Shown: positions 1 to 64,000 of the stretch, one piece after another
Layout: the number at the start of each line of letters is the position of its first letter
How positions within the stretch are numbered: the first letter of the stretch is position 1
From: Paenibacillus polygoni
GTDB lineage: Bacteria; Bacillota; Bacilli; Paenibacillales; Paenibacillaceae
NCBI RefSeq assembly: GCF_030263935.1
Contig: NZ_CP127162.1
Span: forward strand, 758,001 to 822,000
Direction: 5' to 3'
Length of the DNA stretch: 64,000 nucleotides
The notes under the pieces: model-generated
Told to the model about the DNA's origin: nothing
What the model saw: the letters and a program-made list of their open reading frames with translations, nothing else
The model's database searches: none
Program-made: the position numbers and the translations under genes

Positions 1-1769
1 TGCTTCGCTAGTGATTCATATCCACTGCCAAGCGCCGTATATTGTTTTTGGATCTCACCGAGTCCGCTAGAGACTTGTGCTGAGCTCTTTTGTATGGAAG
101 ATAGTCCAGTGCGAATCTCGGAAATCCCCGAAGAAAGTCCGGTTGCTCCGGAAGCACTGTCACTTATACCGCCTCCAAGCTCTTTCACCGCATCTGTCAG
201 CTGCTGATAGCCTGATGTAATCTCTCCCGAACCGGAAACTAGCTGATCTACTTCGGAAAAGTCAGGTGTAGTGAGTCCTGCTTCCATCTGTGAAATTCCA
301 TCTTGGATCTGATCGACCCCGTCCCTAGAAGCTGAGATTCCATCCGTTATAGCTGAGGTCTGGTTATCGGTATACAAATCCGGAATTTCCTCAAACTGCG
401 GCTGCGTTACACTCGATACGCTGTCAACTCCTTCAAGCTGATTAAGGGAGTGGGTAATGGAATCAATTACAGCCAGGGCATCATTGTTATCCAGCCTCTC
501 ATCATTTTGAATGACTACATTCGTAGGCAGCGCCTGACCTTTACTGAAGTTTTCTGCGACAAGGCTGAACCCTTTTGTTGAAGGGTAGGCATTACCGAGT
601 TCTTTCAGCTGATCAAAAGAAAGCGTCTGTTTGCTGAACATGAGCACAGGAACCATGATAATTATAATAAGCGCGGTAGTAATCACCGGATATTTTACTG
701 ATATGGTAGCGAGCTTGGTCCAGAACTTGCTGTCTTTATGGCCGTTATTTTGTTTGGCAGGCCAGAATAGCTTTTCCCCAAGTGTCTTCATAAAGAAGGG
801 GGTCAAGGTATAAATCTGCACAATTAATACAATCGCACCAATGGCAACCACGTTCGCGGATTTGTAAATCCCAAAGTTTGAGAAACTGAGTGCAGCAAAC
901 GCAATAAATACGGTTAATGTACTGTAAAGAATGGTTTTGCCTGCCGTTCGGAACGTAGTGAAAATAGCTTCATCAATCGTTGCACCATGAGCAAGTTCCT
1001 CTTTAAAGCGGTTGAATAAAAGAATGTTGTAGTCGGTACCGATCCCAAACAGAATGAGGACAAGCAGCATCTGCGTTACGCTGGTGATCGGGAAATTCAA
1101 TTTTTCAATAATTTGTGCTGCAATGCCCATGGATACGAGATAGGTAATCCCCACCGTTAGCAGCGAGATAAAGGGTATGAGCAGTGAACGGAACATAATA
1201 ATAAGAACGGCCAGAATGAACACAACGGTCAATAAAGCACTTTTTTCTACACCTGCCGTTGTTGCTTCTAAATAATCGTTCTGTATAAAATCTTCACCGC
1301 TTAGATAATAATCAGTATCTATCTCAGCGAGTTCTTGTTCAAGTTGTTCCTTAATAACGGCAACTTCACGATCTCCTTTATCGAGACTGAAGCTGACCAT
1401 AAGGGTCGTTCCATTCTCGGAGAGAAGAGAGGATTTCGCCTCTGGGGTAGAAAAAGGATCGATCATATCGTGCACACCGAGTTCAGCACTATGATCTCGT
1501 ATGTTCTCTATACCTGCTTCAATCTGAGTCAGATCCGTATCAGACAGTTTATTTTCATTATGAAAAACAATAATATCGCTTGTGCCTTGATCTCCTGTCA
1601 TTTCTTTTAGCAGCTCACTTGCTACTTTGGAAGGACTGTCTTTGGTGAGCGGATCTTGGCCTCTCTCATGCAGAATCGCGTTGACATCTGGCTGAAATAC
1701 AGTGAGTAAGCTTGCGCTAACCAGCCAGATGGCTAGAATAAGCCAGCGCCACTTTAGTATCTTTTGCAT
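1..1769 (-). CDS. MMPL/RND-family exporter (3' end outside window)
   Basis: Reading the minus strand from an ATG at 1769 gives an open frame that runs off the left edge, about 590 residues visible. It begins MQKILKWRWLILAIW, a typical MMPL first membrane segment, followed by a long extracytoplasmic loop and a cluster of membrane helices (about 1250-780) with the MMPL/SSD look. The distal part (about 480-20) has Gly/Ser-rich heptad-like text such as ISDSASGATGLSSGISE, resembling YhgE/Pip-type extracellular segments, as in Bacillus YdgH-like exporters. Proton-driven export of lipids, drugs or peptides is the family role; the substrate is unknown. An AAGGGAG ribosome site precedes the start. A shared operator with the TetR gene upstream suggests repression by that regulator. 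Confidence 0.88.
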   Translation of the reverse strand, partial: MQKILKWRWLILAIWLVSASLLTVFQPDVNAILHERGQDPLTKDSPSKVASELLKEMTGDQGTSDIIVFHNENKLSDTDLTQIEAGIENIRDHSAELGVHDMIDPFSTPEAKSSLLSENGTTLMVSFSLDKGDREVAVIKEQLEQELAEIDTDYYLSGEDFIQNDYLEATTAGVEKSALLTVVFILAVLIIMFRSLLIPFISLLTVGITYLVSMGIAAQIIEKLNFPITSVTQMLLVLILFGIGTDYNILLFNRFKEELAHGATIDEAIFTTFRTAGKTILYSTLTVFIAFAALSFSNFGIYKSANVVAIGAIVLIVQIYTLTPFFMKTLGEKLFWPAKQNNGHKDSKFWTKLATISVKYPVITTALIIIIMVPVLMFSKQTLSFDQLKELGNAYPSTKGFSLVAENFSKGQALPTNVVIQNDERLDNNDALAVIDSITHSLNQLEGVDSVSSVTQPQFEEIPDLYTDNQTSAITDGISASRDGVDQIQDGISQMEAGLTTPDFSEVDQLVSGSGEITSGYQQLTDAVKELGGGISDSASGATGLSSGISEIRTGLSSIQKSSAQVSSGLGEIQKQYTALGSGYESLAK

Positions 1770-1827
1770 TCGAACATTAACTCCCTTGATTATGGAATAG
1801 TGGCATTGCTTGAGGTATAGAACATTA

Positions 1828-1845
1828 GTAAACAGGCGTTCATTA
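1828..1845. promoter_or_regulatory. Putative TetR operator, copy 1 (MMPL promoter)
   Basis: An 18-bp element, GTAAACAGGCGTTCATTA on the plus strand, matches 17 of 18 bases of the reverse complement of the element at 2897-2914 beside the TetR start. It is a loose inverted repeat (GTTTA / TGAAC). It overlaps a minus-strand TATAAT (1842-1847) that can serve as the -10 of the MMPL gene, a good position for repression. The TetR assignment is inference from the shared site. Confidence 0.6.
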
Positions 1846-2013
1846 TAATGCTAAAAAAAGAGATGTGCTTTCTATTAAAGATTAAATCATTTGAGACGCA
1901 CCAATAGATTAGGATTTCTCCCCATCCTTCATTCACTCTGAAGAGGTGAATCCAAAAGATTGGAATAGAGCCCAATTATCCGCTCGGCAGAGGTGGACCT
2001 ATTGGCTTGGAGA

Positions 2014-2065
2014 TACCCCTAAACAATGATCCACTCAGCTGAGATGAACTATTGTTTAGGAGTAC
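2014..2065. repeat. Single hairpin element related to the 49-bp array
   Basis: The arms CCTAAACAAT and ATTGTTTAGG flank a core containing the palindrome CTCAGCTGAG. Size, centre and outer TAC/GTAC ends resemble the units at 2087-2286, but the arm sequence is different and still self-complementary. It is followed by GTACCGCAGTT, like the GTACCGCAATT after the last unit of the main array. A more degenerate relative may lie around 1905-1975. No coding function was found in 1770-2269. Confidence 0.6.
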
Positions 2066-2086
2066 CGCAGTTGGAGAGAAATTCGG

Positions 2087-2286
2087 GTACTTCTAAACCT
2101 TCACTCACTCGTAGAGAAGAGGCTAAGATTTGGAAGTACTCGCAAACCTTCATTCACTCGTAGAGATGAATCTAAGCTTTGCGAGTACTCGCAATTTTTT
2201 TATCACTAATTAAGATGATTAAAAGAATTGCGATTACTCGCAAACCTTCATTCACTCGTAGAGTTGAATCTAAGCTTTGCGAGTAC
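2087..2286. repeat. Tandem array of four 49-bp hairpin units
   Basis: GTAC (once TTAC) recurs at 2087, 2136, 2185, 2234 and 2283, an exact 49-bp period. Each unit is an imperfect inverted repeat of about 53 bp that shares its end with the next unit through a GAGTACTC palindrome. Arms differ between units (GTACTTC..AAA, GTACTCGCAAA, GTACTCGCAATT) but the opposite arm changes to match. The core CATTCACTCGTAGAGATGAA recurs with small changes. The last unit overlaps the 3' end of the TetR gene and encodes its last residues. The role is unknown; it could be an RNA-level barrier or a palindromic repeat element. Confidence 0.8.
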
Positions 2287-2895
2287 CGCAATTAATTTTC
2301 TCCGCAATCCCCACGGAGAACACCTGCAGCAGCTCATCAACAAGATATTTAATAGTTGCTCCATCCCGGTGATCACGGAGAATTAGGCATACCCCTTCAA
2401 TGATGGTGACGGCTAGCATTTGGATAGTTAATTGATCTTCAGGGACCAAGTCCGTTGTTTCCCGAGTAACCTTAAATACCTTCTCAAGAATCTGAATAAC
2501 AATCGCAATAAGATCCTGTTTTGCCGATGCGTAAGCCGAACCTTCACTTAAGGTTAATAAGATTTTGATCTCTGTACTTGAGTCTTTCAGCAGTTCTACA
2601 ATGGTCTCATCCACCATTTTGATATACTCGAATACCTCGTCACTGTGAATGGTGAAGGTATTCTCTATTTCTTCCTTAATTGCAATGGTGTACGAAATAA
2701 ACTGCTCATGTGCACTGCCCATCAGGGCCTGGAATAAATCATCCTTGTTCTTAAAATAGCGATAAATGTTACCGGTTGTTATTCCCGCTGCAGTCGCAAT
2801 TCGTCTCATCGAGGACTGCGCATACCCATATTGTTCAAATTCAGATAGGGCTGCGCTTAGAATATTATTTCGGATTTCTTCTTTTAAGATTTGCA
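2270..2895 (-). CDS. TetR/AcrR-family transcriptional regulator
   Basis: About 208 residues from the chosen ATG at 2895 (MQILKEEIRNN); an upstream in-frame start at 2971 has no family support. The N-terminal helix-turn-helix is clear: ILSAALSEFEQYGYAQSSMR, then RIATAAGITTGNIYRYFKNK, and DLFQAL. The C-terminal ligand domain is not assignable. It lies upstream of the MMPL exporter on the same strand and divergently from the MATE pump; such regulators usually repress exporters and themselves. The 18-bp element just upstream recurs at the MMPL promoter. Oddity: the last codons (NCGTRKA and stop) lie inside the final 49-bp hairpin repeat, so the repeat appears to have replaced or extended the native C-terminus. 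Confidence 0.93.
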
Positions 2896-2896
2896 T

Positions 2897-2914
2897 TAAT
2901 GAACACCTGTTTAC
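2897..2914. promoter_or_regulatory. Putative TetR operator, copy 2 (tetR start)
   Basis: TAATGAACACCTGTTTAC lies 2-19 bases before the TetR ATG and matches 17 of 18 bases of the inverted element at 1828-1845. The position suggests autoregulation. The 167-bp interval to the MATE start may also carry the MATE promoter, so that gene could share the control. Seen directly: the repeat; inferred: the regulator. Confidence 0.6.
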
Positions 2915-3062
2915 TTTTATTGGAATAACGAAAGTATAGTCGAAAAATGGACTTTCTGCAATCATTACCACAAAAAAAGAAATACTTCACGACCCATACT
3001 CGCATAATCATGCTATACTATTGGGCGATGTTGTAAATACACAATGAAAAAGAGATGATCCT

Positions 3063-4457
3063 TTGAGTAATCTAGTTCCTATGTATAGAGAAAAATCTAA
3101 TACATTCTTGAATAAATATTTTACTGGAAAGACGCTTGATTTCAGGCAGATTATCGCGATTATTATCCCGATATTTGTGGATCAGGCTTTTATTATTTTA
3201 ATGGCGCTGCTAAATACAGCGATGATTGCATCATCGGGCGTTGCTGCAGTAAGTGCCGTGAGTATGGTCGATTCGATCAATATTTTTCTCGTTAACGTAT
3301 TTGTTGCGGTAGCCACAGGGGGAACCGTCATTGTTGCTCAGTATAAAGGGAGCCGCAATGAGGAGATGGTATCGAAATCGGCTACACAGGCCATTACGGC
3401 AATAGCGATTCTTTCCATAGTCATATGCGGGCTGGTCATTACTTTCCATAACCCTATCCTGAATTTATTATTTGGTAAGGCGGAGGCAGAAGTTTTTGAG
3501 AATGCTCGAGTCTTTCTTATAGGCAGCTGTATTTCTTATCCGTTTATTGCGATATTTCAGGCCGTAACCGGTGTTCTACGCGGGGTAGCAGAGACGAAGG
3601 CTTGTCTAGGCTTGTCACTCATCATGAACCTTACGTATCTTGGACTGAATATTTTGCTTATTACTATATTCGATATGGGAATTATGGGTCTCGTTATTTC
3701 CATGATTACAGCACGGGTGCTGGGCATGTGTATCTCGATGTATTATCTGATCAAAATAAACCAGACTCTAAAATACAAGATCAAAGAAGCTCTAAAACTG
3801 GATTTTTCAATTCTCAAAAGGATTATGGCGGTAGGCATTCCATTTGCCGCTGAGCAGATGTTCTTTAACGGCGGGAAACTGCTTACTCAGACGTTTATTG
3901 TTCAGCTCGGGACGTTAGCTATTACCGTAAATGCAATCAGCGGCTCCATATCGCTCTTGTTTCAAATTGGGGGCAGCGCGCTTAGTATCGCCATTGTCAC
4001 CGTAGTTGGGCAGTGTATTGGTAATGGCAATATACCGGACGCAAGGAAATTTATTAAGTCGTTCATGGGCTTGTCGACAGCATTTTTTATTTTGGTTGCT
4101 GCTATAATCCTTCCGCTGTTTCCGTTCATCGTGGGATTATTCTCGCCGCCGGCTGAGATTGTACCTGATATCTTTGCACTTACACTGCTGATTGCAATTG
4201 TTCAGCCGATCTTTTGGTCTATTAGTTTTATCCTTCCTTCTGCACTGCGTGCAGCTGGAGATTCAAACTTTACTTCTTTAACTTCGTTATTGTCAATGTG
4301 GGTTCTCCGTGTATTTTTAGGATACTTCCTAGGAATTACGCTAGGACTTGGAATTATGGGGGTATGGATTGCTATGGTCACGGAGTGGAGCATTCGTGGG
4401 GTGATTTTCTGGATTCGTTTCCGCGGGGACAAATGGTATCGTCGTAAACTGATCTAA
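3063..4457 (+). CDS. MATE-family efflux transporter
   Basis: 464 residues, the usual MATE length, with about 12 hydrophobic segments in two related halves (residues about 28-225 and 245-450). Family-like text includes AVSAVSMVDSINIFLVNVF, GGTVIVAQYKG and AITVNAISGSISLL. MATE pumps use Na+ or H+ gradients to expel cationic drugs or metabolites at the cytoplasmic membrane. The start is TTG at 3063 after a weak GAGATGATC; ATG at 3081 is an alternative. It is divergent from the TetR gene 167 bp away. The substrate cannot be told from sequence. Confidence 0.93.
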   Translation: MSNLVPMYREKSNTFLNKYFTGKTLDFRQIIAIIIPIFVDQAFIILMALLNTAMIASSGVAAVSAVSMVDSINIFLVNVFVAVATGGTVIVAQYKGSRNEEMVSKSATQAITAIAILSIVICGLVITFHNPILNLLFGKAEAEVFENARVFLIGSCISYPFIAIFQAVTGVLRGVAETKACLGLSLIMNLTYLGLNILLITIFDMGIMGLVISMITARVLGMCISMYYLIKINQTLKYKIKEALKLDFSILKRIMAVGIPFAAEQMFFNGGKLLTQTFIVQLGTLAITVNAISGSISLLFQIGGSALSIAIVTVVGQCIGNGNIPDARKFIKSFMGLSTAFFILVAAIILPLFPFIVGLFSPPAEIVPDIFALTLLIAIVQPIFWSISFILPSALRAAGDSNFTSLTSLLSMWVLRVFLGYFLGITLGLGIMGVWIAMVTEWSIRGVIFWIRFRGDKWYRRKLI

Positions 4458-4473
4458 TCTGATATTTTCATTG

Positions 4474-4504
4474 GAGAGGGCTGAATTGTCAGCTCTCTTT
4501 TTTT
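4474..4504 (+). terminator. Rho-independent terminator after MATE gene
   Basis: GAGAGGGCTGA, loop ATTG, TCAGCTCTC, then a run of seven T. The stem has a two-base bulge. Confidence 0.8.
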
Positions 4505-4674
4505 GCATTCAATAACATTTATCACACTCATATTAACAACATCTTAAGTATTTTCCTTATTTTGTACTAAAAATATCATAAAATGTCTAAACTTGAATTA
4601 TTCATTTCGATTCGTGAGTATGATAAATTAAAAAAGGTTTGTACGGACCAATAACTGAGGGAGGCTTTCATATA

Positions 4675-6294
4675 TTGGATTGGCAAGAGATATTGTTTAA
4701 GTTTGTCGGGGGACTCGGCATCTTTCTATTTGGTATCAAATTTATGTCAGACGGACTGCAGAAATCAGCCGGAGACAAAATGCGCGGGATTTTGGAAAAG
4801 TACACCACAAATCCGATATTGGGCGTTCTAGTTGGAATTATCGTTACTTGTTTAATTCAGTCCTCTTCTGGGACGACAGTAATGGCAATTGGACTTGTAA
4901 ACGCTGGACTTATGACACTTAGACAAGCAATTGGGGTTGTACTTGGTGCGAATATCGGTACAACAATGACTGCTTTTATCGTCGGGATCAAAATTGAAGA
5001 GTATGCGCTGCCTATTATTGCAGTAGGTGCCTTCTTTTTATTTTTCCTGAATAAGAAGAAATTTCAATACATTGGCCAAGTCATCTTTGGTTTCGGGATG
5101 TTGTTCCTTGGACTATCTACCATGAGTGGTGGAGTGAAACCGCTTAGGGAATTGCCCGCTTTTACTGATTTTATGATTCAAATGGCAGATCAGCCTGTAC
5201 TTGGACTTCTTGTCGGTACCATCTTTACGATGGTCGTACAGAGTTCAAGTGCAACGATCGGAATTCTGCAGACGATTGCGGATGAAGGGATGATCAGTCT
5301 CAGCGGATCTTTGCCGATCCTGTTTGGTGACAACATCGGGACAACGATTACAGCGGTGCTCGCATCTATTGGTGCGTCGATCGCAGCAAGACGTACGGCG
5401 TTAGTACACGTTATTTTTAACGTTTGCGGAGCCATCATCTTCACGCTTCTGCTGCCTGTCGTACTTTGGGTCGTGCTGTGGATTGGAGAAGGCGTGAATA
5501 TTCGGATGCAGATTGCATATGCCCACGGATTGTTTAACGTGACGAACACCCTTATCTTCCTGCCGCTGATTCCTGTACTCGCATGGATTGTAACCAAAGT
5601 CATTCCAGGCAAGATGGATGAGATTCAGTTTAAACCGATCTATCTCGATGATCGTCTACTTGCCACACCAGCGGTCGCATTAGGACAAGCTCAGCATGAA
5701 ATTGTGCGTATGGGTCAGTATGCAAGAGAATCGTTGCAGGATGCAACGAAGTTCTTCTTTGATCGGGATACGAAGTATGCCGACCTTGCCTTGCAAAAGG
5801 AAGAGCTTATTAATGAGCTCAATCGCAAAATTACGGATTATATCATTCGAATTCACCAGAAGAACGGACTGCCGGCAGGGGAGTCGGAAAAAGCTTCTGG
5901 TTGGTTCCAAACCGTTAGTGATATTGAGCGAATCGGTGACCATGCGGAGAATGTAGTAGAACTTGCGGAGTTCAGTATCAATAACAAGATTTTGTTCTCG
6001 GAAGCGGCTACGAAAGAACTGCAAGAAATGATGGAAGTGGCAGATCAAACGGTAGAGAAGGCGCTCGTTGCTCTGGAAGGACAGGACACCGAGGCAGCTA
6101 AAGCCGTGTTGGAACTGGAAATGAAGTTGGATGACCTTGAAGTTGTGTTCCGCAAAAATCACATCATTCGTCTAAACCAAAATATCTGCTCAAGCAGTGC
6201 AGGAACCATTTATTTGGACTTGCTTACGAACCTTGAACGGATCGGAGATCATTGTAAAAATATTGCTCAGTTCGTGCTTCACGAACAGCACTAA
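4675..6294 (+). CDS. Na+/phosphate cotransporter with PhoU-like domain (NptA/YjbB type)
   Basis: About 539 residues from TTG at 4675, chosen because GAGGGAGG lies 9 bases upstream; an in-frame TTG at 4639 lacks a ribosome site. The N-terminal two thirds hold about 8-9 membrane segments with the duplicated NaPi signature: QSSSGTTVMAIGLVNAG and GANIGTTMTA in the first copy, QSSSATIGILQTIA and GDNIGTTITA in the second. The C-terminal 200 residues are a helical PhoU-like domain with two repeats (VSDIERIGDHAENVVELAE and LTNLERIGDHCKNIAQFVL). Likely sodium-coupled phosphate transport at the membrane. Single-gene unit with its own terminator. Confidence 0.93.
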   Translation: MDWQEILFKFVGGLGIFLFGIKFMSDGLQKSAGDKMRGILEKYTTNPILGVLVGIIVTCLIQSSSGTTVMAIGLVNAGLMTLRQAIGVVLGANIGTTMTAFIVGIKIEEYALPIIAVGAFFLFFLNKKKFQYIGQVIFGFGMLFLGLSTMSGGVKPLRELPAFTDFMIQMADQPVLGLLVGTIFTMVVQSSSATIGILQTIADEGMISLSGSLPILFGDNIGTTITAVLASIGASIAARRTALVHVIFNVCGAIIFTLLLPVVLWVVLWIGEGVNIRMQIAYAHGLFNVTNTLIFLPLIPVLAWIVTKVIPGKMDEIQFKPIYLDDRLLATPAVALGQAQHEIVRMGQYARESLQDATKFFFDRDTKYADLALQKEELINELNRKITDYIIRIHQKNGLPAGESEKASGWFQTVSDIERIGDHAENVVELAEFSINNKILFSEAATKELQEMMEVADQTVEKALVALEGQDTEAAKAVLELEMKLDDLEVVFRKNHIIRLNQNICSSSAGTIYLDLLTNLERIGDHCKNIAQFVLHEQH

Positions 6295-6303
6295 AGAAGA
6301 AGG

Positions 6304-6342
6304 AAACCGTTCTTTCGGCGATAGCTGAAAGGGCGGTTTTTT
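6304..6342 (+). terminator. Terminator after Na/Pi cotransporter
   Basis: AACCGTTCTTTC, a 10-base loop, GAAAGGGCGGTT, then T6. Confidence 0.85.
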
Positions 6343-6401
6343 GTGTCGATCTTTTCTATGCTAGACGACAAATATCAAGTCCTAAAAAGAAGGAGATCTA
6401 T

Positions 6402-6419
6402 ATGATGAAAGAGAAATAG
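6402..6419 (+). other. Five-codon mini-ORF with strong ribosome site before the kinase gene
   Basis: AAGAAGGAGATCTAT precedes ATG ATG AAA GAG AAA TAG (MMKEK). It ends 33 bases before the kinase-like gene, which has its own GGGGG site. It could be a leader peptide or chance; no attenuator hairpins were clearly seen. Confidence 0.3.
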
Positions 6420-6452
6420 CAGCTAATATAGTACATAGGGGGTTATTACATT

Positions 6453-7490
6453 ATGAAGATAGAACGGAATCATATTTCCGACATCTTAGCTTTATATCGT
6501 ATGACGGATCCCATTACAGAACTAACCTATTTTATTGAACGATATTATATCGATCCGAATACTTCTACCCCTTGTGTCAAAGTGATTGTAAAAGCTAATT
6601 TTGAAAATGCTGATTCGGTTGTAGTGAAATGTATTAATGAGGAAGAACATCCTGGTCATATCATTGAACAGCAAAGTGTTTTCTCCGAACATATGCGCAC
6701 GAACGGGATCATTACGCCAAGAAGATATCCAGCAGCTGGAGAAGAACAGGCGTTATGTTTAACTTACTTTATAGAAAATACTCCTCTCATCGTATCAGTG
6801 GAAGAATATATTGGAGAGGAAATTCGAAAAATTGATCTCCGCACCGCTTATAAAATCGGAAGATTAATGGGGGAAATGCACCGAATTGCGGAGAGAGACA
6901 ATCTACATATGGAAGCAAACTCTATCTTTGACGTCATCGGATACAATGAAGCCAGTGGATATAATCGTTTCAAAGAGCTTGGAGAAGCAGGTCATCTACA
7001 GCTGGATAAGTATCAACAAATTACAGAGATGTACGAGCATAGAATGAAGAATTTACATACCGTGTGGTCAGGACTTCCAAGATTTGCAACGCAAGGAGAT
7101 TACTCTATTAACAACTTAACATGGGTCGGAGAAGAGATCGGAATTTTTGATTACAATATTGCTGGTGAAGCGACTTTGGTTGGAGACATGGTAACAGAAG
7201 GATTGCTCACTGCATATGAGATGGATTTAGCAGAAGGGCTGACCAGGGAAGATAAGCTGAGGTTATTTGATTCATTTATTGATGGTTACCGAGACATGAG
7301 GAAACTACATGATGCTGAGCGGAGAGTACTAAATGATCTATATGCGGTGGTGTCCTCCATGTGGTTTACGAGCATTCGTTACCATGAAGATTCATTGGAG
7401 AAACTGTTGGAACGTGCGGAGCTAGATAAAATAAATACTCTTCTCGAAGAGATGAAGCAGATACTCAGCCGAGATTATTTTAGAGTTTAA
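6453..7490 (+). CDS. Aminoglycoside/choline-kinase-like phosphotransferase
   Basis: 345 residues with the protein-kinase-like APH fold order. Around residues 215-225 ATQGDYSINNLTW stands where the HGDxxxxN catalytic loop is expected (His replaced by Gln, Asp kept), and GIFDYNIAGEATLVGDM stands where the metal-binding D is expected. The N-terminal part (VVVKCINEEEHPGH) may carry the nucleotide-lysine. Substrate unknown: possibilities include a sugar, an amino alcohol or an antibiotic. ATG at 6453 follows AGGGGGTTATTACATT. The next gene starts 23 bases downstream with a weak site, so co-transcription is possible. Confidence 0.75.
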   Translation: MKIERNHISDILALYRMTDPITELTYFIERYYIDPNTSTPCVKVIVKANFENADSVVVKCINEEEHPGHIIEQQSVFSEHMRTNGIITPRRYPAAGEEQALCLTYFIENTPLIVSVEEYIGEEIRKIDLRTAYKIGRLMGEMHRIAERDNLHMEANSIFDVIGYNEASGYNRFKELGEAGHLQLDKYQQITEMYEHRMKNLHTVWSGLPRFATQGDYSINNLTWVGEEIGIFDYNIAGEATLVGDMVTEGLLTAYEMDLAEGLTREDKLRLFDSFIDGYRDMRKLHDAERRVLNDLYAVVSSMWFTSIRYHEDSLEKLLERAELDKINTLLEEMKQILSRDYFRV

Positions 7491-7513
7491 TACCAATATA
7501 TTCATGGTTATTC

Positions 7514-8302
7514 ATGTCCTCATTCGGTAAAATGTTGTCTTTAGCAAGATTTACTTCAGGGGGAATTAGAGTATTGGTAATCAAGTGGCTTGTAATTGCA
7601 GTTTGTGTGTACATATTGATTGGTGTCATTTACGCTTATCGATTTATATCTAAAGAACTTCCAGAGTTTTTGGGGAATGAGATGAATGAAGATGACGAGT
7701 ATTTTGCGATAATGAACAAGACTCAGAACGAAACGCATGTTTATATGGAAGAATTAAATCAAATGATCGGAAAAAAGGGGAGTAAGGTTGTTCACTTTCT
7801 AATAGGTACGATTCTCTGGCTTCCATTAGTAATTGATACGGAGATAAATTCGAGAAGAGATGCTGCGAAGTGGATGGAGGATGAGGAGTTCTATAACCAT
7901 GATGAAGAGGAAATAGATCCGAAACGGTTCCCTTGTCCATGTTGTGGTTATCCCACACTTGAAATCCAGAATTATGGATACGAGGTTTGTATGCTGTGCG
8001 GATGGGAAGACGATGGTCAGCGAGATGATCAGGCTGATAAGGTATGGGGTGGAGCTAATCAGGAGTATTCACTTACAACTGCGAGAGGAATTTTCAAGCA
8101 ATATTTCCTTGGTTACTATGATAATAAAGTCTTGAAATCACAAAAAAGAGAAGCAATTATTCATGCTAATAAGAGACTTATGGAGGCCTATGATCAGCTT
8201 GAGAAGCCGGAAGATTGGGCTACTGAAGGGATTCCATTAGGAACCGATAAGAAGTGGGAAGAAGTATTTAAATATGAAGCAGCTCTCTGCACAATCAAGT
8301 AG
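7514..8302 (+). CDS. Membrane-anchored cysteine-rich CPCC domain protein
   Basis: Two hydrophobic segments (about residues 20-45, IKWLVIAVCVYILIGVIYAY, and 90-108) precede an acidic linker and a CPCC domain: FPCPCCGYPTLE (from about residue 139), then YEVCMLCGWEDDGQ and a WGGANQEYSLTTAR segment. This matches the Cys_rich_CPCC family (Pfam PF14206 from memory), whose four cysteines probably bind zinc. CPCC proteins are usually small and soluble, so the membrane part is unusual. No good ribosome site precedes ATG 7514; TTG 7574, after AGGGGGA, is a plausible alternative that starts right at the first membrane segment. Function unknown. Confidence 0.75.
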   Translation: MSSFGKMLSLARFTSGGIRVLVIKWLVIAVCVYILIGVIYAYRFISKELPEFLGNEMNEDDEYFAIMNKTQNETHVYMEELNQMIGKKGSKVVHFLIGTILWLPLVIDTEINSRRDAAKWMEDEEFYNHDEEEIDPKRFPCPCCGYPTLEIQNYGYEVCMLCGWEDDGQRDDQADKVWGGANQEYSLTTARGIFKQYFLGYYDNKVLKSQKREAIIHANKRLMEAYDQLEKPEDWATEGIPLGTDKKWEEVFKYEAALCTIK

Positions 8303-8343
8303 CAAATAGTTAAGATAAACACAAAATAATATAATTCTAATGG

Positions 8344-8413
8344 ATCCCTCAGATGATCGGCTGATTGCGATGTTTACAAACATGCAAACACAGATGATGA
8401 TGAGGGGTTTTTG
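8344..8413 (+). terminator. Possible long-loop terminator in the 8303-8659 gap
   Basis: ATCCCTCAGATGATC pairs imperfectly with GATGATGATGAGGGG, followed by T5. The loop is long (about 35 bases), so this is tentative. The rest of the gap is AT-rich and holds nothing else that can be named. Confidence 0.4.
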
Positions 8414-8659
8414 TAGTTTTTAGGATCTAATAGAAATAAAGATATGGGGGAGATAACTGAAATATTTTTACATGTTTTAATGAATTATTAGGGTGGTGTT
8501 TCTAAAATTACAGATTGATAAAACCGATATATTAGGAGAATTAACTATAAAAAGATGTGTTTCGTCATTTAGTTATACATAAGGCCTATATTGATTGAAA
8601 TGAGATCAGTTTTATTTCAAATGACAAGCCGCTTTTTTACAAGAACAGGGGTGCACGTG

Positions 8660-8974
8660 GTGAGAGTCGTGGTAGCTAATGAAGCAGGAGTAGGAAAAGA
8701 CGTTAAAGTAGGTTTTAGCTGGACAACATTTTTCTTTGGTTTCTTTCCTGCATTATTTAGAGGAGATTTAAAGTGGGCAGCTATTATGTTCATTCTTGAA
8801 GCTATTTTTGGATCCTTTACACTGGGATTTGGAGCATGGGTTTGCGGCATTGTATTTTCTTTTGTTTACAACAAGATTTATATTAAAGAACTTTTGGAAA
8901 AAGGATATCGCCCTGTGAATGAGTCCGACCGTGTAGTCCTTGAGAGTAACGGTATTATCTCTAGAATAGCGTAA
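8660..8974 (+). CDS. Small membrane protein, DUF2628-like
   Basis: 104 residues from GTG at 8660, chosen because AGGGG lies 8 bases upstream and because the protein then begins MRVVVANEAGVGKDVKVGFSW, as in related short Firmicute proteins. An upstream ATG at 8591 would add residues without family support. After KVGFSWTTFFFGFFPALFRGDLKW come two or three hydrophobic segments and a hydrophilic tail (KELLEKGYRPVNESD). The pattern of a VGFSWxxFFFG start and an RGD..W element is typical of DUF2628/HrgC-type proteins. Function unknown. A strong terminator follows directly. Confidence 0.75.
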   Translation: MRVVVANEAGVGKDVKVGFSWTTFFFGFFPALFRGDLKWAAIMFILEAIFGSFTLGFGAWVCGIVFSFVYNKIYIKELLEKGYRPVNESDRVVLESNGIISRIA

Positions 8975-8981
8975 ACACCAT

Positions 8982-9020
8982 AAAAACCTTCTAACGAATC
9001 CATCGTTAGAAGGTTTTTTG
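8982..9020 (+). terminator. Strong terminator before the heme operon
   Basis: AACCTTCTAACGA, short loop, TCGTTAGAAGGTT, T6: a nearly perfect 13-bp stem. A-run and T-run on both sides allow bidirectional use. Confidence 0.92.
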
Positions 9021-9107
9021 CATTTTATTCATGTACAGAGAAAGAACAGGTGTGAAGAACATAAAAACATAGTGAGATTAATCCATGGGTAAGCAGGAAA
9101 AAGTCCA

Positions 9108-9150
9108 TTGATAACCATTATCAACCAACATATAATGATAATCATTATCA
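9108..9150 (+). promoter_or_regulatory. Two Fur boxes upstream of heme uptake operon
   Basis: TGATAATCATTATCA at 9136-9150 is a perfect 7-1-7 inverted repeat, the Bacillus-type Fur core. TTGATAACCATTATCAA at 9108-9124 is a second, slightly imperfect copy 28 bp upstream. They lie 50-90 bp before the first gene, as expected for iron repression of the five-gene unit 9200-13076. Confidence 0.92.
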
Positions 9151-9199
9151 ATTACTCGTCTACATAGAGAGATAACAATAAATCAGGGGGCATGAAGGT

Positions 9200-10228
9200 A
9201 TGAAGAAGGTTTCGTCGTTGAAATTAGGAATTATCGCTTTAACCATGGTTGTTATGGTGGCGTGTGGGAATCAGGAAGGGGCCGGCAGTGAGACCAGTTC
9301 TGATGCTCAGCAGCAAGCAGCCGCAGATACAACAGTAACAACGGGATCGGAAGATACTACTCCAGCAGCAGATGAAGCTGCTGCAACGGTTGCGGTAGAC
9401 GAAGCATTAGTAGAAGAAATCTTGTCTCAATTTGATAATAAAACACCGAGTACGACCGTAACTTTGTCAGTAGCCATCACAGAGTTATTTAATGACTTAG
9501 GATTATCGCTAGAAGGTGTACCGACTACACAAAGCGAACTGCCAGCAGCTTATCAAGATGTACAGAAAGTAGGATCATCTCATCAGCCGGATCTTGAAAT
9601 GATCGCAAGTCTAACCCCTGATGCGGTACTGGCACCGGAATCGATTAAAGACAGCATTAACAAAATGCTGGAGCCTTCTGGTTTGAAGGGGGCATATCTC
9701 CCTGTTGATTCATTAGATGGACTCAAAGCTTCACTGGTTGCCATAGGACGTCTTTATGGCAAAGAAGCCGAGGCAGAGCAGGTGCTGAGTTCTTTTGCTG
9801 AGCAGGAATCGGAGATTTTGAAATCAGTAGAAGGAAAAGAAGCTCCATCTGTTATGTTCTTATTCGGTTCCACCGATTATCTCATGCTGATGAATGAAGA
9901 TACGTTTGCCGGCAGTCTCGCTAGAAATCTGGGAGCAACGAATGTACTTACGGATACAATGCAGTCCACCGAGACGTATGTTCCTTTTAATATGGAAAGT
10001 GTAGTAGAAGCCAACCCGGACGTGATTTTACTTGTAGCCCACGGCGACGCTGAAGCGGTAGCGAAGAAGTTCGAGGAAGATGTGAAGAAGAACGGCGCAT
10101 GGGAGAAAATGAATGCTTTCAAGAATGGAAAAATGAAAACACTGGATTACAACTTGTTTGGTGTTGCTTCCCTGTCCAAAACGCCTGACGCTTATCAAGC
10201 ACTTTCCTCCGTTTTGTACGGGGAATAG
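9200..10228 (+). CDS. isdE: Heme ABC transporter substrate-binding lipoprotein (IsdE-like)
   Basis: 342 residues. A lipoprotein signal (hydrophobic 9-20, lipobox MVACG with Cys22) is followed by an acidic, Ala/Thr-rich linker to about residue 70 and a PeriBP_2 domain (about 85-338). The text SELPAAYQDVQKVGSSHQPD, PDAVLAPESIKDS and KTLDYNLFGVAS closely follows Staphylococcus IsdE. His281 (LLVAHGDAE) matches the IsdE heme-ligand histidine; the position where I expect the IsdE methionine ligand is His128 (SSHQPD) here. It hands heme to the permease encoded next. First gene after the Fur boxes; ATG after CAGGGGGCATGAAGGT. Confidence 0.88.
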   Translation: MKKVSSLKLGIIALTMVVMVACGNQEGAGSETSSDAQQQAAADTTVTTGSEDTTPAADEAAATVAVDEALVEEILSQFDNKTPSTTVTLSVAITELFNDLGLSLEGVPTTQSELPAAYQDVQKVGSSHQPDLEMIASLTPDAVLAPESIKDSINKMLEPSGLKGAYLPVDSLDGLKASLVAIGRLYGKEAEAEQVLSSFAEQESEILKSVEGKEAPSVMFLFGSTDYLMLMNEDTFAGSLARNLGATNVLTDTMQSTETYVPFNMESVVEANPDVILLVAHGDAEAVAKKFEEDVKKNGAWEKMNAFKNGKMKTLDYNLFGVASLSKTPDAYQALSSVLYGE

Positions 10229-10243
10229 GGGGATTATGAGCTT

Positions 10244-11242
10244 GTGAATACAACAGGGCAGCAGAGAAGTCGGAAGTTCCTTCTTGCAATGACGTATCTC
10301 ATCTTACTGATCATTATTATTCTTGCTATCGGCATCGGAAGCGTGAGGTTGTCTCCTGCGGAAGTCCTTCAGACTTTAACCGGATCGGGAAGTGAACAAT
10401 GGAACACCATCCTATGGAATATACGTATCCCCCGCGTGATCCTCGCACTCATCATCGGGGCCAATCTAGCAGTTTCGGGTGCGCTGCTGCAAGCGGTAAT
10501 GCATAATCCGCTGGCAGACCCTGGACTGACTGGCGTTTCCAGCGGTGCTGCGGTTACTGTGCTTTTTATCATGCTGGTCATGCCAGAGTTATCTTCGCTT
10601 ATTCCTATTGCAGCTATTGTCGGCGGAGGGATCGCTGCAGCGATGGTTTATGGATGGGCCTGGACGAAGACGCATGGGATAACGCCCATACGCATTATTT
10701 TATCAGGGGTAGCGGTGAATGCAGTATTTGGCGGAGTTATCGGACTGTTGTCTATTCTCTATAGTGATAAATTACCTGCTGCGCTCTCATGGATGAACGG
10801 GAGTTTATCGGGAAAAGGGATGGATACGGTGTTAACAATTCTACCTTATTCTGCGGTGGGATGGATTATGGCACTCCTATGTATACGGCAGGCGAATATT
10901 TTACGGCTTGGAGAACAGGCAGCACATAATCTCGGTCAAAACATAAATCGGGTGCGGATTACGCTTTCTTTTGTTGCTGTCTTTCTTGCTTCTGTCTCTG
11001 TCTCCATGGTAGGGCTTGTCGGCTTCGTTGGACTCATCGTTCCGCATATGGCACGTATGATGATCGGTTCGGATTATAAATACAGCCTTCCTTTTAGCTT
11101 AGCACTGGGAGCTGTCGTATTGATTGTAGCCGATACCATCGGCAGATCGATGTTTAGTCCGCTTGAAATTCCGGCGGGTATTGTAATGGCGATGGTCGGA
11201 GGGCCTTATTTTCTCTATCTGATGCGTAAAGGAGGGGCATAG
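10244..11242 (+). CDS. isdF: FecCD-family heme/siderophore ABC permease
   Basis: 332 residues with about 10 membrane segments and classic FecCD text: TILWNIRIPRVILALIIGA, GALLQAVMHNPLADPGLTGV, and VGLVGFVGLIVPHMARMMIG, the loop that contacts the ATPase. GTG start at 10244, 15 bases after the lipoprotein stop, with GGGGG upstream. It forms the membrane channel of the Fur-controlled importer and probably works as a homodimer, since only one permease gene is present. Confidence 0.93.
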   Translation: MNTTGQQRSRKFLLAMTYLILLIIIILAIGIGSVRLSPAEVLQTLTGSGSEQWNTILWNIRIPRVILALIIGANLAVSGALLQAVMHNPLADPGLTGVSSGAAVTVLFIMLVMPELSSLIPIAAIVGGGIAAAMVYGWAWTKTHGITPIRIILSGVAVNAVFGGVIGLLSILYSDKLPAALSWMNGSLSGKGMDTVLTILPYSAVGWIMALLCIRQANILRLGEQAAHNLGQNINRVRITLSFVAVFLASVSVSMVGLVGFVGLIVPHMARMMIGSDYKYSLPFSLALGAVVLIVADTIGRSMFSPLEIPAGIVMAMVGGPYFLYLMRKGGA

Positions 11243-11244
11243 CA

Positions 11245-12018
11245 TTGCTGCAAGTAGAATCGGTACATGTACATTACGGAGAACGGCCAATTGTTCAGAA
11301 CCTGTCGCTTACCGTTCAAAAAGGAGAAGTTGTCTCCATCATCGGACCGAATGGGTCAGGGAAATCAACATTGCTCAAAAGTATATCCGGCCTTATTCCT
11401 TACGCAAGCGGCACAGTGACCATTGATGGTAAGGAACTCCAAGAGATGAATGTCCGAGAAGTGGCGAAGCAGCTATGTATGTTGTCTCAATCAAATGTAA
11501 GCCCTATGGATATGACCGTTCGAGATTTGGTTGGTTTTGGACGGATGCCGCATAAAAAATGGTACGAACAACTCACTCAGGAGGATCGTGAGATCATTCA
11601 GTGGTCACTTGAACAGACAAATATGACAAGGTATGAACACCGTTTGGTTCATTCCTTATCAGGCGGGGAGTCAAGAAAAGCTTGGCTTGCCATGGCTCTC
11701 GCCCAGCGTCCCAAGCTGCTATTACTCGATGAACCGACTACCTATCTGGATATTGCGCATCAACTGGATGTTTTGGAGCTTGTGAAGACACTGAATAAGG
11801 AACTTGGGATCACGGTAGTTATGGTGCTGCATGATCTGAACCATGCGAGTCTATACAGCGATAAAGTATGTGTCATTCAGAACGGGGAGCGAAAAGCATA
11901 CGGAACCCCGAAGGATGTACTAAACCAGGATTTAATTCGAAGTGTATACGGTGTAGAAGTGGAAGTAGAGATAATGAACGAGAGAAAACCAAGAATACAC
12001 GTACTTCACAAAATATAA
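11245..12018 (+). CDS. FecE-type ABC transporter ATPase (heme/iron import)
   Basis: 257 residues with every ABC element: Walker A GPNGSGKST (about 35-43), Q-loop (LSQSNVSPMD), signature LSGGESRKAWLAMALAQRP, Walker B LLLLDEPTTYLD, and switch H in VLHDLNH. The signature is LSGGE rather than LSGGQ, a common variant. TTG start at 11245, two bases after the permease stop, preceded by GGAGGGG. It drives the heme importer encoded by the two genes before it. Confidence 0.93.
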   Translation: MLQVESVHVHYGERPIVQNLSLTVQKGEVVSIIGPNGSGKSTLLKSISGLIPYASGTVTIDGKELQEMNVREVAKQLCMLSQSNVSPMDMTVRDLVGFGRMPHKKWYEQLTQEDREIIQWSLEQTNMTRYEHRLVHSLSGGESRKAWLAMALAQRPKLLLLDEPTTYLDIAHQLDVLELVKTLNKELGITVVMVLHDLNHASLYSDKVCVIQNGERKAYGTPKDVLNQDLIRSVYGVEVEVEIMNERKPRIHVLHKI

Positions 12019-12039
12019 ATAGAGCAGGTGGAGAATTAG

Positions 12040-12561
12040 ATGATGAATATGAATCGAATCAATATGGAAGAAGTGAAAAATAACTATTTACAATTTGCAG
12101 GTGAGCTGAGATCGCTCATGTTAAGTACGTTAGATGAGGAAGGGAAGCCTTTCATTTCTTATGCTCCTTTTGTAGCGCATGACAATAAAATGTACATCTA
12201 TATCAGCCGCATTGCAAATCACTATCATTATATGGATAAACGTCCGCAAGTGGACGTGATGCTAATTGAAGATGAAGCAGCTTCGGGTAATTTATTTGCA
12301 AGACAGCGGGCTCGTTTCCCTTGTACAGCGAAAAATGTGGGAAATGAGGGATACCCGGAAGTATTTGCTCTGTTCGAAGAAAAGTTTCCAGCGAAACTTG
12401 TAACGATGCTGCGGGGACTCGATTTCAACTTGTTCGAGCTTACTCCCAAGACAGGAAGATACGTGGCAGGCTTTGGTCTTGCTTTTGATCTAGACCTTGC
12501 CGGAGAACAGATTGAACATGTAGCCCGCGATGGTCATGCCAGCAGTGCAGCAGCGAAATAA
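12040..12561 (+). CDS. HugZ-family heme utilisation protein (PNPOx-like split barrel)
   Basis: 173 residues. The N-terminal part (LRSLMLSTLDEEGKPFISYA) is the flavin-reductase-like split-barrel start, and GRYVAGFGLAFDLD near residue 145 is the hallmark of HugZ/HutZ heme-degrading proteins. The family binds heme and in some members opens the ring to release iron. Its place after the heme importer genes and behind Fur boxes supports heme degradation or trafficking in the cytoplasm. ATG at 12040 follows GCAGGTGGAGAATTAG. Confidence 0.87.
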   Translation: MMNMNRINMEEVKNNYLQFAGELRSLMLSTLDEEGKPFISYAPFVAHDNKMYIYISRIANHYHYMDKRPQVDVMLIEDEAASGNLFARQRARFPCTAKNVGNEGYPEVFALFEEKFPAKLVTMLRGLDFNLFELTPKTGRYVAGFGLAFDLDLAGEQIEHVARDGHASSAAAK

Positions 12562-12614
12562 AGGAATAACCCGGTAATATGATATCAAATTGAAACAAGG
12601 AGGAGAGAAAGAAA

Positions 12615-13076
12615 ATGTCTACCTTTGCTACGGTCATGCCCGTATGGAATGCAATTCAAAGCCGTTTTCTAAATACGGTGAAGCAGCTAACTACAGAGGA
12701 ACTCGCACTTCAAATGGACGATACTTCGATTGGATATATGCTCAGGCATAATGCCGAGGTAGAGTATATGTTTGCCGCATGGTTTTTTAATAAGCCGATG
12801 CCGGAAGATCTTGTGATTCATACCCACCGAGGGGCTGCACGCAGTAAAGAAACATTTACAAATCTTGCAGAGCTCGTATCGTTTTTAGAGGAGTCTCAAA
12901 CCTGGCTTATTGCGGGAATGTCGGAGCTGCCTGAATCTGAGTGGAACGAGATAAAAAAATGTCCTATTGGCGACTCCACACCACTCGAAGCCGTAGGAAG
13001 GCTTATGTATCATACAGGAATTCATGCAGGACAGATTTCATTTATAATGAAGCTGCATGCAGCAAAGCAGGTATAG
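12615..13076 (+). CDS. DinB-family metal-dependent hydrolase-like protein
   Basis: 153 residues, all helical in appearance. Three histidines fit the DinB/YfiT metal triad: His45 (MLRHNAEVEY), His133 and His137 (MYHTGIHAGQ). DinB four-helix proteins bind Ni, Zn or Fe and often act as thiol transferases, for example with bacillithiol or mycothiol. The place as last gene of the Fur unit, 53 bases after the HugZ-like gene with AAGGAGGAG upstream, hints at a link with iron or heme stress. That link is inference. Confidence 0.82.
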   Translation: MSTFATVMPVWNAIQSRFLNTVKQLTTEELALQMDDTSIGYMLRHNAEVEYMFAAWFFNKPMPEDLVIHTHRGAARSKETFTNLAELVSFLEESQTWLIAGMSELPESEWNEIKKCPIGDSTPLEAVGRLMYHTGIHAGQISFIMKLHAAKQV

Positions 13077-13190
13077 GAATAGAGAAGATTAGGAATTGAA
13101 GTAAGTATGGTCTAGACAGATAAAAGTTGGTAAAGAGTGAGAGAGCCTATAGATCAGGCAGATTGATGAAAATAAAAAGATAGATAGATT

Positions 13191-13222
13191 GAGCCCGGGA
13201 GAACCATCTCTCGGGTTCTTTT
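13191..13222 (+). terminator. Terminator of the heme operon
   Basis: GAGCCCGGGAGA, loop ACCA, TCTCTCGGGTTC, T4. The rest of the gap 13077-13382 is AT-rich and shows no gene. Confidence 0.88.
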
Positions 13223-13382
13223 GTATATTCAAGCAGAATAATTATTTACAGGTAAATCCATTTTACAACTCATGAAAATATGGAAATAAAGCTTTTATAT
13301 ATCCAGTATATGGATTATTATGGTACATAATCTGTTAGCTCTAGCTAGGTTCATAGCCTATAGGAATGAAAAGGGGGTGATC

Positions 13383-13766
13383 GTGATTGTATTCAAGTTT
13401 CGGCCCATCATGGTTGTGCTTGGCATCATTATAATTATCCTGCTCGCATTAGGATTTCAAAAAATATACAACCATAACATGGAGAAGAAAATGAATAATC
13501 AAGTCATTATTGATCAGGCCAAAATTACAGCGGTGGAGCATCTAAAAGAAAAATATGAACTTGATGTGGAAATAACGGGAGAACAAATACTGCCGACTTA
13601 TGTAAGTTACAGAGTTAGTTTTGAGGGGAATGTAATCGGGAATAAGGATCAACACTTTAACATATCTGTCAATTACAAAACAAATGAGGTTTCGAATTTT
13701 GCGATGAGTCCTGAGCTGGTTGATGCGATCAAGGCGAAAGGATACGATCCTTTTATTAAAAAATAA
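13383..13766 (+). CDS. Small single-pass membrane protein, DUF3139-like
   Basis: 127 residues from GTG at 13383, chosen because AAGGGGGTGAT, close to the anti-Shine-Dalgarno ideal, lies just upstream; an upstream ATG at 13320 is unlikely. One membrane helix (about residues 8-26, IMVVLGIIIIILLALGF) is followed by an outside domain with KITAVEHLKEKYELDVEIT and FNISVNYKTNEVSNF. The layout of a helix then a short LKEKY domain resembles DUF3139 proteins of Bacilli. Function unknown. No near neighbour in the same transcript is evident. Confidence 0.7.
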   Translation: MIVFKFRPIMVVLGIIIIILLALGFQKIYNHNMEKKMNNQVIIDQAKITAVEHLKEKYELDVEITGEQILPTYVSYRVSFEGNVIGNKDQHFNISVNYKTNEVSNFAMSPELVDAIKAKGYDPFIKK

Positions 13767-13869
13767 ATGGAAGGCTTCTCATTTGAAAACGAAAGGCACA
13801 CCATTTTCAGCGTAATATCAAAAGTAAAGTTCCATTGAATAACAATACTTATCAAATAGAGGTGAAGTG

Positions 13870-14133
13870 ATGGCGGAATTTCTCTGTATGAACCATCCGG
13901 ATCAGCAGGCTGTTGCTCAGTGTAGAAGATGTGGTAAGCCGATCTGTGAGAACTGCTATGACCCAGCGACGGGGTATTGCCGTGATCAGTGTATCAATAA
14001 TGGAGCAGTTTCTTCTGTTCATGAGCCTAAGAAAAATATTCTTTTGCAAGTCATTGTGGCAATCTTAGCAATCATTGGAGGACTTGCCATACTCTTAATT
14101 ACGATATGCGGTGCCTTTTTGTTATCGTACTAA
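13870..14133 (+). CDS. Small membrane protein with N-terminal B-box-like zinc ribbon
   Basis: 87 residues. CMNHPDQQAVAQCRRCGKPI then CENCYDPATGYCRDQC gives an array of Cys and His like the B-box-type zinc finger seen at the start of many Firmicute membrane proteins. A single membrane helix occupies about residues 55-85. ATG 13870 was chosen with AGAGGTGA upstream; GTG 13867 is the alternative. It precedes the Lgt-like gene by 61 bases on the same strand and might belong to the same unit. The role is unknown. Confidence 0.75.
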   Translation: MAEFLCMNHPDQQAVAQCRRCGKPICENCYDPATGYCRDQCINNGAVSSVHEPKKNILLQVIVAILAIIGGLAILLITICGAFLLSY

Positions 14134-14194
14134 AGGTATTATGAAAATGATTCGCTAATGTTAGTTATTACTATCGATGTCTAGGAGTGGACTG

Positions 14195-14992
14195 ATGGAT
14201 TTTCCTGTGTATCTTACTATTGGGTCCTTACGGATTCACCCCCATGTACTATTTGAGTCCCTTAGCTATTTTATTGGATTTAGGGTCTATCTATGGACAA
14301 GAAGACCGAGCGGGATGTCTGCCCTGATGAGCCTGCAAATCTTAGCAGGTACGATTCTGGGTGCAGCGATTGGTGCCAAGTTGCTGTTTTGGCTTGAAGA
14401 CCCGGTCGCTACTTGGGAGCATCTTAGTCAAGGACAACTCTTATGGGGCGGAAAGACGATTGTCGGGGGGTTACTCGGAGGACTGATCGGGGTGGAACTT
14501 ACCAAGCGCTGGGTAGGATGGTCCCAATCGACGGGGGATGATTTTGTGTATCCACTGATGCTCGGTCTTTGTATAGGAAGGATCGGATGTTTCCTTACCG
14601 GCCTTACAGATCATACCTATGGTACGCCGACAACATGGATTACGGGTGTGGATTTTGGAGATGGGGTGGCTCGTCATCCAGCGCAGCTCTATGAGATTTT
14701 CTTTCTTATTATCTTAGCTATACTGCTGATCCCGCTTAATCGTCAGAGTCGTGGTAAAAGCAGCACATCTACTCAAGTAAAGTATGTATCTGGACGGATG
14801 TTTCAGTGGTTTATGGCAGGATACCTATTGTTTCGTCTAGGGATTGAATGGATCAAACCAACGCCGCATCCGTACCTCGGACTGAACAATATTCAGCTTG
14901 CCTGCATCGCTGGTGTGCTTTATTATGCTTGGCTTATTTATGGCAGGAAGAAGGTAGGTCATCAAATAACGAGTACGAATATGCAAGCCTAA
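14195..14992 (+). CDS. Lgt-like (prolipoprotein diacylglyceryl transferase family) membrane protein, divergent
   Basis: 265 residues from ATG 14195 (TAGGAGTGG upstream). About seven membrane helices. Lgt landmarks remain: IGSLRIHPHVLFE at the N-terminus, GGLLGGLIGVEL (91-102), GLCIGRIGCF with Arg129, RHPAQLYE (160-167) and FRLGIEW with Arg214 and Glu218. Compared from memory with E. coli Lgt, the catalytic His103 position is Val90, Asn146 is Cys132 and Glu151 is Leu137. It therefore probably does not carry out normal lipoprotein modification, or does so with altered chemistry. It sits 27 bases before a Tes-like radical SAM gene, suggesting a joint lipid-related job. Confidence 0.8.
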   Translation: MDFPVYLTIGSLRIHPHVLFESLSYFIGFRVYLWTRRPSGMSALMSLQILAGTILGAAIGAKLLFWLEDPVATWEHLSQGQLLWGGKTIVGGLLGGLIGVELTKRWVGWSQSTGDDFVYPLMLGLCIGRIGCFLTGLTDHTYGTPTTWITGVDFGDGVARHPAQLYEIFFLIILAILLIPLNRQSRGKSSTSTQVKYVSGRMFQWFMAGYLLFRLGIEWIKPTPHPYLGLNNIQLACIAGVLYYAWLIYGRKKVGHQITSTNMQA

Positions 14993-15019
14993 TCTGTATT
15001 TAACAGGAGGAGCGATTTC

Positions 15020-16462
15020 ATGCCTAACCGTCCTTATCTCTATCACGAACTGACCAACAGTATATGTACGACCTGTTATCGCAAAGTAGAAGCCAAGGTA
15101 ATTGAAGAAGACGGTAAAATCTACATGGTCAAAAGGTGCCTCATTCACGGACCGGAGAAAGTGCTGATCTCCACCGATGTAGAGTATTATCACCGGACTC
15201 GTCAGTTTATTAAGCATTCAGAAATGCCGCTCGTGTGGAATACTCCGATTAAGTACGGATGCCCTTATGACTGCGGATTATGTCCAGATCATGAGCAGCA
15301 TAGCTGCCTAACCTTACTAGAGATTACCGATCACTGTAATCTGCAGTGTCCGATCTGTTTTGCAGAATCTTCACCGCATCGTACCTCGTACCGGTCACTT
15401 GCACAGATTGAATTTATGTTAGACCGCATTATTGAAAATGAAGGCGAAGCAGACATCGTGCAAATCAGCGGCGGCGAGCCGACGACACATCCTGATTTTT
15501 TTGAAATTTTGGATATGTGTAAATCGCGGCCCATCAAACATATTATGGTGAACACGAATGGAATTCGCATTGCACAGGACCGGGAATTTGCCCGTAAGTT
15601 ATCTGAATATGCTCCTGGATTTGAGGTTTATTTGCAGTTCGACAGTTTTGAAGCACATGTACTAAAAGAGCTGCGCGGGGCAGACCTGAGACGGATACGC
15701 CAGCAGGCAATTGACCATTTAAATGAATTTAACATCTCTACAACCTTAGTTGTTACGCTGAAAAAGGGCCTTAATGACGGAGAGATCGGTGACATTATTC
15801 AGTATGGTCTTCAGCAGAAAGCCGTTCGCGGAGTCACCATTCAGCCTATTCAGGCGGCAGGGAGACTCGAAGGATATGACGCTGCAACAGATCGTTTGAC
15901 GGTGAGTGAAGTGAGGCAGATGATCATTGACCAGTCGGGAGTATTTGACGAAGATGATATTTTGCCGGTTCCATGTCACCCGGACTGCCTCGCCATGGGA
16001 TATGCGCTGAAGCTTGGCGGACAAGTTATTCCGCTGACCGGAATGATTGATCCTGACATTTTACTTGAAGGGGACAGCAATACGATCGTATTTGAACAGG
16101 ACCCGGTGATCCGAGATAAAATGTTCGAGCTATTGTCGACCGGCCACTCGCCGGAGTCTTCTGCTCTTTCGCTGAAAAGCCTGCTTTGCTGCCTGCCGCT
16201 CGCTGCTGTTCCTGAAGAGATTACGTATGACAACGTGTTCCGGGTGATCATTATGCAGTTCCTTGATGCACACAACTTTGATGTGCGCTCTGTCAAAAAG
16301 TCCTGTGTTCACATTGTCCATCCTGATGGACGAATCATTCCTTTTGATACTTATAATTTGTTCTATCGGGACGATAAGGAAGAGCTGCTGAAAGAACGGA
16401 AAAATGAGATTGTAACCGCATGGGATCGAGATACCAAGGTCGTACCAGTGAGTGAGAATTAG
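15020..16462 (+). CDS. Radical SAM protein of the COG1964 / tetraether-synthase-like type
   Basis: 480 residues. An N-terminal cysteine pair (Cys16, Cys19) with Cys40 and His43 looks like a rubredoxin-like knuckle (CTTCYRKV, KRCLIHG). KYGCPYDCGLCPDHEQHSC (79-96) follows, then the radical SAM motif CNLQCPIC (106-113) and GGEP (151-154). The combination GCPxDCGxC plus CNLxCPxC is the hallmark of COG1964, the group that includes archaeal MJ0619/Tes, which joins lipid alkyl chains. Further cysteines lie near the C-terminus (LLCCLPL). Cytoplasmic, SAM- and iron-sulfur-dependent. AGGAGG precedes the ATG; probably co-transcribed with the Lgt-like gene. The exact substrate is unknown. Confidence 0.85.
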   Translation: MPNRPYLYHELTNSICTTCYRKVEAKVIEEDGKIYMVKRCLIHGPEKVLISTDVEYYHRTRQFIKHSEMPLVWNTPIKYGCPYDCGLCPDHEQHSCLTLLEITDHCNLQCPICFAESSPHRTSYRSLAQIEFMLDRIIENEGEADIVQISGGEPTTHPDFFEILDMCKSRPIKHIMVNTNGIRIAQDREFARKLSEYAPGFEVYLQFDSFEAHVLKELRGADLRRIRQQAIDHLNEFNISTTLVVTLKKGLNDGEIGDIIQYGLQQKAVRGVTIQPIQAAGRLEGYDAATDRLTVSEVRQMIIDQSGVFDEDDILPVPCHPDCLAMGYALKLGGQVIPLTGMIDPDILLEGDSNTIVFEQDPVIRDKMFELLSTGHSPESSALSLKSLLCCLPLAAVPEEITYDNVFRVIIMQFLDAHNFDVRSVKKSCVHIVHPDGRIIPFDTYNLFYRDDKEELLKERKNEIVTAWDRDTKVVPVSEN

Positions 16463-16608
16463 ATTTTAGGATAGAGTAGGGTCGGAGAGCAGAGATGCGA
16501 TCCGGCTTTTATTTTTGTGTGAAGATTTTATCGGAATTATTTTAATGTAATGTCACATTTCAGAACTATGAATTGTTATATAGGCGTGGAAAGGAGGGAG
16601 AGGCACCT

Positions 16609-17184
16609 TTGAACTCTATACAGCGGAACAGTGCAGATGATCGTGAACAATTACATTTAGATCATATGATCCAGAGGATACAGCAGGGAGAGACCGAGCC
16701 CTATAGAGTCATTGTCGAGAAGTATCAAAGGCAAATCTATGTATATTGTTATTACTTATTAAAGCAGACCGAAATGACACAGGATGCAGTCCAGGACATT
16801 TTTATTAAGGCGTATGAGAACATAGCAAGCTACACGAGACCTGGTTCCTTTTCAGCATGGCTCTACAAAATTGCGTACAACCACTGTATGAATCTCAATA
16901 AAAAGAAATTCCGAGATGTAGAGCTGCTCCAATTCTTTAAGAATACTTACTCGGCAGAACTGGCATACAAGAAGGATACCCAAAGCAGTGACAGATTAGA
17001 AAAACTAATGGATCATCTTTCTTTTGATGAAAAACATATTCTGCTGCTTCGTGCAGTGGAAGACTACTCTTATGATGAGATCGGACAAGTCATGAATATT
17101 AAAGCCGCTACGGCGAGGAAGAAATTTGAGCGCATACGTAAAAAACTGATCAAAAGGAATGGGGAAGGGGGGCTGCGTGTATGA
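16609..17184 (+). CDS. ECF-type RNA polymerase sigma factor
   Basis: About 191 residues from TTG 16609 (GAGAGG upstream; 16573 is an earlier in-frame ATG). Region 2 is clear: YRVIVEKYQRQIYVYCYYLL, then TQDAVQDIFIKAYENIASY and FSAWLYKIAYNHCMN. Region 4 holds LSFDEKHILLLRAVEDYSYD, EIGQVMNIKAATARKKFERI. The next gene overlaps it by 4 bases (ATGA) and encodes its likely membrane anti-sigma factor. The target genes cannot be told. Confidence 0.92.
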   Translation: MNSIQRNSADDREQLHLDHMIQRIQQGETEPYRVIVEKYQRQIYVYCYYLLKQTEMTQDAVQDIFIKAYENIASYTRPGSFSAWLYKIAYNHCMNLNKKKFRDVELLQFFKNTYSAELAYKKDTQSSDRLEKLMDHLSFDEKHILLLRAVEDYSYDEIGQVMNIKAATARKKFERIRKKLIKRNGEGGLRV

Positions 17185-18302
17185 AGAATCATTTACATAA
17201 AAAAGAGGAACCCATAGATCAGGTCATCCGAATGATACGAGAAAAAGAGGCTCCTATCGATCTTACGGATCTAGTGATGGAGGTGATTTATCAAAATAAA
17301 ACAAACCGCAGGGGGCGAAAGAAGATGTGGAGGAAAATCACGGTTTCAACGGCTATAGCGGCTTCAGCAGTCATGGTGATAGTAGGGAGTGGATTTGTGT
17401 CACCAACGATGGCGGGTTCGTTGCAGCAAATTCCGGGAATAAAGAGTATCTTTGCATTTGTGGATGATCTTGGACTGAGAACAGCATCAGAGAAAAAATT
17501 AGCGGCTACCCCAAATGTTAGTGTGGTTCGAGGGGATACCACATTTACGGTCCCTGAAATCATCTATGACGGCACGAGGGTATCCCTCAGTCTAGTACGT
17601 ACGACGCAGGATAATTCAGATGAGACAGGAGAGAAGCTGAACGAAGATCTAAGCGGCTATACGCTGCAGATCAACGGTAGAGATATCCATGAGTTTGCGC
17701 CTAAATATGGTGAGATACCTAGATTTTTTCATCCTGGAGCATCTGAGAATTCTGTGATTTTGGAATTTTCCGATTTGCGAAATCAAGAAGGAACACCTTT
17801 TCCTGATTCGTTCATTCTTACATTAAACCTGGAAGTTAAACCATTTGAGGATCCTGTTGTTATACATATCCCCGTTGAGAAGACGAAACAGGACATCGTT
17901 GATATTTCTCCTAATGAGACCAAGACCCATGGAATCTATACCATAACTTTAGAAAGAGTAGAACTAACACCAATAACGACAAATATCACGACTCATTTCG
18001 TTCTTCCGGAAGGAATGAGATATGATCCGCTAACAAACGATTTGGGTTACGATGTGTATGATGATGAAGGTAATGAGCTGAGAATAGTTAGTGGAAATGG
18101 GAGAGGTCAGGCAAATAGCTCTGGAATGATTTCAGATCTCCGGCTAGAACCTTTTACTACGCTCCCGTCTAAGATCATTATCAAACCTTATCAAAATATA
18201 TATAGTGACACCGAAAAAGGTAATTATAAGTATGATGAGGAAGGGAATGTGATGAAAACCTATTTTCCTGAACTAGAGTTTGAAGTGGAAATTGAGAAAT
18301 AG
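17181..18302 (+). CDS. Membrane anti-sigma factor with DUF4179 domain
   Basis: 373 residues. A short cytoplasmic N-terminus (PIDLTDLVMEVI, about residues 25-40) probably contacts the sigma factor. One membrane helix follows (about 53-75), then an extracytoplasmic DUF4179-type beta domain (SIFAFVDDLGLRTASEK, TFTVPEIIYDGTRVSLSLVR). The start overlaps the sigma gene stop, a sign of translational coupling. Such proteins hold the sigma factor at the membrane until an envelope signal arrives. Confidence 0.88.
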   Translation: MKNHLHKKEEPIDQVIRMIREKEAPIDLTDLVMEVIYQNKTNRRGRKKMWRKITVSTAIAASAVMVIVGSGFVSPTMAGSLQQIPGIKSIFAFVDDLGLRTASEKKLAATPNVSVVRGDTTFTVPEIIYDGTRVSLSLVRTTQDNSDETGEKLNEDLSGYTLQINGRDIHEFAPKYGEIPRFFHPGASENSVILEFSDLRNQEGTPFPDSFILTLNLEVKPFEDPVVIHIPVEKTKQDIVDISPNETKTHGIYTITLERVELTPITTNITTHFVLPEGMRYDPLTNDLGYDVYDDEGNELRIVSGNGRGQANSSGMISDLRLEPFTTLPSKIIIKPYQNIYSDTEKGNYKYDEEGNVMKTYFPELEFEVEIEK

Positions 18303-18364
18303 TTAATCCGAAGATGGGATAATGACAAAACACCCAAAAAACCTGTCCGCACAATAGCAGAAAA

Positions 18365-18398
18365 AGAGCAATCTATAAAGAATAGGTTGCTCTTTTTC
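18365..18398 (+). terminator. Terminator between sigma/anti-sigma unit and HEAT gene
   Basis: AGAGCAATCTAT, loop AAAGA, ATAGGTTGCTCT, T5. It lies between convergent genes. Confidence 0.85.
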
Positions 18399-18441
18399 GT
18401 TGGTGTTTTCTTTTTTATAAACAAGACGGTTTGATTTTTAA

Positions 18442-19374
18442 TTATGTGACGATCTTCTTAACCATGTCTTTCTCTTCATCAAAAAGATAGTCCCACTTTT
18501 TCGATATAATCCATTCAAATAATTCTTGAATGTGGTTATATTTTTCTCTATATCGATTTAGAAATTCAAACGCAGGCACTAATTCATTGCTTTCTATTGA
18601 TCGCATTCTTTTTAACATCGTTTTTACTCGTTGATAGACAGAGTCTATCGCCGTTTCATCTCCATGATTCTGAATTGCTAACAAAGCATAATATTTAACA
18701 GCAGGAGAGCGATCTTTCATCGCTTCAATAAAAAGAGGCAGAAATGTGGAATCTCCCAGTTGATCTAGGGCACTAAGAGCAGAGCGTCTCACTTCGCCTT
18801 TTGGATGTTTCATTAAAGGAAGAAGATAAGGGACCGAGCGGGTTGCCCCAAGATCACAGAGAGAACCGATTGCATAAAAAAGATCATATTCATCTTGTGA
18901 TGTAGTAATAACTTGGATTAAAGCCTCTTCCGCGGCAGAACATTTACATTTACTTAAAGCTTGAAAGGCGGAGTGACGGACTAACCAGCGAGGATCATCA
19001 ATAAATTGAAGGATAGGCGCACAGTTAGAAACTTCCTTTTGCTTGGCGAGTTGAGAGAGAATACTGTCTAAAGTATACTTGTTTTTTTCTGCTTCGAGTC
19101 GTTTTAAAAGAATATGGACTACGCGTGGATCACCTGTATTTACTCCAATGTTACCGAGCACAAAATAAATATCTTGTTTCAAGGTTTCTTTTTTTGCCTT
19201 TTCTAATAGGTTACAGAGGATCGGAATAAGTGCAATACGATCTAATTTTTCTGCTTTTCTAGTTGCATTCCAAGCAGGTGCACCTTCACTCGTGGAATAT
19301 CCTTCCTCTTCTATATAAACGAGTCCATCTCCCGCCATATCGTTCAATAGGTTTAATAGTTGTTGTTCATTCAT
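18442..19374 (-). CDS. HEAT-repeat protein
   Basis: 310 residues made of repeated helical pairs. Typical HEAT text is FIDDPRWLVRHSAFQALSKC, LLPLMKHPKGEVRRSALSAL and FIEAMKDRSPAVKYYALLAI. Such scaffolds bind proteins, or in some related families modified bases or phycobilins, but no catalytic motif is visible. It begins 11 bases after the ROK regulator gene on the same strand with AGGAG upstream, so the two are most likely co-transcribed. Its role in the polyol locus is unknown. Confidence 0.85.
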   Translation of the reverse strand: MNEQQLLNLLNDMAGDGLVYIEEEGYSTSEGAPAWNATRKAEKLDRIALIPILCNLLEKAKKETLKQDIYFVLGNIGVNTGDPRVVHILLKRLEAEKNKYTLDSILSQLAKQKEVSNCAPILQFIDDPRWLVRHSAFQALSKCKCSAAEEALIQVITTSQDEYDLFYAIGSLCDLGATRSVPYLLPLMKHPKGEVRRSALSALDQLGDSTFLPLFIEAMKDRSPAVKYYALLAIQNHGDETAIDSVYQRVKTMLKRMRSIESNELVPAFEFLNRYREKYNHIQELFEWIISKKWDYLFDEEKDMVKKIVT

Positions 19375-19385
19375 TGTTGAAACTC

Positions 19386-20510
19386 CTAAATCTCATTTAA
19401 AAAGGATTGAATAAAAGTAATGGCAGCGCCATTAGAAACTCCATTTTCAGATGAACGGCTAATATAAATAAATGGCTCATTGCTAGGAAAAGCGGTGCGC
19501 TCATAAACTTTCTCATGAAGAAGTTGAATATCATGTTCTGTTAAGTAAGGAGATATATGACCGCCCAGAATAAATTCTCTATTAATGACAAGATGAATAT
19601 TGTTGATCGATAGTGCTAAATGATCTAAGAATACATTCCATCTTTCCATATAGGAAGGGATTCCAGAACGTAACTGTTGGAAGAAAAATTCTAACGATTC
19701 ATCTTCTTTTAATAGCGCACTAACAGAACATAGTGTTTCCATACATCCTGTTTTTCCGCAGTAGCAAAGAGAACCACGTGGATCGATTGTCATATGTTCT
19801 ACCGTGCCGCTATGTCCTTCATTCCCCATATAAATTTGGCCATTGATAATGATGGCTCCCCCAAGATGCGTACCAATCGACAGATAGACAGCATCGTCAA
19901 TATCTTTCCTGATCCACAGTTCCGTGGTTGCAGCACATTTGGCATCATGAAAAAAACGGCAAGGATAATCAAGGTGCTGTGAAAAAACAGAAATGTGGAG
20001 CCCCGTACAATTTAATATTTTTCCGTAGGTAATGTTTTGTCCATCTGCTGATGTTAATGCTTGTATTGCAAAACCAACACCCAAGACTTGCTCTTGTTCG
20101 ATCATAAGAGAGGAGATGAAAGCTTGTACAGCTTGACTTACTTGTTTAAAGTAACTCTCTTCATTTGCGTATGTAAGTGACAGGTTGGTTTTATGAAAAA
20201 CAACACCGAGCAAATCTACTGCGGAAATACAAATTGTATTTCTTTGAATTTCAACCCCTATGCTGACACGAGCCTGCGGACATAATGCATATGCCGTTGC
20301 ACGTCTTCCAACCGAGGATTCAAATTGCCCGTTCTTTTCAATCAGTTTTTCCTTTTCTAAGCGAACTAAATTTTGAGTTACAGTTGGCAGACTCAGATGA
20401 AGTTGATTTGCGATTTCTTGTTTTGAAAGCTTCTCATTTTGATAAATAAGATGATAAATCGATGAGTAATTACTTTTCTTTATATCCCTAAATGTAATGT
20501 TATGATCCAT
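19386..20510 (-). CDS. ROK-family transcriptional repressor (XylR/NagC type)
   Basis: 374 residues. N-terminal winged helix (LSKQEIANQLHLSLPTVTQN, then LVRLEKEKLI) is followed by the ROK ATP/sugar fold with VSIGVEIQRN, YLSIGTHLGGAIIINGQIY and the zinc motif CYCGKTGCMETL (about residues 245-256). Divergent from the SDR-kinase-symporter operon, with 249 bp between the starts. It probably represses that operon until a sugar or polyol binds. A candidate operator lies at 20704-20726. Confidence 0.92.
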   Translation of the reverse strand: MDHNITFRDIKKSNYSSIYHLIYQNEKLSKQEIANQLHLSLPTVTQNLVRLEKEKLIEKNGQFESSVGRRATAYALCPQARVSIGVEIQRNTICISAVDLLGVVFHKTNLSLTYANEESYFKQVSQAVQAFISSLMIEQEQVLGVGFAIQALTSADGQNITYGKILNCTGLHISVFSQHLDYPCRFFHDAKCAATTELWIRKDIDDAVYLSIGTHLGGAIIINGQIYMGNEGHSGTVEHMTIDPRGSLCYCGKTGCMETLCSVSALLKEDESLEFFFQQLRSGIPSYMERWNVFLDHLALSINNIHLVINREFILGGHISPYLTEHDIQLLHEKVYERTAFPSNEPFIYISRSSENGVSNGAAITFIQSFLNEI

Positions 20511-20664
20511 AACTAAACCCCATTATACAAACGACTTTTATAAAATTCCTTTAAATATAACATAGCTATCGGATAAATAACAATTTAGAGCAAAATGATG
20601 TGACTAACGAATCATAAAATTCATACAATGAGTGTGAAATAAGTCGCTGTTTTTTTATGGAAGG

Positions 20665-20726
20665 TTGACTTGTCTTATAAAGCGGGTATATTATGTAAAT
20701 TGATTTTATTAATCTATTTAATAAAA
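20665..20726 (+). promoter_or_regulatory. Promoter and candidate ROK operator of the polyol operon
   Basis: TTGACT at 20665-20670 and TATATT (20687-20692) or TATTAT (20689-20694) form a sigma-A-like promoter. Just downstream, TTTTATTAA-TCTAT-TTAATAAAA at 20704-20726 is a perfect 9-bp inverted repeat. AT-rich inverted repeats of this kind are typical ROK operators (NagC, Mlc), and a site just after the start of transcription suits repression. Confidence 0.6.
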
Positions 20727-20759
20727 CAGCTTTACAAAATAGAAAGGGGAAATAGATTT

Positions 20760-21536
20760 ATGGGAATTATTGAAAAAATGAGATTAGACGGAAAGAAGAT
20801 CTTCGTTACAGGCGGTGCGAGAGGAATTGGCAAAAGTGTTGCAACCGCTTTCTGTGAGGCAGGAGCCGATGTAGCTATCGTGGACCTGGATTTTGAAGAA
20901 GCAAAGAAAACAGCTGCCGAACTAGAAAGTAATCATGGAATTCAGGCGATTGCTATTAAAGCGGATGTCACAGATCCAGAAGATGTGAATGCTATGATGG
21001 AAAAAGTGCTGGATGCCTTTGGACGGTTGGATGTTGCTTTCTGTAATGCTGGAATCTGCATGAATATACCTGCTGAGGATATGACATATGAACAATGGAA
21101 AAAAGTAATCGATATCAATCTTACCGGGGTGTTTTTAACGGCTCAAGCTGCTGGAAAAGTGATGTTAAAGCAAGGCGGGGGTTCCATTATTAACACGGCT
21201 TCGATGTCAGCACATATCGTAAATGTACCGCAGCCGCAGTGTTCTTATAATGCTTCTAAAGCAGGTGTCATCCAATTGACAAAATCTCTAGCGGTAGAGT
21301 GGGCGACTAGAAATGTGCGCGTGAATAGTATCAGTCCAGGCTACATAGGAACAGAACTTACGTTAAATTCCCCAAGCTTACAACCATTAATTGAACAATG
21401 GAATCAAATGGCTCCTCTTGGCAGAATGGGAAGACCGGAAGAACTACAATCCATTTGTGTTTACCTTGCAGGGGATACGAGCAGCTTTACTACGGGAGCA
21501 GACTTTGTAGTGGATGGCGCTTTTACTTGCATCTAA
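20760..21536 (+). CDS. SDR-family NAD(P)-dependent polyol/sugar dehydrogenase
   Basis: 258 residues from ATG 20760 (GAAAGGGGAAATAG upstream); an earlier in-frame TTG at 20670 lies at the -35 element and is unlikely. Classical SDR elements are present: TGGARGIG (cofactor loop), Asp before the FEEAKK segment, CNAG, the Ser of NTASMSAH, and YNASKAG (catalytic Tyr and Lys). The first gene of an operon with an FGGY kinase and a symporter, it probably oxidises a polyol to a ketose, for example arabitol or xylitol to xylulose. The substrate is an inference. Confidence 0.88.
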   Translation: MGIIEKMRLDGKKIFVTGGARGIGKSVATAFCEAGADVAIVDLDFEEAKKTAAELESNHGIQAIAIKADVTDPEDVNAMMEKVLDAFGRLDVAFCNAGICMNIPAEDMTYEQWKKVIDINLTGVFLTAQAAGKVMLKQGGGSIINTASMSAHIVNVPQPQCSYNASKAGVIQLTKSLAVEWATRNVRVNSISPGYIGTELTLNSPSLQPLIEQWNQMAPLGRMGRPEELQSICVYLAGDTSSFTTGADFVVDGAFTCI

Positions 21537-21583
21537 TCTAATAGACTTAAATAAAGAAACAATTACATCAGGAGGCGACATCC

Positions 21584-23113
21584 TTGTTCTATTTACTCGG
21601 CACAGATATTGGAACATCCGGTACCAAAACCATCTTAATGGACACAGAAGGCAACCTCATTGCCCAAGATTTACAGGAATATGATGTGCTTACACCAAGA
21701 CCTTTATGGGCTGAACAGTGGCCGGATGTATGGCTCGAAGCAGCGAAGCTTTCTATTAAAAACACAGTGAAGAAGGCAAATGTTCCGGCAGATAAAATAC
21801 GCGGAATCGCGATTAGCGGTCTGTACGGAGGTTCTGGAATTCCGTTAGATGAAAATATGGAGCCTGTTAGACCTTGTATGATCTGGATGGACCGTAGAGC
21901 GGAAGAAGAAACCAAATGGGTTCTAGACACGATTGGAGAAGAAAAACTATTAGATATTACCCACAATGGAGCAGATCCTTACTATGGCTTTACCAAAATA
22001 TTATGGATGAAGAATAATGAACCGGAAAACTGGAAAAAAACGAAATTATTTTTGCCACCAAATGATTACGTTATTTATAAATTGACCGGAAACATTGCGA
22101 TTGATTATTCCTCAGCGGGGAATATTGGCGGTATTTTTGATATGAATAACAGAACATGGTCTAAAGAAATGATGGATGCCATGGGTATTCCTATGTCGAT
22201 GATGCCGGAAAACATAGTAGAATCGACAGATATTATTGGAGGACTGACAAAGGAAGCTGCATCTGAATTAGGGCTCTCTGAAGGAATGCCAGTGATTGCA
22301 AGCGGTATTGACTGTGGTGCAGCGAATATTGGTCTTGGTGTATTTGAATCTGGTATTTATGCAGCCGCAATTGGAACTTCCATGTGCGCAGCGTTAATTT
22401 CGGACAAACCCATTAAGGGAAAGAATCTCATTGTCTGGCCTTATCTATATGATGCTCAAAGACTTTCTTATTATTTTGCCGGAGGTGCCACAGCAGGAGC
22501 AATTGTGAAATGGTTCCGTCAAACCATGTGCCAATTTGAAGTGGAAGCCGAGAAAAATGGTGGAGAAAATGCCTATGATGTATTGAATAAACAAGCAGCT
22601 GCGATTCCAGTTGGCAGCGAGGGCCTTATTGTTCTTCCTTACTTCATGGGGGAAAGAAGCCCAATCTGGGATTCAGATGCAAAAGGAACGATGGTTGGAC
22701 TTACGCTGGCACATACAAAGGCTCATATCTACCGTGCATTTCTGGAAGCGGTTGCGTTCTCACTGCGTGATGCAATGGAAGCAACGGGGGAGAACTTAGG
22801 TGAATCTATTATCATCGCCGGCGGTGTAACGAAGTCAAAACTCTGGAGACAAATCTTTGCCGATGTGACGGGTTATTCCGTTGTCTGTCCGATTCATGAT
22901 GTGGAAGCCAATATGGGGGATGTAATGCTTGCCGGAATTGGTACAGGACTTCTATCGTATGAGGACGTGAAAAAGTGGCAGGTACTGGATCAGAAGATTA
23001 TGCCCGACCCGCAGAACCATGAAAAATATAATGAATATTACCGTGTATATAAATCGGTATATCAGAATTTAAAGCAAGATATGAAAACGTTATCAAGATT
23101 ATCGAAAATATAG
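21584..23113 (+). CDS. FGGY-family carbohydrate kinase (xylulokinase-like)
   Basis: 509 residues. The N-terminal phosphate loop LLGTDIGTSGTKT, the PLWAEQWPDVW segment and the C-terminal FGGY signature region (FLEAVAFSLRDAME, IIIAGGVTKSKLWRQIFADV) are clear. TTG start at 21584 with CAGGAGG upstream. It likely phosphorylates the ketose made by the preceding dehydrogenase, feeding the pentose phosphate pathway. Xylulokinase is the best guess; ribulokinase or a related activity is possible. Confidence 0.88.
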   Translation: MFYLLGTDIGTSGTKTILMDTEGNLIAQDLQEYDVLTPRPLWAEQWPDVWLEAAKLSIKNTVKKANVPADKIRGIAISGLYGGSGIPLDENMEPVRPCMIWMDRRAEEETKWVLDTIGEEKLLDITHNGADPYYGFTKILWMKNNEPENWKKTKLFLPPNDYVIYKLTGNIAIDYSSAGNIGGIFDMNNRTWSKEMMDAMGIPMSMMPENIVESTDIIGGLTKEAASELGLSEGMPVIASGIDCGAANIGLGVFESGIYAAAIGTSMCAALISDKPIKGKNLIVWPYLYDAQRLSYYFAGGATAGAIVKWFRQTMCQFEVEAEKNGGENAYDVLNKQAAAIPVGSEGLIVLPYFMGERSPIWDSDAKGTMVGLTLAHTKAHIYRAFLEAVAFSLRDAMEATGENLGESIIIAGGVTKSKLWRQIFADVTGYSVVCPIHDVEANMGDVMLAGIGTGLLSYEDVKKWQVLDQKIMPDPQNHEKYNEYYRVYKSVYQNLKQDMKTLSRLSKI

Positions 23114-23186
23114 AGTAGTTCACATGGATTTTTTCATGAGATCAGGGAAAGTGACATCGATAGATTAGTAGGGACGGAGTGAAAAT

Positions 23187-24515
23187 ATGTCTAAGTGGAA
23201 AAAAAGAATTGGTTACGGGATTGGCGATCTAGGATGTAATCTTGTGTTCAGCACCATGGGTTCCTATCTGCTCTTCTTTTATACTGACGTTTTTGGAATA
23301 ACAGCAGCAGTGGCAGGTACGTTAATGTTATTAACGAAAATAATTGATGCTTTTGCAGATACCGGCATGGGATTATTAGTAGATCGAACACATACCCGAT
23401 GGGGTCAAGGAAGACCTTATTTTATCATAGGTGCTATTCCTTTTGCTGTATTCACGATTATGACTTTTATTGTGCCTGATTTCAGTATGACAGGGAAAAT
23501 TATATGGGCCTATGTCACGTATACCTTGCTGAACATTGCCTACTCGGTTGTTAATATACCATTAAATACAATCGTACCCAGATTAACTTCAGATAACCAT
23601 GAACGTAACTGGTTAGTATCGACAAGAATGATCTGCGCATTACTTGGAACCGCTTTAGTCATGTCCATTACCATGCCGATGGTAGATTTCTTTGGACAAG
23701 GTGATGAACAAAGAGGTTACTTAATCACAATGAGCATCTATGGCATCATGGCGCTTATCATATTTGTGATTACTTTTATGAGTACCAAAGAGGTTGTTCC
23801 GCCAACCATCCATCCTGGGAAATCTTCCTTCAAAGAAGACTTTAAGGGATTGACCGGTCAAGCTGCCATATTTTTTATCGTGAATTTTCTCTACTTCGCT
23901 CTTTTTGTTATACGAAATACGACTGTAATTTATTATTTTACTTATAATTTGAATCGTCAAGATTGGCTTACTTTTGTTGGGCTATTCGGAATTTTATCGG
24001 GTCTGCCTATGCTCATTATTTTACCTTGGCTTCAAAAGAAGATGTCAAAAAGAAATATACTGCTATTAAGCACGATCATTTACATCGTAGGAGATTTGCT
24101 TATTTATTTCGGAAAATCCTCATCGTTTTTAGTCATAGCAGGGCTTGCGATCACAGGGCTTGGTATTTACGGGATTTTCGGAGTTACATTTGCTATCCAG
24201 CCCGATATTATTGATTATTCAGAGTATAAAAAGAATAAAAGTATATCTGGGATGATTGCAGCGATTCAAGGTTTCTTTGTAAAAGTAAGCTTGGGACTCG
24301 GGAGTTTCTTAATTGGGGTTGTTCTAAAAATGGGGGGCTATGTTCCCAACGCCACACAAAACTCAACAGCACTCAGCTATATTGAACTCTGCTTTATTTG
24401 GGTGCCGCTAATCATTTGTCTGTTGATTGGAATTACCATGTGGTTCTACAAACTGGATGATCAGCGGGCAGCGATGGATGTAGAGCTTGAAAGACGACGT
24501 GCACTTATTCAATAA
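23187..24515 (+). CDS. GPH-family (MelB/XynB-like) sugar:cation symporter
   Basis: 442 residues, 12 membrane helices. GPH text is clear: KKRIGYGIGDLGCNLVFSTM at the start, FADTGMGLLVDRTHTRWGQG (the D..G...DRT..WG.. motif of the family) and the EYKKNKSISGMIAAIQGFFV segment in the second half. It imports a glycoside, pentoside or hexuronide with Na+ or H+. Third gene of the operon, 73 bases after the kinase. It probably takes up the polyol used by the two enzymes. Confidence 0.9.
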   Translation: MSKWKKRIGYGIGDLGCNLVFSTMGSYLLFFYTDVFGITAAVAGTLMLLTKIIDAFADTGMGLLVDRTHTRWGQGRPYFIIGAIPFAVFTIMTFIVPDFSMTGKIIWAYVTYTLLNIAYSVVNIPLNTIVPRLTSDNHERNWLVSTRMICALLGTALVMSITMPMVDFFGQGDEQRGYLITMSIYGIMALIIFVITFMSTKEVVPPTIHPGKSSFKEDFKGLTGQAAIFFIVNFLYFALFVIRNTTVIYYFTYNLNRQDWLTFVGLFGILSGLPMLIILPWLQKKMSKRNILLLSTIIYIVGDLLIYFGKSSSFLVIAGLAITGLGIYGIFGVTFAIQPDIIDYSEYKKNKSISGMIAAIQGFFVKVSLGLGSFLIGVVLKMGGYVPNATQNSTALSYIELCFIWVPLIICLLIGITMWFYKLDDQRAAMDVELERRRALIQ

Positions 24516-24537
24516 AATGTTTATATAAAATTATTAC

Positions 24538-24572
24538 TAGCTTCCTTGAGTATAAATCAAGGAAGCTTTTTC
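24538..24572 (+). terminator. Terminator of the polyol operon
   Basis: AGCTTCCTTGA, loop GTATAAA, TCAAGGAAGCT, T5. Its T-run marks the left edge of the 200-bp direct repeat. Confidence 0.88.
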
Positions 24573-24767
24573 CTTTTTATGAAGTACATAAGATAGAGAT
24601 TGAATAGAAGTTGAAGGAATAACGACCGATGTAATATTTTCCATTATTTGATAGGATTTATTCACCTTAACTAACAGTGAGAGTGAAATCCTTATGGTGA
24701 AAATAATGGTCTCACCTGACCAGCTGATGGAAGTTGTCAGACACTTCTTAAACCAATCGTCAGGAAT
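24568..24767 (+). repeat. 200-bp direct repeat, copy 1 (toxin promoter and start)
   Basis: This stretch matches 25733-25930 with about eight substitutions and one extra base. It carries about 126 bp of upstream sequence plus the first 25 codons of the WXG100-type toxin gene. The single inserted base near 24758 breaks the frame. It holds part of the 24516-24819 gap. Confidence 0.92.
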
Positions 24768-24771
24768 TTAG
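24694..24771 (+). pseudogene. Frameshifted 5' remnant of the WXG100-type toxin gene
   Basis: The reading MVKIMVSPDQLMEVVRHFLN copies the start of the intact toxin at 25859 with few changes, then an inserted base shifts the frame and a TAG follows (SSGI, stop). The rest of the toxin is missing. What follows is the orphan immunity candidate at 24820. This looks like the left stump of an older toxin cassette. Confidence 0.85.
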
Positions 24772-24819
24772 AATTCTAACTAGCTTCCCAATCATTAAAT
24801 AATAGTAGGCGGGATAATC

Positions 24820-25095
24820 TTGAATGACGAAATGAACTTTATAACTTTTAAGTATTTTCTTGAATGTTATTTTAATCCAAGTGCTAACTATGATGAGTTA
24901 GATAAACTCATGGTTGATTTTAACTCATTTGAAAATGTGGGACACCGTAAAAATCTTCATTCAGAGTTATTAGTTCTTCAGCTAGTGAAGTTCAGTATTA
25001 TGCAGGAGTTTGTAAGAAAATATGGTATGAGAAAAATGGATGACGAGAAACTGAAATGGTTAATTCAGCGGATGTTAGAAAAGTTAACACGTTGA
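24820..25095 (+). CDS. Possible orphan immunity protein (CdiI-like)
   Basis: 91 residues, acidic and leucine-rich. The start ITFKYFLECYFNPSANYDEL followed by DKLMVDF resembles contact-dependent-inhibition immunity proteins of the CdiI_2 kind, which begin with a FLxxYFH-like element. TTG start at 24820 with a weak GGCGGG site. It lies directly after a truncated toxin start, where an immunity gene would sit if the toxin body had been lost. The family call is tentative. Confidence 0.55.
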   Translation: MNDEMNFITFKYFLECYFNPSANYDELDKLMVDFNSFENVGHRKNLHSELLVLQLVKFSIMQEFVRKYGMRKMDDEKLKWLIQRMLEKLTR

Positions 25096-25192
25096 AAGCC
25101 AAAGCACAGTTGAGCAAAAATCGCTCTCTGTGTTTTTGTGTTACATTCATAATAGAAGTGAATTTTTTTAACATCCAAATGGAGGTGTCCAT

Positions 25193-25228
25193 ATGAAGGC
25201 AATGAGAGTTACTAGTACACTTAGTTGA
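25193..25228 (+). other. Short ORF with strong ribosome site, probable gene stump
   Basis: GGAGGTGTCCAT precedes ATG and eleven codons (MKAMRVTSTLS) ending in TGA. A site this strong before so short a frame suggests the left end of a deleted gene. Nothing else was seen in 25096-25371. Confidence 0.3.
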
Positions 25229-25371
25229 TCGAACAACTATAGAATCTTGATAATACGTACGAGACTTGCTTTTCATTGATAGATAGGAGTGGATTTTTAG
25301 GAAACCATGTTTTAATAATTTCATGAGTAAGATTAATGTTAGATTGAGATCGAGAGGAGACTGATATAAAC

Positions 25372-25692
25372 GTGCCAACCTATAATAAGCTAGTAAGGGA
25401 TTTAATTCCGAATATTATCCAATCTCAAGGGAAACGATGTAAGACTTTAATTCTAGACCAGAAAACTTACAAATCAGCGCTGAGAGCAAAGCTGGAAGAG
25501 GAACACAGGGAATATCAAGAAGCGGAAACAGATGTACTAGCTAATGAAGAATTAGCGGATTTGCTAGAGGTTATTTACGCACTGGCTTCGGTTCATGGTA
25601 TTAGTGAAGAGGAACTAAATAAGATTCGTAAAGAAAAGGCGGATCAGCGAGGTGCATTTAAAGAAAAGATATTTCTCGTGGAGGTGGATTAG
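25372..25692 (+). CDS. MazG-like nucleotide pyrophosphohydrolase
   Basis: 106 residues beginning PTYNKLVRDLIPNIIQ, the hallmark of the small phosphoribosyl-ATP-pyrophosphohydrolase-like MazG group in Firmicutes. Metal-binding acidic residues appear in LEEEHREYQEA and NEELADLLEVIYAL. It probably hydrolyses a nucleoside triphosphate; the physiological substrate is not known. GTG start at 25372 with GAGGAG upstream. It lies between the two direct repeats of the toxin island. Confidence 0.85.
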   Translation: MPTYNKLVRDLIPNIIQSQGKRCKTLILDQKTYKSALRAKLEEEHREYQEAETDVLANEELADLLEVIYALASVHGISEEELNKIRKEKADQRGAFKEKIFLVEVD

Positions 25693-25732
25693 TAGAGTCA
25701 GTGATGAAAGACGTATCTATTAATTGTCTGAA

Positions 25733-25930
25733 TTTTCCTTTTTATGAAGTACATAAGATAGAGATTGAATAGAAGTTAAAGGAATAACGGCCGATGTAAT
25801 ATTTTCCATTATTTGATAGAATTTATTCACCTTAACTAACAGTGAGAATGAAATCCTTATGGTGAAAATAATGGTCTCACCTGACCAGCTGATGGAAGTT
25901 GCCAGACACTTCTTGAGCCAGCGTCAGGAA
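25733..25930 (+). repeat. 200-bp direct repeat, copy 2 (intact toxin promoter and start)
   Basis: Second copy of the segment at 24568-24767, here leading into the intact toxin frame. The distance between copies is 1165 bp. Conservation across the non-coding 126 bp indicates recent duplication of the cassette including its promoter and ribosome site. Confidence 0.92.
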
Positions 25931-26932
25931 CTGGAACGGATGTGCAATCAATTAGACAAGCAAATTTACTTTATAAGTGAAGGCTGGTCAGGGGCGACAA
26001 AAGAAAGGTTTTTTCATGAGTATTTATCGGCCAGGCAATCCATGGGTGTGACGATGGAGAAAATTTCGTCGATTGCCCAGCAGCTGAACTTTATAGCCAG
26101 GAGTTTTGCTGAGGCGGATGGAGAAGGAGGATCGGCGATCGTTATGCCTAGCTTACCCCCAAAAGTGGAGGCAAAGCTAGAAAGTGCTGTTGACTATATA
26201 TTTTCTGGTTTTAGGGGAGTAGGAGCTACAATAGAAGGACTCTTTAATAATGTAGTAGGTACGGGAAAGAGTTTATGGGAGAACCCCTTTGGAACAGCAT
26301 ATGATATAGGATATGCATTTACAGTTGGGAGAGTAGTCGATGTTTGTATAGGTGCACGCTTCGCATGGGATTACGCCTGGGGGAGTGGAACCGCAAGAGC
26401 TGATGCAGAACAGTTTGTAGAACAAATGAAGCAAGATATAGAAGAAAAAGGTACAGGGTATTATGCTGGCTATGTAGCAAGTCAAGCTGCTGCTTATTTA
26501 ACGATAGGGAAGCTGTTGAAGGGCAAGAATAGTGAAATAGGCGGTTCGGGTGGAAAAGGTAAGACCAAAGACTCTAGTGAGGCAAGAAATACTGAATTAT
26601 CGGATGTTGAAATAAAATATCCATTAAGTACAACGAATAAAAAGCATATTAACAAACATAATATTGAGTCTATTGCGCAACAATCAAAATATCTATCTGA
26701 TGACCAATTGGCAGATAAATTAGAATCTAGTTTTTTCAATCCTAAATGGAGTAAAGAGGAGATAAATAAATATGCTGAAATAGCTTATAACCATCTAAAA
26801 AGTCAAGGAAAAACAGGTCATCTGACTTATGAAATAGAAGGAGAAATAATAGAAGTTTTTATTCATCCCGATGGTCAATTTGGTACAGTGTATGGAAGAC
26901 ATAAATTCACAGTAGGGGATATAAAAAAATGA
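25859..26932 (+). CDS. WXG100-type polymorphic toxin with EndoU-like C-terminal domain
   Basis: 357 residues. Residues 1-85 are a helical WXG100-like secretion domain with SEGWSGATKERF in place of WxG, as carried by type VII substrates. A Gly/Ala-rich hydrophobic middle (about 100-220) is followed by a Gly/Ser/Lys linker (GGSGGKGKTKDSSEARN). The C-terminal 130 residues have KKHINKHN, SSFFNPKWSKEEINKYAEIA and IEVFIHPDGQFGTVYGRHKF. This order of His, FF..W..E and a final strand resembles bacterial EndoU-type ribonucleases (BECR fold). The candidate immunity gene follows 20 bases later. No ESX secretion genes are in the window. Confidence 0.75.
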   Translation: MVKIMVSPDQLMEVARHFLSQRQELERMCNQLDKQIYFISEGWSGATKERFFHEYLSARQSMGVTMEKISSIAQQLNFIARSFAEADGEGGSAIVMPSLPPKVEAKLESAVDYIFSGFRGVGATIEGLFNNVVGTGKSLWENPFGTAYDIGYAFTVGRVVDVCIGARFAWDYAWGSGTARADAEQFVEQMKQDIEEKGTGYYAGYVASQAAAYLTIGKLLKGKNSEIGGSGGKGKTKDSSEARNTELSDVEIKYPLSTTNKKHINKHNIESIAQQSKYLSDDQLADKLESSFFNPKWSKEEINKYAEIAYNHLKSQGKTGHLTYEIEGEIIEVFIHPDGQFGTVYGRHKFTVGDIKK

Positions 26933-26952
26933 CTCGATAGGGTGGAGAATAG

Positions 26953-27459
26953 ATGTTCAAAATCAGTTATAAGTTATTTGAAAGTGAGGATGTAGAGGGA
27001 AACGAATTAAACGGGACAGAGGGATATTTTCAGTTTGAAATTGATAATGAAACTTACGGTATTTTTATAACTGAAGAGATTGATAATTTTACAGTTTCAG
27101 TTTATTGGTGGTTGTACTATTTTTTAGAAGCCGTAAGACTTCTGAAAACAGAGAGATATGTTTTAATAAGTGATATCGAAAAATCTAATATTTGGATTGA
27201 ACTAAAAATGGAAAAAAATATAGTGGAGATAAGTAAGGTATCTGCTGATAAACCTGAAGGAAGTGGAGCAATAGAAACGAAAAAAGTGCCGAATTTAACA
27301 TATCCGTATTGGAAAGAAAAAAGAGTTATTTATGAGGACTTGAAAAAAGAAGTAATAGATAAAACTAAGCTATATGTGGAAGAGTTAAGAGTATTAAATA
27401 ATGAAAGTAATAAAGAAATTTTGAAAATGGAAAAATTAATTCTAGAGATTGAAAAATAA
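26953..27459 (+). CDS. Candidate immunity protein for the preceding toxin
   Basis: 168 residues, acidic, lysine-rich tail, no membrane segment or signal. The first half (GYFQFEIDNETYGIFITEEI) reads as beta strands, the second as a coiled, charged helix (KLYVEELRVLNNESNKEILK). Position, 20 bases after the toxin with GGGTGGAGAATAG upstream, is the usual one for an immunity gene. I do not recognise the family. AT-rich codon use, more so than neighbours, fits a horizontally moving cassette. Confidence 0.65.
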   Translation: MFKISYKLFESEDVEGNELNGTEGYFQFEIDNETYGIFITEEIDNFTVSVYWWLYYFLEAVRLLKTERYVLISDIEKSNIWIELKMEKNIVEISKVSADKPEGSGAIETKKVPNLTYPYWKEKRVIYEDLKKEVIDKTKLYVEELRVLNNESNKEILKMEKLILEIEK

Positions 27460-27526
27460 AGAGGGAATTTATATAGAATGACCGAAAGGTAGCGAGACCG
27501 ATGAGAGTCTAGCCTAAGACTACATG

Positions 27527-27568
27527 AAAAAAACTCTTTCCAAAGCAAATAACGTGGAAAGAGTTTTT
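27527..27568. terminator. Bidirectional terminator between toxin cassette and chemoreceptor
   Basis: AAAAACTCTTTCCA, a 12-base loop, TGGAAAGAGTTTTT. A-run and T-run on either side serve both strands. Confidence 0.9.
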
Positions 27569-27585
27569 CTTATTCATCAACACAC

Positions 27586-29031
27586 TTATCCCTGCAAAAC
27601 CTTATTCAAACTTTGTGTCGTTTCATTGAGCTTTACAATACTCTCCACCATATTAGTAACTCGTTCCTGCTGCAATTCAGCGCTGGCAAGTACTTCTTCT
27701 ACAGAAGCAGCAGATTGCTCCGTCACAGAGGATACTGAATTTAGTTCGTCATTAATTCGAGCAGAAGCCTCTTGCAGCTGACTATTGAGGTTCTGCAGGT
27801 GAACAGCTTGCTCCATCACTTCGGTAGTGTTGAGGTCAATATTCGTGAAGAGTGCTTCAATAATATCAGTAGAAGTCGTTCCTGCCATCGATGCTTCTTT
27901 GCCTTCGGAAATACGTAGGGCGGCACTGCTTACATCTTTCTGAATGGAGGACAAAATTTCGGCAATATCGGCTGATGACTGCTGGGTAGACTGGGATAAC
28001 TTACGAATTTCAGCAGCAACAACGGCAAAGCCTTGTCCATGTTCACCTGCACGTGCGGCTTCAATGGATGCGTTTAGAGAGAGCAGGTTTGTCTGTGTGC
28101 TGATCTCCTGAATAGCGGTGAGAATCCCGCCAATTTTCTTATTTTCATTATTTACTTTTTCAATCATGTGTGTTGTATCTTCGACGATTTCAGACACGAG
28201 GTGAATCAGAGAACTGAGCTCAGCAACTTGAATCTTTCCATCCTTCGTTAACTCCGCGGCTTTACGAGCCCGGTCGCTCGTTGTGTTTGAAGCATCAGAT
28301 GTTCTTTGCACGGATTCATTTAACTCATGCATTGCGGAACTAATGTCAGATACACTGCCGGCTTGCGATTCCATTCCCGTTGATATTTCTTGAAAAGCAA
28401 GCAGCACCTCATTATTAATCTTTCCTGCCATATTTGCATTTTCGTTAAGTTCTGCTCCCGACGTCGTAATTACATTAGATACTTGCCGTACTTCGGTCAT
28501 GAGTAGTTCCATCTTTTGTCGTGCCTGCTCCGATTCTTGCATGCTTGATTTTATATTTTTCAACATTCGTTTTCCAATGGTGCTTTGACCGAGCATAGTT
28601 AGCCAAGTGACCCAGTAATAAGCATTGGAGCCGATCGTATCTTCACCCACATAGATAGCGTAGCAGAAATAGTTAAGCACGATGAGTCCAATGATTCCAT
28701 TGAGCAGCAGCGGTTTCATATCCATATAAAGAGAGGTAAGAGCCAGTCCTAGAAACATAATGACATAATCTGAAGGTGATTTACTTGCATACATAAAGGT
28801 AAAACAAATCACATTAAATCCAACAGCCACAAAATACATCGTTTGTTTCACATACCACTTCTTGAGATAGAAGAGAGTGCATATTGCTGCTACGGGAATG
28901 GCTGTGCACAGGATCGCGAGAATGATATCCAAACTTCGGTAACTTGCGGCGAGCCCAAGAGCAGTGCAAATCCATAACAACCTAACCATAAGTCCATTTC
29001 TTTTATGCAATTCACTTAATTCTTGCGTCAT
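27586..29031 (-). CDS. Methyl-accepting chemotaxis protein with multi-pass membrane N-terminus
   Basis: 481 residues from ATG 29031 (GGGAGGAAAAAGAA upstream); an in-frame start at 29076 lacks support. Residues 15-165 hold about six membrane segments with almost no outside loop, unlike classical receptors with a Cache domain. The cytoplasmic signalling part has the conserved hairpin tip ([20 protein letters not shown], then [18 protein letters not shown]) and the [13 protein letters not shown] end. It probably senses a membrane or intracellular cue and couples to CheA/CheW, none of which are encoded here. Confidence 0.92.
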
Positions 29032-29283
29032 TTCTTTTTCCTCCCGCGTTAGGTGATGATTTATATTAGGGACCACTTGTTATAGAAATGTTCCTGCAAC
29101 GTTTACGCGTTAGTTTCGCTCTTGTGAAAGGTTCGCCATATTCGTAGGTAAAACGAACTCTATAATAAAGGCCTATGTTACTATATCGTCTAATTCACCC
29201 TCACATCTTAGTGTAAAAATTTAACTCTGCAATGAGATTTTATATAGAGGAATGAGTAATTAAAATCCTTCTATGTATTTATG

Positions 29284-29324
29284 CAAAAAAACACCTAGCC
29301 CTTTCATTTAAAAGGGTTAGGTGT
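29284..29324 (-). terminator. Terminator of the DUF4097 lipoprotein gene
   Basis: ACACCTAGCCCTTT, loop CATTT, AAAAGGGTTAGGTGT; the A-run at 29284-29290 is the T-run on the minus strand. The remaining part of the 29032-29341 gap shows no gene. Confidence 0.88.
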
Positions 29325-29341
29325 ATAACGAATTATATATT

Positions 29342-30160
29342 TTACTGATATACTCGGACAATTCCTGCTCCTGTTACGAGTCTTGCCTCATTAGCTCCGC
29401 TGCCGATGGTATGGTCTGGTTCAGATGACGCTGTTTGTTCGATCACTTCTCCAAGCAATTCAAGTTTGCCTGAGCCTGTTCCGGCAAGGAAGGTAAATGC
29501 TTCTGGGGTATCTGTTTGAAAGAAGATATCGCCTGCACCCGATTCGGCATTCAGCTGACTTGTACTCACTTGTTTCATATCAAGGTTACCTGCATCCGTT
29601 TTGATCTCCATCGTTTTGGTGTTTAACCGTTCCACTGTAATATTACCGCTTTGTGTAATGAGTGAAATATGTTCATATGCTTTTTCAGGGATAATAAGCG
29701 TGAGATTAAGTTTTACATGATTCGGATTCGCACCTGTATGATTGGAATTGGCATCGATGTCACCCGGTACTCGTACCTCTGCAATCAGCGTTTGGCTGTT
29801 CGTTGACAGAACTAGTTCGGGGGCAGTCTCTGCATTTATCTCTTCATTATTTAGTGTAGCTGTAATGTGGTCCGTATTTTGCTCCATTTTGATGAAAATA
29901 TTACCTATGTAGTGCTGACTTACTTCAATTGAATGAATATCTGCTGCATTTAATTCTTTGGTATACGTACTTCGTCCAGCAGATGAAGTGGTAGGAGGAT
30001 TCACTGCGTTATCCTGATTCGAATCTTGGCTTGGATGAACAGCGGTATCATTTTGAACGGAAGAGTCGTTCTGAACAGGAGAATCGTCATTAGTATTCTC
30101 TTTATCGCAGGCACTTAGGAGCAGCATTGTGGCGAATAGGGCAAAAAATAACTTCTTCAT
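29342..30160 (-). CDS. DUF4097-type lipoprotein
   Basis: 272 residues. Lipoprotein signal with LLLSACDK (Cys18), then a low-complexity Asn/Asp/Ser-rich linker (to about residue 62) and a right-handed beta-repeat domain typical of DUF4097: NAADIHSIEVSQHYIGNIFI, THSGNI-like turns such as ITQSGNITVERLNTKTMEIK and TDAGNLDMKQVSTSQLNAES. Anchored outside the membrane; function unknown. Single gene; a 10-bp direct repeat 50 bp upstream may be its operator. Confidence 0.82.
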   Translation of the reverse strand: MKKLFFALFATMLLLSACDKENTNDDSPVQNDSSVQNDTAVHPSQDSNQDNAVNPPTTSSAGRSTYTKELNAADIHSIEVSQHYIGNIFIKMEQNTDHITATLNNEEINAETAPELVLSTNSQTLIAEVRVPGDIDANSNHTGANPNHVKLNLTLIIPEKAYEHISLITQSGNITVERLNTKTMEIKTDAGNLDMKQVSTSQLNAESGAGDIFFQTDTPEAFTFLAGTGSGKLELLGEVIEQTASSEPDHTIGSGANEARLVTGAGIVRVYQ

Positions 30161-30209
30161 GTCACTTCACTCGTTTCGTATGTAATTAGTTGGGGCTCAT
30201 TGTTTACAT

Positions 30210-30229
30210 CTATCAATGTCTATCAATGT
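30210..30229. repeat. 10-bp direct repeat upstream of DUF4097 gene
   Basis: CTATCAATGT occurs twice with no gap. Two identical half-sites one helical turn apart fit a regulator binding site for the minus-strand gene. Otherwise the 30161-30467 gap holds only AT-rich promoter-like sequence near 30410-30440. Confidence 0.4.
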
Positions 30230-30467
30230 ATACCCATAAACGACAGATTTGATTGGCTGTACCTACAGAGGAAACTTGGAGAATTAGCGGATAACGCAGA
30301 TACCCCAATTTCTTCTAAACAAGGAATCATAGGAAGAAAATAAGATAGTGATAAAGATAGCGACCCGTTTTGCAAGGGTGTTTTTTTGAGGGTTTAAATT
30401 CCAAACCAACAATATAAATGTATAATAATGGAATATAGATTGTGGATCAGGAAAGGAGAGGGATCGT

Positions 30468-30851
30468 ATGGAACAGCAGAATGAAGAGAAGCCTGAGCAG
30501 CCTGGCGAAACCATACCGAAAAAGGTTGAACCGCTTACGGTCAGTGAACTATTCACCTTGGGGCGAAAACCAGCAGAGGATTTGGTATATCTCTTATTTT
30601 GGACTGGAATGATTGGGGTTTTATACAATGCTTTTGTATTCGGAAAATATATCTCATTGACCTTCACCCTCATGAATACATTTTCAAGTGATTTTTATGA
30701 AACTACGACTACAGGGGGAGATCATGTTCTTCTAGGTTTTGTTGCAGGTGCAATTGGTTTTGGTGTTCTGTTCGTTCTATGGAAAGTATGTTGTGAGCTG
30801 TTGCTCCTTATATTCAAGTCTCTTCAGAAATATGTAGGATCGAATGATTGA
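30468..30851 (+). CDS. Two-helix membrane protein of unknown family
   Basis: 127 residues. A hydrophilic N-terminus (NEEKPEQPGETIPKK) is followed by two membrane helices (about 45-65 and 88-112) joined by a Thr/Gly loop (ETTTTGGDH). ATG after GGAAAGGAGAGGGATCGT. It overlaps the start of the next lipoprotein gene by four bases, so the two are probably made together. Family not recognised. Confidence 0.65.
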   Translation: MEQQNEEKPEQPGETIPKKVEPLTVSELFTLGRKPAEDLVYLLFWTGMIGVLYNAFVFGKYISLTFTLMNTFSSDFYETTTTGGDHVLLGFVAGAIGFGVLFVLWKVCCELLLLIFKSLQKYVGSND

Positions 30852-31336
30852 AAATGAGAGGTCTCACATTACTAATCATTTTGGTATTTATGACGACGGC
30901 ATGCAGTAATCACACATTACCAAAGGTAGACTCCCCAGCTGGTGAATTTCTAATAGAACAAGGTTATGAAATCATTCAGCAAGAAGACATAGTGTATGAA
31001 CATAGGCTTGAAAAAAAAGACCTGACGCAGCTGCCGCATCAAATGTATTGGAGTGTTCAATCTGTCGATGCCGCTTCGTATATCGGGAAAATAATTTATA
31101 CTTCTAAATTCTATGTTAAGAATCATCCGTTAAATCAAGCTCCTTCTAACCTTAAGGGCCAAACAATCGTATATGTAATGCAGACGGAGAATGAGGTAAT
31201 TGGCGGGTACAGTTTACCTGACCTTGATGATCCTACAGATGGCTCGGTGTATTCACTAGATGGACGGACACTGGAGGAGTTCTCGGGGATGGACTTTGGA
31301 ACATGGAAACAACAGTGGGACAGCAAGTACAAGTAA
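30848..31336 (+). CDS. Small lipoprotein of unknown function
   Basis: 162 residues from TTG 30848 (AGGATCG upstream, overlapping the previous stop); ATG 30854 is the alternative. Lipoprotein signal RGLTLLIILVFMTTACSN, then a globular domain (SPAGEFLIEQGYEIIQQEDI; VYVMQTENEVIGGYSLPD). The layout of a short lipoprotein with an EQGY element resembles DUF4830-like proteins, but this is weak. Anchored on the outer face of the membrane, probably with the two-helix protein upstream. Confidence 0.65.
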   Translation: MKMRGLTLLIILVFMTTACSNHTLPKVDSPAGEFLIEQGYEIIQQEDIVYEHRLEKKDLTQLPHQMYWSVQSVDAASYIGKIIYTSKFYVKNHPLNQAPSNLKGQTIVYVMQTENEVIGGYSLPDLDDPTDGSVYSLDGRTLEEFSGMDFGTWKQQWDSKYK

Positions 31337-31386
31337 TTACTTACTATATAAATACGCTCTGCGTAGATGTAAAGGATGGCCTACCT

Positions 31387-31863
31387 ATGAACCATTTAAA
31401 ATTTATACCAATGAGTCAAAAGCACGCAAAAACCATCGCCACATGGACATACCCTGAACCTTATTCACTGTACAACATGGATGACGATGAAGAGACTATA
31501 GAGGAACTAACGGGGGGCAATTACTACGCCGCACTTGATGAAGAAGAGCAACTTATCGGGTTTATTTGTATAGGAGAAGCGGCAAGGGTTCCGGGAGGAT
31601 ATGCAGCCAGAATTTATAATAATGAACAGCAAATCGATATAGGTTTAGGGATGAGACCTGATCTGACGGGAAACGGGCAGGGTGGATTGTTTTTAAAAGA
31701 GAGTATTTCATTCATCCGTAATCTCTCGAATTATTCGTCATTACAGCTCGTTGTTGCCACATTCAATGAACGGGCTATGAAAGTATATGAGCGAGCTGGA
31801 TTTCATAAGGGACAAACCTTTCTTAGCAGAGATAGAGAATTTTTAGTCATGAATCAAATATAA
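31387..31863 (+). CDS. GNAT-family N-acetyltransferase
   Basis: About 158 residues from ATG 31387 (AAAGGATGG upstream); the longer frame from 31303 overlaps the lipoprotein gene. MNHLKFIPMSQKHAKTIATW, then the acetyl-CoA loop in a variant form (MRPDLTGNGQGGLFLKESIS) and the terminal VATFNERAMKVYERAGF strand-helix pair typical of GNAT. The substrate is unknown. Confidence 0.85.
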   Translation: MNHLKFIPMSQKHAKTIATWTYPEPYSLYNMDDDEETIEELTGGNYYAALDEEEQLIGFICIGEAARVPGGYAARIYNNEQQIDIGLGMRPDLTGNGQGGLFLKESISFIRNLSNYSSLQLVVATFNERAMKVYERAGFHKGQTFLSRDREFLVMNQI

Positions 31864-31872
31864 TTATCAAAA

Positions 31873-31916
31873 AACTGCACCTCTATGTTAGAAGCGTCTA
31901 ACATAGAGGTGCAGTT
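31873..31916. terminator. Perfect 20-bp-stem bidirectional terminator
   Basis: AACTGCACCTCTATGTTAGA, loop AGCG, then its exact complement. It lies between convergent GNAT genes; the A-run on the left gives a T-run for the minus strand. Confidence 0.85.
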
Positions 31917-32004
31917 CAGCCCATTAACGACTCTTTTTACTTAGATACCGCTTTAGCATATCGATAACATGGACTATTTATGGTCTGTTTAGCGGGGGAA
32001 ATCT

Positions 32005-32589
32005 TTAAAATTCTTTCCCTCGTATTTTTGAGAAAAGCATGGTGTCCGACAACTTCCCATAGACATCCAGACTGTCTCCGCGTAAAATTCCTTCAAGGAC
32101 AAACCCGTTCCGCTCGGCTACCTTCGCGCTTTTCACATTTCTTGCGTCACAGCGAATTTCGATCCGGTTAGCCGCGAGTTCACGAATTGCGTAGTTGGTT
32201 ATGGCTTCTACAGATTCACTCATATAGCCTTGACCTGCATAGGAGCTTCTAAGCCAGTAACCAATTTCAAATTTGCGAACATCCCAGTCAATCCGGTGCA
32301 GTCCGCTGCTTCCGACCAATTGTCCATTTTCTTTGGAGAACAGCATGAGTCGTAAATCGGATCGCTTCAGAAATTTCAGATGTGCCTGCCTGATATTAAT
32401 TTCCGAGTTCTCGGGGGTAAGCGAGTCATTCGCAAAAGGCATCCATGGACGCAGTTCTTCCATGCTCTCCTGAACCGCTTCATAGGAGGCAGCGCCATCC
32501 CCATATTTAGGTGCACGGATGATCAGCCTTTTACTTTCAAAGGATTCTGGAATCGTGAGCATGATCTTTTCTGTAGTTTCATGGGTCAT
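32005..32589 (-). CDS. RimJ/RimL-like GNAT acetyltransferase
   Basis: 194 residues. ESKRLIIRAPKYGDGAASYE at the start, FEIGYWLRSSYAGQGYMSES as the acetyl-CoA loop, and DARNVKSAKVAERNGFVLEG with RGDSLDVYGKLSDTMLFSKI near the end follow the ribosomal-protein-type acetyltransferase pattern. GGAGG lies 8 bases before ATG 32589. The substrate could be a ribosomal protein, an antibiotic or a small amine. Confidence 0.9.
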   Translation of the reverse strand: MTHETTEKIMLTIPESFESKRLIIRAPKYGDGAASYEAVQESMEELRPWMPFANDSLTPENSEINIRQAHLKFLKRSDLRLMLFSKENGQLVGSSGLHRIDWDVRKFEIGYWLRSSYAGQGYMSESVEAITNYAIRELAANRIEIRCDARNVKSAKVAERNGFVLEGILRGDSLDVYGKLSDTMLFSKIRGKEF

Positions 32590-32677
32590 ATTGCTAGCCT
32601 CCAGTGGAAAAATTTCTCATAAACATAACATGGAATGTATTTTACTGGCAATTAAATTATTTAGGAGAGTTGATAAG

Positions 32678-33196
32678 TTGTATAAGTACGCAATTACAAA
32701 ATATAATCCTCATTTCCGCGATGAAGAGGGAAGATATCTAAAGGAAGATTGGATTGCTATTAGTGACATAGGTAAGTTGTTTGATGGTGAGATGCTGACA
32801 GCTGACCATTATATGAAAATAGAAGACAGTTATATTCAAGCCATACAGATGGTTATGGAATATATGAAAATACCATTTTTGATGGTTAATCAAGTCGCGA
32901 GAAGTTTTTCTTACGATACTTTTATGGAAATGAATGAACAATATCGTGAACTCTATTCTAAGGAATTACTAGAAACTTATACTCATATAAAAGACTTAGA
33001 TGAGCTTGATAAAGAGCAGGTGGGTTCTTTTTGCAGATTAGTTTTGCGTGAAGATATGTGGGCTAAAGTATATTATCCTAGAAGAATGAAGGTCTTTATC
33101 GCATATGACTATCTGATGGGAATTCATACCTCAAAGTCGATTGAGACTATAATTCCGTTAATCGAGCAACTGGGATTGTTTGTTGAAGAACACTAA
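32678..33196 (+). CDS. Conserved-looking soluble protein of unknown function
   Basis: 172 residues from TTG 32678 (GGAGAGTTGATAAG upstream); the longer frame from 32519 overlaps the GNAT gene on the other strand. It opens YKYAITKYNPHFRDEEGRYL, then KEDWIAISDIGKLFDGE and EDSYIQAIQMVMEYM. Mostly helical, no membrane segment. I have no family name for it; it might be an immunity-type protein, since its DWxxISDIG start recurs in Firmicute accessory loci as far as I remember. Confidence 0.6.
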   Translation: MYKYAITKYNPHFRDEEGRYLKEDWIAISDIGKLFDGEMLTADHYMKIEDSYIQAIQMVMEYMKIPFLMVNQVARSFSYDTFMEMNEQYRELYSKELLETYTHIKDLDELDKEQVGSFCRLVLREDMWAKVYYPRRMKVFIAYDYLMGIHTSKSIETIIPLIEQLGLFVEEH

Positions 33197-33289
33197 CCCT
33201 TCTAATAACTTGAGGGCAGCAAAATCATGTATCAAATAAAATGATTTCTTTCGTTAGATTCACCCGATGTTATACATAACCAAAGCAAA

Positions 33290-33331
33290 GTAACCCACTC
33301 GCTAGTTTTCACTGGAGTAGGTTACTTTTTT
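33290..33331. terminator. Terminator between convergent genes
   Basis: GTAACCCACTC, long loop, GAGTAGGTTAC, T7. Confidence 0.8.
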
Positions 33332-33381
33332 TGATTACAATGCTAATTCAAATGCATCAAAGGCACTTTGTGCAGATCTAC

Positions 33382-34353
33382 CTAAATACGATACGTCGCA
33401 AAAGGTTTAGCATGAATAAACGGTTCACTGATCTGATCCAGCTCAGCACCGAGATCTGAATTCATATCAATCTCAAGGCTTTTGATATTATCGTCTAGCT
33501 GCTCTGTCTTTGTCGCACCCACAATAACGGTAGAGACCGCTGGACGGTTCATAAGCCAAGCAACAGATAAAGCACTCGGGGAGTAACCATGGGAAGCGGC
33601 AAGATCACTTACCTTACGTCCAAGCTCCAAATTATGCTCTTCTAGGAAACGGTTAAAGTTCGGATCCGTCTCGGCACGGGAACCAGATGGAGCGCTGTTT
33701 TTGTTCGTATACTTCCCTGTCAGAATTCCCCCTGCAAGCGGGAAGTAAGGGATGATTCCAACACCTTGGTTAAGACACATCGGAACGAGTTCAAGTTCGG
33801 GTGTACGATCCGCTAGAGAGTAACTGGTCTGAGTAGATACATAGCGCACGAAATTCCGCATCTCGCTAATACCGAGTGCCTTCATAATCTCCCAAGCAGC
33901 ATAGTTAGAAGCGCCGATGTAGCGTACTTTACCGGAACGTACCATGTCGTCGAGTGCCCGAAGGGTTTCTTCTAGAGGTGTGTTAGGATCAAAGGTATGA
34001 ATCTGATAGAGATCCACATAATCGGTTTGGAGTCGTCTCAGGCTGTTCTCCAGCTCAAGCTGTAGATGATAGCGGGAAGATCCACGCCCGTTAGGCTTAT
34101 CGTCTTTGACAAGACCTGCTTTTGTAGCGAGTACGACTTGATCTCGCTTCCCTTGCAGGGCTTGTCCAATGATTCGTTCTGATTCGGTTCCTGCATAAAT
34201 ATTGGCTGTATCAATAAAGTTGATACCATGATCGATGGCGTGATGGAGAATACGGGCAGAGGTTTGCTCATCCGCTCTCTTACCAAAAGAATTCGTGCCA
34301 AGCCCAAGCTGTGAGACTTGAAGTCCACTTTGACCTAGATAGTTATATTTCAT
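33382..34353 (-). CDS. Aldo/keto reductase (voltage-channel-beta-like)
   Basis: 324 residues from ATG 34353 (AAGGGG upstream); the frame extends further up to 34443 without support. Family text: MKYNYLGQSGLQVSQLGLGT, the catalytic Asp/Tyr region INFIDTANIYAGTESERIIG, the Lys in VVLATKAGL, the His in DLYQIHTFDPNTPLEETL and the C-terminal NADPH site STVIVGATKTEQLDDNI. Cytoplasmic, NADPH-dependent reduction of an aldehyde or ketone, substrate not determined. Confidence 0.92.
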   Translation of the reverse strand: MKYNYLGQSGLQVSQLGLGTNSFGKRADEQTSARILHHAIDHGINFIDTANIYAGTESERIIGQALQGKRDQVVLATKAGLVKDDKPNGRGSSRYHLQLELENSLRRLQTDYVDLYQIHTFDPNTPLEETLRALDDMVRSGKVRYIGASNYAAWEIMKALGISEMRNFVRYVSTQTSYSLADRTPELELVPMCLNQGVGIIPYFPLAGGILTGKYTNKNSAPSGSRAETDPNFNRFLEEHNLELGRKVSDLAASHGYSPSALSVAWLMNRPAVSTVIVGATKTEQLDDNIKSLEIDMNSDLGAELDQISEPFIHAKPFATYRI

Positions 34354-34574
34354 TAGAACAATGCCCCTTTCAAGATCTTCGGTAGGATTAGTCAGAAATG
34401 ATCTATAGACATTAAGTATATTATTTCCAGAGAACGAGAGCAAAAGAGATAAGAAGAATAGGGAAATAAACCCTCATTTATAGCAGGAAGAAGCTCTTTA
34501 ATAGAGTCCACTTATGAATTGATTCAGTAGATCATTAATTTTTAGTATAGAATGGAAAAAAGGAGGGTGTATGT

Positions 34575-34766
34575 ATGATAATCGTAATTCCCTTACTTAT
34601 TATATTTTTAACTATGGGCATCAATTTCCTTGTGAAGTCAAAAAAGGATTCTGCAAATAAAGGCTTCTATCAATGGATAGGAATTTCTTTAATTGTAATG
34701 GTCATCTTTTTTGTTCTGCTTTCTTCCTATCAATTCATTGCTCCGGATGATCATATAGGACATTAG
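34575..34766 (+). CDS. Small two-helix membrane protein
   Basis: 63 residues; two hydrophobic stretches (about 2-19 and 36-53) with a charged loop (VKSKKDSANKGFYQW). AAAGGAGGG lies 8 bases before the ATG, so translation is likely. No family recognised. Confidence 0.65.
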   Translation: MIIVIPLLIIFLTMGINFLVKSKKDSANKGFYQWIGISLIVMVIFFVLLSSYQFIAPDDHIGH

Positions 34767-34830
34767 CAGCTACCAGCATCTTTAAGTGGAGTAATCGATG
34801 TTCTGAAATGAAGAAATTCTTACAAAGAAA

Positions 34831-34867
34831 GGTAAGCCCCCGATCATTTATGACTGGGGACTTACCT
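34831..34867. terminator. Terminator between small membrane gene and SnoaL-like gene
   Basis: GGTAAGCCCC, loop, GGGGACTTACC, followed by CTCTTTATTTT. Lies between convergent genes. Confidence 0.7.
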
Positions 34868-34893
34868 CTTTATTTTATATCTAGCTTGATGAA

Positions 34894-35229
34894 TTAACCG
34901 ATAAAACGTACATGTGTGATCAGACCATCTTCAACACGGTAGACAGGAACAGCATACAGCAGATCTGTTCTTCCGCTATGTCCGCTGACTTCTTCATGAT
35001 CGATGACATAAGGACCGTTCACAATCCGAGTCAGAATCTTCGCATGCAGCTCAGGACTTACTTCAAATGTCTTCGTATATCTAGCGCGAATCTCTTCTCT
35101 GTTCGTTTGTTGCACGTTGCCCGCAGCATCTTCAATAACACAATTGGGATGATAAGTACGGAGTAAAGCTTCAATATCACGTGCATTGTAAGCTTCAAGC
35201 TGAGCATCAATAACTTGGGTGATCGACAT
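34894..35229 (-). CDS. SnoaL-like / NTF2-fold protein
   Basis: 111 residues from ATG 35229 (AAAGGAGACTTTCCT upstream). Reads MSITQVIDAQLEAYNARDIE, LLRTYHPNCVIEDAAGNVQQ, REEIRARYTKTFEVSPELHA, and a final strand DGLITHVRFIG. This is the usual pattern of short NTF2-fold proteins such as SnoaL-like cyclases or steroid-isomerase-like enzymes. The function is not determined. Confidence 0.85.
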   Translation of the reverse strand: MSITQVIDAQLEAYNARDIEALLRTYHPNCVIEDAAGNVQQTNREEIRARYTKTFEVSPELHAKILTRIVNGPYVIDHEEVSGHSGRTDLLYAVPVYRVEDGLITHVRFIG

Positions 35230-35482
35230 AGGAAAGTCTCCTTTACGTATGGGAAGATGGGTAGATAAAGAGTTCATTTGTTCAGAATATAACAATTTTT
35301 ACCACACCAATCAACTACTATTTTAAAGTGGTAAAGTTAGCTTCAATAAACTTTCTAATCTTTTCATTCTTCTTCGTAGTCTCATGATACTATGGACATT
35401 AAAGGTGCAGTGTATTAATGACATTCAGCTTTATGAAAATACTTACACAGGCATTAGGACAATAATAAGGAGCTGGATTTAC

Positions 35483-36799
35483 ATGATCTTATCAAAAGAT
35501 ACCCATAAGCATATTACAATTGGACACATGACGTTATTTATTCCTGATTATGACCTGGATCGCTACATATTCATAACAAGACTTGCGAACCTATTCGGAG
35601 TACAGACGAATACACAAGCGGGTCTCCAATTGTTAGAGAAGATTCAGGAAGAGGAAGAAGGGTTGCTGGACCGAATTACCTTTGAATATGACGATGGGGG
35701 AATTATGGTTCATGCTAGCGAGGACCAAGCGGAGGCAATCCTTCAAGTCATTTTCTTGGCGCATGATCTCATGGTTCCGCCTTATCAGATGAACCTATCT
35801 AATGAAGAAAAGAATAGTGTAATCGAGTACTGCAGAAATTGGGTTAGACCAACCCTGCAAACATGCAAGACTGGTGACGTATTTACGATCCCTTTGATGA
35901 ATGAGGACTATGCCTACGGACAAGTAATAGGGGAGACAGCGGAGAAGAATCCGGTATGTGCCCTTTTTGAATGTTGCTCGGAAGAGGTGTTAGATCCTTC
36001 TTATATCGTAAATCAGCGTCCCATTGCCATTTTACCGTTAGCAGGCGACAAAATACATAATTTCACCTTTCAGGTGATTGGAAGTGCTCCCGTACTTATT
36101 ACCGGAGAAGGAGCCGTATCCGAATATCAAGGAAGAAAGATCAAACGTTTCTCCGATTCTTATTTTACCGAATTAGCAAATGCTTATTATGGACTTACAG
36201 ATTGGGATGATCCAATGCAAGACTATAAGGCGTTTCTCTTACCAGGAGTAGAAGGGCCATACAATAACGCTTTAAGACCAGTGCCGAATACGGTGATTGA
36301 TGTCATTCCCGGTGAGCGCATTGGAAATCTCTATCTTGGGATGAGCGAGAAAGAATGCAGTGAGGTGTTGGAATCCTATAGGAAAGAGCATCTAAAAGGT
36401 CTTTGGAATTATTCGCTTAATGATGTTTTTCGTATCGACTATGATCCGGAGGGAAAGATCTCTTTTATAGAGATGGTCACAGGTTATGAACCGGAACTTC
36501 TTCAAGTCCGTATCCATTTGCCGGAACAGAAGGTGGATGCTTTTCACACGAAAGCTAAGATACTGATTCCGATGATTGATAATGTATCGCCTTATGATCG
36601 GTCCGAAGAGGATAATGGGTATGCTTATTATTTTAAAGAGTTAGGACTGGCATTGTGGCGAGGAAATGTAGTTGAAGAAGAACAGATGGAGGAAGCATGG
36701 TATAAGGAAATGGGTGCTGAAAATCAGCAGGACGAGCTGCGGTTTATGTACTTTGAGACGGTCAGTGTGATGGTACCAGGTTACTATAATCAGTCCTAA
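35483..36799 (+). CDS. Large protein with Imm26-like middle domain
   Basis: 438 residues from ATG 35483 (AAGGAGCTGGATTTAC upstream). The middle (about residues 128-200) reads CKTGDVFTIPLMNEDYAYGQ and later RPIAILPLAGDKI, the pattern of Imm26, an immunity domain of polymorphic toxin systems. The N-terminal 125 residues and the C-terminal part (RIGNLYLGMSEKECSEVLES; VFRIDYDPEGKISFIEM) are other, unassigned domains; the C-terminal one looks like a short alpha/beta unit that recurs with DUF proteins. No toxin gene is adjacent. It may be a multi-specific immunity protein or simply a domain reuse. Confidence 0.65.
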   Translation: MILSKDTHKHITIGHMTLFIPDYDLDRYIFITRLANLFGVQTNTQAGLQLLEKIQEEEEGLLDRITFEYDDGGIMVHASEDQAEAILQVIFLAHDLMVPPYQMNLSNEEKNSVIEYCRNWVRPTLQTCKTGDVFTIPLMNEDYAYGQVIGETAEKNPVCALFECCSEEVLDPSYIVNQRPIAILPLAGDKIHNFTFQVIGSAPVLITGEGAVSEYQGRKIKRFSDSYFTELANAYYGLTDWDDPMQDYKAFLLPGVEGPYNNALRPVPNTVIDVIPGERIGNLYLGMSEKECSEVLESYRKEHLKGLWNYSLNDVFRIDYDPEGKISFIEMVTGYEPELLQVRIHLPEQKVDAFHTKAKILIPMIDNVSPYDRSEEDNGYAYYFKELGLALWRGNVVEEEQMEEAWYKEMGAENQQDELRFMYFETVSVMVPGYYNQS

Positions 36800-36802
36800 A
36801 AC

Positions 36803-36869
36803 TTGACATTAAAAAATGGAATATGGTATATAAAAGGAAGACTTAGCACTCTCTTTATTAGAGTGCTAA
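36803..36869 (+). promoter_or_regulatory. htpG promoter with perfect CIRCE element
   Basis: TTGACA (36803-36808), 18-bp spacer and TATATA (36827-36832) form a sigma-A promoter. TTAGCACTC at 36843-36851, nine bases, GAGTGCTAA at 36861-36869 is an exact CIRCE inverted repeat at the expected start of transcription. HrcA is the known repressor of CIRCE. Confidence 0.95.
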
Positions 36870-36900
36870 AATAGGTTAACGAGTAGAAGGGAGACTATTC

Positions 36901-38787
36901 ATGGCAACGAAACAATTCCAAGCGGAATCCAAGCGTTTACTTGAAATGATGATTAACTCCATTTACACCCAGAAAGAAATTTTCTTACGGGAACTGATTT
37001 CTAACGCAAGTGATGCGATTGATAAAATGTACTATAAAGCTTTGGTGGAAGATCAACTGACTTTCCAGTCCGAAGACTACTTTATTAAGATTACGGCGGA
37101 CAAAGAAAACCGCACTTTAACAATTTCCGATACAGGAATCGGGATGACACAAGAAGATCTGGAGAATAACCTCGGGATCATCGCGAACAGCGGTTCTTTT
37201 GCGTTCAAGAACGAGAACGAACTGAAGGAAGGACACAATATCATTGGTCAGTTCGGGGTTGGTTTTTACTCTGCATTCATGGTGGCTGACAAGATTACCG
37301 TGATTACAAAAGCATGGGGAAGCGAGCAGGCTTACAAATGGGAGTCCGAAGGCGCAGATGGATATACCATTGAATTAGCAGAGAAAGACAGCGTGGGAAC
37401 CGATATTATTCTTCACATTCGTGAGAATACAGAAGAAGATTCTTACGATGAATACCTTGAAGAGTATCGTCTTAGAACCATCATCAAGAAGTATTCTGAT
37501 TTCATTCGCTATCCGATCAAGATGGATGTGAAGACGCAGAAGCCGAAAGAAGATGCTGAGAACGAGTTCGAGGAAGTTATCGAAGAACAAACCGTGAACA
37601 GCATGGTACCGATCTGGCGCAAAAATAAAAATGAGCTCACAAATGAAGATTATGAGAACTTTTATTTTGAAAAACGCTATGGTTTCGATAAGCCGCTGAA
37701 ACACGTTCATATCAGTGCAGACGGTGCAGTTGTATATAATGCCATCCTGTTTATACCGGAAAAAACACCGTTTGATTACTACACAAAAGAGTACGAAAAA
37801 GGTCTTGAACTCTACTCTAACGGTGTTCTTATTATGGACAAATGCGGTGACTTGCTGCCAGATTACTTCAGCTTCGTGAAAGGGATGGTAGACTCCGAGG
37901 ATCTATCACTCAACATTTCCCGCGAACTTCTGCAGCATGATCGTCAGCTGAAACTGATTGCGAAGAACATTAAGAACAAAATCAAATCCGCACTTCAAAC
38001 GATGATGAAGGATGAGCGCGATAATTACGTGAAGTTCTATGAATCCTTCGGCAGACAATTGAAATTCGGTGTATATAACGACTACGGTATGAATAAGGGT
38101 GATATTCAAGATTTGCTCCTGTTCTACTCTTCTAAAGAGAAGAAGCTTGTGAGCTTGGCTGAATATGTATCCCGTATGCCGGAAGAGCAGAAGTATATCT
38201 ACTACGCAACAGGTGAGTCTGTAGAACGTATTGACCGCTTGCCGCAAACGGAGCTTGTAGCCGATAAAGGATACGAGATTCTGTACTTCACAGATGATGT
38301 GGATGAGTTCGCCATCAAGATGCTTCAGAACTACCAGGAGAAAGAGTTCCGTTCGGTATCGAGCGGTGATCTTGGATTTGAAGCGGATGCAAGTGAGCAG
38401 GAAGCGGAAGCGAAAGAAAATGAGAACAAAGAATTGTTCGAACAAATGCAAGAACTGCTTGGCGGTAAAGTGAAGAAAGTCAAAGCTTCCAAACGTCTGA
38501 AGTCTCATCCGGTTTGCTTGTCTGCTGACGGTGAGATTACGATTGAAATGGAAAAAGTGCTGAACGCGATGCCAAATGCAGATGGACAGCAGGTGAAAGC
38601 CGATAAAGTGCTGGAAATCAACGCAAACCATGAAGTGTTTAATTCACTCAAACAAGCATTTGAGAACGATAAAGAGAAGTTTGCTGTGTACACTAGCGTA
38701 CTGTACAATCAAGCACTTCTAATTGAAGGCTTGCAGGTTGAAGATCCTGTCGCTTTCACTAATGATATTTGCAAAATTATGGCGTAA
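36901..38787 (+). CDS. htpG: Molecular chaperone HtpG (Hsp90)
   Basis: 628 residues, the normal bacterial length. The GHKL ATPase motifs are all present: [34 protein letters not shown] and [15 protein letters not shown] (residues 1-215). The middle domain has the catalytic Arg segment [16 protein letters not shown], and the C-terminal dimerisation domain ends [14 protein letters not shown] follows AAGGGAGACTATTC. It is an ATP-dependent chaperone in the cytoplasm, single gene, under a CIRCE box here. Confidence 0.98.
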
Positions 38788-38800
38788 AATCAATTCATCA

Positions 38801-38838
38801 AAAGCCCTTCCTTTATGTAAGCATAAGGAGGGGTTTTT
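38801..38838 (+). terminator. htpG terminator
   Basis: AAGCCCTTCCTTTATG, loop TAAG, CATAAGGAGGGGTT, T5. Confidence 0.9.
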
Positions 38839-38859
38839 CCTTTTATATGTCTAATCAGC

Positions 38860-39243
38860 TTAATCTTTAAATGGCGGATAGCTTACAGACCAATGTTGAT
38901 TCGAAAGAACCGGAAAGTCATGGACTGAAATGATGTTATACAGCGTATCCCGGACAAAATAAGACTTCACTAAGGTATTGTCATTATCGGCTGAGAAGGC
39001 AGGCAGGCCATCCTTTAGATAATAATGTGTTTCTTCCAGTAAGGTCAGGTTTTCTAGTTTCATAAAGTTCTGAAATTTGTTTTTATATAGTTTATTAACC
39101 TCAGTTAATGAATAAGAAATCATCCAATCGAGAGGCATAGAGAATTTTCTCAAACTAGTTCTTTGTAGATTTATAGCGGGGGCACAAGACATGCCTAAAC
39201 TTACGATGAGTTCATAGCTTTTCTTTACGTCTTGTAAGTTCAT
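38860..39243 (-). pseudogene. 3'-truncated DUF1796 (putative papain-like peptidase) gene
   Basis: 127 residues from ATG 39243. DUF1796 text is clear: YELIVSLGMSCAPAINLQRT, LRKFSMPLDWMISYS, NKFQNFMKLENL, YNIISVHDFPVLSNQHW and YPPFKD, then a stop. Full members as I remember them continue through a KL.RRI..F segment to well over 200 residues with further catalytic-type residues, and the htpG terminator follows at once. This is most likely a broken gene, though a short functional form cannot be excluded. Confidence 0.65.
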
Positions 39244-39282
39244 GGAGTCACCCATTTTCTGTGAAATTTCGTTTCTATTCAA

Positions 39283-39430
39283 TTATATACAAAACCCCCA
39301 ATAATGTTTGGGCATTCAGAACAAGGGAGCTTCGTTATCCGGACCTAGATCATGCCAGACGGTTCGGCGGAAATAGACGAAGCTTATACGATAGAGAGCT
39401 TGAAACCAACGCAAACCAAGGCTACGCGGC
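39283..39430. other. Non-coding stretch, possible gene remnant
   Basis: One plus-strand frame (about 39349-39475) reads PDGSAEIDEAYTIESLKPTQ, which looks coding in composition but has no start, ribosome site or recognised family and runs through the following terminator. It may be a leftover of a deleted gene next to the truncated DUF1796 gene. Confidence 0.25.
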
Positions 39431-39431
39431 A

Positions 39432-39464
39432 AAACAGCCCTGTCCTTAGCAGGACGGGGCTGTT
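39432..39464. terminator. Terminator, both strands possible
   Basis: AAACAGCCCTGTCCT, loop, AGGACGGGGCTGTTT. It closes the minus-strand membrane protein gene that ends at 39476. Confidence 0.82.
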
Positions 39465-39475
39465 TATCATGAGAA

Positions 39476-39742
39476 CTAACTATTATCAACGATAAAGAAG
39501 GCGATAACGAAGATGACAATATAAAGAGTAATCCCAATTGCCATCCATAGTAAGGATGCTTTCGCATAATTGGACTTGTTCGGGTTGGTAGAGCTGCTAA
39601 AAGCCCAAATAAATAAAAATATGAGGTTCACGAGCGGGATAGCCATCAGAAAAGCAACAAGCATCCAACTTTTCACGCCTACCACTGGGGCTTCCGGAGC
39701 ATCATACGTTTTCGGTGTAACATGAGGATCATTATCTAACAC
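39476..39742 (-). CDS. Small two-helix membrane protein
   Basis: 88 residues. A hydrophilic start (HVTPKTYDAPEAPVVGVKSW) precedes two membrane helices (about 26-48 and 63-85) separated by SSSTNPNKSNYAKASLLW. The layout, a short polar lead and WMLVAFLMAIPLVNLIFLFI, is common in small Firmicute membrane proteins that are sometimes annotated as possible bacteriocin-immunity-like or interferon-induced-like proteins, without known role. AGGAGA precedes the start. Confidence 0.7.
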   Translation of the reverse strand: MLDNDPHVTPKTYDAPEAPVVGVKSWMLVAFLMAIPLVNLIFLFIWAFSSSTNPNKSNYAKASLLWMAIGITLYIVIFVIAFFIVDNS

Positions 39743-39875
39743 TTTTCTTCATCTCCTAACTTATGTATTTTTCTGTGTATGACCAATTTCATATGCACAT
39801 TAAAAATTCTATGAAATCAATCCGTTATATAAAATACCACTTAATTGTAAAAAATGACAATACTTTTCACTTATT

Positions 39876-40457
39876 TTATTTTAACCTCAGGGCGTGTTCT
39901 CCTGATGCTGTATGGAAAATAAGATGTTTTTTATCTTTCCACGTAGGATCATTCATTCCAAGTACATCTTCAGCGGAGTCGTATTGTCTAAAATCCATAT
40001 AACTATAACGGTTGTTGAGTTCTTTCAATAGGAGGCCCCCCAGCATGGACTGATAAAAGTCATAAGAATACATGGTTTCTCCTAGACTAGTTGCAGAGTA
40101 TAGAACGACTACAGCTTCATTTCCGATCGGTGAGTGAATGGTTGTATAATGTTCATCATTGATTGCATGGCTGAAGTACAGAATGAGAAAAACAATAATA
40201 ACTCCAGGCACAAATGCAGCAACAATGGTATAAATCTTAGCTATGATTCCCATCGACAACAGCACAATACTGTTGAAAATAAACATAGATAATACTAGAC
40301 TGTCCGGTGGAAATAAGCGGAGATAATAGCCCATGCTATGTAGTACAATAAGCATCACATCTATACCAAGAAGTATGGAAATTATTTTACAAGTCCCCTT
40401 ACGGGTCATAGGATAGGATGTGCCCTCCGTCTTATGATCTATATCTATATCTTGCAT
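39876..40457 (-). CDS. Membrane protein of unknown function
   Basis: 193 residues. Three hydrophobic segments (about 25-47, 54-72 and 77-96) are followed by a soluble C-terminal domain (IGNEAVVVLYSATSLGETMY; SYMDFRQYDSAEDVLGMN; HLIFHTASGEHALRLK). No ribosome site is obvious and the family is not recognised, so the start is uncertain. Confidence 0.55.
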   Translation of the reverse strand: MQDIDIDHKTEGTSYPMTRKGTCKIISILLGIDVMLIVLHSMGYYLRLFPPDSLVLSMFIFNSIVLLSMGIIAKIYTIVAAFVPGVIIVFLILYFSHAINDEHYTTIHSPIGNEAVVVLYSATSLGETMYSYDFYQSMLGGLLLKELNNRYSYMDFRQYDSAEDVLGMNDPTWKDKKHLIFHTASGEHALRLK

Positions 40458-40653
40458 GTGCTCTTTTGGTGATTCATTTTTGCTGCTTTATACTCCAGAT
40501 GATCTCGCTTGTTCAGAGAACCCAGCACCCTTCGCTGTAAATAACATGATCTTAAGATATAAACACTACATACAGAAAATGGTTACACTAAAAATACATA
40601 GCTGTTTTATTCTTTTAGAGCTTAGATATGATATTGACGCGTAAAACAACGTC

Positions 40654-40685
40654 AAAAAGACCGCACTATTTAGATAGGCGGTCTT
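40654..40685 (-). terminator. Terminator of the 51-residue gene
   Basis: AAGACCGC, loop ACTATTTAGATAG, GCGGTCTT; the plus-strand A5 on the left gives the T-run for the minus-strand gene. Confidence 0.82.
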
Positions 40686-40708
40686 GTATGAAAACTTATG
40701 ATTTGGAA

Positions 40709-40864
40709 TTAATTCTTTTTGTTCGGATCAGGAAGGTCACGAGGGTTCCAGTTCTCCGCTTGAGGCTCAATATCCTCATGTTTTTTCACTTTTTCCTGCT
40801 GCTCAGGGGAATTGTTTTTGCTATCGTCTTGATTGCGTACTTGATCTCCTGTTTGTTGTTGCAT
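40709..40864 (-). CDS. Small hydrophilic protein
   Basis: 51 residues on the minus strand from ATG 40864, with AAGGAGGTAATTCAG just upstream, a near-ideal site. The product is polar and Gln/Asp/Lys-rich (MQQQTGDQVRNQDDSKNN) and ends AENWNPRDLPDPNKKN. No cysteine, no membrane segment. Similar short acidic proteins occur in Paenibacillus, but I cannot name a family. The own terminator at 40654-40685 supports it as a real gene. Confidence 0.75.
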   Translation of the reverse strand: MQQQTGDQVRNQDDSKNNSPEQQEKVKKHEDIEPQAENWNPRDLPDPNKKN

Positions 40865-40963
40865 CTGAATTACCTCCTTAACATGATTAACGTTGATTTC
40901 GACATAATAATAGTTACCCGATTAGACAGTACTCAAACATGAAGGGCACTTACCTGAAGGGTG

Positions 40964-41941
40964 TCATTTGTTATGCTGGCTAAGCTGCTTAAGGTGAAGA
41001 TCAAAAGCTTTCATAACCCACAGATGAATGGCAGCCTGAGAGTACTTATAGATAAACCAAGGTAATGAAGGTACATAATCATGAATCGCTGCGATACATT
41101 CTCTCGAGTTTGGCAACTGTAAAAATTCAAGTCTCCCCTTATCAACTTCCCGCCTATTCACCAAAATTCCGCCTGTAATTCGGTATAGAGCATGAGATGA
41201 ACTGCTTTTCGTTTGATCATAGGTTAGTTCGAGCATTGGAACTTTTATGGCCCTAGGAAAAATGCGGACATTCTGATCTTCACTTCTTGTAATCCGAAGG
41301 AACGGTTTCGTAATACGTGACAGCCACTCGGTGTAATAATGTAGAACCCACTGTGCATTTTTTCCTTCCGGTAAACAGAGCCGCTGTACGGATCTCACAT
41401 CTGATTTCATAGATTTTTTCGCTAAACCCATCATTGAATAAGGAGTAATCGACGGACTATCAAACGGTTCTATCCAAAAGGTAACAGCAGGTACACCCGA
41501 TGAGCTTAAGATCTGCTCTACTTCAAGTCTGCTTTGCAAGTGACGGGATCTGTCGTCTTTGTTATCTATCTCCGCCGGGGGCATGGTGCTGATATATATG
41601 ATTTTTTTCATCTTGTTCCGCTGTGCTGCTCTGGCAAAATGCCCTGCTAAGATCGCATCCATATCCTCAGATCTGCCCTGAGTTAGTTTGGCGGAAGAAT
41701 AAATGAATTGACTAATATAAATGGCATAGTCAGCTCCTCGCAGTGCTTCTTCCACATCGTCATAGGAGAAAAAGTCACAAGGGCGCCAAGTAACATGCTC
41801 TGTATCTTTATGTAGGTCAGCCCGTCCAGATAAGGCGATGATATGGTAATTCTTTTGTAGCTCGGTCATTAGATACTGGCCGATATGTCCTGATGCGCCG
41901 GTAAGGGCAATGACGGGACGATAATGCTTTTCTTGATCCAT
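40964..41941 (-). CDS. NAD(P)-binding atypical SDR (NmrA-like)
   Basis: 325 residues. The dinucleotide loop VIALTGASGHIGQYL at the N-terminus, an acidic DFFSYDDVEEALRGADYAI segment and KKIIYISTMPP follow the atypical SDR pattern of NmrA-like or YwnB-type proteins. There is no clear YxxxK catalytic pair. The C-terminal 100 residues include PSLPWFIYKYSQAAIHLWVM. Divergent from the response regulator, 276 bp away. Function unknown. Confidence 0.82.
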   Translation of the reverse strand: MDQEKHYRPVIALTGASGHIGQYLMTELQKNYHIIALSGRADLHKDTEHVTWRPCDFFSYDDVEEALRGADYAIYISQFIYSSAKLTQGRSEDMDAILAGHFARAAQRNKMKKIIYISTMPPAEIDNKDDRSRHLQSRLEVEQILSSSGVPAVTFWIEPFDSPSITPYSMMGLAKKSMKSDVRSVQRLCLPEGKNAQWVLHYYTEWLSRITKPFLRITRSEDQNVRIFPRAIKVPMLELTYDQTKSSSSHALYRITGGILVNRREVDKGRLEFLQLPNSRECIAAIHDYVPSLPWFIYKYSQAAIHLWVMKAFDLHLKQLSQHNK

Positions 41942-42067
41942 TGGGTTGTTTCTCCTTTGTTATTGCTTAACTGTTGATTTCACTACCTTTGTTTCCATCT
42001 TAACTTCCGATGAGCGGTATAAAAAGCGTGAGATTGCTTATTCTAAAGAGAATCATCTACAGGAATT

Positions 42068-42122
42068 TTAAGCTAATATTAAGATGTTTGTGACCGTAAT
42101 ATTAAGGTTTCTGGTTTATAAT
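42068..42122 (+). promoter_or_regulatory. Promoter of the two-component system with three TTAAG boxes
   Basis: TTAAG at 42068, 42079 and 42102 (steps of 11 and 23), the last starting 15 bases before TATAAT at 42117-42122, so it covers the -35 position. The same layout appears at 44186-44239. Half-sites spaced by one and about two helical turns over a poor -35 are typical of OmpR/PhoB-class activation; autoregulation by the downstream response regulator is the likely reading. Confidence 0.65.
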
Positions 42123-42217
42123 GCGATATGAGACAATTTCATAACTCATTCAAATGAGAGTCATTTATTAAAGTTTAATCATAGATTTTAGAATATTTAA
42201 AGAGGTGTGAATGCAAC

Positions 42218-42925
42218 ATGTCCAGAGAAGCAATCTTACTTGTTGATGATGAGAAGGAAATTATTGAACTTATTGAAATTTATTTAAAGAATGAAGGATA
42301 CATAATATTTAAGGCTTTTAATGGGGTGGAAGCCCTCGAAATACTGCGCCACAACCCAGTTGATTTAATTATTCTTGATGTCATGATGCCACAAATGGAC
42401 GGAATTCAAGCATGCATGAAAATACGAGAAAAAAATAATACTCCCATTATTATGTTATCTGCAAAAAGTCAGGATATGGATAAAATTTCAGGCCTAAGCA
42501 TTGGTGCCGACGACTATGTTACTAAGCCTTTTAACCCGCTTGAACTGGTTGCCCGGGTTAAATCACAGCTTCGCCGGTACAAGATGCTCAATAACCGCAG
42601 TGATTCGGGCGATGATGAGATTGTGATTGACGATCTTGTCATTAATACGGCTACGCATACCGTGACGGTGGGGGACCAGGAAGTGAAGCTGACGCCCCGC
42701 GAATTTGATATCTTAAAGCTTCTGGCCGTTAATCAGGGAATTGTCCTAAGTATGGACAAAATATATGAGGAAGTCTGGAATGAGCCATTTATGGACTCGA
42801 AAAATACGGTCATGGTACATATCCGTAAGCTCCGTGAAAAAATTGAAAAGGATACGCAGCATCCTGCTTATATTAAAACGGTATGGGGCATCGGCTACAA
42901 AATGAGATCTGCAAAGGAGATGTAA
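42218..42925 (+). CDS. OmpR-family response regulator (VanR-like)
   Basis: 235 residues. Receiver domain (1-120) with the acidic pair in LLVDDEKEI, phospho-acceptor Asp in IILDVMMPQMDG, the Ser/Thr in MLSAKS and Lys in YVTKPF. C-terminal winged helix ending YIKTVWGIGYKM. It begins with AGAGGTGTGAATGCAAC and is followed 5 bases later by the histidine kinase gene. It is likely phosphorylated by that kinase and acts on the two TTAAG promoters. Confidence 0.95.
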   Translation: MSREAILLVDDEKEIIELIEIYLKNEGYIIFKAFNGVEALEILRHNPVDLIILDVMMPQMDGIQACMKIREKNNTPIIMLSAKSQDMDKISGLSIGADDYVTKPFNPLELVARVKSQLRRYKMLNNRSDSGDDEIVIDDLVINTATHTVTVGDQEVKLTPREFDILKLLAVNQGIVLSMDKIYEEVWNEPFMDSKNTVMVHIRKLREKIEKDTQHPAYIKTVWGIGYKMRSAKEM

Positions 42926-42930
42926 GGGAT

Positions 42931-44151
42931 ATGAATACCAAAGTATACATCAGTATTCGTTGGAAATTCCTTGCCCTTTTTCTTGGATGCATGGGACTCA
43001 CACTGCTGTTTGTGCTGATTGGGGGGCTGCTTGCTTCCTATGTTCTCAAACTAAACCCCTATAACGTGCCCCTGGCATGGATCATCAACCATGTTGGTTC
43101 TCAACCTACCATGCTTATTTTTGGAACAATATTTTTCATCACTTTATATATCTTTGTGACCCGCCCGCTTGTCTTACGTGCGAAGGAGCTTGCAAGCGTT
43201 CTTGAGGAGATGGCGGACGGACGGCTTCATACGACTGTAAAGGTGAAGGCTTCTGATGAACTGGGTACAATCGCAGGTAACATCAACAGCGTATCTGAAC
43301 AGATTCATACGTATCTGGAGGAGATTAACCAAGGCCTTGCGAAAATCGCTAAGGGGAATTTCGAGCATGAAATTCCGGTTAGAGAAAACCATGAGCTTGG
43401 CCTAATTGCACAGAGTATCAACGCGATGAGCGAACAGCTGAATCGTTCCATTCAAGAAGAGCGAAACGCGGAGAAAACGAAGAATGATTTAATTACTGGT
43501 GTTTCCCACGACCTTCGAACCCCGCTTACTTCCATACTCGGATTCTTAGAAATCATTGATAAAGACCGTTATACGAGCGAGGTGGAACTTCGCTATTACA
43601 TGAATATTGCGTATGAAAAATCACTTAGTCTCAAAAAACTCATCGATGATCTATTTGAATATACCCGTATTAACAATGGCATGCCTCTTCATTTACGTGA
43701 ACTGGATGTAACAGGACTCATTGAGCAGCTGGCTGAAGAATTCGTTCCGAGTCTGGAGCAGGCGAACATGGTCATTCGCACACATGTACCGGATCATCGG
43801 GTGATGATTAAGGCAGACGGGGACCAACTTGTTCGGGCCTATGAGAACCTCATTTCTAACGCAATTAAGTACGCGAAGAGCGGTAAATATATAGACATTT
43901 ATATTGAAAAAAAAGATGGACAGGTTGTTGTACGTATCTGTAACTATGGGGAACCTATTCCGAAGCGGGACCTTCCTTATATCTTTGAACGTTTCTACCG
44001 CGTCGAACAGTCTCGTTCGAAAGAAACGGGTGGAACGGGTTTAGGACTCGCGATCACCAAGAGTATCTTTGATGTGCACGGGGGTGAAATCTCCGTAGAA
44101 AGCTCGCCTAGACAGACGGTGTTCGAGACTCGACTGCCCATCTTGGAATAG
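42931..44151 (+). CDS. Membrane sensor histidine kinase (VanS-like)
   Basis: About 406 residues from ATG 42931 (AAAGGAGATGTAAGGGAT upstream). Two membrane helices (about 14-37 and 55-73) enclose a short outside loop. Then come a HAMP-like linker, the H-box (LITGVSHDLRTPLTSILGFL), N-box (YENLISNAIKYA), F and G boxes (RFYRVEQSR; GGTGLGLAITKSIF). The short loop suggests sensing within the membrane. No vanHAX-type genes are nearby, so this is not a vancomycin cassette. Confidence 0.95.
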   Translation: MNTKVYISIRWKFLALFLGCMGLTLLFVLIGGLLASYVLKLNPYNVPLAWIINHVGSQPTMLIFGTIFFITLYIFVTRPLVLRAKELASVLEEMADGRLHTTVKVKASDELGTIAGNINSVSEQIHTYLEEINQGLAKIAKGNFEHEIPVRENHELGLIAQSINAMSEQLNRSIQEERNAEKTKNDLITGVSHDLRTPLTSILGFLEIIDKDRYTSEVELRYYMNIAYEKSLSLKKLIDDLFEYTRINNGMPLHLRELDVTGLIEQLAEEFVPSLEQANMVIRTHVPDHRVMIKADGDQLVRAYENLISNAIKYAKSGKYIDIYIEKKDGQVVVRICNYGEPIPKRDLPYIFERFYRVEQSRSKETGGTGLGLAITKSIFDVHGGEISVESSPRQTVFETRLPILE

Positions 44152-44185
44152 CCTAACGACTGTTTAAAATAAATCAATGAAAAAC

Positions 44186-44239
44186 TTAAGAGTTTGTTAA
44201 GCATTTAGATAAAAACCGTTAAGAAGTGTCTTGTAGTCT
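44186..44239 (+). promoter_or_regulatory. Promoter of the glycosylation module with three TTAAG boxes
   Basis: TTAAG at 44186, 44197 and 44219 (steps of 11 and 22), and a weak -10-like TAGTCT at 44234-44239, exactly 15 bases after the third box begins, as in the promoter at 42068-42122. A weak -10 with no -35 implies dependence on an activator. Confidence 0.58.
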
Positions 44240-44322
44240 TGACTTTAACAAGAGGAAAGAAAGCAAGCGGCGAACGCCACTTCCTCTGACATATTTACTT
44301 CAGGAAGGAGCAAGACTTACAA

Positions 44323-45597
44323 ATGGACAAGGTGGCATCTAAGATGCTTACACATAAAAGAATACTGCTGATAACGATGATCGTATTGATCTTCGCACTG
44401 GCTGCTTTTGTAAGACTCGACTTTCTCGTCTCGGTCAATCATAAAGTGTCGCATGATACAGTGAATTACGACATTATGGTTCGGCAGCTGCTGGAAGATG
44501 GAATTTATGCTTATAAGGATACGGAGCCAAACGCCCAGGTTACGCCGGGTTATCCGCTTTTTATGGCGGCAGTTTATAAGATGGTCGATTATCAGCATAA
44601 TGATCCCTTTCCGTACATTCGGTATATCCAAGTCGGTATTAGCCTTGTTACCTTGGGGCTGATTTATTCCATTGCCCGAAAACTGGCGGGCCAAACGGTG
44701 TCGATCATTGTACTGCTCATAAGCGCAGTATATCCTCCGTTCATTTGGAGTAACGGCGCAGTGCTGACGGAGGTGCTGGCATGCTTTTTCTTAATGCTTT
44801 ATATCCGCCTGCAGCTTCAGGCGTTTGAGAAGAAAACAAGAACCCTCGCTCTGCTTAGCGGTGCGGCAATGGGCTTGCTTGTGCTGACGCGTCCGGAATT
44901 TTTAATTCTAATTCCAGCGGTTTATGTGTTTTATTACTTTTGGAAAAAGAACTTTAAGCTCACACTGAAATTACTGCTGTTCACCTGTATTGGTACCGGG
45001 GTTGTTCTCTCACCTTGGGTGATCCGCAACATGGTAACACTGAACGAGGTCGTTATTGCTTCCACACAGGTCAATCCATTTGCGGCAGGTACTTATCCAG
45101 ATAAAAACTATGATGATGGACTGGTAGACCGTCACGGTAAGACTCAAATGGAGGTCGCAAAAGAGCGGCTGAAGATCGGTTTTACTGAACACACCTGGAC
45201 CTTTGTAAAATGGTATACCGTTGGCAAGATAAAATATATCTACTCCAATATGTATTTTGGCAGCGGTCATACCCCAACTTACAGTGTACTTCCAAGTCCG
45301 CTCGGCAGTATGCTTCATTTAGCACTTGTCTATTTTTGTCCGGTCGCTTTGATTGCTGCTGTTCGGAAATGGAGAAAGCCGCTCACGCTGCTTACGCTGA
45401 TCGTTGTGGTTATGACGGTGACACGCTTAGCATTTGTACCAGAATACCGATATAACTACACTTCCATGCCACTGATTATTATGCTGGATACGGTGGTCGG
45501 CGTCGCGATCATACGCTGGTTTTGGAATAAATACGTAAGACCCTCACATTCACAGAAAGGAGCTGTTATCTATGACGAATCAACCAACCATTCATAA
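44323..45597 (+). CDS. GT-C glycosyltransferase, family 39/ArnT-like
   Basis: 424 residues with about ten membrane helices. An acidic motif in the first outside loop (VSHDTVNYDIMVRQLLEDGI) and PGYPLFMAAVYK are typical of the PMT_2/ArnT group, which moves a sugar from a polyprenyl-phosphate carrier onto an outside acceptor. AGGAAGGAGCAAGACTTACAA precedes the ATG. It starts the unit that follows the two-component system and overlaps the GT2 gene by 26 bases. Confidence 0.9.
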   Translation: MDKVASKMLTHKRILLITMIVLIFALAAFVRLDFLVSVNHKVSHDTVNYDIMVRQLLEDGIYAYKDTEPNAQVTPGYPLFMAAVYKMVDYQHNDPFPYIRYIQVGISLVTLGLIYSIARKLAGQTVSIIVLLISAVYPPFIWSNGAVLTEVLACFFLMLYIRLQLQAFEKKTRTLALLSGAAMGLLVLTRPEFLILIPAVYVFYYFWKKNFKLTLKLLLFTCIGTGVVLSPWVIRNMVTLNEVVIASTQVNPFAAGTYPDKNYDDGLVDRHGKTQMEVAKERLKIGFTEHTWTFVKWYTVGKIKYIYSNMYFGSGHTPTYSVLPSPLGSMLHLALVYFCPVALIAAVRKWRKPLTLLTLIVVVMTVTRLAFVPEYRYNYTSMPLIIMLDTVVGVAIIRWFWNKYVRPSHSQKGAVIYDESTNHS

Positions 45598-46324
45598 TTC
45601 TTCGCTCAAAGTACTTGTCATCGTTCCTGCTTATAACGAGGCGGAAGGCATTGGGCAAGTGATTCGCCAGATTCGTCAAGATATCCCTTATGTGGACGTG
45701 CTGGTCATCAATGACGGATCAAGTGACGACACCAGTCGGATCGCGAGAGCTGCAGGTGCGAGCGTTATCGATCTGACCTGCAATCTGGGCATCGGTGGAG
45801 CCGTGCAAACGGGTTACCGCTATGCGGCTGAACATCATTACGATTATGCGGTGCAGATTGACGGGGATGGGCAGCATAATCCGAGTGATCTGAATCGGCT
45901 GCTGGATGCGATCCTTGAGACAGGAGCGGACATGGTCATTGGTTCTCGCTTTATTACAAAGGAAGGGTTTCAGTCGACCTTTGCCCGTAAAATGGGTATC
46001 GGTCTACTGTCTGCCCTTTTGACCCGGCTTACCGGTCAGTCTGTAACCGACCCAACTTCAGGGTATCGTTTTTGCGGGAAACGGGCGATTTCTCTGTTCG
46101 CTCGCGAGTACCCGACCGACTACCCAGAAGTAGAAGCACTGATGCTCTTGTATAACCGGAAACTCACCTTTGCTGAGATTCCTGTCATCATGAAGGAACG
46201 TCAAGGCGGGGTATCTAGTATCTCGGCGATGAAATCCGTGTACTATATGTCCAAGGTGATCCTATCTGTCTTACTCATGAAAACCATGAAAAAGAGAGCG
46301 TGGGAACATGGCTATGAATCTTAA
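45572..46324 (+). CDS. GT2 polyprenyl-phosphate glycosyltransferase (DPM-like)
   Basis: 250 residues. VLVIVPAYNEAEGIGQVI, then VLVINDGSSDDTSRIAR, LGIGGAVQTGYRYA and QIDGDGQHNPSDL define the dolichol-phosphate-mannose-synthase-like family; no membrane anchor is present. It would load a sugar onto undecaprenyl phosphate inside the cell, the donor for the GT-C enzyme. AAAGGAG lies before the ATG, inside the previous gene. It overlaps the next gene by 17 bases. Confidence 0.93.
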   Translation: MTNQPTIHNSSLKVLVIVPAYNEAEGIGQVIRQIRQDIPYVDVLVINDGSSDDTSRIARAAGASVIDLTCNLGIGGAVQTGYRYAAEHHYDYAVQIDGDGQHNPSDLNRLLDAILETGADMVIGSRFITKEGFQSTFARKMGIGLLSALLTRLTGQSVTDPTSGYRFCGKRAISLFAREYPTDYPEVEALMLLYNRKLTFAEIPVIMKERQGGVSSISAMKSVYYMSKVILSVLLMKTMKKRAWEHGYES

Positions 46325-46859
46325 TGTTTACTTTGTCAGCTTTTGTATCAGCTTAGCGTTTGCCGCTACGATTCTATATTTAATTCGCAAGCGAAAACTG
46401 AAGGAGCAGTATGCACTGCTTTGGCTTTTGATGAGCGCGATCATGATGGTGTTATCTTTATTTCCGTCCATTTTGGATAGGCTGGCGGTACGCATTGGTA
46501 TTTTCTATGCTCCGTCGCTGCTTTATTTGCTGAGTGTGGTTGCCATACTATTCATTCTGCTGCATCTGACGATCACCGTATCTTCTCTAACGAACCGGGT
46601 CGTCGTACTGACGCAAACGCTTGGGCTTACGGAGGAACGTATTCAAAAGCTCGAAAAGCAGGTCGAAAAAGCAGCAGTGGTACAGGGATTAACTACAGCG
46701 GAAGAGGAGGAACAAGGGATAGCCATACCTGACTTCTCGCCATCTTCTGAGCTGCACCTTAAACGTAAACAATCCTATGACCAAGTTTGCCCTTCATCTC
46801 TAGCCCCTGATGTTCATGGTGTTCCCCCACAGGATCCGAGCAGGGAGGAGATCCGGTAA
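46308..46859 (+). CDS. DUF2304 membrane protein
   Basis: 183 residues. Three helices (about 8-23, 38-55 and 68-90) with RKRKLKEQYALLWLLMSAIM, the DUF2304 signature, then a coiled stretch (LTEERIQKLEKQVEKAA) and a low-complexity polar tail of about 60 residues that is longer than usual. DUF2304 proteins are typically encoded next to GT2 enzymes of lipid-linked sugar pathways and are thought to assist them. It overlaps the GT2 gene. Confidence 0.88.
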   Translation: MAMNLNVYFVSFCISLAFAATILYLIRKRKLKEQYALLWLLMSAIMMVLSLFPSILDRLAVRIGIFYAPSLLYLLSVVAILFILLHLTITVSSLTNRVVVLTQTLGLTEERIQKLEKQVEKAAVVQGLTTAEEEEQGIAIPDFSPSSELHLKRKQSYDQVCPSSLAPDVHGVPPQDPSREEIR

Positions 46860-46860
46860 G

Positions 46861-47205
46861 ATGGCTTATATTATGTTATTGCTCAATATATTACTGCTTG
46901 TCTCTGGCCAGATTGTTTGGAAAATGGGGCTTGAACAGCAGGGAGGCATTCAGCTCGGCAATTTCGTGTCCGTCTTATTTTCACCTCTAATCCTGCTAGG
47001 CATTCTGTTTTACGGCTTGGCTACAGGGCTATGGTTTATTGTTCTCTCCAAGCTGCCGCTAAGTGTAGCCTATCCGCTGCAAAGCCTTGCTTATGCGATT
47101 GGAATCGTGGCCGCCTGGTATATCTTTGGGGAAAGTGTCCCCCTGAATCGCTGGATCGGAGTGGCAGTCATTGTGATCGGTGCGGCTATCATTGCTGCAA
47201 AATGA
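46861..47205 (+). CDS. SMR/EamA-type small transporter (ArnE-like flippase candidate)
   Basis: 114 residues, four helices, from ATG 46861 (GGGAGGAGATCCGGTA upstream). It opens MAYIMLLLNILLLVSGQIVWKM-like text and ends LNRWIGVAVIVIGAAIIAAK, with the family segment LPLSVAYPLQSLAYAIGIVA. The pattern matches the ArnE/ArnF and small multidrug-resistance proteins. In this setting it probably flips the undecaprenyl-phosphate sugar outward for the GT-C enzyme; it starts one base after the DUF2304 gene's stop. Confidence 0.85.
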   Translation: MAYIMLLLNILLLVSGQIVWKMGLEQQGGIQLGNFVSVLFSPLILLGILFYGLATGLWFIVLSKLPLSVAYPLQSLAYAIGIVAAWYIFGESVPLNRWIGVAVIVIGAAIIAAK

Positions 47206-47261
47206 CGGTACCGCTAGACTAATTAGTGCTTGCGCGGAGCATTTATTCATCGAGAGAATCT

Positions 47262-47325
47262 GCATCTGTCTAATCCTTACGTTGAGAAAGCAATCAACAT
47301 GATAGGATGGGCAGATGCTTTTTTA
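47262..47325 (+). terminator. Terminator of the glycosylation module
   Basis: GCATCTGTCTAATCC pairs with GGATGGGCAGATGC across a loop of about 28 bases, then T6. The loop is long, so the fold is less certain. Confidence 0.65.
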
Positions 47326-47434
47326 TGTTCCATTACGTTTTGTCCTAAGAACGAACAGGCAGGGTATGGTATACTTTATTCCATCATTTAGATGTTAAAT
47401 AACCATATACTTTAGATATAGTAGGTGAGCGTTT

Positions 47435-48829
47435 GTGAAGACAATAGCTGTAATTGGAGGCGGCATTACCGGATTATCCGCAGCCTATACCTTGCAAAAA
47501 GAAATGGAGAAAAGAGACTTTGCTGCTCGTGTTATTTTACTTGAATCGGGCAGTCAGCTGGGCGGCAAGATTTGTACTGCTCACGATGACAGCTTCACGA
47601 TGGAGACGGGAGCAGATTCTATTGTCACTCGTAAAAAACATATTTTCGAAGTCATTGAAGAGTTAAAGCTTACAGAAAAAGTGGTTTATAACGAGACAGG
47701 GACTTCTTTCATCCACACGGATGGAGAGCTCAAGCAGATTCCGGAAGATGCGATGTTTGGGATCCCGATGAGCATTGAGTCTCTTGCAGAGACCACACTG
47801 ATATCTCCCGAAGGAAAAGTTGCCGCTATGAAAGACCTTTACACGCCCAATGAGACGTTTACAAAACAGGACTCGCTTGGGGATTTCCTTGAGGCATTTC
47901 TTGGTACGGAATTTGTGGAAAAGCAGATTGCACCGGTGATTTCCGGGGTGTATTCGGGCAATATTCATGAACTGACTCTTGCATCAACGATGCCTTATTT
48001 ATTGGATTACAAAAATCAGTATGGGAGTCTCATCCGTGGCCTGGATGCTCATCGAAGCGAGCTGAAAGGTCCCAAAGAAGGCAAGAAATTTTTATCTTTT
48101 GAAGGCGGAATGTCTGAACTTATAGATGCCTATGAGCGAGAACTGACGGATGTAACCATCTGTAAGAATACGGCCGTTACCAAAATCGTTCATGGACCGC
48201 AGGAAGGAACCTATACTATTTCCATTTCTGATGGAGAAGATATAAGTGTAGATCAGATCATTCTAGCTGCGCCCCATAAGGCAGTAGCAAATATGCTTCA
48301 GCATGAAGAACTAAATCACGATTTTGAACAGCTGCGCAGTTCTTCGATGATCAGTATCTATCTCGGGTATGATGTACCAGATGAGCGGCTTCCGGCGAAT
48401 GGGACCGGATTTATTACTTCTGATAGCAGCGATCTCATCTGCAACGCCTGCACTTGGACGAGCCGTAAATGGAAACATACTTCGAAGAAGAGTAAGCTGC
48501 TAGTCAGACTCTTTTATAAAAGCATAAATCCAGCCTATGAACAGATGAAGGATATGTCACAAGAAGAACTGCTGCAAGCAGCAGCAGAAGATGTACGGAA
48601 AAGTCTTGGTCTGTCCGAAAATCCTGTTTCTTATAATGTAAAAGTATGGCATGAGGAAATGCCGAATTATCACCGGACTCATCATCAGTTGGTTCGTTCA
48701 CTGGAAGAGAAAATGTCAGCACACTATCCAGGTATTTTTCTCGCTGGTTGTTCTTATTACGGCGTAGGTGTTCCAGACTGTATTGCAAATGGGGAGAAGA
48801 CTGCTGCGAAGGTAATAGAACAGCTATAG
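47435..48829 (+). CDS. hemY: Coproporphyrinogen III / protoporphyrinogen oxidase
   Basis: 464 residues. FAD-binding GGGITGLSAAYTLQ at the N-terminus, LESGSQLGGKI and the METGADSIVTRK segment, and the C-terminal second FAD part (GIFLAGCSYYGVGVPDCIAN) identify HemY/CgoX. In Firmicutes it oxidises coproporphyrinogen III in the coproporphyrin-dependent heme route. It is a single gene here, without hemE or hemH beside it. GTG start at 47435 with GTAGGTGAGCGTTT upstream. Confidence 0.94.
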   Translation: MKTIAVIGGGITGLSAAYTLQKEMEKRDFAARVILLESGSQLGGKICTAHDDSFTMETGADSIVTRKKHIFEVIEELKLTEKVVYNETGTSFIHTDGELKQIPEDAMFGIPMSIESLAETTLISPEGKVAAMKDLYTPNETFTKQDSLGDFLEAFLGTEFVEKQIAPVISGVYSGNIHELTLASTMPYLLDYKNQYGSLIRGLDAHRSELKGPKEGKKFLSFEGGMSELIDAYERELTDVTICKNTAVTKIVHGPQEGTYTISISDGEDISVDQIILAAPHKAVANMLQHEELNHDFEQLRSSSMISIYLGYDVPDERLPANGTGFITSDSSDLICNACTWTSRKWKHTSKKSKLLVRLFYKSINPAYEQMKDMSQEELLQAAAEDVRKSLGLSENPVSYNVKVWHEEMPNYHRTHHQLVRSLEEKMSAHYPGIFLAGCSYYGVGVPDCIANGEKTAAKVIEQL

Positions 48830-48954
48830 AAGGACACAAAACTCATGGTTTGGCAGGGGAAGAAGAATCCTAGATCTTCATGTCTTTACTGTACTTATCG
48901 CTATTTTTCCTGTATAGTTCAGGCATAACATAGGAATAGAGCTGGAGTGATTCG

Positions 48955-49122
48955 ATGAGTAAGGCAAAAGGTAAGGGCGGAACAGGAAGAGGTACAGGAA
49001 AAAAAGGATGGAATCGTTGGCAAGCAGGCGAACGCCGCGCTAACAATTCTCCTAAACCATACAAGAGTAAAGGGACAAAGAAAACAGAGAATAGTGAAGC
49101 CGGCTCAGCCGATCATCGCTAA
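48955..49122 (+). CDS. Small basic DUF3934-type protein
   Basis: 55 residues from ATG 48955 (GCTGGAGTGATTCG upstream). SKAKGKGGTGRGTGKKGWNR is the repeated Gly/Lys-rich signature I associate with DUF3934 of Bacilli; the tail is polar (SPKPYKSKGTKKTENSEAGS). Highly basic, no membrane segment, perhaps nucleic-acid binding. Followed by a strong terminator. Confidence 0.8.
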   Translation: MSKAKGKGGTGRGTGKKGWNRWQAGERRANNSPKPYKSKGTKKTENSEAGSADHR

Positions 49123-49160
49123 TTTTTATGACATATGAGATTGATAGACATAAACTAAAG

Positions 49161-49187
49161 AACTCGCCGTTTCGGCGGGTTTTTTTT
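49161..49187 (+). terminator. Terminator after DUF3934 gene
   Basis: AACTCGCCG, loop TTT, CGGCGGGTT, T8. The stretch 49188-49408 shows only promoter-like AT-rich sequence. Confidence 0.92.
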
Positions 49188-49408
49188 GTATGAGCAGACA
49201 GTGAATGTGACCTTTATTAAAGAATGATGAAGATCCGGTGTAGAAGGAGAATTTTTGATGAATTAGCTTCTGTGAACGGTTCATCTATAACGGAGTCAGT
49301 GTAATGAATATTGCAGAATAATAAGTATGAAATGGGACTCGTTATTCTCGTTAGCATCCTTCATTCTACAAGGCTTGAGGGACTATTTTAATTAGGGAGG
49401 TTTACATT

Positions 49409-51058
49409 TTGGCAGAAGATAAGAAACAGAACAAGACAACCGGACAAGATGTGAAACGAGAGACACTAACCACCCGCCAGGGACATCCGGTGACGGATAA
49501 TCAAAACATCCGTACCATCGGCAATAGGGGCCCTGCAACACTTGAAAACTACCACTTTATTGAAAAAATATCTCACTTCGATCGAGAAGAAGTGCCAGAG
49601 CGTGTGGTTCACGCGCGTGGAGCCGGCGCATTTGGATATTTTGAGACCTACGGTAAAGTAGGAGATGAACCTGTAGAAAAATATACGCGTGCGAAAGTTT
49701 TTTCGGGTGCAGGTAAGAGAACACCGCTTATGGTTCGTTTCTCCACGGTGGCAGGATCCAAAGATTCACCCGAGACAGCACGAGATCCGCGCGGATTTGC
49801 CGTAAAAATGTACACAGAAGAAGGTAACTGGGATTTGGTAGGGAATAACCTGAAGATTTTCTTTATCCGTGATGCAATGAAGTTTCCAGATATGATTCAC
49901 GCCTTCAAAGCAGATCCAGCTTCCAATGTAGCGAATCCTCAGCGGATGTTTGATTTTGTTTCCCGTTCGCCTGAAGCTACTCATATGATTACTTTCTTAT
50001 TTTCACCATGGGGTATCCCGGCTACATACCGTCATATGCAGGGCTCTGGTGTAAATACTTATAAATGGGTGAATGACAAGGGTGAGGCAGTTCTCGTGAA
50101 GTACCATTGGGAGCCGAAACAAGGCATTCGTAACCTAACGCAAGAAGAGGCAGATGCTATCCAAGGGAAAAATGTGAGTCATGCGACACAAGATTTGTAT
50201 GAAGCGATCGAGCGCGGGGATTATCCTGAATGGGAGCTGTATGTACAAATCATGGAGGATGATTACCATCCTGAACTGGATTTTGATCCGCTTGATGATA
50301 CCAAACTTTGGCCGGAGGACAAGTTCCCGTGGCTTCCGGTAGGCCGCATGGTTCTAGATCGTAACCCGGTAGATTATCATGCAGAGATTGAGCAAGCTGC
50401 TTTTGGTACGGGAGTTCTGGTTGATGGCATGGACTTCTCGGATGATAAAATGCTGCAGGGACGTACCTTCTCCTACTCGGATACGCAGCGCTATCGTATA
50501 GGTGCGAACTATCTTAAATTACCAGTAAATGCACCGAAAGTACCTGTACGGACGAACCAACATCGCGGACAAATGGATATTCGTGATCCAAAAGAGTCGG
50601 GTGACAATCCGAATGTTAACTATGAGCCATCCATGATTGGAGGCTATCAGGAGGCAACTAGTGAAGGTCGCCCTCAGCACCGCCCAACGTATAATGCGGA
50701 GGCGATGAGTGCTCCTATTGACCGGCCGAACAATTACGGTCAAGCAGGTGAAACCTATCGCAATTTTGAGGACTGGGAACGTGATGAACTCATTAAGAAC
50801 TTATCCGAAGCACTTGCCGTCTGTGACAAACGAATTCAAGATGCCATGATTGAACACTTTACTGAGGCGGATCAGGACTATGGCCGTCGTGTGCGGGAAG
50901 GGCTTGAGAAGAAACGAAAAGAACTTGAGGATACGAAAATGGATAACAAGCTTCCGGGCCGTGAAGCAGGCCAATCCAAATATCGTCAAGGTTCCCTAGC
51001 CGAGAATGAAGCGACAGCAGATGCAGTGAAAAACAGCCGCGAAGCGGATCCATATTAA
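49409..51058 (+). CDS. Monofunctional heme catalase (KatA/KatX-like)
   Basis: 549 residues. Catalytic His in [16 protein letters not shown] (about residue 69), Asn in [20 protein letters not shown]-side text and the heme-ligand Tyr in [15 protein letters not shown] are present; a C-terminal extension of about 60 charged residues ([17 protein letters not shown]) follows the core. It breaks hydrogen peroxide into water and oxygen in the cytoplasm or spore. TTG start at 49409 with AGGGAGG upstream. No clear PerR box was seen. Confidence 0.96.
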
Positions 51059-51082
51059 AATTGTAGAGAGCAAGTTATAAGT

Positions 51083-51129
51083 GGTTGCCATATTATCAGT
51101 TAACTGATAATGTTGGCGGCCATTTTTTT
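51083..51129 (+). terminator. Catalase gene terminator
   Basis: GGTTGCCATATTATCAGTTA and TGATAATGTTGGCGGCC form a long stem, then T7. Confidence 0.85.
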
Positions 51130-51255
51130 GTTTTGAATTTTACTCTGATGAACATGAACCCTTAGTTCAGGTAACAACAGAATCCGCTTTTTTATTTGCT
51201 TTAGGTTGTAAAATAGCCATTCATATTTCCTTTCTTAGTAAAGGAGGAATGAGCA

Positions 51256-51474
51256 ATGGAAAATCTAACCTTGGAGGAAATGGTCTATCTTATTACGAAT
51301 ATAGGTTTCCCAATGGCGGTGTGTGTTATTCTACTTCGCTATGTGCTGCAAACCATCGGGTCACGTCTTGATAAACTAGATAGTTCTTTACTAAGACTTA
51401 ACCGGAGCATCAGAGAGCTGGATACCGAAACGAAGGCAAAACATACAGCGTCTGAACGGAAAAAGGAAGAGTGA
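51256..51474 (+). CDS. YvrJ-family small protein
   Basis: 72 residues. One membrane helix (about 12-32: ITNIGFPMAVCVILLRYVLQ) followed by a heptad-like coiled segment (LDKLDSSLLRLNRSIRELDT). The GFP motif after an ITNI start is the YvrJ signature. Holin-like or regulatory roles have been guessed for the family, none proved. AAAGGAGGAATGAGCA precedes the ATG. Confidence 0.8.
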   Translation: MENLTLEEMVYLITNIGFPMAVCVILLRYVLQTIGSRLDKLDSSLLRLNRSIRELDTETKAKHTASERKKEE

Positions 51475-51544
51475 TGAGACTCATTTCTGTTATACTGGGT
51501 CTTTGACTAACGTACTCCATTCCGAAAGGTTGATATAAAACAAG

Positions 51545-52081
51545 ATGAGAAAACCATTCCTACAAATAAGTTTAATGGCAGCAGGACTGATTTTGTGTCT
51601 GTCGTTCCTGTCCGCATGTGACAATGAAGCGGCTGAATCAGATGTTCAGGCTTCTCCTGCGCAGCAGGATAAAATCATTTATAAGCTGGAAGAAGAGAAT
51701 GAAGTGGACCTTGCTAAAAGGGATGAAGAAAAGGAGCAGATCAATAAAGTAAGCACCCTTGTGTATTCACATATGGAACAGGAGGGGAAAGAATTTACAG
51801 GAATAGCTGAGTTCTCAAACGAATCGAATGAGCCGATCACTATTGAGATGAGACTGCCGCAAGAAGCAAAGCAAGCACTGTCGAAGCCAAGCATCTCCGT
51901 GCTTGAAAGAAAATTAAAAACAACTGTTTACGAAGTTTCATTTTCGGCTAATGAAGATTTCTTTAAAGATAAACCGAATACAGAAGTTTTTTATGAGCTC
52001 AAATGGAAACAGCTTATAGGCGATACGATGCATACGATTGTAAGGTTTGAAAGTTCGGTAGAGACAAGCGATTTATTCTAG
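51545..52081 (+). CDS. Lipoprotein of unknown function
   Basis: 178 residues. Signal with lipobox FLSACDN (Cys25), then a charged coiled linker (KLEEENEVDLAKRDEEKEQI) and a beta-rich domain (EFTGIAEFSNESNEPITIEM; FESSVETSDLF). Outer face of the membrane. No family recognised; the ribosome site before the ATG is weak. Confidence 0.65.
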   Translation: MRKPFLQISLMAAGLILCLSFLSACDNEAAESDVQASPAQQDKIIYKLEEENEVDLAKRDEEKEQINKVSTLVYSHMEQEGKEFTGIAEFSNESNEPITIEMRLPQEAKQALSKPSISVLERKLKTTVYEVSFSANEDFFKDKPNTEVFYELKWKQLIGDTMHTIVRFESSVETSDLF

Positions 52082-52194
52082 TCTGTTTCCATAATATTAC
52101 AGAAGGTAATCAACTCTTTGCGTTTCGAATTCTGTAAGAAGGGTAATTTTCAAACAAGAAGGTAACCATACTACTTACGAAGGAGGAAATGATC

Positions 52195-52362
52195 ATGTTG
52201 AAAAAAAGAGGATTGTTGTTAACAGCTGTTGGTGCTGGAGTGACATACTTGATGAGAAATAAAACGGCACGTGATAAAGTGTTTAACACGGTATCCGGTA
52301 TGATGAGAAGTTCGCGTTCTTCCCACGGTGGACGAAAATCACCGCGCATTGACTTGAACTAG
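52195..52362 (+). CDS. Small membrane-anchored protein
   Basis: 55 residues from ATG 52195, chosen because AAGGAGG lies 8 bases upstream; ATG 52189 is too close to it. A short hydrophobic start (LLLTAVGAGVTYLM) then a basic Ser-rich tail (MMRSSRSSHGGRKSPRIDLN). It looks like a YtxH- or DUF3918-type small protein, not certain. The stop codon and last residues lie inside an 18-bp tandem repeat. Confidence 0.7.
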   Translation: MLKKRGLLLTAVGAGVTYLMRNKTARDKVFNTVSGMMRSSRSSHGGRKSPRIDLN

Positions 52363-52398
52363 TTCGTTGACTTGAACTAGTTCGTTGACTTGAGCTGG
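52349..52398. repeat. 18-bp tandem repeat, about 2.7 copies
   Basis: TTGACTTGAACTAGTTCG occurs at 52349-52366 and 52367-52384, then a partial third copy to 52398. Each unit contains the palindrome AACTAGTT. The first copy includes the stop codon of the small gene, so copy number changes would not alter the protein. Confidence 0.9.
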
Positions 52399-52414
52399 GA
52401 AGATCGGTAAAAGA

Positions 52415-52450
52415 TAACTCGGCCACACTCGTGGTACGGGTTATTTTTTT
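52415..52450 (+). terminator. Terminator after the small gene
   Basis: TAACTCGGCCAC, loop, GTGGTACGGGTTA, T7. Confidence 0.75.
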
Positions 52451-52553
52451 GCTTCCGTACTCGGCAGAACTGGATAAGCTGCACGTCAAATGGTAGACTG
52501 GTGCTAACTTACGTGAGGAAGAATGAAGGGAACAACAAGAAGGAAGTGACTTT

Positions 52554-53075
52554 ATGAGCAAGATTCAGCCCCCTGTGTTTGAACAGGTGTATAGCATTAT
52601 GGAGGAATCGTTTCCTCTGATTGAATATCGCACGTTTGAAGGACAGCAAGCTTTGCTTGCGAATCCAAGCTATCGACTGCTCACCAAAGAGAATGACCTG
52701 GGTGAGGTCATCGCCTTTCTGGGCGGGTGGGAATTTGATGAATTCTGTTTTGTAGAGCATATCGCTGTAAAACCATCTATTCGCGGCGGCGGGCTGGGTA
52801 AGCAGCTGATGATGGACTTTATAGCACAGATGAATAAGCCGGTCGTGCTTGAAGTGGAACTGCCGAATGAAGAAATAAGTAAGAGAAGGATTGGATTTTA
52901 TGAGCGGCTTGGTTTTCATCTGAATTCTTATCCCTATGTGCAGCCGCCGCTTCGAGCGGGACAACCCGATTTTCCTCTGATGGTAATGAGTTATCCAAAT
53001 CTGCTTACAGAGGAGCAGTTTCAGTCTTACCGGGATACCCTGTACGCAGAGGTATATCAAGTAGAACCAAAGTAG
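52554..53075 (+). CDS. GNAT-family N-acetyltransferase
   Basis: 173 residues. EHIAVKPSIRGGGLGKQLMM is the acetyl-CoA loop (R/Q-x-x-G-x-G/A form), followed by KRRIGFYERLGFHLN. The N-terminal YSIMEESFPLIEYRTFEGQQ is like YkkB/YjdJ-type enzymes. The C-terminal tail PFPLMVMSYPN-like segment (QPDFPLMVMSYP) is typical. Substrate unknown. AAGGAAGTGACTTT precedes the ATG. Confidence 0.88.
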   Translation: MSKIQPPVFEQVYSIMEESFPLIEYRTFEGQQALLANPSYRLLTKENDLGEVIAFLGGWEFDEFCFVEHIAVKPSIRGGGLGKQLMMDFIAQMNKPVVLEVELPNEEISKRRIGFYERLGFHLNSYPYVQPPLRAGQPDFPLMVMSYPNLLTEEQFQSYRDTLYAEVYQVEPK

Positions 53076-53093
53076 AGAGCAACTAACTTTCAG

Positions 53094-53131
53094 ACCATTT
53101 TCCAGTGTAACTGCATGGGGAATGGTTTTTT
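53094..53131 (+). terminator. Terminator after GNAT gene
   Basis: ACCATTTTCC, loop, GGGGAATGGTT, T6. Confidence 0.75.
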
Positions 53132-53269
53132 GCTGTTTATATCATTTTTGTGGATTGGGAATTGTCATGTTTTCTTCCTTTTTTTAATCGGTCCGAAAAG
53201 AGATATTCTGTGATACAATAAACTCTCTATGACGGTAATATCGGTTACGAATATAACAGGAGGATTCAC

Positions 53270-53893
53270 ATGACAAAAGGCATGTTTATTGCGGTTGAGG
53301 GTCCAATAGGAGCTGGAAAAACGACGCTGTCGTCCATGCTTTCCAAGGAACTAGATATCCCTTTATTAAAAGAAATCGTAGAAGAGAATCCGTTTCTCGG
53401 AAAATTCTATGAAAATATAGATGAATGGAGCTTTCAGCTCGAAATGTTCTTTTTGTGTAATCGGTATAAGCAGTTGGAAGACACGACGACGAACTATATC
53501 CAGCATCACAAAAGAGTTATTTCCGATTATCATATCTATAAAAACTTGATTTTTGCACAGCGCACGCTGAAGGGTGTCAAAAGAGAGAAGTATCGCAAGA
53601 TCTATCACATCCTTACTGATGATCTTCCGAAACCAGATCTTATTATATATATCAGAGCGAATCTTGATACGCTGCTTAAACGTATTGCGAAACGCGGTCG
53701 CTCTTTTGAACAGAAGATGGACCCTGCTTATCTTGAACAGCTTATTATAGATTACGATGAAGCAATGACGTCTCTTGCTGAGAGAGAGCCAGATACAAAA
53801 ATTATTACAATTGACGGTAATCAGATCGATTTTGTCGCAAGTCCGGAGCAATTTGACCTGATTGTGTCTGAGATAAAGGAGTACATTCAATGA
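53270..53893 (+). CDS. dgk: Deoxyguanosine kinase
   Basis: 207 residues. P-loop FIAVEGPIGAGKTTLSSML at the N-terminus, the EIVEENPFLGKFYENIDEWS substrate segment, ISDYHIYKNLIFAQ (DRS-like element as DYH) and the lid RIAKRGRSFEQ agree with Bacillus Dgk over the whole length. It phosphorylates salvaged deoxyguanosine for dNTP supply. CAGGAGG precedes the ATG; the stop overlaps the next start (ATGA). Confidence 0.95.
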   Translation: MTKGMFIAVEGPIGAGKTTLSSMLSKELDIPLLKEIVEENPFLGKFYENIDEWSFQLEMFFLCNRYKQLEDTTTNYIQHHKRVISDYHIYKNLIFAQRTLKGVKREKYRKIYHILTDDLPKPDLIIYIRANLDTLLKRIAKRGRSFEQKMDPAYLEQLIIDYDEAMTSLAEREPDTKIITIDGNQIDFVASPEQFDLIVSEIKEYIQ

Positions 53894-54543
53894 ACGACTA
53901 TAACATCCCGCAAAATGCTTTGATTACGGTGGCGGGGACGGTAGGTGTAGGAAAATCTACCTTAACTGCTGCACTTGCGGATCGACTTCATTTCAAAACC
54001 TCTCTAGAGAAGGTGGATCATAACCCTTATTTGGAGAAGTTTTATCATGATTTTGAGAGATGGAGCTTCCATCTGCAAATTTATTTTTTGGCTGAACGTT
54101 TTAAAGAGCAAAAAAATATTTTTGAAGCAGGAGGAGGATATGTTCAAGATCGTTCGATCTATGAAGATACCGGTATTTTCGCTCAAATGCATGCAGATAA
54201 AGGCACGATGAGTGAAACGGATTTTGAGACTTACACAAGCTTATTTGAAGCAATGGTGATGACTCCTTATTTCCCTCATCCCGATGTACTTATCTATCTC
54301 GAAGGAAGCCTTCCATCGATCTTGAACCGGATCAAAGAACGCGGCCGCGAGATGGAAATTCAGACAGATCCGTCCTATTGGGAAGAGATGCATGGACGCT
54401 ACGCGAAATGGATTGGTGAATTCAGCGCTTGTCCTGTGCTCAAATTAAACATTGATGAGTATGATGTGCATGATCCTGCTTCCTTAGACAGCATACTCAC
54501 GGAAGTTGGTAAGACGATTACTAAGCATCGAAACAATAAGTAA
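53890..54543 (+). CDS. dck: Deoxyadenosine/deoxycytidine kinase
   Basis: 217 residues. P-loop ITVAGTVGVGKSTLTAAL, SLEKVDHNPYLEKFYHDFER, the QDRSIYEDTGIFAQMHADKG motif and RIKERGREMEIQ match Bacillus Dck. It phosphorylates deoxyadenosine and deoxycytidine and in related bacteria pairs with Dgk, whose gene overlaps it by four bases. The two are translated from one message. Confidence 0.95.
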   Translation: MNDYNIPQNALITVAGTVGVGKSTLTAALADRLHFKTSLEKVDHNPYLEKFYHDFERWSFHLQIYFLAERFKEQKNIFEAGGGYVQDRSIYEDTGIFAQMHADKGTMSETDFETYTSLFEAMVMTPYFPHPDVLIYLEGSLPSILNRIKERGREMEIQTDPSYWEEMHGRYAKWIGEFSACPVLKLNIDEYDVHDPASLDSILTEVGKTITKHRNNK

Positions 54544-54554
54544 ATCTAGGAATA

Positions 54555-54596
54555 GGCTCCTCTCGGCATACGGGGTATGAGAGGGGTCTTTTTTTG
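54555..54596 (+). terminator. Terminator of the dgk-dck unit
   Basis: GGCTCCTCTCGGCATAC, loop, GTATGAGAGGGGTC, T7, with one bulge. Confidence 0.78.
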
Positions 54597-54651
54597 TCCT
54601 AATGTAGTGATGTGCAGATAGGAGCAAGAAGTATGCAGTAAACAACTTATT

Positions 54652-54666
54652 TGATAACGCTTACAT
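54652..54666 (-). promoter_or_regulatory. cre site (CcpA) upstream of pectinesterase gene
   Basis: Minus-strand ATGTAAGCGTTATCA fits the consensus WTGNAARCGNWWWCA at every position. It lies about 170 bp before the start of the pectinesterase gene, in the leader/promoter region, which suggests carbon catabolite control. Nothing else was seen in 54597-54832 apart from AT-rich promoter-like sequence. Confidence 0.75.
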
Positions 54667-54832
54667 AAAAAACCGTATTCTAATTCGGGAGGTTGCTTTA
54701 GATATATAGCTTGTAAGTGTTGTCTGACGGATAATGAGGAGAATCTCTGAGACAACAATCATGGATAGTCAGATCAGGGAGGTAAGGAGGATGTAAAGCA
54801 AAGAAGCTATTCATTTGAGGAGGGATTGTTTA

Positions 54833-57800
54833 ATGAAGAAAAAATTCAGTGTGCTGCTTGTTCTATCGCTTATTGCATCAATGCAGCCAGCTGCTGCGAA
54901 AGCGTCTGATGTTTCGTCCGAAGCATCAGCTCTGCGGTCAGTGAACGCAAGCAGTGACAGCTTCCGTTCTTCGGAAAAAAGCGAGATACCGACTGACTCA
55001 GTCGGAACGATCTATGTGGTAGATGATAACTTTGAAGAGGTTGAACTCGGTGCTACCCCTGCAGATTACGTAGTTCTACCCGATCCACAGGATGCCGACC
55101 ATACCGTGACGGTGGTAGATACTCCAGCAAGTTCAACAGGGAATTCATCAGCAAAGAGTCTAAAAGTTTATGATAATGCGCCTGTAAATACAGAGTTCAC
55201 TCGGCAGTTTACAAAACAGACAGGTGCCTTTGTTGTAGAAGCTGACGTCATGTCCGAATCATGGCCGGGGACTTCCATTTTGCTTCAGCTACAGGATGAG
55301 ACAGGTACTAAGATTCCGCTCTCTATTGAAATTCGGAAACCAACGCAGCCAGCGGCAGAAGGGACGGATACTTTCGTATATAAACGCAGTGGAGCCGACT
55401 ATAAGCTTGCAGACCATCCGGAAAATAACCGCTGGTATAACATGAAGATCGCGGTGGATATCACGGCACAGACCGCCGATATCTATATTGATCATGTGCT
55501 TAGTGCAGACGATGTACCGCTTCAAGCGGATATGCGAGATAGTGGAATCAGCCGCATTATGGGGAAAATGCCGGGAAGCGGCAAGGGTACGATCTATTAT
55601 GACAACCTAAAAGTGTATAACGAACCTGTAGCATCTCCAAAGGGACTTAAAGCTTTGCCTGGCAATGGAAAGGTTCAACTCGATTGGCAGCCGGCTGCTG
55701 GAGCTGCTTCTTATACAGTGAAACGCAGTCAAAAAGATGGCGGTCCTTACGAGATCCTAGCAAAAGGACTGAACGAATTTAGCTATGTTGATGAAACCGT
55801 AAAGAACGAAGTCCATTATTATTACGTAGTGACTGCAACAGGACCCGCTGGAGAGAGCGGCTTATCTAATCAGGCCACAGCACTGCCGAGCGAGAGTGCA
55901 GTGAAACCGGATGTTCCAAGCGGACTTACCGCTGCTACCCGAAGTGGTCAGATCGATCTGAATTGGCAACCGCTAACACAACAGGCAGTGACCTATACGG
56001 TAAAACGCAGTCAGACCATGACCGGTCCTTTCGAGATCGTTGTCAGTAAAATTAGCGGTTCCTCTTATCGAGATTCCGGTCTAATAAATGGACAAGTATA
56101 TTACTATACGGTATCTGCATCAAGTGTTGCTGGTGAGGGACCAGGTAGTGAACCGATTCAAGTTACACCGGTGCAACAGCTGAGAACACCGGAGATAACA
56201 GGCGAAGGTATCTCTCAGGGTGCTCTTATTTCTTGGTCTGCTGTCGATGCAGCTGAGAGCTATTCCGTACAGCGAGCGGTATACGCGAATGGACCATTTG
56301 AGGAACTAGGAATTACCAAATCCACATCCTATACCGATACGAATGTCATTAGCGGCAAGCCCTATTATTATCAGGTAGTCGCCAGAAATCAGGATTCGCG
56401 CAGCTTAGGATCAGAAGTGGTTGTTGTGAAGCCTCAAGAACGCGACGGGTTGCCACTGGCAGGACCTCAGGAGGTTAGGATCATACCGAGCAATGAACAG
56501 CTGACCCTGAAATGGGAGCCTCTGGCGGGAGCTGATACGTATTCGGTAAAAAGAAGCTTGTCTGAAGACGGCTCTTATTTAACCATCGCGGATGGTTTGA
56601 CAGAGACTTCCTTTACTGACACAGGCCTTACGAACGGAGAGTCTTATTACTATATTGTATCTGCTGTCATCGGTGGAGCAGAAAGCGCAGCTTCCCTTCC
56701 CGTTCGTGACATTCCAGCTCGCCGTATTACCGTAGCACTAGACGGAAGCGGAGATTATCAGACCGTACAAGAGGCCATTAATGCAGTACCAGATCAGAAT
56801 ACATCCCAGGTAATTATTTATATTAAGAACGGCATATATCGCGAAAAATTGGTCCTTCCGGCTACAAAACCAAATATTCGGATGATCGGGGAGAGCAGGG
56901 AAGGTACCGTTCTTGTGTATGGCGACAGTGCGAGTACCCCGGGAGCAGACGGCTTGCCCATGGGAACTTCCAATAGTTCTGGATTCAAGGTACTGGCTAA
57001 CGACTATTCAGCAGAGCGATTAACGATTATGAATGATGCTGGAGATGATGCCGGTCAGGCGGTTGCCTTGTATACCAAAGGAGATCGTATGACATTCAGG
57101 GAAGTCAATCTAAAGGGTTATCAAGATACCTTTTATGCCAATGATGGTCGTCAGTATTTTGTAGACAGTTATATTGAAGGAGATGTTGATTTTATCTTTG
57201 GCGGAGCCACTGTTGTTTTTGAGAACAGTATTATTCACAGTCTGAATGATGGTTACGTCACAGCGGCATCCACCCCGGAAGACAAACTAGGTTATGTATT
57301 TTTGAATAGCCGATTCACTGCAGAACCAGGACTTACAGGTACAGTTCCTTTGGGACGTCCGTGGAGACCTTATTCTAATGTATATGTCATTAACAGTGAA
57401 CTCGGTGATCACATTGAATCAACGGGATGGGATAACTGGAGAAATCCTGCGAATGAACTCACCGCCCGCTATGGAGAATTTGCAAGTTATGGACCTGGGG
57501 CAAATCCAGCGGCAAGATACGCTTGGTCAACACAGCTAACATATGAGGAAGCATCTTTGCTCACTCCCGAACATATTCTGTCTGGGAATGATGGATGGAA
57601 CCCAGCCTCTATGATTGCCGTTCCAGACGGTGATGCAGCCTTATCCTCGATCATCATTGGCGGCCAGCCGCTGCCAGAATTTGATGCAAACCGGTTATCT
57701 TATGAAGTTACAGTGGGAGCTGGTGAGGATGTACCTCTACTAGAAGCCGAGGTTCGTTCTGCATATGCCAAAGTGGACATCATACAGGCGGGTGGGGATT

Positions 57801-58240
57801 CAAAGCAGGCTTTTATTACGGTTACTGCACAAGATGGAAGTGAACGTGAATATAAAGTTCAGTTTACTACACAGGAACAAATTGATCAGACCCCGCCGCT
57901 GCTCAATCTTTCCGTTGATAAGCCGGTATTGTACCCAAGGGGCAACAAGCTGGAGGAGATTAAAGTAACGGCTTTTGCGGAAGATGACCTTTCTGGAGTA
58001 GCGAAGATCAATCTAGTATCGATTACAAGCAGTGATGAAGATCAACATGAAGGACACCAAAGAGCTGATATTCAAGAAGCAGAGTTTGGTACTCCTGATT
58101 TTGAATTTATGCTCCGTGCTGAGGTAAAAGGCGGGTTGAAAGAACGCATATATACGATTGTATATGAAGCAATTGATCATGCGGGTAACCGGACACTTGC
58201 TGAAACAACAGTAACAGTAAAAAAAGAAAAAGAAAATTAA
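54833..58240 (+). CDS. Secreted multi-domain pectinesterase with Fn3 repeats
   Basis: About 1135 residues from ATG 54833 (GAGGAGGGATTGTTTA upstream). Signal peptide (KKKFSVLLVLSLIASMQPAAAKA). Residues about 55-265 are a LamG-like beta domain (FVVEADVMSESWPGTSILLQ). Four Fn3 repeats follow, about 266-630 (each with a VKRS/VQRA...YYYxV pattern). The pectin-esterase domain (about 629-925) has GYQDTFYAN, VDFIFGGATVVFEN and LGRPWRPYSN, the catalytic Asp-Asp-Arg set. A cadherin-like beta domain and an Ig-like end domain (QTPPLLNLSVDKPVLYPRGN) finish it. It removes methyl groups from pectin outside the cell. No S-layer anchor was seen. Confidence 0.93.
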   Translation: MKKKFSVLLVLSLIASMQPAAAKASDVSSEASALRSVNASSDSFRSSEKSEIPTDSVGTIYVVDDNFEEVELGATPADYVVLPDPQDADHTVTVVDTPASSTGNSSAKSLKVYDNAPVNTEFTRQFTKQTGAFVVEADVMSESWPGTSILLQLQDETGTKIPLSIEIRKPTQPAAEGTDTFVYKRSGADYKLADHPENNRWYNMKIAVDITAQTADIYIDHVLSADDVPLQADMRDSGISRIMGKMPGSGKGTIYYDNLKVYNEPVASPKGLKALPGNGKVQLDWQPAAGAASYTVKRSQKDGGPYEILAKGLNEFSYVDETVKNEVHYYYVVTATGPAGESGLSNQATALPSESAVKPDVPSGLTAATRSGQIDLNWQPLTQQAVTYTVKRSQTMTGPFEIVVSKISGSSYRDSGLINGQVYYYTVSASSVAGEGPGSEPIQVTPVQQLRTPEITGEGISQGALISWSAVDAAESYSVQRAVYANGPFEELGITKSTSYTDTNVISGKPYYYQVVARNQDSRSLGSEVVVVKPQERDGLPLAGPQEVRIIPSNEQLTLKWEPLAGADTYSVKRSLSEDGSYLTIADGLTETSFTDTGLTNGESYYYIVSAVIGGAESAASLPVRDIPARRITVALDGSGDYQTVQEAINAVPDQNTSQVIIYIKNGIYREKLVLPATKPNIRMIGESREGTVLVYGDSASTPGADGLPMGTSNSSGFKVLANDYSAERLTIMNDAGDDAGQAVALYTKGDRMTFREVNLKGYQDTFYANDGRQYFVDSYIEGDVDFIFGGATVVFENSIIHSLNDGYVTAASTPEDKLGYVFLNSRFTAEPGLTGTVPLGRPWRPYSNVYVINSELGDHIESTGWDNWRNPANELTARYGEFASYGPGANPAARYAWSTQLTYEEASLLTPEHILSGNDGWNPASMIAVPDGDAALSSIIIGGQPLPEFDANRLSYEVTVGAGEDVPLLEAEVRSAYAKVDIIQAGGDSKQAFITVTAQDGSEREYKVQFTTQEQIDQTPPLLNLSVDKPVLYPRGNKLEEIKVTAFAEDDLSGVAKINLVSITSSDEDQHEGHQRADIQEAEFGTPDFEFMLRAEVKGGLKERIYTIVYEAIDHAGNRTLAETTVTVKKEKEN

Positions 58241-58270
58241 ATTCATTTAAATGATGAGGGTTGATGAAGG

Positions 58271-58317
58271 TAGAGGTATCCCGTTTGCTTACATGCAGAC
58301 AGGGTGCCTCTATTTTT
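58271..58317 (+). terminator. Pectinesterase gene terminator
   Basis: TAGAGGTATCCCGTTTGC, loop, GCAGACAGGGTGCCTCTA, T5. Confidence 0.83.
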
Positions 58318-58388
58318 GTATACAACGATTTGATGCAAGTAAAAAGGAGTCATTTAAGACATGTCGAATGAAATATACATAGTAGAAT

Positions 58389-58435
58389 TTGACATTAATT
58401 AGTAATTATTTTGAATAGATTTGTAAACGCTGCCA
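58389..58435 (+). promoter_or_regulatory. Promoter-like element and cre-like site of the AraC regulator gene
   Basis: TTGACA at 58389-58394 can be a -35; the -10 is weak. TGTAAACGCTGCCA at 58422-58435 fits the relaxed cre consensus TGNAANCGNWNNCA. The site lies 37 bp before the start codon, consistent with CcpA repression. Confidence 0.5.
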
Positions 58436-58472
58436 TATTAATTAAGCTTGAGTTAGAGGTGGAGGGTGAGTT

Positions 58473-60830
58473 ATGCGCAACTATTGGATCAAGCTTTTGG
58501 TGTTCTGTCTTTTACTCGGTGCGGTACCTACCCTATTTATCGGCCTGTTTTCTTACATCACAGCTTCTCAAGATGTTAAGGATAAAGTACAGGCAGCCAA
58601 TATGCTTATGTTACAACAGACTGAAATGCAAGTAGAGCAAATGCTGCATACGTTAGAAGATTCCGTCACCCAGTTTGCAAACACAGCTTTGGTTCAGGAA
58701 GCCTTTCATCAATCCCTTACCAACGAAGACTTTGTTACCGTTCGAAAGCTTACGAATGAGATGGCGAATCTGCGGTCTTCAGCTGATATTAAAGATGCGT
58801 ATATTATTCAATTTGAAAAAGAATGGGCACTTCATTTTGCTGCACTCCGAAAGCTTCAGGACTTACCGAATCTAGATGAATTTGAAGCCTATGCAAGTGA
58901 ATCTAAGGGGCTGATGTGGAATACAAGAGCAAAAACTCAACCTGCAGCTCAAACGGAGCTGGGCAGTGATGACTCAATGGATGCGCTGGAGGTTCCCGAA
59001 GAAACGATCAGTTTGATCTATAAGCTGCCTTTACTCGCGGGTACGGATAAACCGGAAGGCATGATTGTTGTTCGGGTGATGTCAGATGAGATCAGAAGCG
59101 TGCTGACGAAGAGTAGGGAACTCGGAAACAGCTATATCCTTGATGCTTCAGGCCAAATGTTTCTCTCTTCCGCTTCGGAGAAAAGAGAGTATGCAGAGAT
59201 TAGCCATGCCATTAGGGAACAAATAAGGATTACATCTTCTTCCAGTGGTTTTTTTAACACAAAGTCAGGCGGCCAGAAGCTTGGAGTGAGTTACCGTGTT
59301 TCTAGTTACAATGACTGGGTGTACGTATCTGTTACCTCAATCGCTGCTGTAACCAAGGAATCCCAGTCCATCGGTCTCATGACGATCGCTGTTTGTGTTT
59401 CTATCCTGCTTCTAGTAGCGGCAATTTCATACTTTGGCAGCCAGCGTATGTATAAGCCAATTCGTTATCTAACGCAGCTCACTAGAGAAGCCAACGAAGA
59501 AGCAGGCATGATAGAGCAGAAGGATGATTTAGTGCTGATTCAGGAAGGTATTAAGGCACTGGCTTCTACCAAAAGTAAACTGAAACACGTAATGCAAGGA
59601 CAAATTCGGCATTTACGCGAATTTTTTGTGATCAAACTTTTCACAGGGCAAATGTCGGAGGAAGAGTTGTTACAGCGCTCTGATATGTACGGGTTTCCAA
59701 GAGAATGGAAGCATCTGCTCGTCTTTGCCATTCAGATTGATGATCTTTCCTACACGAGGTACGCAGATGAGGATCGTGAACTTTTATTATTCGCGCTAAA
59801 TAATATCGTAGAGGAATTGCTGCCCCCTGATCGCAGATTTAGTCCCGTTTTGCTTGGTGAAACTCAGATCACATTGATTGCGAATCAGGACGGAAGCAGA
59901 GAAGAAATTTTAGAATATGCAGTCGAGCAAGCTGAAATGATACAAGCTAAAGCAAAGGAATATTTACAGCTTCAGATCAGTATCGGGGTGAGCAGACCTT
60001 TTCAAAATATCGCAGATGCGGTCATTGCATATGGGGAAAGTCTGGAAGCGCTGCGCTGCAGAAACAGCCTTGGTTCCGGCATGATTGTCTGTGTTGAAGA
60101 AATCGACAAACGTGCGTCAGGCGAAACAGCAGTATATGGACATCTCAAACCGCTTGAAGAGCAGATGGTACACTCCTTACGGGAAGCAGATCTTGAGAAA
60201 ACCATGGGGATGCTGGACCAGTATTTGTCTGCTGTATTGCACAAGAACAGCTACGTCAAAGAAAGACGAATTCTACTTTTGCAGCTGATAATGCGAATTC
60301 TGCAAATTGTTCAAGAACAAGGAATCCCGGTCCATAAGATCATTGAAGGAGAAAAAACGATTGAGCGATTCCTAAAACTACAGACTCACGAGGAGATTAG
60401 GTCATGGTTTGAGCATCGGCTGCTTACACCGATTGTAGATATCCTGCAAGAACGGCAGGAGAGTCAGTTTGTCAGCGCAGCTGAAAAAATGGTGTCCATT
60501 ATCCATGAACGTTATGATCAGGAACTCACACTCGAAGCGATTGCAGCAGAGCTTCATTTTCATCCGGTGTATTTAGGGCGTGTATTTAAGAAAGAGGTAG
60601 GGCGTACCTTTAGTGATTACGTAAGTGAGTTCCGAATGAAGATGGCTAAACACATGCTGGAGACGACAAACATGAAAATTTCGGAGATTGGTGAGAAATT
60701 AAGATATAAAAACATCAGTGCCTTTATTCGGGCATTTCGTAAAATGTACGGATCAACGCCAGGCCAATATAGAGAAGAGCGAAGCAGTTCACAAATGGCT
60801 GCAGAAGGGAAGTCTGTAGATCATGCCTGA
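58473..60830 (+). CDS. Membrane-bound AraC-family regulator (transmembrane sensor)
   Basis: 785 residues. Two membrane helices (about 6-28 and 300-321) enclose a 270-residue outside sensor region of the Cache kind (MLQQTEMQVEQMLHTLEDSV). A cytoplasmic linker with a GGDEF-remnant-like stretch (IQIDDLSYTRYADEDRELLL; LQISIGVSRPFQNIADA) leads to the C-terminal AraC double helix-turn-helix (YDQELTLEAIAAELHFHPVY; KISEIGEKLRYKNISAFIRA). Paenibacillus uses such proteins to sense polysaccharide breakdown products and switch on neighbouring transporters, here the LplB/YtcP-type genes. ATG follows GTGGAGGGTGAGTT. Confidence 0.9.
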   Translation: MRNYWIKLLVFCLLLGAVPTLFIGLFSYITASQDVKDKVQAANMLMLQQTEMQVEQMLHTLEDSVTQFANTALVQEAFHQSLTNEDFVTVRKLTNEMANLRSSADIKDAYIIQFEKEWALHFAALRKLQDLPNLDEFEAYASESKGLMWNTRAKTQPAAQTELGSDDSMDALEVPEETISLIYKLPLLAGTDKPEGMIVVRVMSDEIRSVLTKSRELGNSYILDASGQMFLSSASEKREYAEISHAIREQIRITSSSSGFFNTKSGGQKLGVSYRVSSYNDWVYVSVTSIAAVTKESQSIGLMTIAVCVSILLLVAAISYFGSQRMYKPIRYLTQLTREANEEAGMIEQKDDLVLIQEGIKALASTKSKLKHVMQGQIRHLREFFVIKLFTGQMSEEELLQRSDMYGFPREWKHLLVFAIQIDDLSYTRYADEDRELLLFALNNIVEELLPPDRRFSPVLLGETQITLIANQDGSREEILEYAVEQAEMIQAKAKEYLQLQISIGVSRPFQNIADAVIAYGESLEALRCRNSLGSGMIVCVEEIDKRASGETAVYGHLKPLEEQMVHSLREADLEKTMGMLDQYLSAVLHKNSYVKERRILLLQLIMRILQIVQEQGIPVHKIIEGEKTIERFLKLQTHEEIRSWFEHRLLTPIVDILQERQESQFVSAAEKMVSIIHERYDQELTLEAIAAELHFHPVYLGRVFKKEVGRTFSDYVSEFRMKMAKHMLETTNMKISEIGEKLRYKNISAFIRAFRKMYGSTPGQYREERSSSQMAAEGKSVDHA

Positions 60831-60861
60831 AAAGAGGGAGGATTCACCTTCTTTTCTTAGA

Positions 60862-60898
60862 AGCAGCATACCGAAATTTTCGGGGTGCTGCTTTTTTA
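60862..60898 (+). terminator. Terminator after AraC regulator
   Basis: AGCAGCATACCGAAA, short loop, TTCGGGGTGCTGCT, T6. Confidence 0.87.
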
Positions 60899-61091
60899 TA
60901 TAAGCAGTAAAAACGATAAAGTTGTACCCTGCACATCACTGGTTGCCTGCTGCGCATAAGTACGGTAATGACAGGTATTATCAGCGGTATTTGATTAACC
61001 TGCTGTGGAGGTTGCCCCGTAGGTATAGCTTGCACTGATTCCTGAATGTCATAATCAGGTCACCAAGCGACAAAGGAGGTAAATACCGCAG

Positions 61092-62063
61092 ATGAAGAGC
61101 GAATCGACGTTACATAATCCGGATCAGGTAGATGTATTCGTACCTAAATCTAAGATGAAGGGTGCGGTCATGCGTGATCTAATCCGGGATCGATGGTTGT
61201 ATTTCATGTTAGCGCCGGGTATAGCTTACTTTATTATTTTCAAGTATGTTCCCATGTACGGCATTACGATGGCTTTTCAGGACTATCAACCTTACCTCGG
61301 TTTTTTTGACAGCCCATGGGTAGGTTTCAAGCATTTCGAAAGATTTTTTGGTGAACCGCAGTTTTGGATGTTATTCCGTAATACAGCAATCCTTGCGCTA
61401 TATAACTTAATTTTTTTCTTTCCGCTCCCTATTGTGCTTGCATTGATGCTGAATGAGGTCAGGTCTTCTTTTTATAAAAGATTTGTCCAAACCTTAGTAT
61501 ATATTCCGCATTTTGTATCATGGGTTGTAGTAGTAGGTATATTCTACATGCTCTTTACGACGGAGAATGGACTGATTAATGAATTTTTATTCCAATTAAC
61601 AGGTAAGAAAATCGCTTTTCTGCAAGATCCAGAATGGTTCCGCTCAATGATCGTAACGCAGTCTATATGGAAAGAAGTCGGCTGGGGGACCATTATCTTT
61701 CTTGCTGCACTGGCTGGCGTAGATCTTCAGCTGTATGAAGCAGCGAGAATGGATGGAGCAGGGAGATGGCGTCAGTTGTGGCATATCACTCTGCCTGCGA
61801 TTAAAAGTACCATTGTTATTTTGCTCATTCTTCGGCTTGGTAATTTCCTCGATTCCGGTTTCGAGCAAATCTTCCTGATGCTGAACCCAACCACTCGGGA
61901 TGTAGGTGAAGTGTTTGATACGTACGTCTATGTGAAAGGGTTGACCCAGGCGCAGTATAGCTACTCTGCAGCTGTTGGATTATTCAAATCAGTTGTGGGA
62001 CTGGTCCTTGTCGTCTCGGCAAACTGGCTGGCTAAACGGTTTGGTGAAGAAGGCGTTTATTAA
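61092..62063 (+). CDS. LplB-type sugar ABC transporter permease
   Basis: 323 residues, six helices. DRWLYFMLAPGIAYFIIFKY, VPMYGITMAFQDYQPYLGFF and the EAA loop EAARMDGAGRWRQLWHITLP follow the LplB/YteP family of polysaccharide and oligogalacturonide importers. AAAGGAGG lies 12 bases before the ATG. The paired permease gene is 18 bases downstream. It probably imports pectin-derived oligosaccharides, from its position beside the pectinesterase and its regulator. Confidence 0.93.
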   Translation: MKSESTLHNPDQVDVFVPKSKMKGAVMRDLIRDRWLYFMLAPGIAYFIIFKYVPMYGITMAFQDYQPYLGFFDSPWVGFKHFERFFGEPQFWMLFRNTAILALYNLIFFFPLPIVLALMLNEVRSSFYKRFVQTLVYIPHFVSWVVVVGIFYMLFTTENGLINEFLFQLTGKKIAFLQDPEWFRSMIVTQSIWKEVGWGTIIFLAALAGVDLQLYEAARMDGAGRWRQLWHITLPAIKSTIVILLILRLGNFLDSGFEQIFLMLNPTTRDVGEVFDTYVYVKGLTQAQYSYSAAVGLFKSVVGLVLVVSANWLAKRFGEEGVY

Positions 62064-62081
62064 AGGAAGGGGTCAAATGCA

Positions 62082-62954
62082 ATGAAACAAGATAAAACCA
62101 TCGGAAACCGGCTGTTTGATATCATCAACAACTCACTGCTGCTGTTTGTGGCTTTAGCATGCTCACTGCCTTTTATATATGTAGTCGCTGTCTCTTTCAC
62201 GAGCCCAGCTCAAGTGGCTCAAGGCGGAATCATTCTATTTCCGAAGGAATGGTCACTCTCGGCGTATCGTTACATTTTTTCTACCGATACATTGATGCGA
62301 AGTATGATGGTTTCAATCTACATTACAGTAGTCGGTACGTTCATTAACCTGGTATTCACTTCACTCATGGCTTATCCATTGGCGAAAAGACATCTTCGCG
62401 GACGCAGGACAATTATGATGGGAGTACTGTTCACGATGCTGTTCGGCGGCGGACTCATCCCCACTTACTTTGTCGTAAAAGCGCTCCATTTAACGGATAC
62501 CTTATGGTCCTTAATGATTCCTACGGCAATCAGTGCTTTTAACCTCATCGTGCTAAAAAATTTCTTTCAACAAATTCCTGATGGACTGGAAGATTCCGCA
62601 AAGATCGATGGATGTAATGATCTGGGCGTTCTTATTCGGATTGTCCTGCCTTTATCTTTACCGGCGATGGCGACTTTTGGTCTGTTCTACGCCGTTGGAC
62701 ATTGGAACCAGTTCTTTAACGCAATTCTTTATATCAATGACAATACAAAATGGCCTATTCAAGTCTTACTTCGTGAGATCGTGATTCTCGCATCCGGCCG
62801 CATAGGAGACACCAATATTGATGACGCGGAGATCCAGCCGCTGACGATTCGAATGGCGGTCATCGTGTTTGCTACACTTCCTATCTTGGTCGTATATCCG
62901 TTCCTGCAAAAACACTTTGCTAAAGGAGCAATGCTGGGCTCAGTTAAGGGTTAA
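62082..62954 (+). CDS. YtcP-type sugar ABC transporter permease
   Basis: 290 residues, six helices. FDIINNSLLLFVALACSLPF, PAQVAQGGIILFPKEWSLSA, the EAA loop with EDSAKIDGCNDLGVLIRIVL and the family ending LVVYPFLQKHFAKGAMLGSV with VKG identify the second permease of the LplC/YtcP group. AAGGAAGGGG precedes the ATG. It pairs with the LplB-type permease. No ATPase is encoded here; a shared MsmX-type ATPase is usual. Confidence 0.94.
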   Translation: MKQDKTIGNRLFDIINNSLLLFVALACSLPFIYVVAVSFTSPAQVAQGGIILFPKEWSLSAYRYIFSTDTLMRSMMVSIYITVVGTFINLVFTSLMAYPLAKRHLRGRRTIMMGVLFTMLFGGGLIPTYFVVKALHLTDTLWSLMIPTAISAFNLIVLKNFFQQIPDGLEDSAKIDGCNDLGVLIRIVLPLSLPAMATFGLFYAVGHWNQFFNAILYINDNTKWPIQVLLREIVILASGRIGDTNIDDAEIQPLTIRMAVIVFATLPILVVYPFLQKHFAKGAMLGSVKG

Positions 62955-62982
62955 ATTATCATTTGATATAGGGGGAAAAAAG

Positions 62983-64000
62983 ATGAAGAAGAAAGTTCAT
63001 TTGTTGTCCGCTTCCGTTATGACTGCTGCACTGGTATTATCCGCATGCGGCGCGGGAAAAGAAGCTGCCGTGCTCGATGGAAGTAAGCCTTATTCACTGA
63101 AATATGTTGTAAATCAGGTAGGGGAGATTCCGACAAAAGGAAATGAGATCGAGAAAGCCATTATGGAGTACACGAATACTGATCTTAATATCCAGTGGAT
63201 CCCCGCGTCTGCTTATGATGAAAAAGTGAATGTAATGATTGCATCAGAAGAGCTGCCTCAGCTAATCAAGCTCGGATATAATCCCACAACGATTGGAGCT
63301 CTCAAAAATGGACAGTTTTGGGAAGTGGGACCTTTTATCAAAGATTACCCTAACCTGGCAGCACAGAGCGAGGAATTCTATCAAAACATCAGCGTAAACG
63401 GTAAAATATACGGAGTACCTTTGTTCCGTGACCTCGGAAGGGCAACGCTGCACTACCGGAAAGACTGGCTCGATACACTTGGGCTGCAGGCTCCTGTTAC
63501 CCTGGATGACTGGTATAATGTGATGAAAGCGATTGCTAAGAAAGATCCAGATAAGAACGGAAAAGACGATACGTATGGCCTAGTATTTGATAAAAAGTAT
63601 AATCAAGAGGCAGCCTCAACACTGACTCGACTCGCCGTCTCCCAAGGTGCGCCTAACAAATGGGCAGTGGATGAAGAAGGTAATTTCACACCGGAATTTA
63701 TGACCGAGCCTTACTTTGAAACCATGAAACTGGTAAAGCGTCTGTATGAGGAAGGTTTAATCAATCAAGATTTTGCAGTCGTAGACACAAGCGAAATTGA
63801 TAAGTTATACGAGTCAGGCCGTGCGGGAATTCGTTTCTCCGGAGGGAATGCCCAGTCTTGGCAGGATAAAGTGATCAAGAACGTTCCAGAAGCCGTGATT
63901 GATGTGGCTCCAGTTACCGGTCCCGAAGGGCGAAGACTCCCTGGAGAGACAGGCAACGCAGGATTCCTGGCGATTCCTAAGAAGACGGTAAAAACAGAAG
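62983..64000 (+). CDS. Sugar ABC transporter binding lipoprotein (3' end outside window)
   Basis: About 339 residues visible, reading on past the right edge. Lipoprotein signal with lipobox VLSACGAGK (Cys22). The mature part has LKYVVNQVGEIPTKGNEIEK, a DLNIQWIPASAYDEKVNVMI segment and the RKDWLDTLGLQAPVTLDDWY motif of the LplA/YtcQ family of extracellular solute-binding proteins. GGGGGAAAAAAG precedes the ATG. It delivers the sugar ligand to the two permeases encoded before it. Confidence 0.93.
   Translation, partial: MKKKVHLLSASVMTAALVLSACGAGKEAAVLDGSKPYSLKYVVNQVGEIPTKGNEIEKAIMEYTNTDLNIQWIPASAYDEKVNVMIASEELPQLIKLGYNPTTIGALKNGQFWEVGPFIKDYPNLAAQSEEFYQNISVNGKIYGVPLFRDLGRATLHYRKDWLDTLGLQAPVTLDDWYNVMKAIAKKDPDKNGKDDTYGLVFDKKYNQEAASTLTRLAVSQGAPNKWAVDEEGNFTPEFMTEPYFETMKLVKRLYEEGLINQDFAVVDTSEIDKLYESGRAGIRFSGGNAQSWQDKVIKNVPEAVIDVAPVTGPEGRRLPGETGNAGFLAIPKKTVKTE

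Follow-up and report, generated by a model that had tools for sequence, protein, structure and literature searches.

Ribosomal RNA precursors contain processing stalks just outside the mature ends, which are cut by RNase III, Mini-III or RNase M5. In enterobacterial operons, REP/PU elements are thought to block 3′-to-5′ exonucleases or to be cut, thereby separating the messages of one operon. The double-hairpin elements of Allomyces mitochondria reportedly consist of two adjacent hairpins that may be mobile together. As described in the main text of PMC3733652, REP/BIME (PU) elements, with their GTAG- and CGTC-tagged superfamilies, are short intergenic palindromes, some of which are clustered or in tandem; they carry an unpaired GTAG or CGTC tag at one end, and mRNA stabilization, termination and supercoiling have been proposed as their roles. 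Neither Paenibacillus nor compensatory appears as a word in the main text of that article.

The 64,000-nucleotide stretch of Paenibacillus polygoni DNA analysed here (the window) belongs to a genome of 4.94 Mb (G000). It contains an array of hairpins in the gap between tetR, encoding a TetR-type regulator (2270-2971, minus strand; profile match to PF00440), and the downstream gene for an MMPL-family transporter (PF03176; 3-1769, minus strand), which continues past the window edge. Judging from the sequence, the real start of tetR is probably the ATG at 2896-2894. A 19-bp sequence preceding MMPL (1827-1845), located outside the array, is an inverted copy of positions 2897-2915 in front of tetR (95% complementary), and these two sites are a likely candidate for a TetR operator pair.

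The initial annotation had reported four tandem 49-bp units sharing their ends, and these are indeed present at 2087-2139, 2136-2188, 2185-2237 and 2234-2286. The array is nevertheless larger and comprises seven hairpin units of 44-53 nt, spanning positions 1918-2286, plus a remnant. All units were assigned to the plus strand. Unit 1 (1918-1968; 43.9 bits with R2, a covariance model built from the family) has partly decayed arms and accounts for an element that had been listed as possible at 1905-1975. It is followed by unit 2 (1969-2012; 40.4 bits) and unit 3 (2013-2065; 39.8 bits, with a weak minus-strand match of 20.6 bits as well). The latter had been taken for a lone element at 2014-2065; it is a hairpin, but it is part of the array. 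The 21 nt between units 3 and 4 (2066-2086; identified by eye) are probably a unit with an internal deletion, as suggested by their GTACCG...CGGGTAC ends. Unit 4 (2087-2139) scores 38.6 bits, and unit 5 (2136-2188) scores 48.1 bits with R2 and is the best match of model R1 (70 bits). Unit 6 (2185-2237) has a divergent core and is absent from the R2 list; its R1 score of 60.8 bits was obtained with a model that had this unit among its building sequences. Unit 7 (2234-2286; 47.2 bits) contains the tetR stop codon, so that the repeat supplies the final codons of tetR. Because the units abut or share ends and there are no unique spacers, a CRISPR array can be ruled out, as had been stated before.

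Read along the plus strand of the window, a unit consists of a variable arm of at least 10 bp, an internal loop with A on the 5′ side and YC on the 3′ side, 4 bp (mostly TNCA/TGNA), one bulged base, 3 bp (CNC/GNG), an apical loop of 3-5 nt and then the second arm; unit 6 departs from this common core. The unpaired A is kept in all 101 non-redundant matches (43 + 35 + 19 + 4), with the qualification that the sequences from which the model was built all have this A. The bulged base is A or G in 38 of the 43 array matches and A in all 19 antisense matches in rRNA regions, and the 35 sense matches in rRNA regions have T (20), A (12) or C (3). Besides repeats within a class, two matches were left out of the non-redundant set: L150:343-387, which is weak (20.5 bits) and lies on the strand opposite to the leader hairpin of L150, and L075:1512-1555 (20.6 bits), which lies on the opposite strand of unit 3 and is the only array match in the sense direction.

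Each unit had been proposed to fold on itself. The units do form hairpins, but their arms also form palindromes across unit junctions, so that pairing between neighbours is also possible, and some neighbouring units are nested in the minimum-energy fold of the entire stretch. Compared with dinucleotide shuffles, the array stretch folds with z-scores of -8.5 (minus strand) and -9.1 (plus strand), values that none of 100 shuffles equalled.

Compensating changes between the arms, another claim of the initial annotation, were borne out. For 19 units from three genomes, the covariation score was 0.274, versus 0.123 ± 0.015 in shuffled alignments and at most 0.127 when the pairing partners were slid. 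In this set, 10 pairs had changed on both sides, which was reached by 92 of 500 shuffles, and there were 27 further pair types, reached by 16 of 500. Addition of two units from genome G066 gave 0.291 (shuffled, 0.135 ± 0.015; slid, at most 0.120), with both-side changes reached by 71 and pair types by 28 of 500 shuffles; for a core alignment of 32 hairpins, the score was 0.491 (shuffled, 0.161 ± 0.016; slid, at most 0.177), and the corresponding numbers of shuffles were 64 and 41. The highest score, 0.579 versus 0.154 ± 0.014 in shuffles and at most 0.147 in slid alignments, was obtained for 48 hairpins outside the building set of R2. Here, 90.9% of the cells were paired, 13 of the 17 pairs had changed on both sides (9 of 500 shuffles) and the number of pair types was reached by 2 of 500 shuffles. 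No training row recurs unchanged among these 48 hairpins; identity to a training row is at least 90% for 10 of them and below 70% for 20. They were taken from 110 R2 matches, the rest being training loci (some under other identifiers), near-identical, weak or unpicked (for instance L198 and L199). Covariation in the hairpin units is strong, also in the hairpins that did not contribute to the model, with the provisos that these were found with R2, a model that rewards pairing, that related copies are not independent, and that the stricter counts (both-side changes and pair types) are weaker than the covariation score.

The tetR-MMPL-MATE locus shares 92-95% DNA identity with that of Paenibacillus sp. 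J45TS6 (L013). The number of units turns over between close relatives: the orthologous loci contain five units in G018 and seven in G005 (R1 matches and inspection by eye), three scoring units plus a half unit recognized by eye in J45TS6, and two units with other arms plus an extra perfect hairpin in G066. No hairpin array was detected by R2 at E ≤ 1 in seven more distant relatives in which tetR adjoins MMPL (L090-L096), and the tetR-MMPL gap is about 80 nt in four same-genus outgroups without the array. By eye, a sequence similar to the candidate TetR operator precedes MMPL in outgroups without the array. The C-terminus of TetR is CGTRKA in the window, CGNRNSFDHLT in G018 and G005, EKMGR in G066, and KKLNR or KKLSR in the four same-genus outgroups. 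Judging by these C-termini, the original end of tetR seems to have given way to the repeat. Unit 3 of G018 (L084 1672-1725) has a left arm that is identical at 14 of 15 positions to the complement of the right arm of unit 3 in the window, and a right arm identical at 14 of 15 positions to unit 5, while its two arms match each other at 9 of 15 positions. It thus reads as a recombinant of two unit types with uncorrected arms, in an ungapped, register-dependent comparison that also gave low self-scores for two other units, W1 and C7.

Copies are not confined to this array. In the window's own genome, R2 gave 24 matches at E ≤ 10, 17 of which are located in four tandem arrays with different arms: six between tetR and MMPL, five between yceD and rpmF, four between a glyoxalase-like gene (just below the Pfam cut-off) and a nitroreductase gene, and two near lepA. 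The remaining matches are five in rRNA operons, one at 458 nt before 16S and one weak stray match (18.5 bits). The yceD-rpmF array (L104 1453-1710; G000 1807202-1807444) has a 50-bp period, with five matches and about six units by eye. Its arms differ from those of the tetR-MMPL array, and its core is the same. This array is also present in G005, G018 and G066 but absent in G009 and G030, and the intergenic gap is 325-364 nt in G000, G005 and G018 versus 54 nt in G009 and G030. The other gaps among the 30 yceD-rpmF loci measure 46-190 nt, and R2 found no match in those 27 loci. In G022 (L267), the gap is 187 nt long, and what occupies it at the same place is apparently another kind of palindromic insertion of about 120 bp.

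The array between the glyoxalase-like and nitroreductase genes (L207 773-971; G000 1116072-1116270) consists of four matches with a 51-bp period and, 51 being a multiple of 3, reads as a mechanically repeating open reading frame on the minus strand. The fourth array, between lepA and a radical-SAM gene (L210 ~550-815; G000 near 3813250), contains about five units of 52-53 bp by eye, of which the two nearest the lepA stop codon score, arm pairing being poor in the rest. The genes on either side of each of the four arrays are co-directional, and the core runs antisense to them and reads toward the end of the preceding gene; this holds for 43 non-redundant array matches, those from relatives among them, with gene strands at the relatives' yceD-rpmF and lepA loci confirmed for this count. 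The arrays are clade-specific, located between co-directional genes and behind an upstream stop codon.

Outside the arrays, the copies that we placed are mostly located in rRNA operons, often at set positions. With a row of L150 dropped, the placement gave 60 rows, which correspond to 58 distinct rRNA-region matches, 36 sense and 22 antisense, once L134 and L214, which are a single place, are counted once. There are preferred positions beside all three rRNA genes: 19 of the 36 sense matches, from 14 genomes, lie 25-29 nt before a mature 5′ end (eight before 5S, six before 23S and five before 16S), and 17 of the 22 antisense matches, also from 14 genomes, lie 59-66 nt after 16S. The other 22 of the 58 matches are at other positions. 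As the distance classes were formed after inspection of the data, and the loci were those with the highest scores and no random sample, these counts describe the positions and do not test them. In all 19 sense copies before 5′ ends, the linker harbours another hairpin, of 7 bp or more, compared with 4.9% of shuffled linkers. This second hairpin has 8 bp, a 3-nt loop and a variable sequence (L195, L186, L218 and other rRNA loci), which differs between 16S, 23S and 5S; array copies are without it.

At the set places the core reads toward the rRNA, with two exceptions in orientation, namely antisense copies 23 nt before 16S (L216 and L217, from G006 and G085). The six rRNA-region copies of the window's own genome, which score low (21.7-28.1 bits), are all off the set distances, for example 131 and 128 nt after 16S and 57, 57 and 106 nt before 5S. 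By eye, one 16S leader of this genome (L209) resembles an empty site when compared with L150, L218 and L137. A few copies are located outside both rRNA operons and arrays (L182, L199, L231 and L233). Paenibacillus polymyxa plasmid records (L279, plasmid NZ_CP010270.1, and H1-H8) match a 16S-23S query. L279 holds 16S, 23S and 5S genes; no core hairpin was found in it by R2 at E ≤ 0.01.

With R2, matches were obtained in 43 of 75 genomes of the genus at E ≤ 0.05, a threshold at which a few may be due to chance, and in 35 at E ≤ 1e-4, the window's own genome included; 32 genomes gave no match. At E ≤ 0.001, matches were found in 12 of 118 genomes across the family (4 of 19 genera) and in 4 of 200 across the class. 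The latter all belong to the same genus as the window, which speaks against many chance matches. Genomes lacking a match may nonetheless hold copies, because stricter filters were applied and the best candidates alone were scored; positions relative to genes refer to the part of the R2 matches that was placed. A search of genome contigs for an exact 15-mer of the core yielded 72 stretches, most of them chance matches judging by the organisms; R2 applied to 28 of these matched solely J45TS6 (L013; three matches), at the same locus. A 25-base pattern with three mismatches allowed was found in 25 of 99 genomes, with some chance matches in coding sequences (the reversed-pattern control gave 3 genomes), and provided the rRNA lead.

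A nucleotide search of plasmids with the array region gave no match. No Rfam family matched the window at its gathering score, and nothing came near threshold at 1750-2400; in the relatives' scanned loci only rRNA, tRNA and one riboswitch pair reached the gathering score, and at E ≤ 1 eight loci gave just two further matches, both sub-threshold. Among the literature matches listed (titles and abstracts, with subscription journals largely outside), the hairpin family is not described. The family is a palindromic repeat of intergenic gaps, shared with rRNA spacers, in which the fold and not the sequence is retained, with variable covarying arms around a fixed asymmetric core.

We tentatively prefer, with somewhat less than even confidence, the interpretation that the array is a tandemly amplified RNA hairpin module from pre-rRNA spacers; placed after stop codons in one clade, the module probably serves there to protect or cut polycistronic mRNA. 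In pre-rRNA, the role of the hairpin would be to label or fold the ends for the nucleases of maturation. In the message, the array would act as a rigid obstacle after tetR, against which 3′-to-5′ exonucleases stop, or, alternatively, would be cut by a double-strand-specific RNase; blocking or cutting would separate the tetR message from the MMPL message, as for REP/PU elements. The position beside rRNA genes in related bacteria suggests a shared RNA-processing or RNA-protecting signal. We infer that the module works as an RNA transcript from three points: the positions tied to RNA ends, the arrays behind stop codons, and an excess of A.C over G.T in antisense copies (15:2 in rRNA regions and 55:27 in arrays), which is expected if the transcript uses G.U. 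Sense copies showed no wobble asymmetry on all columns (22:25). Fisher p-values were 0.043 with all columns, 0.18 without column 12, and 0.007 and 0.004 without arm ends; the copies are not independent and the result depends on the columns kept, so that strand wobble supports an RNA weakly.

A wider scheme, which we consider unlikely, would have the core plus the 8-bp hairpin act throughout the Paenibacillaceae as one structure-specific RNA signal that sets the 5′ ends of 16S, 23S and 5S, with a mirror-image copy behind 16S. One clade would then have recruited the core as tandem mRNA modules behind tetR, yceD, lepA and the glyoxalase-like gene, and the maturation of ribosomes would be connected with the decay of chosen operons through a single putative nuclease or RNA-binding protein.

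The main rival to an RNA module is a miniature mobile DNA palindrome, REP- or MITE-like, whose array would be useless to the cell; we regard this as a real possibility, if a doubtful one. An enzyme of the host or of a transposon would recognize the core as folded single-stranded DNA or as duplex, insertion would take place in rRNA spacers and at gene ends in either orientation, and local multiplication by unequal recombination would follow. Both orientations do occur in rRNA operons, and in the 16S leader five sense and two antisense copies occupy about the same place. Since different orientations give different RNAs, a DNA element fits at least as well, and the two orientation exceptions, together with the own genome's rRNA copies away from the set places, weaken the RNA interpretation and strengthen that of mobile DNA. 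The array-free gaps of relatives at two loci (yceD-rpmF and tetR-MMPL), the apparently empty 16S leader of L209, the variation in unit number between close relatives and the one recombinant unit point the same way. On the other hand, orientation follows position at most places, and the arms are not alike from locus to locus, whereas the ends of mobile palindromes are usually retained. The copy number is low (24 matches, even at E ≤ 10), and the Y1 transposase domain PF01797 was not found in G005, G081, G031, G033, G085 and G068, each of which has 5-20 hairpin matches.

It is improbable that the array is a neutral by-product, in which template switching during replication copies one arm onto the other and tandem slippage builds the array without selection, although the junction-spanning palindromes, the frequent likeness of arms within an array and the fast change in unit number are what such a process would leave. 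The initial annotation had read the matching arms as a sign of selection on the folded form. Arm covariation alone is no proof of this, because template-switch correction of palindromes can also yield matching arms, and because the recombinant unit of G018 has poorly matched arms. Selection on the folded form is best supported by the core, in which the A and C positions and the bulge remain fixed while the flanking pairs vary. Correction should have repaired the core too, yet the A/YC loop and the bulge persist between unrelated arms; nor does a neutral process explain the set distances beside three rRNA genes or a recombinant unit that kept its poorly matched arms.

Very unlikely, in our view, is that the units are intrinsic terminators or attenuators that end tetR transcription: the array lies directly behind the tetR stop codon, and there are three terminator-like sites at 1750-3070 versus 0.7 ± 1.0 in shuffles, but these sites rest on junction palindromes of 5-6 bp and one of the three is on the gene strand. 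That the array provides binding sites for the TetR protein is extremely improbable and was rejected, its location between tetR and a probably TetR-controlled transporter gene notwithstanding, given the better operator pair at 1827-1845/2897-2915, the operator-like sequence before MMPL in array-free outgroups (by eye) and the presence of the core in rRNA operons.

The family illustrates how structure is kept while sequence drifts, beside all three rRNA genes as well as in mRNA gaps. Should the core serve as a recognition site, one could search directly for the nuclease or binding protein responsible for the maturation of rRNA ends in Paenibacillus, and the tandem arrays would be a naturally amplified bait. 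If it is mobile DNA instead, it would represent a family of palindromes in which the fold, not the ends, is retained and which sequence-based repeat searches would miss.

The hairpin units resemble REP/BIME elements in being short palindromes in intergenic gaps that occur in tandem or clustered. They differ from REP in having no unpaired GTAG or CGTC tag at one end; by eye, GTAG is present apically in units 4, 5 and 7 and at junctions of the yceD-rpmF array. In further contrast to REP, the sequence of the arms is not conserved, certain places in rRNA operons are preferred, no single sequence recurs in many dispersed copies, and there is no steady link with a Y1 transposase (PF01797), which is present in 7 of 14 genomes, the window's own included, its loss after spread being possible. 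The combination of the core with the 8-bp hairpin before rRNA genes is reminiscent of the Allomyces double-hairpin elements, but these belong to another domain of life, and the array copies are devoid of the second hairpin. With rRNA processing stalks, the family shares stems just outside the mature rRNA ends; unlike such stalks, it has a single asymmetric core that is found again before each of 16S, 23S and 5S and, in addition, away from rRNA operons.
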